Shown: in pieces, positions 1-33,503 of the stretch
How positions within the stretch are numbered: the stretch's first letter is position 1
Layout: each line of letters begins with the position of its first letter
Source: a virus
Reading direction: 5' to 3' (one strand)
Virus record (IMG/VR): IMGVR_UViG_3300032265_000802
Location: 1 to 33,503 of that record
DNA length: 33,503 nucleotides
Translations under genes and position numbers: made by a program
The notes under the pieces: generated by a model
The model's database searches: none
Told to the model about the DNA's origin: nothing
The model's input: only the letters and a program-made list of their open reading frames with translations

Positions 1-2419
1 CATCGCTATCTGTAAGTGTGTTAAGTGTGCGCGTATAAGTACGTGGGTAATAATTGGCTACACTTTTTTGGTCTTGTACAGAAATTAAAGTGCCACCAGT
101 TTGTTTTACGTTTATGTCGTTTAACACATAAACAGGGTCGTAATTAATAAGAAGGTTTGCACCGTCATAAGGGCTTTCATTAAAAGTAACATTGTTACTA
201 CCGCTTAATGTTGCGTACAGGTTTTGGCTAACAGTAATAATTGTTCCAGTTACGTTGGTTACATAACTGCCAACAACTACGCCTGTGCCAGTAACTAATT
301 GTCCAGCTGTAATGTTAGTTGCGCTAGATACGGTTATTTGATTTTGTCCACTTGCGCCAGTACCCGTAGTTGTAATAATTGGTAAATCTCCAAATACAAC
401 TTTAGGAACAATTTTTTGCAATCTATTCCATCTGTCTTTAAAAGTTGCATAACCAGCACCATCAACATACCAAGTACCATTTTCGTTATCGGCAACATCT
501 TGTATGTAGTCCGCCAAACTTACGCCATTGGTAGTGGTATTTTGCATAAAAGATTTACCATAATCTGATTGATATGGTAAGTATTTCATTCCAGAATAAG
601 CGTTTACTATGTCTTTAAAACGATTGCCAGTTGATTCACCATACAAAGCCAATCTTCCAACTGAATTGTATTTGTCTGAATTTATACCAACACTTGTACT
701 GCTACGGTGAATTGTAAAATTAGAAACTTTGTAATTGTTTGCTACCGCTAAACCTTGCAACATAATTGCTGCAAAAGAAATTGATGTGGTGCTACTACCA
801 CTAGCAGTAGTAGTGTGTTTAACATTGTCGGGTGTGTAATTTGAAATAGTAATAAAATAACTAGACCCATCCCATTGCAAATTTACCGAAACAAAATTCC
901 AACCATCGGGCAAAATTGAAGTAGCCGTTGCGGTCTGGGCTATAAGTGTTGCGCCAGCGTTATCGTTTTGATGAAGCACACAATAAAGACCATTAGAATT
1001 AATGTAAACACCAAATGTAGGGTATGTTGATGTGCTTCCAGCATTTAATCCAGAAAACGCTTGCATTACTAAATAATTGCGCCCAGCCGTAATCGTACTT
1101 GTGTAATTAAACCAAAAACTAAATGTAAAATTATTAACACCGCTTGCAAAATCAAGGTCATTAATGCTGGAGTTCCAAAGGTTAGTACCACCAGTACCGC
1201 CAAGTTCATAACTTATTTGCGCACAAGTATTACCGCTTCCAAGTATTCCAGTTACAGACGAGTCATTACCAAAAGTTGGTGGTATAGCCGTTCCGTAAGT
1301 CCAAGGAACTAAAGGGGCTTGATTATACAAACCAGAGTTATAGGCAGATGTTGAGCCAGATGATTCGCCTAGTGTGTAATAATAAACAGCCGTAGAAGTA
1401 TCTTGTAATATTAATGCTTCATAAAGGTTAGTTAAAATGTTTTGTGACATAGAAGCAATTGCATCCGTAGCTACCATGTTTACTTGCCCACGGTTAGGTG
1501 CTTGGTATGTCTGTGGGTAACGCTCTATGAATCCATTAAACAAAGAATAGATGGTAGGGCCGTTGGTGTTGTAGGTGGATACGGTTGCGCCAAATTCTAC
1601 TTGCACGTTATCTACATAGTTATACCCACCATTGTTTGCGCCTTCAATGCTTATGGTAATTTTGTTTGTTTGTGGCGTAACAGTTGTTTTGTATTGAGTA
1701 AAACTAGATGCGCTTACCATTGCTTGTGTAGATAAAATTGAGCCATACGCGCCACCATCTCGTATAACTAAATTATTACCAGCCGCGCCACGAAAATATA
1801 AAGATACGGTAATTTGTTTGCCACTAACTACTGGCACATCTAAACACAAATGGTCTGGGTGAGATGAGAAAAAATTAAAAACTAATGAATAAGTGCCAGA
1901 TACAGAAATACCGCTTACAACATCCAATGCACCGGGGGCTGGGTAATTAAGCAAATACCAGTTGCTAATAGAACCTAACTCAAAATCGCTGTCGTTTGCC
2001 CCAACGGACACGCGGCTATCGCCATAAGTACTAGGCGCGGTACTAGGTATTGCTGGTTTTAGGTTTGTGTCATTAAGTATGTTGCCTGTTAATGGGTAGG
2101 CACAGTTGATAGCAACCGGGCGGTACGGTAAAACGTCTGGGTAAAAGGCGCTAGTGCTGTTGTTGGGGTCAAACAAACCGTCAGTATTATCTACGGCTAA
2201 TTGACATTCACCAGACTCAATACGGCCCAATTCATAAGTGCGCCCACGCCGGGTGGTAAAGGAATAAGCGCGGCTTGTAATGTTTGTACCAAGTGAAGTT
2301 ACCGTTGTGTCAGCTGGATTATTAACGTTTGATTTAGCAATTAAGTTTAAGTACCAATCGCTATTAGCTTTAACTTGCGGCGCATACGAAATGCCCACAT
2401 TTGGTAAGTCACGTGCCAT
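1..2419 (-). CDS. Minor tail protein with LamG-like module (3' end outside window)
   Basis: This is an open frame of 806 codons running off the left edge; ATG is at 2419-2417 and shares one base with the tape measure stop (TAATG). The first 110 residues resemble the N-terminus of actinophage minor tail proteins: a segment reading ELGRIESGECQLAVDN followed by GLFDPNN and YRPVAINCAYP. Residues about 145-255 look like a carbohydrate-binding-type beta-sandwich (starts DSDFELGSISNW). Residues about 300-520 look like a LamG/concanavalin-type lectin fold (VYYYTLGESSGST, FTFSFWFNYTS, GWNFVSVNLQWDGSSY). A small repeat-like beta segment (GQNQITVSSATNITAGQLV) follows near residue 690. It lies directly after the tape measure gene, the usual place for distal tail and host-recognition proteins. 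The domain calls are by eye; glycan binding is inferred. Confidence 0.75.
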   Translation of the reverse strand, partial: MARDLPNVGISYAPQVKANSDWYLNLIAKSNVNNPADTTVTSLGTNITSRAYSFTTRRGRTYELGRIESGECQLAVDNTDGLFDPNNSTSAFYPDVLPYRPVAINCAYPLTGNILNDTNLKPAIPSTAPSTYGDSRVSVGANDSDFELGSISNWYLLNYPAPGALDVVSGISVSGTYSLVFNFFSSHPDHLCLDVPVVSGKQITVSLYFRGAAGNNLVIRDGGAYGSILSTQAMVSASSFTQYKTTVTPQTNKITISIEGANNGGYNYVDNVQVEFGATVSTYNTNGPTIYSLFNGFIERYPQTYQAPNRGQVNMVATDAIASMSQNILTNLYEALILQDTSTAVYYYTLGESSGSTSAYNSGLYNQAPLVPWTYGTAIPPTFGNDSSVTGILGSGNTCAQISYELGGTGGTNLWNSSINDLDFASGVNNFTFSFWFNYTSTITAGRNYLVMQAFSGLNAGSTSTYPTFGVYINSNGLYCVLHQNDNAGATLIAQTATATSILPDGWNFVSVNLQWDGSSYFITISNYTPDNVKHTTTASGSSTTSISFAAIMLQGLAVANNYKVSNFTIHRSSTSVGINSDKYNSVGRLALYGESTGNRFKDIVNAYSGMKYLPYQSDYGKSFMQNTTTNGVSLADYIQDVADNENGTWYVDGAGYATFKDRWNRLQKIVPKVVFGDLPIITTTGTGASGQNQITVSSATNITAGQLVTGTGVVVGSYVTNVTGTIITVSQNLYATLSGSNNVTFNESPYDGANLLINYDPVYVLNDINVKQTGGTLISVQDQKSVANYYPRTYTRTLNTLTDSD

Positions 2420-4293
2420 TAGATAAGACTATTCGATGTTGCTAACCCGTTAGCTACGTTACGGCGGTTATTAAGTAACGAATAACGTTGGGTGGCGCGG
2501 AATACAACTTGCCCATCAATAACAACTGGTACTTCTATAAACCCTCCAAAGTTACTTGATTGTGGCCCGGCTTGGCGCGTTTGGGAAGCCAACCAAGAGT
2601 TAGCGGCTGTAAAGGATGAGTTGGCTTTAGCAATTTCCTCATTTAGTTTTGCTTGCGCTGCGGCTGCCTTAGCCGTCTCATCTGCAATGTTTGCTAACTG
2701 GTTTGTAACTTCCTTTTGGATTTTAGCCTGTTCAGCTATAGCCGCGTTTAATGCCACCACCGCCGCCGCGTGTGCCTTGGTTTTTAAGGTTTTCTTTTCC
2801 TCTGCCTGTGCAGCTGCTACTAGCGCTTTAGCTTGTTCTAGGAATGGCAAAGCCGCGCTAAGTTTATCTTGGCTAGTAGTGGCGCTAGATTCCGCTAAAG
2901 CAAACTGTGCATCAATAGTGCCCCGTTGCCCAGATAAGGCTTTAATTTCGGCGGCATACTGGGCTAACAATGCGGCTGCCCGTTGCTTGGCTGTTAATTT
3001 TTTAGTCTTAGTTGTGCTTGTGGTGGTTTTAGGCGGCTGACTATCTAGTGGTAAAGCTTCGGGCGCGGTATGGTAAACGGCTTCTGGGCCACCTTGTGCT
3101 GCTACGTAAACACCATTAGGCAATGCTGACTGGTGGCTATCTATGTACTTTTGCGCTTCATACATAATGCCACCAATAAGGGCGGCTGCGCCCACACCTA
3201 ACAATGGATTAGCGGCAAACGCTTCTGCTATTCCAGTAGTAATTGCGGCTGCTTTTACTAGGTTTAAGGCAACAACTAAACCTTTATAGAGCACAATGAT
3301 TGTATTTATAGCGGCTGCAACTTTATTAACAGCCCACATAGTAACCATAACCGCGGCGGTTATTTCTAGTTCCCTATGAAAACTAATTACATAACCAATA
3401 ATACCTCTAATGCTTTGCCCCCAGTTGTAGGCGGCTAAAGCAGAACCGGACAAGCTATCGGATAAGCCACCCTTGCCAGTTAGCCCATCAACAAAATCTT
3501 TTATTCTAGGAATAATTGTATCGGTTGTGTACTTTACTAACTCTGTCATTTGTGGCATTAACTCGCGCCCAATGGTTAGCTGTACACCTTGTATAGCCGC
3601 GTGTAATTCCTTTTGTTTTAATGAGTATTCTTTAACGGCGGCTAGGTCAGCGCCAGATAAAGTTAAGCCAAGTTTGTCAGCCGTGGCAGACAATTCTGCA
3701 ATACGTGCGCTACCTAAACTAAGTAGAGGTAGCATTTCTGTAGCGCCACGCCCAAACGCTTTAACTGCTAAGGCGGTGCGTTCTAAGCCCGGTGGCATAG
3801 CTGCAAAACGGTCTGACAAATTCATTAACAGTTGGCTAGTGGGAAGTATTGCGCCGTTTACATCACGGTAGCTTATGCCTAATGATTTTGCTTGTGTATC
3901 GTTTTTGGCTAAATGCCCAGACAAAATACGGAAACCGCGTACTAACGTGTCGCTAGATACGCCTACTTCCTCAGCCACAAAACGCAACCGCGACATTTCT
4001 TCGGCGCTACCACCAAGAACACGTTGCATACTACGGGTTTCATTACCCACAGTAGTAAATGCAGTTAAGGTATCTTTAGCAAAACTTAAAGCCTTTTCGC
4101 CAAGTTGCATAAATGTTTGACCCATAACCGTACCAGCGGCAATAGTTTTAGCAGATAATTCTTTAGTAGCATTACCAGCGCTATTAGTATGCGCTTCTAA
4201 ACTGGTAAGTTTTTCTATAGCGGTCTTTATGCCAACTTCAAGGTTTTTAACGTTAGCTTGAACTTCAAGCATAATTGGTGGAACATCAGCCAC
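2419..4293 (-). CDS. Tape measure protein
   Basis: This 624-aa protein has the profile of a short siphovirus tape measure. It has a helical N-terminus, a region with LRFVAEEVGVSSDTLVRGFRI and alternating Ala/Leu helices, hydrophobic stretches at about residues 305-375 (VISFHRELEITAAVMVTMW, TTGIAEAFAANPLLGVGAAA) and an Ala/Lys/Gln-rich coiled-coil C-terminal third. Tape measures set tail length and are ejected ahead of the DNA. The start is GTG (MADVPP) with GAGG upstream. It lies directly after the frameshifted tail assembly chaperone, which is the conserved siphovirus order. The position and composition make the call firm, although sequence similarity between tape measures is always low. Confidence 0.9.
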   Translation of the reverse strand: MADVPPIMLEVQANVKNLEVGIKTAIEKLTSLEAHTNSAGNATKELSAKTIAAGTVMGQTFMQLGEKALSFAKDTLTAFTTVGNETRSMQRVLGGSAEEMSRLRFVAEEVGVSSDTLVRGFRILSGHLAKNDTQAKSLGISYRDVNGAILPTSQLLMNLSDRFAAMPPGLERTALAVKAFGRGATEMLPLLSLGSARIAELSATADKLGLTLSGADLAAVKEYSLKQKELHAAIQGVQLTIGRELMPQMTELVKYTTDTIIPRIKDFVDGLTGKGGLSDSLSGSALAAYNWGQSIRGIIGYVISFHRELEITAAVMVTMWAVNKVAAAINTIIVLYKGLVVALNLVKAAAITTGIAEAFAANPLLGVGAAALIGGIMYEAQKYIDSHQSALPNGVYVAAQGGPEAVYHTAPEALPLDSQPPKTTTSTTKTKKLTAKQRAAALLAQYAAEIKALSGQRGTIDAQFALAESSATTSQDKLSAALPFLEQAKALVAAAQAEEKKTLKTKAHAAAVVALNAAIAEQAKIQKEVTNQLANIADETAKAAAAQAKLNEEIAKANSSFTAANSWLASQTRQAGPQSSNFGGFIEVPVVIDGQVVFRATQRYSLLNNRRNVANGLATSNSLI

Positions 4294-4335
4294 AGCAAAA
4301 CCTCACAAAGTTGGGTAAACCAATTTTACCGCGTA

Positions 4336-4892
4336 CTAACCGCCGTTTTCTATCTCGCGTACCTTGCCATCAATAACCAATAACCAATCCAACCAAGCGG
4401 CTGGTTGTTCTTGTATTTCTTGGTACGTGTAACCAAACTGCCTAGCTACTAAGTAGTCGCGATAGTACGGTGTTAAAGGATAGCTGTTATCAATTTCGTT
4501 ACCCTTTAACGCCCAACTTAATCTGCTAAGGGTTCGGTGATTGCTTTTGGGTCAGGGTCTACCCCAAAATCCGGTAGTAACTTACTAATGAATGGGGCAA
4601 CGGCTACGCGGATGTTGTCATAGGTGCGCCCCGGTAAATCCTGCAATGATGCAACGCTAATAACGCTATCAAATGACCAAGCTTCAAGCATGGCAACAGC
4701 AACTAGGTCATTAAACTCTGAAAAGAAACCAATAACACTGGCAACCTTTTCAGCGTTTTCAGGTGCTTCAATGTCAATATCAGCCAACCCAACAGCGCTT
4801 ATACTTGCCTGTACTACTGGGCGGCGTAACCGTTCAGGTACAAGCTCTGGGTCTCGTAAATCAACCCAACCGTTAAATACATCAACTCGCAT
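4336..4892 (-). CDS. Tail assembly chaperone, long form by -1 frameshift
   Basis: This is the frameshifted product. Residues 1-116 come from frame 0 (ending DPDPK), then ribosomes slip back one base on CCCAAAA at 4551-4545 and read 69 more codons to TAG at 4336-4338, for a total of 185 aa. The -1 frame has a TGA immediately before the slippery site, so it opens exactly there. The extension is hydrophilic and rich in Trp/Tyr/Gln (YYRDYLVARQFGYTYQ, AAWLDWLLVIDG). This matches the lambda G/GT-type arrangement upstream of the tape measure gene found in most siphoviruses. The extension would otherwise be an unexplained 180-nt gap. No start codon of its own is needed. Confidence 0.88.
4501..4551 (-). 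promoter_or_regulatory. -1 ribosomal frameshift signal in tail chaperone
   Basis: On the minus strand the heptamer C_CCA_AAA (4551-4545) fits X_XXY_YYZ in the zero frame. After 11 nt there is a possible stem, ACCCTT (4533-4528) with AAGGGT (4506-4501), enclosing the zero-frame stop. A TGA in the -1 frame directly precedes the heptamer. The stem is weaker and further away than the one at the portal gene, so the heptamer and the conserved gene order carry most of the evidence. Confidence 0.85.
4518..4892 (-). CDS. Tail assembly chaperone, short form
   Basis: The unshifted product is 124 aa, starting MRVDVFNGWVDLRDPELVPE and ending in TAA. It is acidic, mostly helical and lies between the tail tube gene and the tape measure gene, the place of lambda gpG-type proteins. 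It is expected to coat the tape measure during tail tube polymerisation, with the long form made at a lower ratio. The start is ATG. No enzymatic motif is seen. The role is inferred from position and from the frameshift signal inside the gene. Confidence 0.85.
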   Translation of the reverse strand: MRVDVFNGWVDLRDPELVPERLRRPVVQASISAVGLADIDIEAPENAEKVASVIGFFSEFNDLVAVAMLEAWSFDSVISVASLQDLPGRTYDNIRVAVAPFISKLLPDFGVDPDPKAITEPLAD

Positions 4893-4913
4893 TTTTTAGC
4901 CCTCCGATAGTTG

Positions 4914-6107
4914 TTAAATGTATGTAGATGCTGGCAAAGCGTTTTGCAGTGTTACCTTAATTGGTGAGTAGCCACCAGTAGAGCCAACGTCTGTAGTGTT
5001 TGCCACAGCCTTGTAATCAACCTTTAGCTGTACGTAATCGCTACCACGGTCTACCTTAGCAACAGTAAATGCACACTTTGTCATGTTCAATTGTATCTGT
5101 CGGTAACCTGCGGTAGCAGCTGTACCAGTTGTGAAGTTAATCTGCAAAGACGGCTGGCTGTTGTTTAAGTAGTTAAGCAACTGTGTGTCATCTTCTAGGA
5201 CTAGCGTTAGAGAGCCTGTAACGGCTACAGGGCCTTGGAATAACTGGTATGGTGCTTGGTTACCATCAACAGTAAAGATAGGCGTAACAGGGCGTGTGAT
5301 GTTGCAGTTGCCATCTTCAATAATTGCTACGGTAGTACCAGCAATTTTAGATACGCCTGTCCATACAGCCTGTGGTGGCACTGTGGTGTAGGAAGTTGTT
5401 GGGGTTACAACAGTGGCTGTACCGCCTGTACCAGTACCGGTTACAGCATTGGTAACCGTAAACTGGGTGGCGCTTGCGGTAACAATTGTCTGGCTAGTTA
5501 AGTTAAGCCCAGATAAAGAGTTACCAGTAATGCTTACAACCTGCCCAACGTAAAAGTTATTAGCGGCTGTGTAGGTTACCGTACCGGCTGCACCAGTAGC
5601 AGTAGTGATTGTGGCGCTAACGGCAGATTGGAAACCAGTGCCTTTAGCAGCATAGGTAAGTAAACCATCGGCGGTAAACTTAAAATCAACTTCGTGGAAC
5701 TGCACACCTGCAAATTGCCGTGCATTTACTGCATCGTAATCGGTAATGGTATAGCTTGTGGTCTGTCCATTGGAGTTGTTTTTAATTGCGATAGCGTGGG
5801 TGTATGGGTCACTAGCACCAGTTGTAGTTACATCGCCTAGTACGCCGGCAACAGGCCAACCAATAGTGTCAGCAAATACATCGCCGCCAAAATCAAACTC
5901 GCTGTAAATGTTACCTTGAACAATGCCGTAATCCTCAACCATAGAACCGCGCCAGTTTTTATCTTCAAGGTACTTGATGTTATCAAACGGGGTAATGTTT
6001 GAAATAGGAATGTAAGCAGTTGGGGTAACGGCTGTAGGCAATGCGCCGGCAGCGTGGGTAGTTTCCTTGGCAATGCCTATAAAGGATTTATTTCTGGCTA
6101 ATGCCAT
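4914..6107 (-). CDS. Major tail (tube) protein with inserted beta domain
   Basis: This 397-aa protein lies just before the chaperone gene, the usual place of the tail tube subunit. The N-terminal part (ITPFDNIKYLEDKNWRGS, then a GGDVFADTIGWPVAGVLGD segment) and the C-terminal part (LNMTKCAFTVAKVDRGSDYV and LKVDYKAV) look like the two halves of a tube fold. Between them, at about residues 160-245, lies a Thr/Gly/Val-rich insert (YVGQVVSITGN, SATQFTVTNAV) resembling small Ig-like or adhesion domains that decorate tail tubes. The subunit would polymerise into the tail tube. The role follows mainly from position and size. Confidence 0.8.
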   Translation of the reverse strand: MALARNKSFIGIAKETTHAAGALPTAVTPTAYIPISNITPFDNIKYLEDKNWRGSMVEDYGIVQGNIYSEFDFGGDVFADTIGWPVAGVLGDVTTTGASDPYTHAIAIKNNSNGQTTSYTITDYDAVNARQFAGVQFHEVDFKFTADGLLTYAAKGTGFQSAVSATITTATGAAGTVTYTAANNFYVGQVVSITGNSLSGLNLTSQTIVTASATQFTVTNAVTGTGTGGTATVVTPTTSYTTVPPQAVWTGVSKIAGTTVAIIEDGNCNITRPVTPIFTVDGNQAPYQLFQGPVAVTGSLTLVLEDDTQLLNYLNNSQPSLQINFTTGTAATAGYRQIQLNMTKCAFTVAKVDRGSDYVQLKVDYKAVANTTDVGSTGGYSPIKVTLQNALPASTYI

Positions 6108-6110
6108 TAC

Positions 6111-6326
6111 TTACACTCCTTGCGCTGGTGCATCAGCTACGGCTGGTGCAGGGTCGGTTACTGGGGCAACATCTACTGGTGCAGCCTTGGTTGCTTTATC
6201 GGCTACTGGGTTAAGTCCTGCGGCTACTGTGCCCTCTGGTAAGTCAATAACATCGCCCGGCTCAACAGTTAGCGATAGGTCAGGGTAATAACGCTCACCC
6301 TCAACATCGGCACGAAACTTAGCCAC
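6111..6326 (-). CDS. Small Ala/Pro-rich structural-region protein
   Basis: This 71-aa protein starts at GTG (MAKFRADVEGERYYPD). Its first half contains LSLTVEPGDVIDLPEG, resembling short beta-rich segments of phage head or tail accessory proteins. The second half is a flexible Ala/Pro/Asp tail. It sits 3 nt upstream of the tail tube gene in the connector-tail interval, so a small virion or assembly role is likely. No function is recognised. Confidence 0.7.
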   Translation of the reverse strand: MAKFRADVEGERYYPDLSLTVEPGDVIDLPEGTVAAGLNPVADKATKAAPVDVAPVTDPAPAVADAPAQGV

Positions 6327-6335
6327 AAATAACTC

Positions 6336-6848
6336 CTATTTTAACGCTTTGGCTAAGGCATCTATGTATGTCTGCCGTGCCTTAACACTAATAATTTTAC
6401 TAGCAGGTTCGACAAAAGGAAACTTGAGACCATCAGGCCAATGTTTGTTGCCACCTAATTCTAAAACCCGTGCGTATTCTGCGTAAGCGCCCACTATTGC
6501 GGTGTACCTACCGTCATACCCAACTGGGGCATTAGCCCTAATACTGTTTTTAAGATAGCCAGTACGGTTTTTAGGTGGGCTACCAGCCTGTGCCTTTGAG
6601 TAAACCCTGTATCTAGAACCAGCCGGGCCACCATGTACGCGGTATTTACCCGTGGCATTACTGACTTTGCTGGTGTCGCGCACCCGTGTGCGTTCAGTAA
6701 ATGAGCGCTTGCCTTGTATTTGTTGCTTAATTTCGCGCACAGCCATTTGCGCAATAACACGGGTAGCCTTTTTAGCTGCGTTATCAATGTCTTTTTCTGT
6801 TGTGTGCAGGGAAGCTATAACCGCTTTTATGTTGTTCTTAATAGCCAC
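6336..6848 (-). CDS. HK97 gp10-like head-tail connector/tail completion protein
   Basis: This is a basic 170-aa protein. It has an amphipathic N-terminal helix, then GSPPKNRTGYLKNSIRA (the PxRTGxLxxSI pattern typical of HK97 gp10 proteins) and a C-terminal VGAYAEYARVLELGG followed by KFPFVEPA. These motifs are characteristic of the family that joins head to tail. The start is GTG at 6848 with AAAGGG upstream. A long hairpin (6869-6907) separates it from the preceding gene. It is a good match in both sequence pattern and gene order. Confidence 0.85.
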   Translation of the reverse strand: MAIKNNIKAVIASLHTTEKDIDNAAKKATRVIAQMAVREIKQQIQGKRSFTERTRVRDTSKVSNATGKYRVHGGPAGSRYRVYSKAQAGSPPKNRTGYLKNSIRANAPVGYDGRYTAIVGAYAEYARVLELGGNKHWPDGLKFPFVEPASKIISVKARQTYIDALAKALK

Positions 6849-6868
6849 AGTTCTACCCTTTCTAAAGC

Positions 6869-6907
6869 GGACTACGGGTAGGTGGAAGGCGTACCTACCC
6901 GTAGTCC
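6869..6907 (-). repeat. Perfect 15-bp inverted repeat (hairpin) in the late operon
   Basis: The arms 6869-6883 (GGACTACGGGTAGGT) and 6893-6907 are exact reverse complements around a 9-nt loop. The hairpin lies between two co-directional virion genes. There is no T-run behind it on either strand, so it is not a classical rho-independent terminator. It could be an mRNA processing or stability element or a partial attenuator lowering tail gene expression. Confidence 0.8.
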
Positions 6908-6914
6908 AATCAGG

Positions 6915-7403
6915 TTACGCATTAAAGATTTGCGAAACCTGAAATCTAATTGCCGCCCAACATTCAGTAGAACCACCGTCATTAGTTACTGGTTCACCGT
7001 AGGTAACATCAATAGCAGGTTCAGCGCCTTGGAATACCAATGTTCCAGTAGTGTCTCCAAATTGGTGGTCACTGCGTAAACGCGCTTTAAGTTCATCAAC
7101 GGCAGTGTCAAAATCCGTCATGGCATCTACTGAATTGTTTTCTAAAGAATGGTGAAACAACTGCACCGCAACTGTGTAATCAATCCGCTTAACACCGCTT
7201 TGCGCGCCGCCCAAAGCTAGGCGTGTTTCAGTTTCATCTTCAATAAAAATAACGGCAGCCGCGCGCGACTTTTGCCCAGCGCTGGAATTTACCTGAAAGT
7301 TAATACGCTTAGGAAACGTAGAAAAAATCTGGTTAATGCTTGTGTAACTACCATTTTGTAAAAAGGTAGTAAGCGTTGAGCGAACCTGCGCGCGTGTAGC
7401 CAT
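6915..7403 (-). CDS. Probable tail terminator/minor tail protein
   Basis: This 162-aa protein starts MATRAQVRSTLTTFLQNG. The alternating beta/alpha layout (RAAAVIFIEDETETRLALGG, RIDYTVAVQLFHHS, then AVDELKARLRSD, ending CWAAIRFQVSQIF) resembles tail terminators of the lambda gpU type. Those proteins cap the tail tube and join it to the head. It sits between a gp6-like adaptor and an HK97 gp10-like protein, the expected order. The family assignment is by pattern and position only. Confidence 0.7.
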   Translation of the reverse strand: MATRAQVRSTLTTFLQNGSYTSINQIFSTFPKRINFQVNSSAGQKSRAAAVIFIEDETETRLALGGAQSGVKRIDYTVAVQLFHHSLENNSVDAMTDFDTAVDELKARLRSDHQFGDTTGTLVFQGAEPAIDVTYGEPVTNDGGSTECWAAIRFQVSQIFNA

Positions 7404-7406
7404 TGT

Positions 7407-8300
7407 TTATCGGTTTCTGCGGAATGGTTTTAGCAGTTCTTCCGCTAAAGCTAAATCCTCACCCGTGTACTGTGAACCAGACTTAGAGGAAGAAACAGAA
7501 TCGGTAACAGCCATAGTCAGGGAAGAATCGCCACGTACCTTTAGGAAAGCAGTAGTAGCCAAAATTGCAGCTTGTTTGATTGCAGGTGGTAGCGCGGATG
7601 CACAGACACCAGAGGAATGGGCATTAACGGCGTTACGCGCCAATGTGACAGTGGTAGAGCCCGGGGTGTAGGTAGAGGACACAGTTACATTTTCTGTGTT
7701 CAAACCATCGTAAATTGTCAGTTTTGAGTTAGGCACAATACCTGTGCTGTCAGCAACAGTAATAGAGGATGCACCGGCAGAACTACTAGCCGCCAAAGTT
7801 GTATTGGCATACCCGTTTACATAGGTGTATTCACAGAAAACCGTGCCACGTGGTTGCCCTGCCATGCCTAGATTTAACGGCCCTGCGCTAGACCAGTTCA
7901 TGTTTCCGGCAGTCCAAGGCACAACAATAGATTGCTTTTCAATCCATGCTTGCGACAGGTCAGGGTAAGTAGCTAAACCATTAGGGGTAGCGCCGTAAGA
8001 AAATGAAGTAACAGCAACAACAGGCCAGTAATCTGGGTGTACTTTTATGTAACCATCAGGTGACATACGTAAGCGTTGGCGCTCAGTTGTAGTTGTAGCT
8101 GCTAGGACTTGATTGCAGTATGTGTCAATCCAACTAGAAGCGCGCGCAATAACGTTTGCTAATTCTGCGTTTTGTACGGCTGGGTCTGTTGAGTAGGACA
8201 CAAGGTTATCAACATCAATGCTGGTGGGCGCTTGTTTGTATTCAGCAATAGTTAAATAAGGCGTACTAAACAATTCCGTTATGTCACCATAGACAGCCAT
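7407..8300 (-). CDS. Head-tail adaptor (connector) with inserted beta domain
   Basis: This is a 297-aa protein. The N-terminal part contains LANVIARASSWIDTYCNQ and VHPDYWPVVAVTSFSYG, typical of gp6/gp15-type connectors that dock under the portal. The C-terminal part (IKQAAILATTAFLKVRGD, then LALAEELLKPFRRNR) is the usual helical end. Between them, at about residues 168-235, a Ser/Thr-rich segment (GASSITVADSTGIVPNSKLT) looks like an extra small beta domain, not part of the minimal adaptor, which is normally shorter. The gene is coupled to its upstream neighbour by a TAATG overlap. Confidence 0.8.
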   Translation of the reverse strand: MAVYGDITELFSTPYLTIAEYKQAPTSIDVDNLVSYSTDPAVQNAELANVIARASSWIDTYCNQVLAATTTTERQRLRMSPDGYIKVHPDYWPVVAVTSFSYGATPNGLATYPDLSQAWIEKQSIVVPWTAGNMNWSSAGPLNLGMAGQPRGTVFCEYTYVNGYANTTLAASSSAGASSITVADSTGIVPNSKLTIYDGLNTENVTVSSTYTPGSTTVTLARNAVNAHSSGVCASALPPAIKQAAILATTAFLKVRGDSSLTMAVTDSVSSSKSGSQYTGEDLALAEELLKPFRRNR

Positions 8301-8431
8301 TAGTTTACATCCTCACAATCGCACTCGCTGTGTTCAGCGAAATTTGTAGCGCACCAATCTTGATGTGCCTTGCCGACAGCCCACGAGAAACTATCTGCTT
8401 TTATGTCTTTAGTTAAATCAGGGTTAAGCAT
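8300..8431 (-). CDS. Small hypothetical protein, 43 aa
   Basis: This 43-aa frame starts MLNPDLTKDIKADSFSWAV and ends ECDCEDVN. The start ATG (8431) has GAAGG upstream and overlaps the previous gene by 8 nt, and its stop shares one base with the adaptor start. A longer reading to 8614 in the same frame would lie over the zinc-ribbon gene and has poorer coding character, so the short start is preferred. The function is unknown. Small acidic, Cys-containing proteins at this position may be connector accessory factors. Confidence 0.65.
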   Translation of the reverse strand: MLNPDLTKDIKADSFSWAVGKAHQDWCATNFAEHSECDCEDVN

Positions 8432-8702
8432 TTTTACCTTCGTTGTCGTGTCCGCATTTGCCACATACTGCAAACCACGAACCGAAACCACATTCAGTAC
8501 AGTTGTAACCCACGCTTGAGTTAGTCGTACCCATAAGGGAAGCTTCGACAAATCCTGATTGCTGTAACGCTTTTGCATCCATCTTTGATTCAACATTGTA
8601 AAAACCTTTAGCATCTGGTTTTAGTACGCGCTTTATGCCCGTGCGCGCGCCTTCAATTTCTACCGCACGTACACCACGGTCACTTGCAAAATACTTAGCC
8701 AT
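8424..8702 (-). CDS. Zinc-ribbon protein next to the capsid gene
   Basis: This 92-aa protein starts MAKYFASDRGVRAVEIEG. ATG at 8702 is preceded by GGAGAGGG with good spacing, so it is preferred to an upstream alternative at 8741 that would run into the hairpin. The C-terminal CTECGFGSWFAVCGKCGHD is a four-Cys zinc ribbon. Such small proteins directly after the capsid gene occur in actinophages. The function is not known; head decoration or assembly is possible. Confidence 0.75.
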   Translation of the reverse strand: MAKYFASDRGVRAVEIEGARTGIKRVLKPDAKGFYNVESKMDAKALQQSGFVEASLMGTTNSSVGYNCTECGFGSWFAVCGKCGHDNEGKNA

Positions 8703-8727
8703 TGTTTGCCCTCTCCAATAGTGGAAA

Positions 8728-8758
8728 GCCCCCCACCCCAATAGGTGAGGTAGGGGGC
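8728..8758 (-). terminator. GC-rich hairpin after the major capsid gene
   Basis: GCCCCC (8728-8733) pairs with GGGGGC (8753-8758), and an inner CACC/GGTG pair adds to the stem. On the minus strand the hairpin is followed by only TTTCC. It begins 15 nt after the capsid stop. A weak or partial terminator would raise capsid transcript over the genes downstream; read-through must occur because no other promoter is obvious. Confidence 0.6.
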
Positions 8759-8772
8759 AAACCGTTGTCTAG

Positions 8773-10455
8773 TTAGACAGTCTTAATACCCTGTAACAGA
8801 CCGTTGAACTGTGGTGCAGCACAGGTTAGTGCGCCGTTCCAGTACACGCTGTTGGAGTAATTGAAGTCCACTACTGGCCATTCAATGGCCATGTAATCAA
8901 CTGTGTTGTGAACTGCCCATACATCACTTACATTGCTATCTGGGATAGGTAGCGTGTAAGAAAGAATGGTGCTGTTTCCTGTTGGCATCCAAGGATGTAC
9001 AGTAACTGCAACGCCCTTACCGGTAACTTCGTTCTGAAGTCCGGTAACGATGTCACCAAGCACAACGCCGCCAACTTCATCTTGTGAGATGTTTAGACGG
9101 TAGTTAGCAGTTGAGCCCGACTTGATTGCATCGGATAACTGCTTGCGGTCTGCACCAGACAAAAGTACTTCATCTGGGTCAGCCTTAAAGCTGTTGTACA
9201 GTGTGTAGAAAGCGGTCTGGTATTCAACACCCGGATTAGAGGTTGAGAAGCCGGCATTTAGACGGTTGGTGTAACCGCTAGGTGCGCCGCTTGCGCCAAT
9301 AATCTGAGCAATGATGCCATCGTAGCCAGTTGCGTATGCAGAGGTATCAGAAGCAACAGTAGTTGCGGCTGCACCAGTTGCAGTTAGGTCAGCTGCGCCA
9401 CCAAGGGTGAACACGTTGTATGGTGTACGACCTTGGTACTTAAGCTGTGCATCTGTACCTGTACCTGAGGAAGCGTTTGAGGATGCAAAGATTTCGTAAC
9501 CCATTGCGCCAACAACATCAGTAACAGTTACATCAATAACCTGACCAGTGGTAACGCCAGTTACGGTAATCAATGTGCTTGATGCGGATGCGCCAAACTG
9601 ACCTGAGTCAGCGGCAACCTTGATGTAGTAAGTTCCTGCGTAGGCAAGACCAATTTCACCAGCAACCTTTGTACGTGCAGCTGCGGTAGCAGTTGGAACG
9701 CCAAGTGCGCCAATGTTTCCATCTCCAGTTACGCCGCGTGACATAAGTAGCATTTTTTCTTCTGACAACATCGAAGCGTAAAGAGTTGTTGTCTGTGCTA
9801 ATTGGCGAATGTCTTGGTAACCCTGACCTTGGAACTGTGCCGAAAACGGTACGTTGTCAGATAGGGAGAACTGCTTGTAAACGAATGAACGGTCATAACC
9901 AGCGTAACCAATCTTTGCGCCACGGTTGTAAGAACCTGCACCAAAAGTGTTTGCAGTTGAGTCAGTGATACCCGGGAAGGTATCTGCTACGCCTGATTCA
10001 GAACCAGTAATAGCGTTAATGACCTTTAGGCGGTGGCTTGTGCCAACACCCTTTTTACGTGCAAGCTTGTTGCGCAGTGGGGTCATCTTAGGGAAGATGA
10101 GCTTTGCTGGTGCTTCAAGGTCGAACGCTACAAGACCAGTTGAGATTGGGCTAGTAAGGGTCAAGTCCTTAACAATGTCCATGCCAGCGGAACGCTGTGC
10201 ATCTAGAGCAGTTGTTAGTGATGCAAGTGCATCTGGTGACATTGACTTAGTTAGTTCATCGTTAGCAAGGATGCCAGCGATAGCACCGGTAGCAGTTGCA
10301 GGTACGGCTGGTGCAGCCATGCCCATTGCTTCGTGTGCGGATTTAGGTGTTGCGTGTGCAGTACCGAGAGCTTTGACAAATTCGTCATGCTGTACGGCTG
10401 CTTCTTTTGCAGACAAACCGTCAAACAGTTCGGCTACCTTTGGGGCGTTAGCCAT
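8773..10455 (-). CDS. Major capsid protein, HK97-like, with inserted domain
   Basis: This 560-aa protein is the probable shell subunit. Residues 1-95 are helical and Ala-rich, like a delta or scaffolding region removed at maturation. Capsid-like segments follow (LIFPKMTPLRNKLARKKGVG, then AQFQGQGYQDIRQLAQTTTL and SMLSEEKMLLMSRG). Residues about 255-370 form a Gly/Ser/Thr-rich beta insert (YYIKVAADSGQF, ITVTGVTTGQVIDVTV, MGYEIFASSN) resembling an Ig- or FN3-like surface domain. The C-terminal part (DPDEVLLSGADRKQLSDAI, VTVHPWMPTGNSTILSY) matches the A and P domain region of actinophage capsids. It follows the maturation protease, as expected. Confidence 0.9.
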   Translation of the reverse strand: MANAPKVAELFDGLSAKEAAVQHDEFVKALGTAHATPKSAHEAMGMAAPAVPATATGAIAGILANDELTKSMSPDALASLTTALDAQRSAGMDIVKDLTLTSPISTGLVAFDLEAPAKLIFPKMTPLRNKLARKKGVGTSHRLKVINAITGSESGVADTFPGITDSTANTFGAGSYNRGAKIGYAGYDRSFVYKQFSLSDNVPFSAQFQGQGYQDIRQLAQTTTLYASMLSEEKMLLMSRGVTGDGNIGALGVPTATAAARTKVAGEIGLAYAGTYYIKVAADSGQFGASASSTLITVTGVTTGQVIDVTVTDVVGAMGYEIFASSNASSGTGTDAQLKYQGRTPYNVFTLGGAADLTATGAAATTVASDTSAYATGYDGIIAQIIGASGAPSGYTNRLNAGFSTSNPGVEYQTAFYTLYNSFKADPDEVLLSGADRKQLSDAIKSGSTANYRLNISQDEVGGVVLGDIVTGLQNEVTGKGVAVTVHPWMPTGNSTILSYTLPIPDSNVSDVWAVHNTVDYMAIEWPVVDFNYSNSVYWNGALTCAAPQFNGLLQGIKTV

Positions 10456-10487
10456 GAGGTTTTACCTCTTTCTTTTTAGAGTTGGTG

Positions 10488-11858
10488 TTACTTGTTTTCT
10501 AGGTCTCGCGCTACGTCAAGGTAACCTTTACGCAGTGTCAAGTCCTCTGTAGCGGCAGCTTTAGCGCGGTATGTTGCGGCTTTAGCTAGGTCGCTGTTTA
10601 TTGGTGTGTTACTTACCGTATTCATCCGCTTAGGGCCTGATGGTACGGCAAGTGATTTAACCTGTTCCAACTCTGATTCCAGCACCTCAATGCGCTTAGT
10701 ATCAATGGACTTTGTTATTTCATCGCCAACCGTTTCAGTTGGTAGTAACGACTTCACAACTTCCGCAATCATCTCGCGTAGTTCTGAATTCTTTTGTTCT
10801 TTCTTGGCGGCTTTCTTTATAGCCCTTTCCTCATCAGTTTCAGTAACCTCAACAACGGCTACTTCCTCTGGTTCGTCTGATTTCATTTCGGCAGAGTAAC
10901 CGCCCTCAGCACACTTACATTCTTTCATAGCCATACCGCAATCTTTGCAATCGCCACAAGCACAATCTGCTTCTGCCTTGCCACATTCTTTGCACATTTC
11001 TACGGCATCATCTTTAACTGTTTCTGGTTCATCGGCTAATTCAATTTCAAGGCTGCTATCTACATCGGTATCGCCGTAGCCACCCTCAATTTGCATTGCT
11101 TCACCCTCTGATGCTTCGTCTTGGTGGAACTCAAACAGCGCGTGTATAGCTGCAAACAGGCAAGCAATGCTATCTGTTTCGTCTGAACCCATTTCCATTT
11201 CCATTGCTTCAACCTGTAGCAAACGGGCAAGGCCAATACGTGCCATGTCAAAAGATGCTTGGTCAAACTTGGTTACTTCACCAGCAATAGTTTTAGCCGA
11301 TTCGATAAGGGCACTGGCAGTAACCGGTGTCTCGATAGCCATTTCTTCCATTACTTCACTTCCGTTTTCTGCAAGTTCCTCAACCTGCGTTAATTCACCC
11401 TTAACGGTCTTAGCCATAGTTAAAGTACAGGCTGGGTTAGCAGGGCGGTCTACTAAACTAATTTCAACAATCGTGCCATCAACAATGCGCCCGCCAGCGG
11501 CTTTGTTATCTTTTGCTACGCGCGCGCCACGTATGCCAATGCTAAAACCTTTAAGTACGCCGGCTTTAACTTTAGCTACAGAACCGGGGTCTACAACGTG
11601 TGCAGTAATAAAATGCTCTGTGCCCTCTGACTTGTATTCAGTTGCTACACCTGCGGCAATGCTGCTATGTTGTTCGCGGATATTGCCCCATCTAAACCAT
11701 TCTGGCATAGCAGACTTTAGCCATGTAGGGTCGCAAATCTGTGCATCACTATCTAAAGTGTCATCGGTTGCCTTGCCATGAACAAGTAAAGAGCCGTCAG
11801 GCTGTTCGTCCATTTTCAGAATTTCGGCATACACCGCTGTCTGGTTAGGCTTTGCCAC
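10488..11858 (-). CDS. Prohead maturation protease with Cys-rich and scaffold-like C-terminus
   Basis: This is a 456-aa protein. Residues 1-150 match the herpesvirus/HK97-type prohead protease family (XkdF/S78-like): REQHSSIAAG supplies a His near 64, GFSIGIRG a Ser near 106, and VEISLVDRPANPACTLT is the typical conserved strand. The C-terminal half is acidic and helical (residues 330-456), as in protease-scaffold fusions. An unusual eight-Cys cluster lies at 289-316 (pattern CxxC...CxCxxCxxC...CxC). The protein would cleave scaffold and capsid N-termini during head maturation. The start is ATG; the gene lies upstream of the major capsid gene. Confidence 0.85.
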   Translation of the reverse strand: MAKPNQTAVYAEILKMDEQPDGSLLVHGKATDDTLDSDAQICDPTWLKSAMPEWFRWGNIREQHSSIAAGVATEYKSEGTEHFITAHVVDPGSVAKVKAGVLKGFSIGIRGARVAKDNKAAGGRIVDGTIVEISLVDRPANPACTLTMAKTVKGELTQVEELAENGSEVMEEMAIETPVTASALIESAKTIAGEVTKFDQASFDMARIGLARLLQVEAMEMEMGSDETDSIACLFAAIHALFEFHQDEASEGEAMQIEGGYGDTDVDSSLEIELADEPETVKDDAVEMCKECGKAEADCACGDCKDCGMAMKECKCAEGGYSAEMKSDEPEEVAVVEVTETDEERAIKKAAKKEQKNSELREMIAEVVKSLLPTETVGDEITKSIDTKRIEVLESELEQVKSLAVPSGPKRMNTVSNTPINSDLAKAATYRAKAAATEDLTLRKGYLDVARDLENK

Positions 11859-11904
11859 GCTTAGACTCCTAAAGTTTTATGTCTAATAATTCTCCCAAAC
11901 ACTT

Positions 11905-12948
11905 TTAGTATTTGTCTATCTCGTAATGGTCTACGTTCTTGTGTAGCCGTTCATCACTGGGAGAAATTTTTAAGGCTTCTATGCCATGGTGTCTAGCCAT
12001 TTGTTTGTAACCCATTTGATAGTACGAAATAGCGGCAAGGTCATGCGCGGTGCTTCCCCATGCGTAGGCTTCACATAAATAATCTAAAGGTTTTTCTGTT
12101 ATTTCTAATGCCTTATAGCAGTATTGCAAACACTCATTCCATTGGCTGTTTTCATAAAAATAAGTCGCTAGTGCTACGTGGTTCTCGCGCCTATTTGATT
12201 CTTGCGCTGCTTTAAGTAACCATTCTTTACGGTGTTGGGGTTCACATTGGGCTAGGTATCGCATACCTGCGGAACGTTCTGGTGTCCATACCGCACTAGG
12301 TAAACTTAAATGGCGCTTAAATTCGGCAACTGCGCGCTCTATTTGATTATCAAACATTAGTTCACGCGCTAAATAAAAAGAATTTCTGTCATCGTGCAAA
12401 TCTTCAGCAACAGCCATTTCTAATAATGGCAAGTATTGTGCGCGACTTTTATTGTTATCTGGGTAATGCTCTATCTGTAGCTGTAGCCATTCTTGCGTTT
12501 CTTGTATCCCGTAACCGCGCAATACTTCGTGTACTGGGTGCTTCCATACATAACCCTTACGCGCGTGTATTTTGTCACCGCCATAGACCAGCCCCGGTGT
12601 GCCGTCTGGATTCCAAGACCATGTGTATTGGTAGCGCGGTCTCGTAGTTGTAGCCTTTTCTAACTTTTCTCGCCAACCAGCAACAAGCACTTCATCCATA
12701 TCTAGGGCTATGCAGTAATCAACATCTAATGGAATGGCTGCGAGAGCAGCGTTTCTAGCAACGTCAAAACGCCAAGGTTTAACACCCAACTTAACCACAT
12801 TAACATTAAAAGATTTAGCAACAGCCAAAGTGTTGTCAGTAGAACCAGTATCAGCAATGAGCAGGTAGTCAGCATCTTTAGCAGAGTCAAACCATTTTTT
12901 AACATACTGTTCCTCATTTAACGCAATAGTGTAAACCGCTATCTTCAC
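11905..12948 (-). CDS. GT-A family 2 glycosyltransferase with TPR-like C-terminus
   Basis: This is a 347-aa protein. The N-terminus has the GT2 nucleotide-sugar fold: IALNEEQYVKKW, ADTGSTDNT at 33-41 and the metal-binding DMD at 83-85. Residues about 180-347 are paired helices like TPR repeats (NSFYLARELMFDNQIERAVA, ALATYFYENSQWNECLQY, CYKALEITEKP). It should transfer a sugar from an activated donor. Phage-encoded glycosyltransferases of actinophages are known to modify virion proteins. Here it sits beside collagen-like and glycine-rich fibre genes, which are plausible acceptors (inference). The start is GTG (MKIAVYTIAL) after AGGG. Confidence 0.85.
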   Translation of the reverse strand: MKIAVYTIALNEEQYVKKWFDSAKDADYLLIADTGSTDNTLAVAKSFNVNVVKLGVKPWRFDVARNAALAAIPLDVDYCIALDMDEVLVAGWREKLEKATTTRPRYQYTWSWNPDGTPGLVYGGDKIHARKGYVWKHPVHEVLRGYGIQETQEWLQLQIEHYPDNNKSRAQYLPLLEMAVAEDLHDDRNSFYLARELMFDNQIERAVAEFKRHLSLPSAVWTPERSAGMRYLAQCEPQHRKEWLLKAAQESNRRENHVALATYFYENSQWNECLQYCYKALEITEKPLDYLCEAYAWGSTAHDLAAISYYQMGYKQMARHHGIEALKISPSDERLHKNVDHYEIDKY

Positions 12949-12981
12949 AAGGTTTACCCTATGCTTTATTAAACTGTAAGA

Positions 12982-13155
12982 CTAATTGGATGGAGTAAAA
13001 CGCCCCGTAGCTTCGTCATAAATCCAACCAATATTAGCGGGATTTTCTGGCGTGTACTCAATAACTAAAACACCAAGCACATCGCCAACTGATTCATTCT
13101 CAGCCATAATTACATTGCTTACAATGTTGCCAGCCATAACTGCAAAAGTTTTCAT
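12982..13155 (-). CDS. Small fibre-associated protein, 57 aa
   Basis: ATG at 13155 is preceded by AAGGAAAAC, giving 57 aa starting MKTFAVMAGNIVSNVIMAEN and ending GWIYDEATGRFTPSN. Short proteins with a V-x-N-V-I-x-A-E pattern and an xIGWxYDxxxxxFT ending are common in phage fibre regions, either free or as fibre C-termini. The function is not established; a small virion or fibre-folding role is possible. It follows the glycine-rich gene after a 9-nt gap. Confidence 0.75.
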   Translation of the reverse strand: MKTFAVMAGNIVSNVIMAENESVGDVLGVLVIEYTPENPANIGWIYDEATGRFTPSN

Positions 13156-13164
13156 ATGTTTTCC

Positions 13165-14022
13165 TTAATAGTAAAGATAAATAACACCAGCACCACCTGT
13201 GCCACCTGTGCCCGAGTTATTACCTGCACCGCCGCCACCGCCGCCGTCTCCACCTGCGCCGCCTGTATTGCCTGATGCATTGCTGCCAGCACCGCGATAG
13301 CCACCACCACCACCACCTGCACCAAAAGTTATGCCAGTACCAGAACTTCCTGTACCACCTGCAAATAAATCCCCAGTACCACCATTACCGCCAGTACCAA
13401 CAGCAGTTGTATTAACGCTTCCACCACCGCCACAAATTAAACCGTTTGCCCCATTGCCAGCAGTACCGTTTGTAAGATTTGAGGTGCAACCACCACCACC
13501 GCCTGTGCAAACTCCCGGACCAGAAGTACCAACGCCAGATTGTGCCGTGCCGCCAAATGTTGCGTAACCAATAAAACCACTTGAACCTGTGGGCGCACCT
13601 GTATAAGAAATTCCACCTGCTACACCTGAGTTATTACCAGAACCACCACCGCCACCTGCGCCGCCTATTTGGGCTGCGCTGCCAGCCGAACTACCGCAAC
13701 CGCCACCGCCACCACCTGCAAGTACCATTCCAAAACTTGTATTTCCACCACTACCACCTGCGCCACCACTACCGCCGCCACCTGCCCCTACTACGCAAGT
13801 TGTGGCTATAAAAGTCCAACCCATAGAAATACCACCTGCACCGCCACCACCTGCGTACGTAGACGAAAATCCGCCACCGCCACCGCCACCAATACATACC
13901 GCGTATACGCGCTGTATTCCATCTGGTATTGGTACTGAACCGCTTGCGGTAAGTGTTTGGCGCAACTGTAACCCGTATGGGGTGTCGCTAAAAGATGAAT
14001 TGTTGTAAATAGATGCGCTCAT
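13165..14022 (-). CDS. Glycine-rich fibre/adhesin-like protein 1
   Basis: This is a 285-aa protein. A short N-terminal anchor (PYGLQLRQTLTASGSVPIPD, then VYAVCIGGGGGGG) is followed by about 220 residues dominated by Gly with Ser, Thr, Asn and Ala, with many poly-Gly runs. It ends GGAGVIYLYY, a beta-strand end typical of this family. Similar Gly-rich domains form polyglycine-II sandwiches in phage receptor-binding proteins such as the gp38-type adhesin of phage S16. It is paralogous to the next upstream gene. Adsorption or surface display is inferred. AAGGATAATT precedes the ATG. Confidence 0.75.
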   Translation of the reverse strand: MSASIYNNSSFSDTPYGLQLRQTLTASGSVPIPDGIQRVYAVCIGGGGGGGFSSTYAGGGGAGGISMGWTFIATTCVVGAGGGGSGGAGGSGGNTSFGMVLAGGGGGGCGSSAGSAAQIGGAGGGGGSGNNSGVAGGISYTGAPTGSSGFIGYATFGGTAQSGVGTSGPGVCTGGGGGCTSNLTNGTAGNGANGLICGGGGSVNTTAVGTGGNGGTGDLFAGGTGSSGTGITFGAGGGGGGYRGAGSNASGNTGGAGGDGGGGGGAGNNSGTGGTGGAGVIYLYY

Positions 14023-14030
14023 AATTATCC

Positions 14031-14984
14031 TTAATAAAAAATGAAAAGAATACCTTTGCCGCCCAAAACGCCAGTACTAGTTGTGCCGCCGCCACCACCA
14101 CCGCCGCCAAGACCGCCTACGCCACCAGTTGCACCAGTAGCATTTCCACCGTTGCCAGCAATTCCACCGCCACCACCACCTGCACCATTTGCGTTTGTAC
14201 CGCTAGTGCCTGTGCCACCCGTTGAGACTGTGCCCGTACTAATGTTAAATCCATTGCCACCAGAACCGCCTTGTCGTGTGCCTGTGCAAACGCTTTGAAC
14301 GCCACCACCGCCACCGCCTATAAGACCTGAACCACCGTTACCAGCCGTTGAAGCACCCGTAAAAATTCCTCCGCGAGTTACGCCGCTACCGCCACCGCCA
14401 GAAATACCATTGCTTGCGCTTGCACCTGTAAGAGTTGCACCAGCTGTATTTTGTGTGCTACCAGCACCAGCCGCGCCAGCACCCATACCGCCAGTAGTTT
14501 GCGTAGCAACAGCACCGCCGGGTTGACCGTACATATTGGTATTACCTGCACCACCGTTACCTGCACTAGCACCGCCACCTGCGCCAGCAATTCCCATTGA
14601 GCCACCGGGGTTTCCAATAACAGATGAGCCATAACCACCGCCACCTGCAAGTAGATGTCCATAACGGGTAAAGCCACCGTTTACAGCTGCGCCAGTACCA
14701 GCCGCGCCTATTGTGCAAGTTGAATATGGCAACGTCCAGCCCCACGCAAGTCCACCTGCGCCACCACCAGCGTAAGCACCGCCACCACCGCCACCTGCAA
14801 GAATTGCATACACCCAAGTAATGCCGGCAGGGATAGTTACTGCACCAGTACTTGTAATTGTTTGCCGTAATTGTAAGCCGTGTGGCAAAATAAAAGACGT
14901 TTGAGAGTTAGGTGTAAAACTACTGCCTTGCACACCTGTTGATACAGGGTTACCTGCTTGCCCTCTGCGGTTTGGATTAGCCAT
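14031..14984 (-). CDS. Glycine-rich fibre/adhesin-like protein 2 (paralogue)
   Basis: This 317-aa protein has the same plan as its neighbour: PHGLQLRQTITSTGAVTIPA, VYAILAGGGGGGA, a long Gly-rich body and a hydrophobic end GGKGILFIFY. The shared anchor and matching order of Gly runs point to a tandem duplication, with the Gly-rich bodies diverged. The N-terminal 30 residues differ from protein 1 and may attach to a different partner. The stop is 9 nt before the next gene, and the start is coupled to the preceding gene by TAATG. Confidence 0.75.
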   Translation of the reverse strand: MANPNRRGQAGNPVSTGVQGSSFTPNSQTSFILPHGLQLRQTITSTGAVTIPAGITWVYAILAGGGGGGAYAGGGAGGLAWGWTLPYSTCTIGAAGTGAAVNGGFTRYGHLLAGGGGYGSSVIGNPGGSMGIAGAGGGASAGNGGAGNTNMYGQPGGAVATQTTGGMGAGAAGAGSTQNTAGATLTGASASNGISGGGGSGVTRGGIFTGASTAGNGGSGLIGGGGGGVQSVCTGTRQGGSGGNGFNISTGTVSTGGTGTSGTNANGAGGGGGGIAGNGGNATGATGGVGGLGGGGGGGGTTSTGVLGGKGILFIFY

Positions 14985-15346
14985 TAAACAATCCTATTAA
15001 TGTAACCTGAAATTGTAATTGCTGATGCCGTGGCAGCAAAAGCGTAAACGGTATTTGCGGCTGACCCCGTACCCGTTAAAGGTAAGCCAGCAATAACAAG
15101 AATGTCACCCGATTGTGGTGGAATAGTTATTGGTTTTGCGTGTTGGTTTGCGACTGTGCCGCCAAATTGAACGGTTAATAATATGGGTGAAGTAGATGTG
15201 TTGTTTGCGTATAGCCATACTTCATCAATGGTAGTTGATGTTGTACCTGTGGCATGAATAGTAGTACCAGTTGAAGCAGTTGCGACAACGGTAATTGGTT
15301 GCCCCTGCGTTGAACCTGATAATAATACTTTTGAGTAAGTTGCCAT
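14984..15346 (-). CDS. Small beta-rich virion-type protein, 120 aa
   Basis: This 120-aa protein starts MATYSKVLLSGSTQGQPITV and is rich in Thr/Ser/Ile/Val. Segments such as DEVWLYANNTSTSPILLTVQ and GDILVIAGLPLTGTG suggest a compact beta-sandwich. Similar short proteins occur next to phage fibre genes and are often trimeric knobs or adaptors. It is coupled to the glycine-rich gene by TAATG. No enzymatic motif is seen; the exact function is unknown. Confidence 0.7.
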   Translation of the reverse strand: MATYSKVLLSGSTQGQPITVVATASTGTTIHATGTTSTTIDEVWLYANNTSTSPILLTVQFGGTVANQHAKPITIPPQSGDILVIAGLPLTGTGSAANTVYAFAATASAITISGYINRIV

Positions 15347-15355
15347 TGTTTAATC

Positions 15356-16393
15356 CTATCCGAACACTTGCATTGAAATTACAGCTTGGTCTGTATCGTA
15401 AATTGCATTAGCACCTGCTGGTCCAGTAGGTCCAGTAGGTCCAGTAGGTCCAGTAGCGCCGTTAGTACCGTTAGTACCGTTAGTGCCATTAGTTCCAGTT
15501 GCGCCCGTTGGACCAGTTGGACCAGTAACAGTTGAAGCTGCGCCCTGTGGTCCGGTAGGACCGGTAGGGCCTGTGACCGTAGATGCAGGACCGGTAGCGC
15601 CCGTAGGACCTGTAACCGTACTTGCCGCGCCTTGTGGACCAGTTGGGCCAGTTGGCCCAGTTACGGTTGATGCAGGACCAGTTGGCCCGGTTGGGCCTGT
15701 AACGGTTGAAGCAGGACCGGTAGGACCTGTAACGGTGGAAGCTGCGCCTGTAGGACCTGTTGGACCAGTAGGACCAGCCACAGTAGAAACTGGTCCAGTT
15801 GGGCCTGTCGGTCCAGTGACAGTGGAAGCCGCGCCCGTTGCCCCTGTAGGGCCTGTTGGTCCTGTGACCGTACTAGCTGCACCAGTAGCACCCGTTGGTC
15901 CTGTTGGTCCAGCCACAGTTGATGCTGCGCCTGTAGGGCCCGTAGGTCCCGTAGCACCAGTAGCACCCGTTGGACCAGTTGGTCCAATTGTGCCGTTAGT
16001 TCCAGCACTACCCGTAGGTCCTGTTGGCCCAGTTACACCCTGTATACCTTGCGGTCCAGTAGGGCCTGTAACAGTGGAAGCCGCCCCGGTAGCACCAGTA
16101 GCACCCGTTGGACCAGTTACAGTACTTGGTGCGCCCGTACTACCAGTTGGACCTGTAACGCCTTGCGGTCCTGTTGGACCAACACTGCCAGTAGGTCCAG
16201 TTACATTTGATGCTGCCCCCGTTGCACCAGTAGGTCCTGTTGGTCCAAGCGGTCCAGTTGGGCCTTGGATACCTTGGATACCTTGGTTGCTTACAGTAAC
16301 CGCAATAACGTTTTCAGTAGTAGTTAATGCAGTAACGCCATCAATGGTGGTTACAGCTACAACAGTTTCAGTAGTAGTTATTTCACCAGCCAT
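15356..16393 (-). CDS. Collagen-like fibre protein
   Basis: This is a 345-aa protein. Residues 1-35 form a Thr/Val-rich head ([20 protein letters not shown]), then about 290 residues of Gly-X-Y triplets, mostly GPT and GAT, end in a short cap ([18 protein letters not shown]). The triplet run is broken many times by a 7-residue unit of the type GAAS(T/N)VT, which would put flexible hinges into a triple helix. Thr in the Y position is characteristic of bacterial and phage collagens and is the O-glycosylated residue in Bacillus BclA. The protein should trimerise into a virion fibre. The antisense frame is also long and open, as expected of such repeats. Confidence 0.85.
15414..16293 (-). repeat. 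Tandem Gly-Pro-Thr coding repeats
   Basis: The DNA here is a degenerate tandem array of 9-nt units coding GPT/GAT, with a longer unit coding the 7-residue interruption recurring roughly every 30-80 nt. Copies differ mainly at third positions. Such arrays expand and contract by recombination, so fibre length may vary between relatives. Confidence 0.8.
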
Positions 16394-16394
16394 G

Positions 16395-16721
16395 TTAAAT
16401 CGTCACTTCATCAGTTACTTTTACTGTTCCTTGTATTAGGCGTGTTACTACGTTTGATGCAGAGGTAATCTTTAAGTCATAGACCCATAAGCCAACGGGT
16501 AGCGCGGCTGTTTGTGCATTGGTCATGTTTATTTGAAATGTGCCATTACCTAACGTAATACCAGCACCATTAGTTAAGGTAAGTAGCGCGGCACTAGCGG
16601 CATACGAAACACGTATCTGTAGCTTTGCTGTGAACGTGGTTAAGTCGTAACCGGCAATAGTAAAAGGTTGGCTAAAATCCGCACCCAACGGAACAGTTAA
16701 ATTACACGTTCCTACCTGCAT
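16395..16721 (-). CDS. Small beta-rich protein next to collagen-like fibre
   Basis: This 108-aa protein starts [20 protein letters not shown]. It alternates strands ([40 protein letters not shown]) and ends [10 protein letters not shown]. Proteins of this kind, with GADF near the start and a WVYDLxI motif, are frequent near phage fibres and resemble baseplate or fibre-attachment Ig-like proteins. It lies directly upstream of the collagen-like gene, with start and stop of its upstream neighbour overlapping by TAATG. The function is inferred only from the neighbourhood. Confidence 0.7.
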
Positions 16722-17002
16722 TAGACACCAGAGTAAAGAATTGAGATTGCACCAGCGGCTGTGTTAGCTGCACTAATTGCGTAAACTACATCACCAGCGT
16801 TAAGCCATAACTGGTAAGTAGCACCAGTAGCAACGGAATGTCCTGCAGTAGCGCCAGATGCTGTAATGGTACTATCGCCAACAAAAATAGCTGCACTGTG
16901 GTTGTTTTGGATAGACACGGCGGTGTAACGGGTTGTTGCTGGCATCCTGAAAAGAATTGTCGGGGTTGTTAAAACCTGTACGTTGTTATGTACGATAGCC
17001 AT
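16721..17002 (-). CDS. Small beta-rich protein, 93 aa
   Basis: This 93-aa protein (MAIVHNNVQVLTTPTILFRM at the start) contains TAVSIQNNHSAAIFVGDSTI and LWLNAGDVVYAIS. That pattern is typical of small jelly-roll phage proteins found beside fibre genes. It is the first gene of the fibre cassette after the two tiny genes. It could be a head- or fibre-decoration protein. No catalytic residues are recognised. Confidence 0.7.
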   Translation of the reverse strand: MAIVHNNVQVLTTPTILFRMPATTRYTAVSIQNNHSAAIFVGDSTITASGATAGHSVATGATYQLWLNAGDVVYAISAANTAAGAISILYSGV

Positions 17003-17042
17003 GTGTTTTTACTCCTAGGTTAGTTTCTATTGTCTCGTAAAC

Positions 17043-17165
17043 TTAGTTAATTTTCAATGACGTTTTATCTATGGCTATGCGCGCATCTTTCAAACATTCG
17101 CTATAGCTTGTGTGGTTTTGTGTTGGGCATCCTGTGCGACATACCCCATTTAGTTCTGGTTTCAT
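17043..17165 (-). CDS. Tiny Cys-containing protein, 40 aa
   Basis: ATG at 17165 overlaps the stop of the 50-aa gene (ATGA), giving 40 aa starting MKPELNGVCRTGCPTQNHTS. Cys at 9, 13 and 24 with HTSYSECL resembles a small family seen in many actinophages with the pattern GCxTxxHxSYxECL (recalled, not searched). It may bind metal. The function is unknown. Its placement between the MuF module and the fibre cassette matches what I recall of relatives. Confidence 0.7.
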   Translation of the reverse strand: MKPELNGVCRTGCPTQNHTSYSECLKDARIAIDKTSLKIN

Positions 17166-17314
17166 TCTTCACCAATGTTATTTTCTTTAGCAAAATCATT
17201 TAAGCGGCGGTCAAGTTCTTGTTTTGCTTCAAGAATTTCATCATTTGCCCCAATAATTAAAGCAAAAATACTTTCATCTGACCAGTTAATAGATTCAACA
17301 AATTCTTTATTCAT
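17162..17314 (-). CDS. Small acidic helical protein, candidate immunity partner
   Basis: This 50-aa frame (MNKEFVESINWSDESIFALI at the start, ending ENNIGEE) begins on the base that ends the metalloprotease-domain gene (TAATG). It is acidic and predicted mostly helical. Like the preceding domain it is AT-rich compared with the surrounding genes. A small gene coupled directly behind a toxin-like C-terminal domain is the usual place for an immunity protein, but no family is recognised, and an assembly role is equally possible. Confidence 0.7.
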   Translation of the reverse strand: MNKEFVESINWSDESIFALIIGANDEILEAKQELDRRLNDFAKENNIGEE

Positions 17315-18921
17315 TATTTCCATCCAAATTCTTTTGCTAATCCAATGGCTAACTTGTTTTCTGTTAATCCCTTACTTAAATGCCATTCGGCAAACATTTC
17401 TGCATACAATTCAAAAGTATTTTCACGCGCGTATTGACTGCGTAAAGCACCTTTACTTTGATTTATTACATCTCGCATACGTTGATTACGTTCTTTTATG
17501 GCAAAAGTATCAGACTCTTTTGTGTCTATTGTGTGACCCCATTCATGGGTTAATGTATATTTCCATTTTTCTATTTCTTTTGATACTGGCATAAAGCGTT
17601 CAGTTTCATTAAATTTAACATCCGCAAAAGCTGACGGTGAAAAGAAAATAGTATCGCCACCTGAATGTGTCCATGCTTTTACACCAATACCGCTTGAATT
17701 TCTCAATGGTGCTACAACAACATTTATAGATTCTTTAGGTTGAATTTTTTGCAATTCATCTACATATTTCATTAACTTCATTTGGTCTGCAATGGAAAAT
17801 TCTTTTATTTCATTTAATCCATAGCGTTCAAATGTAACTTTCATACCGCCATTTGCATAAACGGTAGGTGCGCCTTTTTCGGCTATTACTTTATTCATTA
17901 CGGCTTCAATGTCAGACCGCATCTTTGTGAACCCATAAGTATTTTTTAAATAGTCATAAAAAATTTCTTTTACTTGTGTTTCATCAGCTTTAACCCATTC
18001 ACCGGGTTTCCATTCACGGGCGGTTGCTTGTTCAAATGTTTCTGTTTCAACTGTTGGCGATTCATCCACAATGCCATCGTGTATAACCGTATCTTCACCC
18101 TCTGGTGATACTTCAGTAACATCGCCGCTAGTGTCTGTGTTGTCTGTCTGGTCTGTGGTGTCAGTGGTATCTACGCCGCTTTCAGGAATGACAGGTAACG
18201 TGGTGCAAATACAGTTAGGGTGCGCTGGTGGGTATTCGTCACCGCTAGAAAACGTGTCACCTAATGTGATTATTTCGCCGTCATTAGGTTCACAAATTTC
18301 ACACGGGTCTGCGCCCTGCCACTCTATTTGTTCAATACCAGCATCTTTGTAATCGCTTATAGCCGCTTGGTTTAATGCGTTTGAGGTTTCAGTACGCGCT
18401 ATAACCATTGCCCGTAATGGGTCGTTAAGCACATCGTTAATCTCACTAGCTATGTCTCTAGGGCTTAACCCTTGGTCTAATCCACTGGCTAAAGCTGTGC
18501 CAATACGGTCTAGGGTAGTGGCATCCAGTTGGTCTATTAAGGCTTTATTGCCGTTTAGTAAATCAGCTAACCTGCCCTGTGGGTCTACAAGCGCGGCTGC
18601 GGCTGCGTTACCGGGTTGCCATGTAGACCAATCCAAGCCAACGGTAGCGCCTAAATCCTGTTGCGCCATGGCTTGCCCCATTACCCAACCAGTAGCGTGT
18701 GTTTGGGTTACAGCGCTTGCAAGTACCTTGTTGTTAAAGGCAATGTTTACTTTTAACCATTCACGTGCGCTGTTTGTACTTGTTGTACTTTTTATGTGGT
18801 TATGCGCCGCCCATTTAGCTGCAACCGCATCTGCATCAACACTAACCCGTAACCCTGCTTGTATTAACAGGGTATTTTGGTTAAGTAACCTGTGCTTTGC
18901 CGCTTCCCTGCGGCTTACGCT
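17314..18921 (-). CDS. MuF-like head protein with C-terminal HExxH metalloprotease domain, read by -1 frameshift from portal
   Basis: The open frame from 18921 to 17314 is 535 aa, but no ATG, GTG or TTG exists in its first 80 codons; the first ATG is at 18681. It is therefore probably entered by a -1 slip at the end of the portal gene (fusion of 613+535 aa). The first part has the MuF pattern: VIARTETSNALNQAAISDY, then DPCEICEPNDG and PPAHPNCICT. A Thr/Asp-rich linker follows. The last 230 residues hold THEWGH (His379, Glu380, His383 counted from the ATG) and NTFELYAEMFAEW, giving a possible third zinc ligand Glu, as in HExGH zincins of the anthrax lethal factor type. This C-terminal part is AT-rich. 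Initiation at 18681 alone would lose 80 well-formed residues. Confidence 0.85.
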   Translation of the reverse strand, partial: SVSRREAAKHRLLNQNTLLIQAGLRVSVDADAVAAKWAAHNHIKSTTSTNSAREWLKVNIAFNNKVLASAVTQTHATGWVMGQAMAQQDLGATVGLDWSTWQPGNAAAAALVDPQGRLADLLNGNKALIDQLDATTLDRIGTALASGLDQGLSPRDIASEINDVLNDPLRAMVIARTETSNALNQAAISDYKDAGIEQIEWQGADPCEICEPNDGEIITLGDTFSSGDEYPPAHPNCICTTLPVIPESGVDTTDTTDQTDNTDTSGDVTEVSPEGEDTVIHDGIVDESPTVETETFEQATAREWKPGEWVKADETQVKEIFYDYLKNTYGFTKMRSDIEAVMNKVIAEKGAPTVYANGGMKVTFERYGLNEIKEFSIADQMKLMKYVDELQKIQPKESINVVVAPLRNSSGIGVKAWTHSGGDTIFFSPSAFADVKFNETERFMPVSKEIEKWKYTLTHEWGHTIDTKESDTFAIKERNQRMRDVINQSKGALRSQYARENTFELYAEMFAEWHLSKGLTENKLAIGLAKEFGWK

Positions 18922-18927
18922 TTTTTT
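18899..18927 (-). promoter_or_regulatory. -1 frameshift signal joining portal and MuF module
   Basis: On the minus strand, A_AAA_AAA (18927-18921) in the portal zero frame is followed by a 6-nt spacer that contains the portal stop TAA (18917-18915), then GCCGC (18914-18910), loop AGGGAA and GCGGC (18903-18899), a perfect 5-bp GC stem. The loop AGGG could also pair with a downstream CCCT to make a pseudoknot. Heptamer, spacer length and structure all fit known -1 frameshift sites. Confidence 0.82.
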
Positions 18928-20759
18928 AGTAAGCCATCGGCTAACGCTTTAACTAAATCAAAGTCTTGTTTAGCAGCGCGGTTTAACACATCAGCATTTA
19001 ACTTATCTAATGCAAAGAACTCAAAGTCTCGTTCGGTGTTACCTTTCTTAGCCCACTTTAGAAACGCCTTAACCTCTGCCTGTGCATCAACTTGTGCGTT
19101 AGTAGCGGTTGGTTCTGGTAAGTCACCACTAGGGGCTTCCTCTGGGGTAATACCGCTTGCCGGTGCTTCTGCCGGGGTAGCGGTGTCAGTACCAAAGGCA
19201 ACTACGCCATCTGGGGTAATAAAGAACGTGTTAGCGCCGGCATGAATCATAGGCAGGTCAGCGTATGGGGAATCAACTAACGGCAAACCCATTTCAGCCT
19301 TAGCTTGGTTTATGGTGCGTTGGCCTGACTGCAGTTCAATAGAACGGCGCGTTGCACCCTCTGCGGTATCAGACTCGTTGCCTACGTTAAACCTAAATAC
19401 CAATTCACGTGGCATACCAAGGAACTTGTAACTAATGTCGCTTAGTTGGTCTTCAAGCCATTTAGTTAATGGTTCTGCACCTAGGCGCGAACCTGCTTCC
19501 GCTTCCCCTGCTTGGTGGCCAGAACCGCCTAAACCTTGTTTAGCGCTGTAGCCAATTTCGGTAGGCAACACACCATAGTGACCAGTAATGCCAGTAATGC
19601 AGTAGTTGTCAAACGTATCGTTAAACTTCTCGCTAAACCCGTTGTTATCTATTGGGTCTAATCCCGGTGGCAAAATACGTGCGCGCTTACGTTGTTCTGT
19701 CTGCCCTGCTAGGTCATCGTTAATAACGTTCTCATAAGCGCGTAATAGTTCTGGTGTTGCGGCAAATGAACCATCAGGCTTTAACCACATTTCAGGTGTA
19801 ACGCCATCGGTAAACTCTGCGCGTAACCATTGTTGGCGCTTAATGTAAAGGTCAGCTAGTGGCAGTGCGCGCTCAGTTGGGGAGAACCCATACGGTGTCC
19901 ACGTGCGGTGGTTGCGCTTTAAATAAATAAGTTCATCGGCAGAGTAACTACCGTCTTGGTCTGGGTCATCGCTGGTTGCTAGGAACTCGCCACGTGGGAA
20001 GCCGTACAAGATTTGCTGGTATGCCGGGGTGTTAGTACGTGGGTCTGGGCGCATACCTCTATCGTCTAATAGCGGTTTGATTGTTGAACCATCAAGAATA
20101 GTAAGGCTGTGCAAGTCACCCTTTAAGTCTGGGTGTGGGTAAATAGCCAGCGCATCCAGTACCAAGGTTTCCTCTATTGCCATAGATACCCAGTCTTTGA
20201 AACTTAAACCATTTATGCGGTCTGGTGTCTGCCAAAAGTCGCGCAACCGTGTTATTTCTGATTGGTACTTATCCCGTGCCTGTTGCATAGCGCGCACATC
20301 GTTGCCACCAAATTCGGCTGCAACCATTTCACTAGCGGAATCAGAAAAGGTTATATCCCATTCCATGCCTGAAACTTTGGATTTTAGTACCTCAATGCAC
20401 CGGCGCAAAATGTCTATCTGGTCAGCTGCGGTGCGCAATACCTGCCACGGTACTAAGCGGTTATCTGTTACCTGTATGTTCCATGCAACTGGGTATTCCC
20501 AGCGCCGTGGGTCTGGTCTGCCATCTTCCCCAATAGGGTTAATAGCCGCAGGTAGTAGGGGATTGTTAGGGCCAAACGGTACGCCGGCTAACCAAGGGTT
20601 GCGGTTTAGTGGTTCAAATACACCAGTGCTGTAAGCCTGTTGCGCTAGTGTGCTTAGTTCCTGTTGGGTAAACGGGGTAGCTTTAGCACCGGGCGGCAAT
20701 GATAGCGCCGTGCTTTTATCGGTATTGCTATTGCGGCGGAAGTAATCCCGTAGCGCCAT
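18915..20759 (-). CDS. Portal protein (short form; also N-terminal part of frameshift fusion)
   Basis: This is a 614-aa protein with HK97-type portal features. RRWEYPVAWNIQVTD opens the conserved part, followed by LRRCIEVLKSKVSGMEWDIT, DALAIYPHPDLKGDLHSLTI, LDGSTIKPLLDDRG, ELIYLKRNHRTWTPYGFSPT, and a C-terminal helical region with GSGHQAGEAEAGSRLGAE and QRTINQAKAEMGLPLVDSPY. It would form the dodecameric DNA channel at one capsid vertex and dock the terminase. ATG at 20759 follows the TerL stop by 2 nt. The 3' end carries the slippery heptamer, so a fraction of ribosomes should continue into the MuF-like frame. Confidence 0.92.
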   Translation of the reverse strand: MALRDYFRRNSNTDKSTALSLPPGAKATPFTQQELSTLAQQAYSTGVFEPLNRNPWLAGVPFGPNNPLLPAAINPIGEDGRPDPRRWEYPVAWNIQVTDNRLVPWQVLRTAADQIDILRRCIEVLKSKVSGMEWDITFSDSASEMVAAEFGGNDVRAMQQARDKYQSEITRLRDFWQTPDRINGLSFKDWVSMAIEETLVLDALAIYPHPDLKGDLHSLTILDGSTIKPLLDDRGMRPDPRTNTPAYQQILYGFPRGEFLATSDDPDQDGSYSADELIYLKRNHRTWTPYGFSPTERALPLADLYIKRQQWLRAEFTDGVTPEMWLKPDGSFAATPELLRAYENVINDDLAGQTEQRKRARILPPGLDPIDNNGFSEKFNDTFDNYCITGITGHYGVLPTEIGYSAKQGLGGSGHQAGEAEAGSRLGAEPLTKWLEDQLSDISYKFLGMPRELVFRFNVGNESDTAEGATRRSIELQSGQRTINQAKAEMGLPLVDSPYADLPMIHAGANTFFITPDGVVAFGTDTATPAEAPASGITPEEAPSGDLPEPTATNAQVDAQAEVKAFLKWAKKGNTERDFEFFALDKLNADVLNRAAKQDFDLVKALADGLLKKA

Positions 20760-20761
20760 TT

Positions 20762-22153
20762 TTACACTCCTAGTATGTGCGGCGTGTCAGCGTTCTCTAC
20801 TAACGCGTGTCCACATCCACTACAAACGCTGTAACTCTTAGGCATTGGTAGATTACAATTATCGCACCATACGGCTAGGTTCGACAAGTAGCCAACCAGC
20901 GCTGAGGTATCTATTAACTCAGTAGCAGCCCACACTAAGGCATCTAAACGGTCTGGTGATTTAGGGTCATCAGGTGTCCACGTGGTTAGTTGTGCTTCCA
21001 GTTTGTCTAGGTAGCCAACGTGATGGGCGCGGTTTTGCTCATAAAGGCTCGCCACTGGTTCGGCGCGTAGCTGCTTACCCCTAGTTGCGCGTACTGTCTT
21101 AACCCGTACATTAGGGTCTATTTGTTTAATAATGGTAGGTATCATGTCACCGCCGTTATTTACTTCCGCAACAATGGCATCCGCGTTATGTTCCCGGTAG
21201 GCATCTATAGCCCGTTGCGCCCAACCCATGGGGCTTGCCTTAATGGTGTAGTCAGCCAACACATACAAGCTACCTTGGTTATCCTTACCAGCCACCACAA
21301 TGCCAGTATCATCGCTATCCTCACCGCTAGTAACGGCTGGGTCTACCGCTACCACAATGCGTTGTAGGTCTACTGGGGCTTTATCTACCCGGTTGCGGTC
21401 TATGTTGTCCTGCAACCACAGTGCGCCCTCTGTGTCTTCTAGTATCTCGCCCTCTAGTTCTTGCCTACCCAACCTTGTGCCGGCGTACCGGGCTTGCAGT
21501 TCCACTAGCGCACTAGCAGCTAGGTTGGCTTTGTTTTCAAACGTGCTACCACGGGTAATAAACACCGTGCCATCCTCACGCTTAACAAGGTTGCGTACTA
21601 AGGGTTTGGGCTTTGGTGTGGTGGTAAATACGGTTTGTGGTTTCTCGCCTAGGCGTAAGCCAAACTGCAACTGGTCAAAGGCTTCAGGGTATTTCCATGC
21701 CGCTAACTCATCACCCCACGCACCGTGGAACTGTGGCCCACGTAAGCGCTCTGGTTCATCAGCGCTAAACAACTTAATACGGCTACCGTTAAGCAGAAAC
21801 AATTCACCCATAGACCTATTCCAGCCGTTAGGTTCACGCAATGCGCCATACCTACGTAGTACAGCTAGTAGTCCACTATCGCCCTCAACGCACGTATCAC
21901 GGGCATCAGCAAAGGTTGGCGCTACTACTGCCCAACGGCTTTTAGGTTGCTGTATGGCTTTCCACGCCAACCATTCCGCGCCTGTACGGGTCTTACCCCA
22001 ACCACGCCCACTAAGGATAAGCCAGATAGACCAATCAGTATTAGGCGGTAGTTGGCTTTCCCGTGCTTGTTGGTGTGTCCAAACTATCCGCGCCCCTGCT
22101 ATCCGCTGCTTGTAAGAGCTGGGCAAGACGTTCGACTTCTCTGTCAATTTCAC
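20762..22153 (-). CDS. Terminase large subunit
   Basis: This 463-aa protein packages and cuts phage DNA. ATPase: Walker A GRGWGKT at 49-55 and Walker B-like GAWGDE at 144-149, with TTTPKPKPLVRNLV as the coupling motif. RNase H-type nuclease: VVAVDPAVTSGEDSDDTG (Asp271), IVAEVNNGGDM (Glu330) and SPDRLDALVWA (Asp404). An additional C-terminal four-Cys zinc ribbon (Cys430, 433, 444, 447) is not part of the standard terminase. The GTG start at 22153 has GAAGG upstream and makes a 113-nt overlap with the small subunit gene; no later start keeps the full ATPase domain. Confidence 0.95.
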   Translation of the reverse strand: MKLTEKSNVLPSSYKQRIAGARIVWTHQQARESQLPPNTDWSIWLILSGRGWGKTRTGAEWLAWKAIQQPKSRWAVVAPTFADARDTCVEGDSGLLAVLRRYGALREPNGWNRSMGELFLLNGSRIKLFSADEPERLRGPQFHGAWGDELAAWKYPEAFDQLQFGLRLGEKPQTVFTTTPKPKPLVRNLVKREDGTVFITRGSTFENKANLAASALVELQARYAGTRLGRQELEGEILEDTEGALWLQDNIDRNRVDKAPVDLQRIVVAVDPAVTSGEDSDDTGIVVAGKDNQGSLYVLADYTIKASPMGWAQRAIDAYREHNADAIVAEVNNGGDMIPTIIKQIDPNVRVKTVRATRGKQLRAEPVASLYEQNRAHHVGYLDKLEAQLTTWTPDDPKSPDRLDALVWAATELIDTSALVGYLSNLAVWCDNCNLPMPKSYSVCSGCGHALVENADTPHILGV

Positions 22154-22523
22154 TACCGCCTTCGTATGTGGTTACTTCTACCTGTTGGCGCATTGGCATA
22201 TCTAAACCAAACAACTTAGCCCGGCGTTCCATAACCCGTAGAAAACTGTTTACAGCTGCTACATCGCCTTGTAAAACTTTACTCCATAGTGCTGCTTGCG
22301 CTATGTCTAAACGGTCGGCTTCAACCTTGCGCAGTTCCTCTACCTCACTGTAGATAATGCGCTTACAGGCACGTACATAGGCTTGGTGTGCGCCTGATGG
22401 GTCTTTGTAGCCAACCCGTTCAGCAATCATGTCAAAGGTTAATCCGCCACGGCGTAGTTTTAATACCTCTGCTTCCCGTTCAAGGATTTCAGGGGTTATG
22501 CGTGAAGGTCTTGATTTTGCCAT
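22041..22523 (-). CDS. Terminase small subunit (probable)
   Basis: Starting at ATG 22523 the protein has 160 aa (MAKSRPSRITPEILEREAEV). A helix-turn-helix segment at about 20-50 (RRGGLTFDMIAERVGYKDPS) is followed by long helices (ELRKVEADRLDIAQAALWSK, then AVNSFLRVMERRAKLFGLD), the pattern of small terminases that bind the packaging site. The frame is open further up to a GTG at 22625, but that extension would pass through a terminator hairpin and lacks coding character. The gene overlaps TerL. A promoter-like motif ends 6 nt before the ATG, so the mRNA may be leaderless. Confidence 0.85.
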   Translation of the reverse strand: MAKSRPSRITPEILEREAEVLKLRRGGLTFDMIAERVGYKDPSGAHQAYVRACKRIIYSEVEELRKVEADRLDIAQAALWSKVLQGDVAAVNSFLRVMERRAKLFGLDMPMRQQVEVTTYEGGSEIDREVERLAQLLQAADSRGADSLDTPTSTGKPTTA

Positions 22524-22525
22524 AG

Positions 22526-22645
22526 TTACATTGTATCGCTTATTTGTTTTGTATGTTTTATGGTTACGGGCAACAAAAAACCACCCCGTAGGGTGGCTTG
22601 TTTGTTTACTGGTGTAGCTAACCAATCTTCTTTTTTAATAATCAT
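22526..22645 (-). CDS. 39-aa ORF spanning a terminator (possible leader peptide)
   Basis: ATG at 22645 is preceded by AAAGAGG with 6-nt spacing, the clearest ribosome binding site in this interval. The peptide starts MIIKKEDWLATPVNKQATLR and ends at TAA two bases before the terS ATG. Its codons run straight through the terminator hairpin at 22581-22596. It may be a leader peptide whose translation opens the hairpin, or a small gene coupled to terS. The reading frame alone is too short to prove coding. Confidence 0.45.
   Translation of the reverse strand: MIIKKEDWLATPVNKQATLRGGFLLPVTIKHTKQISDTM
22530..22549 (-). promoter_or_regulatory. Late promoter with shared motif; leaderless terS start
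   Basis: On the minus strand AAACAAATAAGCGA is followed directly by TACAAT, a good -10 hexamer. The same core, AAACAAATRGGCGTA, occurs in both divergent promoters at 30.4-30.5 kb. The TACAAT ends 6 nt before the terS ATG, so transcription would start at or near the start codon. No clear -35 box is visible. It lies just downstream of a terminator, as a new promoter should. Confidence 0.6.
22575..22596 (-). terminator. Rho-independent terminator upstream of terS
   Basis: On the minus strand CCACCC-TACG-GGGTGG forms a 6-bp GC-rich stem with a 4-nt loop, followed at once by TTTTTT and GTTG. It should stop leftward transcription coming from the recombination/regulation operon, separating it from the late operon. 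This is the strongest intrinsic terminator on the minus strand in the window. Confidence 0.8.
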
Positions 22646-22666
22646 TTCATACCTCTTTGGTTATGT

Positions 22667-22698
22667 GGTGGTGGCTGCAAGGGTAAACAACCACCACC
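22667..22698. repeat. GGTGGTGG/CCACCACC hairpin in terS leader
   Basis: The arms 22667-22674 (GGTGGTGG) and 22691-22698 (CCACCACC) are exact complements around a 16-nt loop. It sits just upstream, in the minus direction, of the ribosome binding site of the 39-aa ORF. The GGTGGTGG arm could also pair with CCACCC of the terminator stem, so it may be an alternative structure; this was not folded computationally. Confidence 0.55.
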
Positions 22699-22708
22699 CA
22701 TACCTGCC

Positions 22709-22738
22709 GTTGCTAAACGCTTCCCCACATTTAGCAAC
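22709..22738. repeat. Perfect 9-bp inverted repeat containing GTTGCTAAA
   Basis: GTTGCTAAA (22709-22717) and TTTAGCAAC (22730-22738) are perfect complements around a 12-nt loop. On the plus strand it is followed by AGTTTTTATTT, so it could end a plus-strand transcript, but no plus-strand gene leads into it. The 11-mer TGTTGCTAAAT recurs in the control region at 30450-30460, which favours a protein binding site (operator). Confidence 0.6.
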
Positions 22739-22761
22739 AGTTTTTATTTAGTTATGTTTTC

Positions 22762-22953
22762 CTAACCTTGTGGGTTAGAAACCTGTGTGCGTTCATCTGC
22801 CATGTAAGCTGCAATAAGGGCTTTAGTAAACCGCCCACGTTCGCCTACCTTGTAGCCATTGGCGTTAGCCCAGTAGCGTACATCTTTACTGTTAAGCCCC
22901 ATTAGTTTGGCTGTAACTGTGTCTGTGTATTTGCGTTTAACTAATTTATCCAT
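22762..22953 (-). CDS. Lsr2-type DNA-binding domain protein
   Basis: This 63-aa protein contains DVRYWANANGYKVGERGRFT, which lines up with the C-terminal DNA-binding domain of Lsr2, the actinobacterial H-NS-like silencer (consensus VRxWAxxxGxxVxxRGRIxxxLxxAY). The RGR at 39-41 is the minor-groove AT-hook-like element. The Lsr2 N-terminal dimerisation/oligomerisation domain is absent. It lies last in the regulation operon, just before the late operon leader. It could bind AT-rich DNA to regulate phage genes or compete with host Lsr2; either role is inference. Confidence 0.8.
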   Translation of the reverse strand: MDKLVKRKYTDTVTAKLMGLNSKDVRYWANANGYKVGERGRFTKALIAAYMADERTQVSNPQG

Positions 22954-22956
22954 TGG

Positions 22957-23169
22957 TTATACCTCTACCGTTTCTTCTGGGTTGTAGTTGCGCGCAATTT
23001 GTTCTGCCTTAATTAGTCCAGCGCTTAATCCGTAAAGGTCACCTGATGCCTGTACGTATTCCTTGTACACAGCTAACTCATCTGCAATTAAGTTAGACAA
23101 CAACTGCGTTACTTTAATGGCTTGGTATTGCCCATTAAGTAATTCCTGTACTGCTTGTGCGCGTTTCAT
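22957..23169 (-). CDS. Small helical protein, 70 aa
   Basis: This 70-aa protein starts MKRAQAVQELLNGQYQAIKV. It is predicted almost wholly helical, with VTQLLSNLIADELAVYKEYV as a central amphipathic helix and an acidic end NPEETVEV. It lies between SSB and the Lsr2-like gene with gaps of 0 and 3 nt, so it is surely co-translated. No family is recognised; a small DNA-metabolism accessory protein is possible. Confidence 0.7.
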   Translation of the reverse strand: MKRAQAVQELLNGQYQAIKVTQLLSNLIADELAVYKEYVQASGDLYGLSAGLIKAEQIARNYNPEETVEV

Positions 23170-23532
23170 TTAGAACGGTACTTCCGCGCTTTGTGCATCG
23201 CGCTTGCGTGTAGGTATTACACCAACCCAATCGGCATCTACAGCCAAATCGGTTTTAGTTTCCCCTGCTTTTGTTTCGTAAGTATGGGTAGCAAACTTGC
23301 CACTAAACCCAACCAACATGCCTTTGGATGCACTATCCACAAATTCCTCTGCGTTTTTCCACAGGCTAACTCTGTACCACAAGGTATCTTTGTCTATCCA
23401 TGTTTCATTGTCTTTAGTCCGTGGGGTTACCGCCACGCTAAAGTTTGCAACTGCCCTGCCGGTTTGTGTAAATGAAATGTCTGGGTCATTACCCAACCGC
23501 CCTACAGCCACAATAGTTGGCTCACCTGCCAT
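23170..23532 (-). CDS. ssb: Single-stranded DNA-binding protein
   Basis: This 120-aa protein has the OB-fold pattern of bacterial SSB: PTIVAVGRLGNDPDISFTQTG, VANFSVAVTPRT, LWYRVSLWKNAEEFVDSAS, GMLVGFSGKFATHTYETKAG. It ends AEVPF, a short form of the acidic C-terminal tip with terminal Pro-Phe that recruits partner proteins; the long Gly/Pro-rich linker of host SSB is missing. It protects single strands in replication and recombination. The neighbours are nuclease and annealing genes of the same operon. Confidence 0.9.
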   Translation of the reverse strand: MAGEPTIVAVGRLGNDPDISFTQTGRAVANFSVAVTPRTKDNETWIDKDTLWYRVSLWKNAEEFVDSASKGMLVGFSGKFATHTYETKAGETKTDLAVDADWVGVIPTRKRDAQSAEVPF

Positions 23533-23547
23533 GCCTTCACTCCCTAA

Positions 23548-23892
23548 TTAGTTTGCGGTTATTACACCGCCATCATTTGTTAGCAAAACCCTAGCATTAC
23601 TTTGGTACACCAGCGCAACCTCACTTGGTTCAGCCCAACTGGCCACCATAAAACCATTATCTGTAGCCCATTTGGGGTTTAGGTGGATGCTGTTAGTGCC
23701 TAAGTTATGGCACTTGTGGTGTACGGCTACAAGGTTTGATAGTTCATTAGTACCGCCCCGGCTACGTAGCTTGCGGTGGTGTACTGCCCAGTTATCGCTT
23801 AAAGGGTGGGCACACATCTCACAATACCCACTGCACCGGGCGTACAGCTGCGCCCTTGTGTTGGCGTTTATACCTGCCAAGTAAAGCCACAC
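23548..23892 (-). CDS. HNH endonuclease
   Basis: This 114-aa protein has the HNH pattern: zinc-binding CxxC in CSGYCEMC, then WAVHHRKLRSRGG, ELSNLVAVHHKCHN, i.e. His, Asn and His of the beta-beta-alpha-metal fold plus the second Cys/His zinc pair. It starts at GTG 23892, overlapping the upstream gene by 25 nt; a TTG five codons in is an alternative. In many phages an HNH nuclease beside the terminase helps packaging, but this one lies in the recombination operon, about 1 kb from terS. Either role or homing is possible. Confidence 0.85.
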   Translation of the reverse strand: MWLYLAGINANTRAQLYARCSGYCEMCAHPLSDNWAVHHRKLRSRGGTNELSNLVAVHHKCHNLGTNSIHLNPKWATDNGFMVASWAEPSEVALVYQSNARVLLTNDGGVITAN

Positions 23893-24365
23893 TCAATGTT
23901 AGAACACCAGTATTCTTTGCCGTGCTTAATAACGCTTAGTTTTTTACAGTTTTGGCACTTGATAGTAGCCATGTATTTAGGCGTAGCGGATGTATTAGTG
24001 CGCATAAGTATTGCCCTATGCCATTCTTGTAAATCTTCCAGCATTGTTTTACCTATGTTTGGGTGGGTGATTAAGAATTTGTTTATGTTTTCAGCAAAGT
24101 AATCCAGCCGTTCAGCTACCAATGGGTCTGCCCCATAGTGTGACCATGCGGTACTGCGCGCTGGTGGGTCATTTTGTAGCACATCGCTTATGTGGTCAGT
24201 TACCGTTATTACCCACATCTCAAATTCTTGGCTAAAAGTAATCATGTTAAGCGCTATTGGGTATTTACGGGTACGCCTATCATCGCTAAAGGTTTCAACT
24301 AGCGCCCACAAGCGTGGGTAATGCGCCGCACATTCGCTAGTTAATAACCTAGGTTTCGCTGCCAT
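23868..24365 (-). CDS. Conserved phage-type protein with C-terminal zinc ribbon
   Basis: This 165-aa protein starts MAAKPRLLTSECAAHYPRLW. The N-terminal 120 residues are helical with aromatic and acidic clusters (FEMWVITVTDHISDVLQND, EWHRAILMRTNTSA). The C-terminus is a zinc ribbon, CQNCKKLSVIKHGKEYWCSN followed by IECGFTW. The layout resembles small helical-plus-ribbon proteins of actinophages with unknown function. Its overlaps with both neighbours (17 and 25 nt) show tight operon packing. Confidence 0.75.
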   Translation of the reverse strand: MAAKPRLLTSECAAHYPRLWALVETFSDDRRTRKYPIALNMITFSQEFEMWVITVTDHISDVLQNDPPARSTAWSHYGADPLVAERLDYFAENINKFLITHPNIGKTMLEDLQEWHRAILMRTNTSATPKYMATIKCQNCKKLSVIKHGKEYWCSNIECGFTWQV

Positions 24366-24699
24366 AGCCGGCTTCCCTAAGTAGTTCCACCATTACCCAT
24401 AGCGGTACTACGGTAGGCCAATCTGCTATCTTGGCTTCTCCCCAACCATTCGGGCGCAGCACGGCAATACCAAGTACGCCATCTTTAGCGCGTTCTGACA
24501 TTTGTTTTAAGGCTGCCTGTGGGTTAAAGTCTGCCTTAGCTTTAACTTCCCAATCCAACGCCGGCGTACCAGTTATGTCTGAACCTTGCCTACCAGCCCC
24601 GGCGCTCAACGCGAAAGGCCAACCATTAGCGGCTAGGTATTGCGCCACAATGTCTTGGCTTTTATAGCCGCGGTGTTTACGGTGTTGGCTGTCACTCAT
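24349..24699 (-). CDS. Holliday junction resolvase-like PD-(D/E)XK nuclease
   Basis: This 116-aa protein has GYKSQDIVAQYLAANGWPFA, then RQGSDITG (Asp41) and DWEVKAK (Glu51, Lys53), the order of a PD-(D/E)XK nuclease core, followed by a Gln-containing helix (NPQAALKQ). It resembles the short resolvase/RecB-like nucleases widespread in actinophages. It would resolve branched DNA from recombination or replication before packaging. It overlaps both neighbours by a few bases. Confidence 0.8.
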   Translation of the reverse strand: MSDSQHRKHRGYKSQDIVAQYLAANGWPFALSAGAGRQGSDITGTPALDWEVKAKADFNPQAALKQMSERAKDGVLGIAVLRPNGWGEAKIADWPTVVPLWVMVELLREAGYGSET

Positions 24700-24925
24700 C
24701 GTAATCCTCTAACTGGTAAACGGGTTCTACGCTGTTAAGTAAGTAATACAACAAACCCTGTCTACGCCATTGTGGTAAATCAGTTATGCGGTGTTCCTCT
24801 ACCCATACATCGCCCTGCCCATCAACCCATTCGGTTACCAAAATCCAAGCGCTGCATACGCTGTTCTTTTCTAATGCGCTACCAACATCGCTAATAAGTA
24901 ATCCAACTTGTTCTGCTAAATCCAT
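24692..24925 (-). CDS. Small hypothetical protein, 77 aa
   Basis: The start chosen is ATG 24925, where TAATG joins it to the stop of the proteasome-like gene, giving 77 aa (MDLAEQVGLLISDVGSALEK). An upstream alternative at 24967 would overlap that gene by 43 nt. The sequence alternates helix and strand (CSAWILVTEWVDGQGDVWVE, then RRQGLLYYLLNSVEPVYQLE). No family is recognised. Its co-translation with the hydrolase and resolvase genes suggests shared timing, not function. Confidence 0.7.
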   Translation of the reverse strand: MDLAEQVGLLISDVGSALEKNSVCSAWILVTEWVDGQGDVWVEEHRITDLPQWRRQGLLYYLLNSVEPVYQLEDYDE

Positions 24926-25509
24926 TAGTGTGCCTTTACTACGCGCCCGGTGGGATAAGAAATCCAACCAGTTATAGCGCCGCGTGTGTACGGGTCATGT
25001 TTTTTAGCAGCTGCCATCGCTTCCATTGCAAAATGTTTGTGGGCATTATCCCAATCAGCATTAGCGCCGTGGGTTGAAAGTACGCCTAGCGCCAACCCTT
25101 CACCGCTACCTATCGCCCAGTATGGTGTGGCTTTTATTAAGCCTAGGGATGCGCCAATAAAGAAAGCCTTACCGTGGGTTACTAATAATAAGTCACTATC
25201 GCCAAGGGTATTGCCATCGTTTTTAGGTAGCTGTTCGCTGGTTGCTTTGGCTATTGCCGGTATTACTTTGGTAACAATAAACCCATACCAATCCTCAATG
25301 GGTTTTTTAACAAGGCTTTCTGGTGGCTTAGGGTATTTAACCCCGTACTGCAATACATCGCACACACGGCTGTCACCTGCCACACCGATAAGCCACGTGC
25401 CTTGCTGGATTATTTTACCCATGTCTGGGTGTATGTAATCGCCCGTAATACCTTGGTCAGCAAACAAGGTTGCATACCGTGCGCTAGTGGTGGTTACTAT
25501 AGTGGTCAC
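24925..25509 (-). CDS. 20S proteasome/HslV-like Ntn-hydrolase
   Basis: This 194-aa protein starts at GTG (MTTIVTTTSARYATLFADQG). Removal of Met would expose Thr, the N-terminal nucleophile of proteasome beta subunits. Asp18 (ADQGITGD) falls at mature position 17, as in active subunits, and Lys32 (MGKII) is close to the catalytic Lys33. Later segments fit the fold: GTWLIGVAGDSRV, LLLVTHGKAFFIGAS, AIGSGEGLALGVLST, AAKKHDPYTRGAITGW. Such a peptidase needs oligomerisation and usually an ATPase partner, which is not seen here. It may mature or degrade proteins during infection; the substrate is unknown. Confidence 0.75.
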   Translation of the reverse strand: MTTIVTTTSARYATLFADQGITGDYIHPDMGKIIQQGTWLIGVAGDSRVCDVLQYGVKYPKPPESLVKKPIEDWYGFIVTKVIPAIAKATSEQLPKNDGNTLGDSDLLLVTHGKAFFIGASLGLIKATPYWAIGSGEGLALGVLSTHGANADWDNAHKHFAMEAMAAAKKHDPYTRGAITGWISYPTGRVVKAH

Positions 25510-25518
25510 ATAATAAGT

Positions 25519-25656
25519 CTAGTCTGAATCCTCTTTATTACACTTAGCGCAAATCTGTGCGCCCAATACTAGCTTTAGTGGCTTACCTTGAAAAATTACC
25601 AATTCTGGTACGCGCATCATGTAACCGCACTTTATGCAGTTTGTTTCAATCGTCAT
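25519..25656 (-). CDS. Small CxxC/CxxC zinc protein, 45 aa
   Basis: This 45-aa frame starts MTIETNCIKCGYMMRVPELV and holds two CxxC pairs (Cys7/10 and Cys36/39, the latter in QICAKCNKED), so a rubredoxin-like zinc knuckle is likely. It overlaps the upstream tiny gene by 11 nt and ends 10 nt before the proteasome-like gene. It is too short for function to be assigned; nucleic acid or protein binding is typical of such folds. Confidence 0.7.
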   Translation of the reverse strand: MTIETNCIKCGYMMRVPELVIFQGKPLKLVLGAQICAKCNKEDSD

Positions 25657-25756
25657 AATCTTCACCGTGTTCTGGGCTACGGGCTAACCAATGAGCGTTA
25701 CATTTTAAGCAAACATCCCATCGGTCAGAGTTTACAATTTCGTGGTTACATTCCAT
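25646..25756 (-). CDS. Tiny Cys/His protein, 36 aa
   Basis: This frame of 36 aa starts MECNHEIVNSDRWDVCLKCN. Cys3, His5, Cys16 and Cys19 could bind one zinc. The start shares a base with the previous stop (TAATG), the coupling pattern used throughout this run. It ends SPEHGEDYDD. No family is recognised. Its reality rests on the start-stop coupling and the metal-site pattern. Confidence 0.65.
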   Translation of the reverse strand: MECNHEIVNSDRWDVCLKCNAHWLARSPEHGEDYDD

Positions 25757-25884
25757 TACTGCCACATTCCTGCTATAGCCACAACAACAAACAGGCACAG
25801 GATAAAACCAATGCCCTCTACGTAATACTTAAACTTGCGCCCACGGGCTGTCCAAGGCAGGTTATCCCAATCTGCGTAACGCAT
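25756..25884 (-). CDS. Single-span membrane microprotein, 42 aa
   Basis: This 42-aa frame has a polar basic N-terminus (MRYADWDNLPWTARGRKFKY) and then one transmembrane helix, IGFILCLFVVVAIAGMW, ending at residue 42. Orientation by the positive-inside rule would put the N-terminus in the cytoplasm. It is coupled on both sides by TAATG overlaps. It could be a membrane-acting early protein or part of lysis or exclusion functions; none is shown. Confidence 0.65.
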   Translation of the reverse strand: MRYADWDNLPWTARGRKFKYYVEGIGFILCLFVVVAIAGMWQ

Positions 25885-25982
25885 TATGCACCTACCTTTA
25901 CAAACTGGTTGCCTTCACAAGTTGGGCAAAATGGTGTGCAGTCGTAACCGCCATCGTGTTCTGGGCATGGTGTGCTGTTCAT
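25884..25982 (-). CDS. Tiny Cys-rich protein, 32 aa
   Basis: This frame of 32 aa (MNSTPCPEHDGGYDCTPFCP at the start) has Cys6, His9, Cys15, Cys19 and Cys22, enough for one zinc site. It is coupled by TAATG to the 97-aa gene upstream and to the membrane microprotein downstream. The function is unknown. It is the shortest gene called here and depends on the coupling evidence. Confidence 0.6.
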   Translation of the reverse strand: MNSTPCPEHDGGYDCTPFCPTCEGNQFVKVGA

Positions 25983-26275
25983 TATGCACCTACTCTTAAG
26001 TTAAATTTAATTCCGTATTTTGCTTCTAGTTTTTCCATGTTGGACTTTGTGTATGTTGATTCCCACTTGTAATTGTGTTCAATGGATTTGTGCAGTTCAA
26101 CTTCTTCTTTAACGCATCGGTAAATTGCACCACCAGTACGTGATTCCCAACCGCAAGAGCAAGCAGCATCAAAAGCATTAAAGCCACTCATGCCTGATTG
26201 CTTTGGAAATTTTTCTCCCATTGCGTAAACAAACCATTTGATTTGTACTTTTTCTGTTGTTGGTACTTGTTTCAT
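25982..26275 (-). CDS. Hypothetical protein, 97 aa, first gene of the microprotein run
   Basis: This 97-aa protein starts MKQVPTTEKVQIKWFVYAMG. CSCGW at 39-43 and a later Cys (IYRCVKEEVE) plus His residues suggest a metal site, in a CxCGWxS setting seen in small phage zinc proteins. The second half is helical and basic. The gene is AT-rich and preceded by AAGATAAAA-type sequence instead of a strong ribosome site. It is the first gene after the 0.5-kb non-coding interval and so is likely near a promoter. Confidence 0.7.
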   Translation of the reverse strand: MKQVPTTEKVQIKWFVYAMGEKFPKQSGMSGFNAFDAACSCGWESRTGGAIYRCVKEEVELHKSIEHNYKWESTYTKSNMEKLEAKYGIKFNLRVGA

Positions 26276-26521
26276 TTTTATCTTGCCTTTCTGCCGCTCT
26301 GGGCTGTTAGTAAAAGATTAGCACCAACCGGAGTAGCTGTACGCCATTTAGGCCTATTTTTTATTACGTTTACATAACGCTCAAAAGCCCGTATTTATGG
26401 GTTTTACTGCCAGTTGCCAAGGCTTATGGCTAGGTTTTGAGTGTTTTATTTACCATCTATTAACCTAACTGGGTAGCGCTGGGGCAAGGTCTGACCCGTT
26501 TTCACGGGTACAGCGTCATGT

Positions 26522-26579
26522 GTACACATCGTTGGTGTATTGGTTAGCAGGTTGTCCGTGATACTAACCCAATGTGTAC
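26522..26579. repeat. Two-part inverted repeat, candidate structured RNA
   Basis: GTACACAT (26522-26529) pairs perfectly with ATGTGTAC (26572-26579). Inside it ATTGGTTAG (26539-26547) pairs with CTAACCCAAT (26564-26573) apart from one bulged C; the two helices share two bases so they cannot both be complete. The 58-nt span is too short for a tRNA and lacks its conserved loops. It could form a cruciform or an RNA hairpin. Confidence 0.6.
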
Positions 26580-26587
26580 GCGCACAT

Positions 26588-26610
26588 TAAAACCCCTATT
26601 TAGCCGGGGT
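26588..26610 (-). terminator. Probable terminator behind the WhiB/small gene pair
   Basis: On the minus strand ACCCC (26610-26606), loop GGCTAAATA and GGGGT (26596-26592) form a 5-bp stem followed by TTTAAT. It lies about 170 nt after the stop of the 109-aa gene, the first leftward gene end in this interval. The T-run is short, so termination may be partial. Confidence 0.5.
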
Positions 26611-26777
26611 CGGTGTGCTGGCTGCACCCACTGTCTAGGCGCACTTAGGTACGCCATCTAACGGCGGTTCACGCGGTTACAAAACGCGCCCATACTTTTT
26701 GTGTAGCTTGTGGTGGCTACCTTTATTTACTTGTGGAGTGCAAACTTAAACCTCATTGCGCACGTATGCAAGTTGGG

Positions 26778-27107
26778 CTACTTTATCCCACGCCTACACA
26801 GCGCACAGTAGTTAGCGCCTTTGGGTTCACCGTGTGGGCAATCCACAAACTTTAAGGCTGGGGCTGTACTAACGCTGGCTATCTTTGTAGCTGCCATTTT
26901 CTCCGCCTTATGTACCATCAACCCCACCGGGCTGCCAACGGTAGCCCAATCGGTGTTATTAACTACTGCCTTGGCTAAGGCTTTAGGTTGCCACCCGTTG
27001 CGCTTGGCTTTAACTAGCGCAGTGTTTAGCCGTGGTACTTCTTTATCTGGGCGTAACTGTTCCGGTAATGCCCCTAGGTAAAGGCTTACGTATTCGCTGG
27101 TTTCCAT
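26778..27107 (-). CDS. Hypothetical protein with C-terminal Cys/His motif, 109 aa
   Basis: This 109-aa protein starts METSEYVSLYLGALPEQLRP. The first 75 residues are helical with basic patches (ALVKAKRNGWQPKALAKAVV). The end, DCPHGEPKGANYCALCRRGI, has a CxH...CxxC arrangement that could bind zinc; CPHGxP...YCALCR is a pattern I recall from actinophage proteins of unknown role. It overlaps the WhiB gene by 65 nt, with ATG 27107 the only good start. DNA binding or a helicase-loader-like role is possible but unproven. Confidence 0.7.
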   Translation of the reverse strand: METSEYVSLYLGALPEQLRPDKEVPRLNTALVKAKRNGWQPKALAKAVVNNTDWATVGSPVGLMVHKAEKMAATKIASVSTAPALKFVDCPHGEPKGANYCALCRRGIK

Positions 27108-27399
27108 TCATACCTTCAATTAAATCTGCAACGTGGTCTAGCCGCCATACTTTATTACTTTTAAGCGCCATGCGTTCTAAGGCAGTTAAGCCACCCCACA
27201 TACCAAAGTCTTCATAACGTAGCGCCCACACTAAACACTTAACCCGTTCTGGGCAAGCACGGCATAACCCACGCGCAAACTCAACATCTATTATGTTGGG
27301 GTTCACGGTGTCTTCGGCAAACCACAACTCCGGGTCTTCGTTTTTACATAGCGCTTTATCAAAGTCTGGTATTGCAAGCTTGTTTACTGGGCCTGTCAT
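27043..27399 (-). CDS. WhiB-like transcription factor A
   Basis: This 118-aa protein has the four Cys of WhiB proteins (Cys18; Cys46 and Cys49 in GLCRACP; Cys55 in VKCLVWAL) that hold a 4Fe-4S cluster, followed by GMWGG at 66-70, the turn contacting the primary sigma factor, and a basic tail (NQRIRKPLPRGITGTV) for DNA. WhiB proteins are restricted to actinobacteria and their phages. In the middle operon it may redirect host sigma-A promoters or block host WhiB, as shown for the mycobacteriophage TM4 WhiB; the role here is inferred. Confidence 0.9.
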   Translation of the reverse strand: MTGPVNKLAIPDFDKALCKNEDPELWFAEDTVNPNIIDVEFARGLCRACPERVKCLVWALRYEDFGMWGGLTALERMALKSNKVWRLDHVADLIEGMNGNQRIRKPLPRGITGTVTPR

Positions 27400-27433
27400 A
27401 CCGTCATTGTTTCACAAAATTATTACACAATGC

Positions 27434-27595
27434 TTATGCGCGTTGCGTAACCATTACTTTGCAATCATCCTTAAACAAATCTTTATCATGTGTTGGGCAG
27501 TAAGCCCAATAATCCGTTAGCACATTGTCAAAACTAACTGGAGTATTACATTGGTTGCATACCGCTATTGTTTTATAGTTATTTGTTCTATTCAT
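27434..27595 (-). CDS. Small Cys/His zinc-type protein, 53 aa
   Basis: ATG at 27595 has AAGGAAACAA upstream and overlaps the previous gene by 8 nt, giving 53 aa starting MNRTNNYKTIAVCNQCNTPV. Cys13 and Cys16 with Cys33 (AYCPTHDKD) and His36 would make a zinc site. It ends VMVTQRA. No family is recognised. The start signal and coupling to the C2H2-type gene support it as real. Confidence 0.7.
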   Translation of the reverse strand: MNRTNNYKTIAVCNQCNTPVSFDNVLTDYWAYCPTHDKDLFKDDCKVMVTQRA

Positions 27596-27803
27596 TTGTT
27601 TCCTTTACAAGGGTTAATACTTTAGCTAGTGGTAGGTCTTTAGGCTTTGGTAAACCATTGGTTACTACCCTGTCTAAAATTGCTTCTAAGTTATCGTGCC
27701 ACTGTAGGTGCGCTGCCCCAGCATCAAGCGGTACGGCTGCCCCACAGTGTGGGCATACCTTTAGGTTGTCGGTTATCATTTCCATTAGTTCGTCACCTTC
27801 CAT
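27588..27803 (-). CDS. C2H2-type small zinc-finger protein, 71 aa
   Basis: This 71-aa protein starts MEGDELMEMITDNLKVCPHC. VCPHCGAAVPLDAGAAHLQW continues to His36: C-x2-C-x11-H-x3-H, close to a classical zinc finger. Single-finger proteins of this CPxCG...HxxWH type are frequent in actinophages (recalled). The rest is helical. It is coupled by TAATG to the nuclease-like gene before it. A DNA- or protein-binding role is likely, without detail. Confidence 0.75.
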   Translation of the reverse strand: MEGDELMEMITDNLKVCPHCGAAVPLDAGAAHLQWHDNLEAILDRVVTNGLPKPKDLPLAKVLTLVKETNE

Positions 27804-28201
27804 TACTTTCCTTCCGTTGCAGCTGCAAACCAGCCACGTAAATAATCCTTAAAAGAAATGTTGCCTGTCCATTGTTGCCCTGCTTTCCAAACCTGATACC
27901 AATGCACAGTTTGCGTAGAGGTATCACCAAACCCAAACACCACCACAAAGTTATCCTGCTTGGATAATTCCCACAGCGCTATCAGTTGCCCAGAGTTTAT
28001 TTTAATTTCTGGCATCTGCCCTTGCCCGTTCCAATGCTTCATTTCAACCACTAGAAACTTGCCCCGGCGTTCTGCAAAGAATGGCACAAAGCCGTCCATG
28101 TCAGACATAGTGCAGTTGCCCCACGATTCGGTAAAGCCCCAAGCATCCCATTGCCAAGTGTTGCGCAGGTGGGTATCCATGTCGCGTATAGCGTGTGTCA
28201 T
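27803..28201 (-). CDS. PD-(D/E)XK nuclease-like protein, 132 aa
   Basis: This 132-aa protein has MSDMDGFVPFFAERRGKFLV followed by VEMKHW: an Asp near 34-36, Glu53 and Lys55 in the spacing of a PD-(D/E)XK nuclease, then a helix (INSGQLIALWELSKQ) and strand (NFVVVFGFGD). It ends with a Trp/Tyr-rich segment (VHWYQVWKAGQQWTG). It may be a RecB-like or VRR-NUC-like endonuclease. It is the third nuclease of the operon and is coupled to both neighbours by single-base overlaps. Confidence 0.7.
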   Translation of the reverse strand: MTHAIRDMDTHLRNTWQWDAWGFTESWGNCTMSDMDGFVPFFAERRGKFLVVEMKHWNGQGQMPEIKINSGQLIALWELSKQDNFVVVFGFGDTSTQTVHWYQVWKAGQQWTGNISFKDYLRGWFAAATEGK

Positions 28202-28434
28202 TACGCACCGTCTAAAGCTCTAATGGTTGGGCATGGGTAATTTAATAAACATTCCTGACAGGCATTAAAACTGTTATTCATTTCCGTATGCAGTTCCCGT
28301 ACACGCGCAATCATGGCTATCTTTTTATTTAATAAATCTGTCTGCGCGCTCAAAGCTGCTTCGGCTGTAGCCAATGCCCGATTCATGTCTTGCGCGAAAT
28401 CACGCATCATAAATGGGTCTACACCGCCGGTCAT
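28201..28434 (-). CDS. Small helical protein with C-terminal Cys motif, 77 aa
   Basis: This 77-aa protein starts MTGGVDPFMMRDFAQDMNRA (an internal Met at 9 or 10 could be the real start). A coiled-coil helix (ATAEAALSAQTDLLNKKIAM) leads to CQECLLNYPCPTIRALDG. The CxxCxxxYPCPTxRAL ending is a pattern I recall from many small actinophage proteins, probably a metal site. It is coupled by single-base overlaps to the genes on both sides. The function is unknown. Confidence 0.7.
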   Translation of the reverse strand: MTGGVDPFMMRDFAQDMNRALATAEAALSAQTDLLNKKIAMIARVRELHTEMNNSFNACQECLLNYPCPTIRALDGA

Positions 28435-29339
28435 TATTTAACCACCAACTTTGTATAACCAGCGCCCTGTTTTTTAGGTACAAAACCTAGCGCATCTAGT
28501 ACGGCAGTTTCGTCTATGGTTTGCCTACCGCTAACGGCTGACCACTTAACGGTAACGCCATCAGGTGTAACCCCATTTGTGCCTTCCAAGGCTTCCTTAG
28601 CAAAAGCCAATTTGTAGTCCACATCTTTGGCCGCCTGTTGCAGGTTCTTGTATTCCTTAACCAGCAAAATAACGTCAGGGTTATCAATCGGCGCATCGTA
28701 ACTAATCTGTTCAATGCCGGGGCAAGCACCGTAAAACTGGCAATACTGCTTACAAAAGGTTGCATCCTTTTCTGGTGCAGGTGGGTCAAACTGTGCCTTA
28801 ACTTCCTCTAACCGTACTAACGCATCTAGTGCCACGGCTTCGTTATAGGGCATAGCCAATTCCACTATGTCGTTTTCATTACCGTCACGGGCTATAGCTA
28901 CTAAGCCAACCTGCGTTACGTTAAAGCCATTTTGATTAGCCAACCAGCCGTACATCTGCACTTGCGCTATTTGTTGTTCGTTACCAAACCACGGTAACGC
29001 TTTCTTACTTGTGGTTTTCCAATCCCAAATAGCGTGTTCACCATTAGGTAATTCTTGTATTAGGTCAATGTGCCCAACAACACCACCGGCTTCTACTTCC
29101 TTTTCAGTTATGAAACCATCGGTATCTGCAAACACTTCCTCAAGCATGGCGTGTAGCGCCGTACCCATAATCGCTGCCAAGCGCAACGTGTCTGGGTTGG
29201 TTGGTTCTGTTTGGTTAATGCGATGCCACAGTTGCCTACGGCAACCGCCTATCTCACTAGGGCCTACGTTTACTTGTGTTGAACGGCTACGCCCTTTATC
29301 AACATCGGTTAAACGTTCTATCAGTATTTCCTTAATCAT
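28434..29339 (-). CDS. Cas4/RecB-like Fe-S exonuclease
   Basis: This 301-aa protein is a RecB-family nuclease. Motifs: GTALH (His63), GHIDLI (Asp92), DWKTT (Asp106, Lys108) and QVQMYGW (Gln127, Tyr130). Four Cys (Cys33 in GGCRRQLW; Cys196, 200 and 206 in FCKQYCQFYGACPG) match the 4Fe-4S arrangement of Cas4/AddB-type nucleases. The C-terminal 90 residues form a coiled segment and a small domain. With the annealing protein two genes upstream it forms an exonuclease-annealase recombination pair. There is no CRISPR array or other cas gene here. Confidence 0.85.
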   Translation of the reverse strand: MIKEILIERLTDVDKGRSRSTQVNVGPSEIGGCRRQLWHRINQTEPTNPDTLRLAAIMGTALHAMLEEVFADTDGFITEKEVEAGGVVGHIDLIQELPNGEHAIWDWKTTSKKALPWFGNEQQIAQVQMYGWLANQNGFNVTQVGLVAIARDGNENDIVELAMPYNEAVALDALVRLEEVKAQFDPPAPEKDATFCKQYCQFYGACPGIEQISYDAPIDNPDVILLVKEYKNLQQAAKDVDYKLAFAKEALEGTNGVTPDGVTVKWSAVSGRQTIDETAVLDALGFVPKKQGAGYTKLVVK

Positions 29340-29351
29340 TTTGTGTCCTCT

Positions 29352-29711
29352 CTAGACTTCCATAGATGCGCGAACGCTTGTGCCAACACTGCGCACAATG
29401 TCAATGTGTGCCTTGATACGTTGCACGTTACTACGCGCTGCACGTACCTTGGCTTCTGCTTCACCTAACCGCCGGTACTTATCTGCACAAGCGGTTAATG
29501 CAATGTCTTCCTTTTCTTGCACCGTAAACTTTAACCCAGACTTACTTAATGCAATACGTTCCCCAGCCAGCGACAACTCACAATCTGTCTTGGCTGTAAA
29601 GTATTCCATCTCGCTACTTTCTAGAAAGCTTTGGGCATCGTCAATCTCGACACCCAAAGCCACTAGACGTTTCTCAACCTGTACTGGGGTTATGGCTTTA
29701 TCCGTTTGCAC
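29352..29711 (-). CDS. Coiled-coil accessory protein, 119 aa
   Basis: This 119-aa protein (MQTDKAITPVQVEKRLVALG at the start) is helical throughout, with heptad-like segments VEKRLVALGVEIDDAQSFLE and GEAEAKVRAARSNVQRIKAH. It lies between the annealing protein (2-nt gap) and the Cas4-like nuclease (12-nt gap). Small coiled-coil proteins at this spot in actinophage recombination modules may bridge the two, but nothing in the sequence shows an activity. Confidence 0.7.
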   Translation of the reverse strand: MQTDKAITPVQVEKRLVALGVEIDDAQSFLESSEMEYFTAKTDCELSLAGERIALSKSGLKFTVQEKEDIALTACADKYRRLGEAEAKVRAARSNVQRIKAHIDIVRSVGTSVRASMEV

Positions 29712-29713
29712 AG

Positions 29714-30325
29714 TTAAGCCATTTCTTCTTGCCGTAACATAATGAATTGGCGCAACGTGCTGTCATTGTGTGGCACATCTATTAGGTCTGCATTGGCTGC
29801 CCAAATGTCGCGTAACTCATTCTTATCTTGCGCTGCCATTACTGAAACAAACGCGGCGTTAATACGGTCAGTATTATCAACCTTTGATGAAATCTTTGTT
29901 GCCTTAGTTGCTGGTTTAACTGGTGCTGCTTTTGGTTGCACAACAGCGCCCGGTGCTTCACGTGCCCATAGGTCTAGCCCTACGCCAAACCTCATTGCTG
30001 CCACGCGGATAGCGTTACCAATTGCGCCCTTGGTTTGGTCGAACTTATCGCGCCCTTGTGGTTCGCCATAACCCAAACGGGTTACGCCACATACGGTCAG
30101 TTCAATCCATAGCCCACCGTTGTCATCAAACTTTGGTAAGCCGTCTAAATCAAACGCAAGCGGTTGCCAAGTCCATGATGGGTCTACCTCTAACAAGCGG
30201 TCAGTTACCCAACCGTGACTAACGTAATCTAGCTGTGCGCCACCTACCGGTAGTTTCTGTATGTGTTCCGTTGGGAACGGTGCGCGTAGTGCCTGTTGTT
30301 TTGCTGGTGTCATTTCCATAACCAC
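29714..30325 (-). CDS. Single-strand annealing protein (Rad52/Sak-like, probable)
   Basis: This 203-aa protein has LDYVSHGWVTDRLLEVDPSW followed by TWQPLAF, then GLWIELTVCGVTRLGYGEPQ and KGAIGNAIRVAAMRFGVGLD. These elements resemble the core of Rad52/Sak-type annealases. A Lys/Ala/Pro linker and a small C-terminal helical domain (about 150-203) follow. It would anneal single strands made by the Cas4-like exonuclease. It is the first gene of the leftward operon, directly behind the divergent control region, so it should be expressed early. Confidence 0.7.
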   Translation of the reverse strand: MVMEMTPAKQQALRAPFPTEHIQKLPVGGAQLDYVSHGWVTDRLLEVDPSWTWQPLAFDLDGLPKFDDNGGLWIELTVCGVTRLGYGEPQGRDKFDQTKGAIGNAIRVAAMRFGVGLDLWAREAPGAVVQPKAAPVKPATKATKISSKVDNTDRINAAFVSVMAAQDKNELRDIWAANADLIDVPHNDSTLRQFIMLRQEEMA

Positions 30326-30400
30326 ACCTAACCTTCCTTTGTTACTGCCAACCTACAAGTAGGGTCGGACAGTTTCGGGCCACGCTGACCCTTATGGTGG

Positions 30401-30429
30401 ACAGTACGCCTATTTGTTTACGGGCGCAA
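30401..30429 (-). promoter_or_regulatory. Leftward promoter of recombination operon
   Basis: On the minus strand TTGCGC (30429-30424), a 17-nt spacer and TACTGT (30406-30401) form a promoter-like pair. The spacer carries AAACAAATAGGCGTA, overlapping the -10. The same TTGC-N6-motif spacing is found in the mirrored rightward element. It would give a leader of about 70 nt before the annealing-protein gene. Confidence 0.6.
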
Positions 30430-30445
30430 GTGTTTCTTTAATAAC

Positions 30446-30487
30446 GGCGTGTTGCTAAATAAACCCCACAGTTATGGGCAACACGCC
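30446..30487. repeat. Perfect 10-bp inverted repeat at centre of control region
   Basis: GGCGTGTTGC (30446-30455) and GCAACACGCC (30478-30487) are exact complements around a 22-nt, AT-leaning spacer. TGTTGCTAAAT (30450-30460) recurs on the minus strand at 22739-22729. A two-half-site operator for a dimeric repressor, or a cruciform at an origin, would look like this. Confidence 0.75.
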
Positions 30488-30503
30488 TAATTTCCCAAAT
30501 CAG

Positions 30504-30532
30504 TTGCATCAGCAAACAAATGGGCGTAAGTT
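30504..30532 (+). promoter_or_regulatory. Rightward promoter of regulator operon
   Basis: TTGCAT (30504-30509), a 17-nt spacer and TAAGTT (30527-30532) mirror the leftward promoter exactly in position. The spacer holds AAACAAATGGGCGTA, differing by one base from the leftward copy. It would give a leader of roughly 40 nt before the XRE gene, whose ribosome site is GGAAGG. The hexamers are weak, so control by an activator is possible. Confidence 0.6.
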
Positions 30533-30576
30533 GTGCCTACACGGTAGAGCGCCGTTGTGTTTATGGAAGGCAAATT

Positions 30577-30834
30577 ATGAATAACAACAGTATGCAATTT
30601 TTACGTAGCCGTATGGATACCCTTGGCTATGAAAGTTTAGAACCGGTTGCAGTAGCTATGGGCATTAACCGTGGCAACTTGTACAGGTACTTTGCAGGTC
30701 AAACAGTACCTAGTGCTGAAATGATTCCAGTAATGTGTACGGTGCTAGAGGTTACGCCTATGCAACTTATGGAAGCACTAAATCTAGTTACCAATTACCA
30801 GCGCAAACAATTGAGCAGTATGGGCGCGCAATGA
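30577..30834 (+). CDS. XRE/Cro-type helix-turn-helix regulator
   Basis: This 85-aa protein starts MNNNSMQFLRSRMDTLGYES at ATG 30577 with GGAAGG six bases upstream; a TTG at 30520 is rejected because it lies inside the promoter. The HTH is LEPVAVAMGINRGNLYRYFA followed by GQTVPSAEMIPVMCTVLEVT, the standard Cro/C1 four-helix fold. As the first gene facing the palindromic control region it may repress both divergent promoters. With no integrase in view, lysogeny cannot be judged. Confidence 0.85.
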   Translation: MNNNSMQFLRSRMDTLGYESLEPVAVAMGINRGNLYRYFAGQTVPSAEMIPVMCTVLEVTPMQLMEALNLVTNYQRKQLSSMGAQ

Positions 30835-31028
30835 CATTAACCGAACAAGCCGAAGCCGTGCGTAAGGAAGTGTTAGCAGCAACGCGCGGTACTGAATTGC
30901 AATACCTTGTACTAAAAGCGTTAAGCCTGACAATGGCAGAAGCGTTTGATAAAGCATTTGATGAAGGCTGGGAATCGGCAATGGGCGAACTGGCTGTGCT
31001 AAAGGCAGGTAGTTATGGAGTTACCTGA
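30831..31028 (+). CDS. Small helical protein, 65 aa
   Basis: This 65-aa protein starts MTLTEQAEAVRKEVLAATRG. ATG 30831 overlaps the stop of the HTH gene (ATGA), and the end overlaps the WhiB start by 14 nt. It is predicted helical (LVLKALSLTMAEAFDKAFDE) and acidic. No family is recognised. It may act with the two regulators it is translated between. Confidence 0.7.
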   Translation: MTLTEQAEAVRKEVLAATRGTELQYLVLKALSLTMAEAFDKAFDEGWESAMGELAVLKAGSYGVT

Positions 31029-31341
31029 TTTTACAGAAGCAGCTTGTGTCAATGTTGCTACCGATTTATTCTTTCCAGAAACAGCAATAGAAAATGCTTA
31101 CAATAAAGAATGGCTACGTGGGTATTGCTACGGCTGTAAGTTATTTGAACCGTGCCTTGAGTACAGCCTAGTCGTAATGGTAGATGGTATCTGGGCTGGC
31201 AACGATGCACTAGACCGCCGGGCTATACGCCGGGCGCGTGGCACAAAGGCACAACGCTTAGAGCAATCTTTAGGCGATGTGTTTCAATCAACAACGCAAG
31301 GCGCAAAAGCGCAAAGACTGAAAAGAGCTAAACAAAAATGA
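31015..31341 (+). CDS. WhiB-like transcription factor B
   Basis: This 108-aa protein carries Cys11, Cys38 and Cys41 (GYCYGCKLFEP) and Cys47 (CLEYSL), the four cluster ligands of WhiB, then GIWAG at 58-62 in place of the usual G(V/I)WGG, and a basic C-terminus (RRAIRRARGTKAQRLEQ, ending KRAKQK). It differs strongly from the other WhiB here. Co-transcribed with the HTH protein, it is likely an early regulator acting on the host sigma factor. The changed GxWGG motif may alter that contact. Confidence 0.88.
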   Translation: MELPDFTEAACVNVATDLFFPETAIENAYNKEWLRGYCYGCKLFEPCLEYSLVVMVDGIWAGNDALDRRAIRRARGTKAQRLEQSLGDVFQSTTQGAKAQRLKRAKQK

Positions 31342-31556
31342 TTGCAGGAACAATAATAATTGCGTTTCTAATAGGCGCACTAGCTGGGGCATTAGCAATA
31401 AGCCACCTAGCAGCACAACAGGAACAACGTAAACAAGCAGAGATAGCCACTGGTACACCGTTGGCATATCAGGTTGCGCATGAGTTGGGGTTTGATTTGT
31501 GGAGTCTAAACAAACCATTGATTGATTACACCCACGGGATTTTAGAACAGGTTTAA
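31338..31556 (+). CDS. Small membrane-anchored protein, 72 aa
   Basis: This 72-aa protein has one N-terminal transmembrane helix (GTIIIAFLIGALAGALAIS) without a cleavage site, then a charged linker (AAQQEQRKQAEIATG) and a short soluble part (FDLWSLNKPLIDYTHGILEQ). ATGA overlaps the WhiB stop. It is probably anchored with its C-terminus inside the cell, given the basic linker. The function is unknown; membrane stress or superinfection-related roles are only guesses. Confidence 0.7.
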   Translation: MIAGTIIIAFLIGALAGALAISHLAAQQEQRKQAEIATGTPLAYQVAHELGFDLWSLNKPLIDYTHGILEQV

Positions 31557-31557
31557 T

Positions 31558-31887
31558 GTGGCACACGTTAAGAACGAGTTTCTAAACCAGCACTACAAAA
31601 ACGTAGCAACCAAATTGCCTACGTACCCACCGTTTGGTATGTCACCTGAGCAGTTTGCTTTGTGCCAAGAAACCTTTACGGAGTTTGCGCGCTACCGCAT
31701 TTTAAGTAGCGCCAATGAGTACGACCAAGGCGATAGGCAACGTATGGAAGGTTTAACGGCGGTGCAAATTGTTAAGGAACTACGGGAAGAATTAGCCGAT
31801 GCGGTTAATTATTTAACTGGGTTAGACATTTACCTAGCCCGCATACCGTGGCAACTTGCAGACGATTTATACCCTGACTTACCATAA
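31558..31887 (+). CDS. Hypothetical protein, 109 aa, MazG-like helix possible
   Basis: This 109-aa protein starts at GTG 31558, one base after the previous stop (MAHVKNEFLNQHYKNVATKL). The helix VKELREELADAVNYLTGLDI resembles the EExxD-type helices of all-alpha nucleotide pyrophosphohydrolases, but the full motif set is not visible, so no enzyme is claimed. Last gene of the rightward operon, ended by a strong hairpin 3 nt downstream. Confidence 0.7.
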   Translation: MAHVKNEFLNQHYKNVATKLPTYPPFGMSPEQFALCQETFTEFARYRILSSANEYDQGDRQRMEGLTAVQIVKELREELADAVNYLTGLDIYLARIPWQLADDLYPDLP

Positions 31888-31890
31888 AAC

Positions 31891-31928
31891 TTGCCCGTGT
31901 CGTGTATGTGAGGACACGGCACGGGCAA
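31891..31928. terminator. Bidirectional terminator between convergent operons
   Basis: The arms 31891-31905 (TTGCCCGTGTCGTGT) and 31914-31928 pair over 15 positions with a single U-G wobble and an 8-nt loop. Leftward transcripts meet GTTTTAT after the stem; rightward ones have no T-run. It sits 3 nt after the rightward operon and 4 nt after the leftward metallophosphoesterase gene. Confidence 0.85.
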
Positions 31929-31932
31929 CACC

Positions 31933-33072
31933 CTAAAGCACAGTTAAGCTTTGCAAATCAAAACCATTATCAGTTACATCAAATACCAATAGTCCGGGGT
32001 CGCTGTCATCTCCAGCGCGGTTACGAAACCAGTCACTCCCGTTATCAAGGGTGGGCGCTTGGATAAACCATTTACTGCGCCCACTGTACGGGTTACGCCC
32101 GGTTGGAACAATGTTTAGCACGTGGTAATGTCCAGCAATAAGTACATCAGCCGCGCCTATTGGTTGCCCACCGTGTTGCTGTTTAGCCCACCATTGCGAT
32201 GCGTTACCGTAGTTGTACTGGTTACCATGCACCATACCAAGGGTGGTACTGCGTACTTTAAGTATTACTGCTTCGTCATACGGCGCTGGGTAGTGCCACG
32301 TAGCATCAAGCCCAGCGGCTTTAGCGACTTTTTCAACCTGCCTATGAGCCAACAGGCCTAAGTCATCTTGTGGGTTACCAAGGTTTTGTTTGCCCATACG
32401 CCAAGCTGTGTGGTTGCTAGGTACACACATAACATCTACGTGCCCGTACTTACACATAAGCGACACAAACTCATAAACCTCTGTAACAGCCATGTCTATT
32501 TGTTGGGCTAAGGATAAGTCATTAGTAAACATAGGGTTACCGCCGGACTCAAAGCCTTCAAATAAATCCCCTGCTTCGGCTAGTACAAGGCTGTCTGGTT
32601 TAACTTTGCGTAGGTGCGCATCTAGCTTTGTGCGCTTATCTATGATGCGTTCTATAAGTTCAGGTGTACCACCACGGCTACCAGTTTTACCTATTTGCAC
32701 ATCACTTAAAGCCACCACAGTAGTACGTGGGTTAGGGGTAGTGGGTGCTTTATCTTTGGGTTTGCGTTTGGCAGCTGCGTACAGCGCTGGTAAATCCCAG
32801 TTATTGTTACGTGCGCGGTGCTTGAAGTAGTAACTAACACGCCATTCGCCATCTGGCATTTGTTTGCGCCACTGGTTTATAGTGCCTACAATTTCAATTT
32901 CATCTGGGTTATACCCAAACTCTTTAAGCAACTCCGTGTCATTGCTAACCGGGCGCATAAGCCCCGTTACAATTTCACCCTCATTACCCGTTGTTACAAA
33001 CCGTGCTTGCCATTCTTTTGGCACATCAGCTTGCGCTAAAACGTCCTGAACCTTATCAGCGAAATCACTCAT
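31933..33072 (-). CDS. Calcineurin-like metallophosphoesterase, Mre11/SbcD-like
   Basis: This is a 379-aa protein. The first 115 residues form a separate domain of unknown role, possibly DNA-binding. The phosphoesterase motifs follow in order: ALSDVQIGK (Asp124, with Gln126 where His is usual), EAGDLFEGF (Asp169, Glu in place of the last Asp), VPSNHTAW (Asn220, His221), MVHGNQY (His282) and AGHYHV (His315, His317). It is probably a two-metal nuclease or phosphodiesterase of the type often annotated in actinophages. It is translated together with the small HTH gene upstream (8-nt overlap). Confidence 0.82.
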   Translation of the reverse strand: MSDFADKVQDVLAQADVPKEWQARFVTTGNEGEIVTGLMRPVSNDTELLKEFGYNPDEIEIVGTINQWRKQMPDGEWRVSYYFKHRARNNNWDLPALYAAAKRKPKDKAPTTPNPRTTVVALSDVQIGKTGSRGGTPELIERIIDKRTKLDAHLRKVKPDSLVLAEAGDLFEGFESGGNPMFTNDLSLAQQIDMAVTEVYEFVSLMCKYGHVDVMCVPSNHTAWRMGKQNLGNPQDDLGLLAHRQVEKVAKAAGLDATWHYPAPYDEAVILKVRSTTLGMVHGNQYNYGNASQWWAKQQHGGQPIGAADVLIAGHYHVLNIVPTGRNPYSGRSKWFIQAPTLDNGSDWFRNRAGDDSDPGLLVFDVTDNGFDLQSLTVL

Positions 33073-33262
33073 TTTGCCGCCTACAACTACACGTATTTAC
33101 CCTGTGCCGGTACACAGTTTGGTATGACACTACAAAACCAGCCGCTTCCAATTCCCTAGCCACGTTATTAGCAGGGATTGGGGCGGCTAGTAATGAATCC
33201 AGCGCACGTTTATCGCTGTCATCCATAGCTGCTAAAACTTTAGCGACACCACAGATAGCCAT
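33065..33262 (-). CDS. Small helix-turn-helix DNA-binding protein, 65 aa
   Basis: This 65-aa protein starts MAICGVAKVLAAMDDSDKRA, with AAGG before the ATG. IPANNVARELEAAGFVVSYQ followed by TVYRHRVNTCSC is a short HTH with a C-terminal CxC; the same (V/T)xRHR...CxC ending is familiar from small actinophage proteins paired with a metallophosphoesterase (recalled). It overlaps the next gene by 8 nt. Probably a DNA-binding partner of that enzyme. Confidence 0.75.
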   Translation of the reverse strand: MAICGVAKVLAAMDDSDKRALDSLLAAPIPANNVARELEAAGFVVSYQTVYRHRVNTCSCRRQNE

Positions 33263-33313
33263 AAATTAACCTTAGACTATAAGCAACACACAATAAAAGT
33301 GCATTGGATAAGG

Positions 33314-33503
33314 CTATTTAGGCATATCCGTAAGCTGTAAAGTAACGTCATTGTAAACACTAGCCCAACCAAGGTATGTTTTGCCCCAGTGCTGCACAAA
33401 CCAAGTAGTCGGAACTTCCCCAACGTAGTTAGTAGTTGGTGCATCTGTGGAAATAACAATGCCCTTCTTGTCTGATTGCATTGATACGTGCCCATAATTT
33501 CCA
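33314..33503 (-). CDS. C-terminal end of a CHAP/NlpC-like endolysin (5' end outside window)
   Basis: The frame is open to the right edge; 62 aa are visible before TAG at 33316-33314. GNYGHVSMQSDKKGIVISTD followed by PTTWFVQHWGKTYLGWASVY matches the end of cysteine peptidase/amidase domains in phage lysins: a GHV(S/G) with the catalytic His, a strand, and a closing WG..YLGW. It would cleave host peptidoglycan. The catalytic Cys lies outside the window. The other frame with an ATG here (33495) is a shadow. Confidence 0.7.
   Translation of the reverse strand, partial: GNYGHVSMQSDKKGIVISTDAPTTNYVGEVPTTWFVQHWGKTYLGWASVYNDVTLQLTDMPK

What the first reader, a model, noticed from the sequence alone, without database searches (positions are those of the whole stretch)
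17314..20759. Portal fused by programmed -1 frameshift to a MuF-metalloprotease protein
The sequence shows A_AAA_AAA in the portal frame, a 6-nt spacer and a perfect GCCGC/GCGGC stem-loop, at the exact point where the downstream frame opens. That frame has no ATG, GTG or TTG for 80 codons, yet reads as a normal helical MuF-type region. Portal-MuF neighbours and fusions are known in phages; making the fusion by frameshift would place a few copies of the long protein in the 12-subunit portal ring, tying cargo dose to frameshift efficiency. That last point is inference.
Basis: partly seen in the sequence, partly recalled or inferred. Interest (0 to 1): 0.85.

Follow-up and report, generated by a model that had tools for sequence, protein, structure and literature searches.

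The report
Frameshift-made portal-MuF fusion in phages
A virus of bacteria appears to make two versions of the protein ring through which its DNA passes, a short one and one carrying an extra enzyme cargo, by having some ribosomes slip back one letter at a conserved slippery spot; related viruses seem to use the same trick, sometimes the other way round.

Summary
Confirmed, and wider than the finding says. The window has A_AAA_AAA in the portal frame, a 6-nt spacer, a 5-bp hairpin, and a MuF frame in -1 without a start for 80 codons. Nineteen non-redundant relatives (window included) keep the X_XXY_YYZ form in 19 of 19 while X changes (A_AAA_AAA, C_CCA_AAA, G_GGA_AAA). Where the hairpin aligns (14 of 19), 70 of 70 cells pair and bases covary. 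Only 1 of 19 has a start near the portal stop; of 98 other rows with such a start, 1 has an XXXAAAN heptamer. Sequencing error, re-initiation and (for four-A variants) transcriptional slippage are disfavoured. Cargo varies under the same signal (metallopeptidase-like, ADP-ribosyltransferase, zeta-toxin-like).

Beyond the finding: in two portal groups many in-frame portal-MuF genes hold a slippery heptamer in the linker, and the -1 frame then ends in Tyr-stop (14 of 15 and 16 of 26; expected 2.6 and 0.95). There the shift would make the short portal. My reading: frameshifting at this junction is old, occurs in two polarities and sets the mix of short and MuF-bearing portal subunits. Sequence evidence is strong; no protein was measured.

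The parts
18915..20759 (-). Portal ORF, 614 aa: the short, zero-frame product
   Evidence: phrog_2662 portal protein E 1.7e-54; Pfam PF04860 35.3 bits, just below its 39.1 cut-off
18921..18927 (-). Slippery heptamer A_AAA_AAA in the portal frame
   Evidence: kept as X_XXA_AAA in 19 of 19 relatives
18915..18920 (-). 6-nt spacer GCGTAA holding the portal stop codon (18915-18917)
18899..18914 (-). Hairpin GCCGC-AGGGAA-GCGGC directly after the portal stop; predicted frameshift stimulator
   Evidence: -10.1 kcal/mol alone; 70 of 70 cells paired in 14 sequences, 7 cells with both sides changed
17314..18921 (-). MuF frame (-1), 535 codons read after the shift, then stop
   Evidence: TIGR01641 SPP1 gp7 46.0 bits over cut-off 39.65; PF04233 50.5 bits
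18682..18921 (-). 80 codons of the MuF frame without ATG/GTG/TTG; conserved, helical in the model
18199..18507 (-). MuF domain PF04233 (residues 140-242 of the frame read from 18924)
17317..18036 (-). C-terminal metallopeptidase-like cargo region (model residues 298-537)
17533..17547 (-). HEWGH motif of the cargo
18679..18681 (-). First ATG in the MuF frame (model residue 83, inside the fourth helix); an unlikely start
20762..22153 (-). Terminase large subunit, immediately upstream of the portal gene (context)
   Evidence: phrog_979 E 9.9e-40

Best explanation
Ribosomes translating the portal gene meet A_AAA_AAA followed by a hairpin. Some read on and stop two codons later, making the 614-aa portal. 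Others slip back one base (P- and A-site tRNALys re-pair) and read on into MuF and its C-terminal enzyme domain, making an 1148-aa portal-MuF-cargo protein that shares the portal's N-terminal 613 residues. Shown by comparison: the signal, its conservation with change of X, the hairpin covariation, the lack of a start and the coding nature of the -1 frame. Inferred: that the long form is the minority and joins the 12-subunit ring, placing one or a few MuF and effector domains inside the head, and that frameshift efficiency sets the number.
For: Heptamer form kept in 19 of 19 with three identities of X (Leu codon CTA/TTA, CTC or CTG followed by Lys-Lys, Pro-Lys or Gly-Lys); synonymous-codon test sum log10 p = -14.8, rows treated as independent. 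Hairpin: 70 of 70 cells paired, 7 cells with double changes, covariation score above all 500 shuffles and all slid versions; mean folding z after the heptamer -2.41 in 19 sequences against -0.24 in 95 control windows. Start within 10 nt of the portal stop: 1 of 19 here; 98 of the 109 other non-fused rows, of which 1 of 98 has XXXAAAN in the overlap. On the portal tree 18 of the 19 (L089 is too short) with 2 near-copies are one side of a branch (SH-aLRT 98), sister to 94 separate-gene rows. dN/dS of codons 9-80 is 0.06-0.15 in 4 of 8 pairs and 0.44 in a fifth. The ATG at 18681 falls inside the fourth of four well-predicted helices. phrog_2662 spans portal and MuF, and in-frame fusions exist in relatives.
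Against: No proteomics or reporter data. Folding after the heptamer is weak in L012 (z -0.14), L016 (-0.61), L007 (-0.93) and L013 (-1.24). Two of the five covariation measures are unremarkable: pairs with a double change (290 of 500 shuffles as high) and further pair types (25 of 500); three of five pairs never vary, and the stem also codes for protein. L089 has a GTG overlapping the stop, L007 GTG at +14 and L008 ATG at +23. Three of 8 pairs are uninformative for dN/dS: two hold one change of each kind, one has saturated dS. Minority status of the long form and its place in the ring are not tested. No host is known.
Confidence: 0.91

Rival explanations
1. MuF is a separate protein, started by re-initiation near the portal stop, at a non-standard codon (CTG 18870, ATA 18864) or at ATG 18681.
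For: 98 other non-fused rows have a start within 10 nt of the portal stop, mostly as ATGA or TAATG overlaps; in the window's clade L089 has GTG overlapping the stop, and L007 and L008 have starts at +14 and +23.
Against: No start within 10 nt of the stop in 18 of 19 relatives, first starts scattered from +14 to +236; conserved residues begin directly after the heptamer; the ATG at 18681 lies inside the fourth predicted helix; re-initiation does not explain the heptamer or the paired hairpin.
Confidence: 0.05
2. The frame break is a homopolymer sequencing error or a recent mutation of an in-frame fusion (8 A's would fuse the frames).
For: In-frame fusions exist among relatives; the site is an A7 run.
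Against: The same break lies in 18 further contigs with 13 different IMG sample numbers, including C_CCA_AAA and G_GGA_AAA variants without a long homopolymer; L002, 94.7% identical in MuF, has the same junction.
Confidence: 0.01
3. RNA polymerase slips on the A run and makes mRNAs with one more or one fewer A; the ribosome does not shift.
For: A7-A10 runs occur in many members; second-family split rows (27, mostly A runs) show no downstream structure (mean z -0.03).
Against: C_CCA_AAA and G_GGA_AAA members keep only four A's but the X_XXY_YYZ form; the hairpin covaries in the window's clade.
Confidence: 0.03

Closest known systems
In-frame portal-MuF fusions of actinophages (Arthrobacter phage Sonali gp3, labelled 'portal and MuF-like fusion protein'; Microbacterium subclusters EA3/EA5/EA8 and cluster EB, PMC7302621, passages seen)
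   Same: Portal and MuF in one polypeptide, next to the terminase in Sonali
   Different: One frame there; here the fusion needs a -1 shift and the free portal is also made
SPP1 gp6 portal and gp7 (passages of PMC6316719 and PMC5576092 seen)
   Same: MuF-type protein of the portal module that binds the portal; [quoted passage not shown]
   Different: gp7 is a separate protein; here it would be joined covalently to the portal
MuF polymorphic toxins (Jamet 2017, PMC5576092, passages seen)
   Same: MuF followed by variable effector domains, metallopeptidases among them, gene directly downstream of the portal gene
   Different: That paper has no hit for 'frameshift'
Tail assembly chaperone gpG/gpGT -1 frameshift; SPP1 17.1/17.1* (+1); extended capsid proteins of T3, A2 and PSA (PMC5009743, PMC6316719, passages seen)
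   Same: Programmed frameshift makes a C-terminally extended form of a structural or assembly protein
   Different: Different gene pair; these extend tail or capsid proteins, not the portal, and none is described there with toxin-like cargo
dnaX frameshift (recalled; only its heading seen in PMC5009743)
   Same: Like the reversed-polarity fused genes: -1 shift makes the shorter product
   Different: Cellular DNA polymerase gene

Membership tests
Programmed -1 ribosomal frameshift site | X_XXY_YYZ heptamer in the zero frame where the two frames overlap | tested here: met
Programmed -1 ribosomal frameshift site | Stimulatory structure a few nt downstream | tested here: met
   Window: 6-nt spacer, -10.1 kcal/mol; 14 of 19 relatives share the 5-bp hairpin; L010, L011 and L013 have other short GC stems, L012 and L016 none clear
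Programmed -1 ribosomal frameshift site | Downstream frame conserved and without its own start | tested here: met
   (one exception of 19)
Programmed -1 ribosomal frameshift site | Both products detected | not testable with these tools
   needs mass spectrometry or a reporter
Portal-MuF fusion protein | Portal domain and MuF domain | tested here: met
   phrog_2662 matched by the two frames at 32-479 and 484-708; PF04233 and TIGR01641 above cut-off; PF04860 35.3 bits, below its cut-off of 39.1
Portal-MuF fusion protein | One polypeptide | not testable with these tools
   predicted through the frameshift only
MuF polymorphic toxin | MuF gene next to the portal gene, variable C-terminal effector | tested here: met
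   10 MuF frames of the clade scanned: zeta toxin (L015), ADP-ribosyltransferase (L016, L089), a DRAT match below cut-off (L010), no C-terminal family in the other 6
MuF polymorphic toxin | Toxic activity and immunity gene | not tested
   -
Anthrax lethal-factor-like ATLF domain (Pfam PF07737) | Score above the family's cut-off | tested here: not met
   12.9 bits against 27.4; not filed as a member
Zinc metallopeptidase (general) | HExxH motif and metallopeptidase fold | tested here: inconclusive
   HEWGH present; VIA-align best Z 8.4 (lugdulysin, M30), ranks 1-27 all zinc peptidases or leukotriene A4 hydrolase, but no Foldseek match at E <= 0.001

The most novel reading that the evidence does not exclude
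Frameshifting at the portal-MuF junction is an old and general device of tailed phages. It exists in two polarities: zero frame short and shift long (the window), or zero frame long and shift short. In the second, the short portal ends in a selected C-terminal peptide, often F-x-Y-stop or R-Y-stop. Either way one gene feeds the ring with two kinds of subunit at a set ratio, and only some carry MuF and the effector to be delivered with the DNA.
Probability: 0.7. Interest if true: 0.9.

Novelty: new variant of a known kind. Interest (0 to 1): 0.84.

Why it matters
How phages put only one or two MuF proteins on a symmetric 12-fold portal is, to my knowledge, an open point (one to two gp7 copies per SPP1 capsid, as cited in PMC5576092). 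A frameshift that makes short and MuF-bearing portal from one gene is a simple, testable answer, and ties toxin-like cargo dose to a 30-nt RNA signal. It also says that many annotated genomes may miss a product: 'fused' portal-MuF genes may make a short portal, and 'split' ones a long one.

Tried and rejected
Rejected: sequencing error (variants without a homopolymer); separate MuF start; transcriptional slippage as the sole cause in the window's clade.

Led nowhere: Rfam gave no match at gathering scores; no tRNA; the PDB profile search of A5 gave nothing; Foldseek against the PDB had no match at E <= 0.001, and VIA-align listed no MuF or portal structure (absence not informative). Four named isolates near these portals (Brevundimonas Polewnik, Thermoanaerobacterium THSA-485A, Alicyclobacillus MMB025, Arthrobacter Sonali) are in-frame fusions. 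Polewnik, MMB025 and Sonali have no XXXAAAN heptamer in the linker examined; THSA-485A has three, none with a Tyr end. In Thermus phiYS40 and Mycobacterium LittleE no MuF was recognised. The L192/L193 split (C_CCT_TTT) comes from one sample only and is not counted on.

Rows dropped; of 269 loci 46 had no portal hit, 18 had no recognised MuF (14 of these end within 300 nt of the portal's end), and 52 were duplicates by junction; of 112 loci 21 had no recognised MuF (6 end within 300 nt), and 19 more were duplicates or without a portal hit. Near-copies L002, L082 and L094 were left out of the 19-row statistics; L089 enters with only 63 body codons and is not on the tree. The scans keep the best 80 loci each, of 443, 358, 582 and 547.

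Counter-results: 12 of 41 second-family fused rows have no XXXAAAN heptamer even after I widened the region upstream (post hoc; L326, L327 and L338 gained A_AAA_AAG); 10 of 26 -1 tails do not end in Tyr; 11 of 27 split rows with a heptamer have zero-frame tails that do not end in Tyr; second-family split rows show no downstream structure. L185 has no heptamer, and L269 has C_CCA_AAA but a 32-aa tail without Tyr. In the 16 main-family fused rows the per-row chance of a heptamer by synonymous reshuffling reaches 0.36, because Pro-Lys is conserved. I inspected 16 of the 21 second-family portals without recognised MuF: 4 have XXXAAAN near the end (L274, L320, L344, L348); L320, cut by the contig end, looks like one more split case.

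Not in print, as far as the held library shows: searches, with capped listings (30 of 95 papers, 20 of 812); passages of 14 papers seen by term search, none read whole. No portal-MuF frameshift found. Most subscription papers and all preprints are missing.
Full report
WHAT IS THERE. The window is a 33.5-kb IMG/VR virus record with structural genes on the minus strand and two WhiB genes (PF02467), which suggests an actinobacterial host (inference). Terminase, portal and MuF lie in that order. The portal frame ends CTA AAA AAA GCG TAA; A_AAA_AAA is at 18927-18921, then a 6-nt spacer and GCCGC-AGGGAA-GCGGC. The -1 frame is open from 18951 to 17314 and has its first ATG/GTG/TTG at codon 81.

RELATIVES. 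Eight IMG/VR scans (best 80 loci kept per call) and one GTDB scan (2 loci) gave the loci. For the window's portal family I classified each distinct junction by HMM hits on stop-to-stop frames: 124 in -1, 7 in the same frame after a stop, 22 fused in frame. Among the -1 rows some have a slippery heptamer and no start; most have a start codon at the portal stop (ATGA, GTGA, TAATG).

WINDOW CLADE. Nineteen non-redundant sequences have X_XXA_AAA at the portal end: mostly A_AAA_AAA, C_CCA_AAA in L004 and L090, G_GGA_AAA in L009, L010, L011 and L013. On the portal tree 18 of them plus the near-copies L002 and L094 form one clade (SH-aLRT 98), sister to 94 separate-gene rows (quick tree; L089 is too short to be placed). 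In the body of the 19 portals XXXAAAA occurs in frame once in 10,621 positions. Given the amino acids, the chance of drawing slippery codons in all 19 is about 10^-14.8 if rows are independent, which they are only in part. In the 14 sequences that share the hairpin position, all 70 cells pair, two of five pairs change on both sides, and the covariation score exceeds all 500 shuffles and all slid versions; the counts of pairs with double changes (290 of 500) and of pair types (25 of 500) are unremarkable. The other five differ: L010, L011 and L013 have other short GC stems, L012 and L016 none clear. Folding after the heptamer has mean z -2.41 against -0.24 in 95 control windows.

NO START. Only L089 of 19 has a start within 10 nt of the portal stop; first starts otherwise lie at +14 to +236. 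Of the 109 other non-fused rows (102 in -1, 7 in the same frame) 98 have a start there, and of those 98 only L194 has an XXXAAAN heptamer in the overlap. The remaining 11 belong to other lineages, 10 of them with XXXAAAN heptamers and L192 with C_CCT_TTT. Heptamer and start are thus nearly exclusive, as expected if each is an alternative way to express MuF.

THE -1 FRAME IS PROTEIN. Sixteen of the sequences align from the heptamer on. dN/dS for codons 9-80 is 0.15, 0.06, 0.13, 0.12 and 0.44 in five pairs; L008/L017 has saturated dS, and window/L002 and L015/L082 have one change of each kind. The model of the frame (22-row alignment, mean pLDDT 75) has helices at 6-27, 32-42, 51-61 and 67-91; the first ATG is residue 83. 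The C-terminal half resembles zinc metallopeptidases (best Z 8.4), with HEWGH; it does not reach Pfam's ATLF cut-off. Of 10 other members scanned, L015 carries a zeta-toxin domain and L016 and L089 an ADP-ribosyltransferase in the same place. The signal is kept while cargo changes.

REVERSED POLARITY (found here). In-frame fusions of the same portal family: XXXAAAA lies in the linker of 15 of 16 rows, C_CCA_AAA in each (2.35 rows expected after synonymous reshuffling; 0 of 9,237 body positions). The -1 frame then ends in Tyr-stop in 14 of 15 (2.62 expected), all 14 as F-x-Y: RFAY, RFGY, RFNY, RFSY, RRFNY, RQFTY, RPFGY, RRSFTY, SIRRFDY (first heptamer of the linker used). Several rows are close kin (L172/L174, L178/L179, L180/L181, L182/L184). 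In a second, distant portal group (that of the Brevundimonas phages) 72 distinct junctions were 41 in-frame, 31 in -1 and none in +1. Of the 31, 27 have XXXAAAN in the overlap (0.83 expected). Of the 41 fused, 21 have XXXAAAA in the linker (2.27 expected), and 16 of 26 with XXXAAAN have a Tyr-stop -1 tail (0.95 expected, last heptamer of the linker used), including SARRSFAY and SATRRFAY. In 16 of the 27 split rows with a heptamer the zero-frame tail likewise ends in Tyr (GPRY, GPKY, GLRY, VTRY, AMRY, LHRY, SGY); ten of the 16 are close kin. Downstream folding is lower than control in the fused rows (mean z -1.21, 29 rows, control -0.15) but not in the split rows (-0.03, 27 rows). Fused and split change place at least 7 times on that tree (69 rows, quick tree, weak deep support). 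A named case is the Herbaspirillum seropedicae AU13965 plasmid-phage (WP_139969266.1): its only in-frame X_XXY_YYZ is A_AAA_AAA at about codon 497 of 764, with -1 tail SRPVY-stop.

MECHANISM. Shown by comparison: selected slippery signal, hairpin in the window's clade, selected -1 coding frame, selected short tail in the reversed form. Inferred: ribosomal rather than transcriptional slippage (from the four-A variants), mixed portal rings, and ratio control. A_AAA_AAG is named as an efficient motif in E. coli in a passage of PMC4066793; for A_AAA_AAA I rely on recall, and efficiency here is unknown. In the reversed form the long product is the default, so the long form need not be the minority there.

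KNOWN OR NEW. Portal-MuF neighbours and in-frame fusions are known (PMC5576092, PMC7302621), and frameshifts are known in tail chaperones, tail tube and capsid proteins (PMC6316719, PMC5009743). I found no report of a frameshift between portal and MuF in ten library searches (some listings capped); the large frameshifting review, of which the first 300,000 of 475,107 characters are held, has no hit for 'portal' or 'MuF' in that part. I rate it a new variant of a known kind.

LIMITS. Metagenomic contigs only for the window's clade; no host; no protein data; shared ancestry makes the p-values optimistic; loci are capped samples; the Tyr-stop feature was noticed in the data and then tested by reshuffling on the same data, so it needs an independent set.

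Noticed in passing
L096, L171, L172, L174, L175, L178-L182, L184, L186, L188, L198 (portal-MuF linkers): In-frame fused genes keep C_CCA_AAA, and the -1 frame reads F-x-Y-stop; a possible C-terminal signal of a short portal. Role of the terminal Tyr unknown.
   Followed up: yes
L366 (NZ_CP034394.1, Herbaspirillum seropedicae plasmid-phage), CDS 1501-3795: Named record with a fused portal-MuF gene, a single in-frame A_AAA_AAA and -1 tail SRPVY-stop; annotated only as phage portal protein.
   Followed up: partly
L014, L015, L017 portal frames: Stop-to-stop portal frames of 680-712 aa against about 600-634 in most kin: an extra stretch, not identified.
   Followed up: no
L034, L035, L039, L042, L050, L072: One separate-gene subclade has T_TTG_GGG or T_TTG_GGA 10 nt before the portal stop although MuF has its own ATG.
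   Followed up: no
window 18207-18900 against L002: Window and its nearest contig L002 differ by 1 synonymous change in MuF codons 9-80 but 19 in codons 80-240; recombination, constraint near the junction, or chance.
   Followed up: no
window 15356-16393 (-), 14031-14984 (-), 13165-14022 (-): Collagen-like G-P-T repeat protein gene and two glycine-rich protein genes nearby.
   Followed up: no
window 27043-27399 (-) and 31015-31341 (+): Two WhiB-family genes, suggesting an actinobacterial host.
   Followed up: partly

Follow-up and report, generated by a model that had tools for sequence, protein, structure and literature searches.

A divergent proteasome/HslV-like Ntn-hydrolase encoded by a probable actinophage

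The window, as we call the whole 33,503-nucleotide stretch of viral DNA that was analyzed, contains at positions 24925-25509 (- strand) an open reading frame for a 194-residue proteasome/HslV-like Ntn-hydrolase, identified by its match to PHROG 1040 and by its AlphaFold fold. The frame has no internal stops over 194 codons counted from a GTG. This start and the exposed Thr that follows it are credible because the homologue at locus L001 opens with Met-Thr-Thr from an ATG at the same place. The GTGA at the start overlaps the stop codon of the frame upstream, and the stop codon shares the sequence TAATG with the ATG of the next gene.

The first-pass annotation had pointed to a Thr after the initiator Met, an Asp at mature position 17 and a Lys near position 33, and all of these are present. 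In an alignment of 36 family members, the equivalents of proteasome Thr1, Asp17, Lys33 and the oxyanion-hole Gly47 are found in 36/36 sequences, which indicates a complete active site. In the window protein they correspond to Thr2 (mature Thr1, the predicted nucleophile; codon 25504..25506, -), Asp18 (mature Asp17; 25456..25458, -), Lys32 (mature Lys31; 25414..25416, -) and Gly45 (mature Gly44; 25375..25377, -); Thr3 is also present in 36/36. The segments GSGEGLALG and KHDPYTRGA, likewise singled out in the first reading, supply the equivalents of Ser129, Asp166 and Ser169: Ser135 within IGSG (25105..25107, -), where all 35 rows with a residue have Ser or Thr; Asp172 within KHDPYTRG (24994..24996, -), where 17/35 rows have Asp and most others Asn or Ser; and Thr175 (24985..24987, -), which is Thr in 34/35 rows. 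The Asp166 and Ser129 equivalents differ in sister clades of the window protein, and altered activity is therefore possible in some members. Purifying selection on the gene is strong within the clade from Planktophila phages, with a median dN/dS (omega) of 0.12 over 65 pairs.

Profile searches placed the protein in a phage family, with PHROG 1040 ("peptidase HslV family") matching residues 2-180 at E 3.8e-19. The Pfam Proteasome model (PF00227) scored 13.7 bits, below its gathering cut-off of 22.4, and the most obvious single HMM test would therefore miss this protein. Among NCBIfam models at E<=10, the HslV model was not listed and the only entry was TIGR03634 (archaeal beta), at 18.1 bits against a cut-off of 224; no match to a PrcB model was obtained. 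A PDB search with the single sequence reached a best E of only 0.11, and a search with a profile of 36 phage sequences matched BPH, the betaproteobacterial proteasome homologue, at E 1.3e-10 and HslV at ~1e-8. A viral library contained a 55% identical protein from an uncultured phage. The AlphaFold monomer computed from the 36-sequence alignment (pLDDT 91.9, pTM 0.90) is a confident proteasome-beta fold, an alpha-beta-beta-alpha sandwich in which the first strand is predicted to begin at residue 3 with Thr1 at its start. Among solved structures, 20S beta subunits and BPH have the most similar folds, at Z ~19 and rmsd ~3 over 162-173 residues; both were on top in Foldseek and VIA-align, and no HslV was among the matches listed. 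Lack of a significant profile match and a wrong fold were the two outcomes that would have counted against the original assignment, and neither was observed. The assignment to the 20S/HslV family of Ntn-hydrolases thus stands as far as a proteasome/HslV-like protein with a complete active site is concerned, but placing it within HslV or 20S beta in the strict sense is not supported.

Relatives of the window protein are encoded by Arthrobacter phages Pitbull and Hum25, Actinomycetia phage DSL-LC01, and Microbacterium phages LeeroyJenkins, WaterT, Lifes, Cassita, BarnCat and Pumpernickel, and further relatives occur in phages of Vibrio, Pseudoalteromonas, Psychrobacter and Aeromonas. Two more, OX376640 and OX376641, are the Planktophila phages LanE43AprE7 (E7) and F5, which were isolated on 'Ca. 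Planktophila landstejnensis' LanE-43 (PMC10202952). One scan of IMG/VR with the E7 protein returned 144 relatives; the window protein itself has close relatives in the L001 homologue (51% identical) and a fragment, L002 (66%). A scan of bacterial genomes with the Pitbull and Pumpernickel sequences gave no matches. The view that a stand-alone beta-type subunit is unusual in a phage was overstated: PHROG 1040 already carries a name, several actinophage copies are annotated "protease", and the phage proteasome homologues PPH and AAH were described by Fuchs in 2021 (PMC8665760). The window protein is thus a divergent member of an already described phage family. A literature search of open-access papers turned up no experimental work on any phage member.

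AAH and PPH are group I homologues in Caudoviricetes that have no AAA+ partner (PMC8665760), and the window protein was compared with these and with the cellular enzymes. It shares the Thr1/Asp17/Lys33 frame of PHROG 1040, but the named actinophage members of that family are only ~26-30% identical to it. BPH (PDB 5ovs/5ovu) is the best profile match among solved structures and, with a structural Z of 18.9, among the best structural ones, but it is a chromosomal bacterial protein of ~17% identity, probably separate from the phage lineage. HslV (ClpQ) resembles the window protein in its compact group I-like fold, the Thr right after Met and a length of 170-195 residues, yet its partner HslU was found neither in the window nor in the sampled hosts of relatives. 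HslV proper was rejected, given no match to a curated HslV model, no HslU in the window and topology tests that excluded grouping with E. coli HslV (p 0.023). The 20S beta subunit (PrcB) is similar in active site and fold (Z ~18-19), but the window protein has its Thr directly after Met, with no propeptide, and no alpha subunit accompanies it; PrcB/20S beta proper was rejected on the sub-threshold Pfam score, the missing PrcB match and the missing propeptide, and grouping with PrcB in the tree was not formally rejected (p 0.095). PPH was rejected because the window protein has 194 residues and a predicted helix H2 (modeled first helix pair at 47-56 and 71-93), whereas PPH has ~140 residues and no helix H2 (PMC8665760).

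In trees that covered phage members, E. coli HslV, PrcB and cellular actinobacterial proteins, the window protein and L001 form one group (100/100), which branches off among phage clades by a long stem. This pair lies nearest to the E7-like group with a support of only 78/86, so that its placement is not firm. Large actinobacterial genomes (L119-L130) contain a second proteasome homologue of ~189 residues that starts with MTCIVG and is probably AAH; in the tree these proteins cluster with those of Psychrobacter phage D'Alembert and Vibrio phage 166E36-1. Grouping of the window protein with these cellular proteins, presumed AAH, was disfavored but not rejected (p 0.07). The window protein is best labeled a probable separate lineage within the group I-like proteasome homologues of phages.

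The gene sits among recombination and DNA genes. As originally noted, neither an ATPase nor an alpha subunit accompanies it: no AAA+ domain of the Clp/HslU type (AAA_2) and no second proteasome-family frame were found in the window, which may be an incomplete record. For homologues of this kind, Fuchs et al. (2021) found no informative genomic context (PMC8665760). A head protease is encoded at 10488-11858 (phrog_80, E 8e-15). A Mu gpF-like head protein (17314-18681, -; Phage_Mu_F, E 3.6e-13) has a zinc-metalloprotease-like HEWGH motif in its C-terminal region. At 15356-16393 (-) and 13165-14984 (-) the structural region also encodes a protein with collagen-like GPTGPTG repeats and two very glycine-rich proteins, and a family 2 glycosyltransferase (11905-12948, -; Pfam E 7e-9) lies inside the structural gene block. 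The gene that follows the HslV-like gene (24692..24925, -) begins at the ATG of the TAATG junction and encodes a 77-residue protein with the motif GWvLvsEWxdxxG. This product belongs to a common actinophage family (L131-L210) for which Pfam gave no match and PHROG none of significance; one IMG/VR scan returned 159 matches on actinophage-like contigs, often near a WhiB-like gene.

The host of the window phage is probably an actinobacterium, as the first-pass annotation had supposed, because the window carries a WhiB gene (27043-27399, -; Pfam Whib, E 5.5e-15). A second WhiB-like gene, judged by eye, lies on the opposite strand (31015-31341, +), together with an HTH-like frame at 30520-30834 (+). 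The suggested survey of hosts for prcBA and hslV was run on the hosts of relatives. PF00227 proteins were present in 0/8 sampled Nanopelagicales genomes, including LanE-43, the host of E7 and F5, and in only 4/151 genomes of LanE-43's order; those four (among L113-L118) have two copies each, a prcB/prcA-like pair as expected for prcBA. A 16S probe for acI bacteria matched 17 loci including the LanE-43 chromosome, and the eight sampled genomes were of this kind. In six Nanopelagicales host genomes no HslU and no Mpa/ARC scored above cut-off, and the sub-threshold AAA+ matches were ClpX-, FtsH- and ClpC-sized frames that, from their length and score, are probably ClpX, FtsH and ClpC themselves.

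We consider that the protein is probably an independently acting, self-assembling, phage-borne threonine peptidase of the proteasome type that is used during infection. This reading is based on the family match, the predicted fold and the invariance of the catalytic residues, and also on two features of the relatives in Planktophila phages: purifying selection and a host that has no proteasome, HslV, HslU, Mpa or ARC. Removal of the initiator Met by the host methionine aminopeptidase would expose Thr1, with no propeptide to be processed. By analogy with HslV and BPH, the subunits would probably assemble into a ring or double ring of their own, forming a closed chamber that could cut unfolded or small proteins. 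Such a chamber would work without a dedicated AAA+ partner or might be fed by the housekeeping ClpX or ClpC. Its role during infection may be to eliminate particular proteins of the host or the phage, not to serve as part of a host's own proteasome.

Two alternatives concern the target of the protein. A virion or prohead protease that cleaves phage structural proteins during assembly is an unlikely identity for the window protein, since this phage has a head protease of its own and the gene lies away from the structural genes, as it also does in Pitbull, LeeroyJenkins, Pumpernickel and DSL-LC01. The case for it comes from E7, where the order is terminase, portal, HslV-like gene, small gene, a 147-residue gene, a 1764-residue gene, further genes and then the major head protein, so that the HslV-like gene, directly after the portal, is where a head-maturation protease is usually encoded; a scan of 20 E7 frames recognized no other head protease. 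Across E7-like phages the HslV-like gene in this slot is present, absent or swapped for another HslV-type lineage (L185:1857-2432; L211:7500-8036; L170). The different lineage at L185 suggests selection for function in that position, but L170 has the same portal region and no HslV-like gene. A head or virion role may thus apply in the Planktophila-phage branch. The other candidate target is the host proteasome itself: a poison or mimic subunit that enters the 20S particle to disable or retarget it would fit the beta-type fold and size, and 226/297 Actinomycetes genomes match phrog_1040, mostly through weak PrcB-like matches. The retained active site and the clear divergence from PrcB in the tree, where the joint grouping nevertheless escapes formal rejection, speak against such a role, and the E7/F5 homologue cannot act by joining a host proteasome because LanE-43 has no PF00227 protein. 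The mimic and poison roles raised in the first reading are accordingly disfavored, at least in hosts of the LanE-43 type. The extension of this host argument to the window phage is by analogy, its relatives there being only ~30% identical, and we regard a poison subunit as highly improbable.

The remaining alternatives concern the chemistry and the partners of the enzyme. Connectase, a monomeric protein ligase with a proteasome fold, is a precedent for non-peptidases among proteasome homologues (PMC8665760), and secondary active-site residues have been lost in sister clades. A ligase, amidase or acylase that acts on a specific phage or host substrate is nonetheless unlikely here, as the two-helix insertion that connectase has between strands S3 and S4 is absent from the model, which predicts a compact fold with both helix pairs. 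A two-gene module, in which the downstream 77-residue protein would serve as adaptor, cap or inhibitor, is suggested by the overlapping junction in the window, by the overlapping start in E7-like phages and by two unrelated neighborhoods in which a homologous small gene comes after the HslV-like one; the window product resembles that of the gene right after the E7 HslV-like gene (blastp E 4e-8), and such a small gene follows the HslV-like gene in ~45 contigs. However, when the small protein itself was used as an independent query, 79/80 of its relatives had no HslV-like gene within ~2.5 kb, and the small gene was rejected as a dedicated partner on this ground. In L170 it stands directly after the portal with no HslV-like gene, L037-L069 and L001 have an HslV-like gene with no small gene, and the structure prediction for the 77-residue protein is poor (pLDDT 57). 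The adjacency in two neighborhoods is only suggestive, and a functional module of the two genes is very doubtful.

The independently acting threonine peptidase that we favor belongs to a kind of protein already known from phages, as the described homologues (PMC8665760) and the actinophage genes annotated "protease" attest, and its novelty is limited accordingly. What is new is the placement of related proteasome-type enzymes in several actinophage lineages, whereas Fuchs et al. (2021) could find no Actinobacteria-specific phage that encodes AAH (PMC8665760), and their presence in cultured phages of a very abundant freshwater bacterial group for which a sequenced host has neither proteasome nor HslV. 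As a long shot, freshwater actinophages may have recruited a proteasome-type peptidase as a dedicated infection enzyme that, in Planktophila phages, replaces the head-maturation protease beside the portal; if true, this would add a new kind to the assembly proteases of phages. The interest of the family comes mainly from relatives in a phage-host pair that is amenable to study and in which no host enzyme competes: E7 on LanE-43 offers an infection system in which a phage proteasome homologue has no host background activity.
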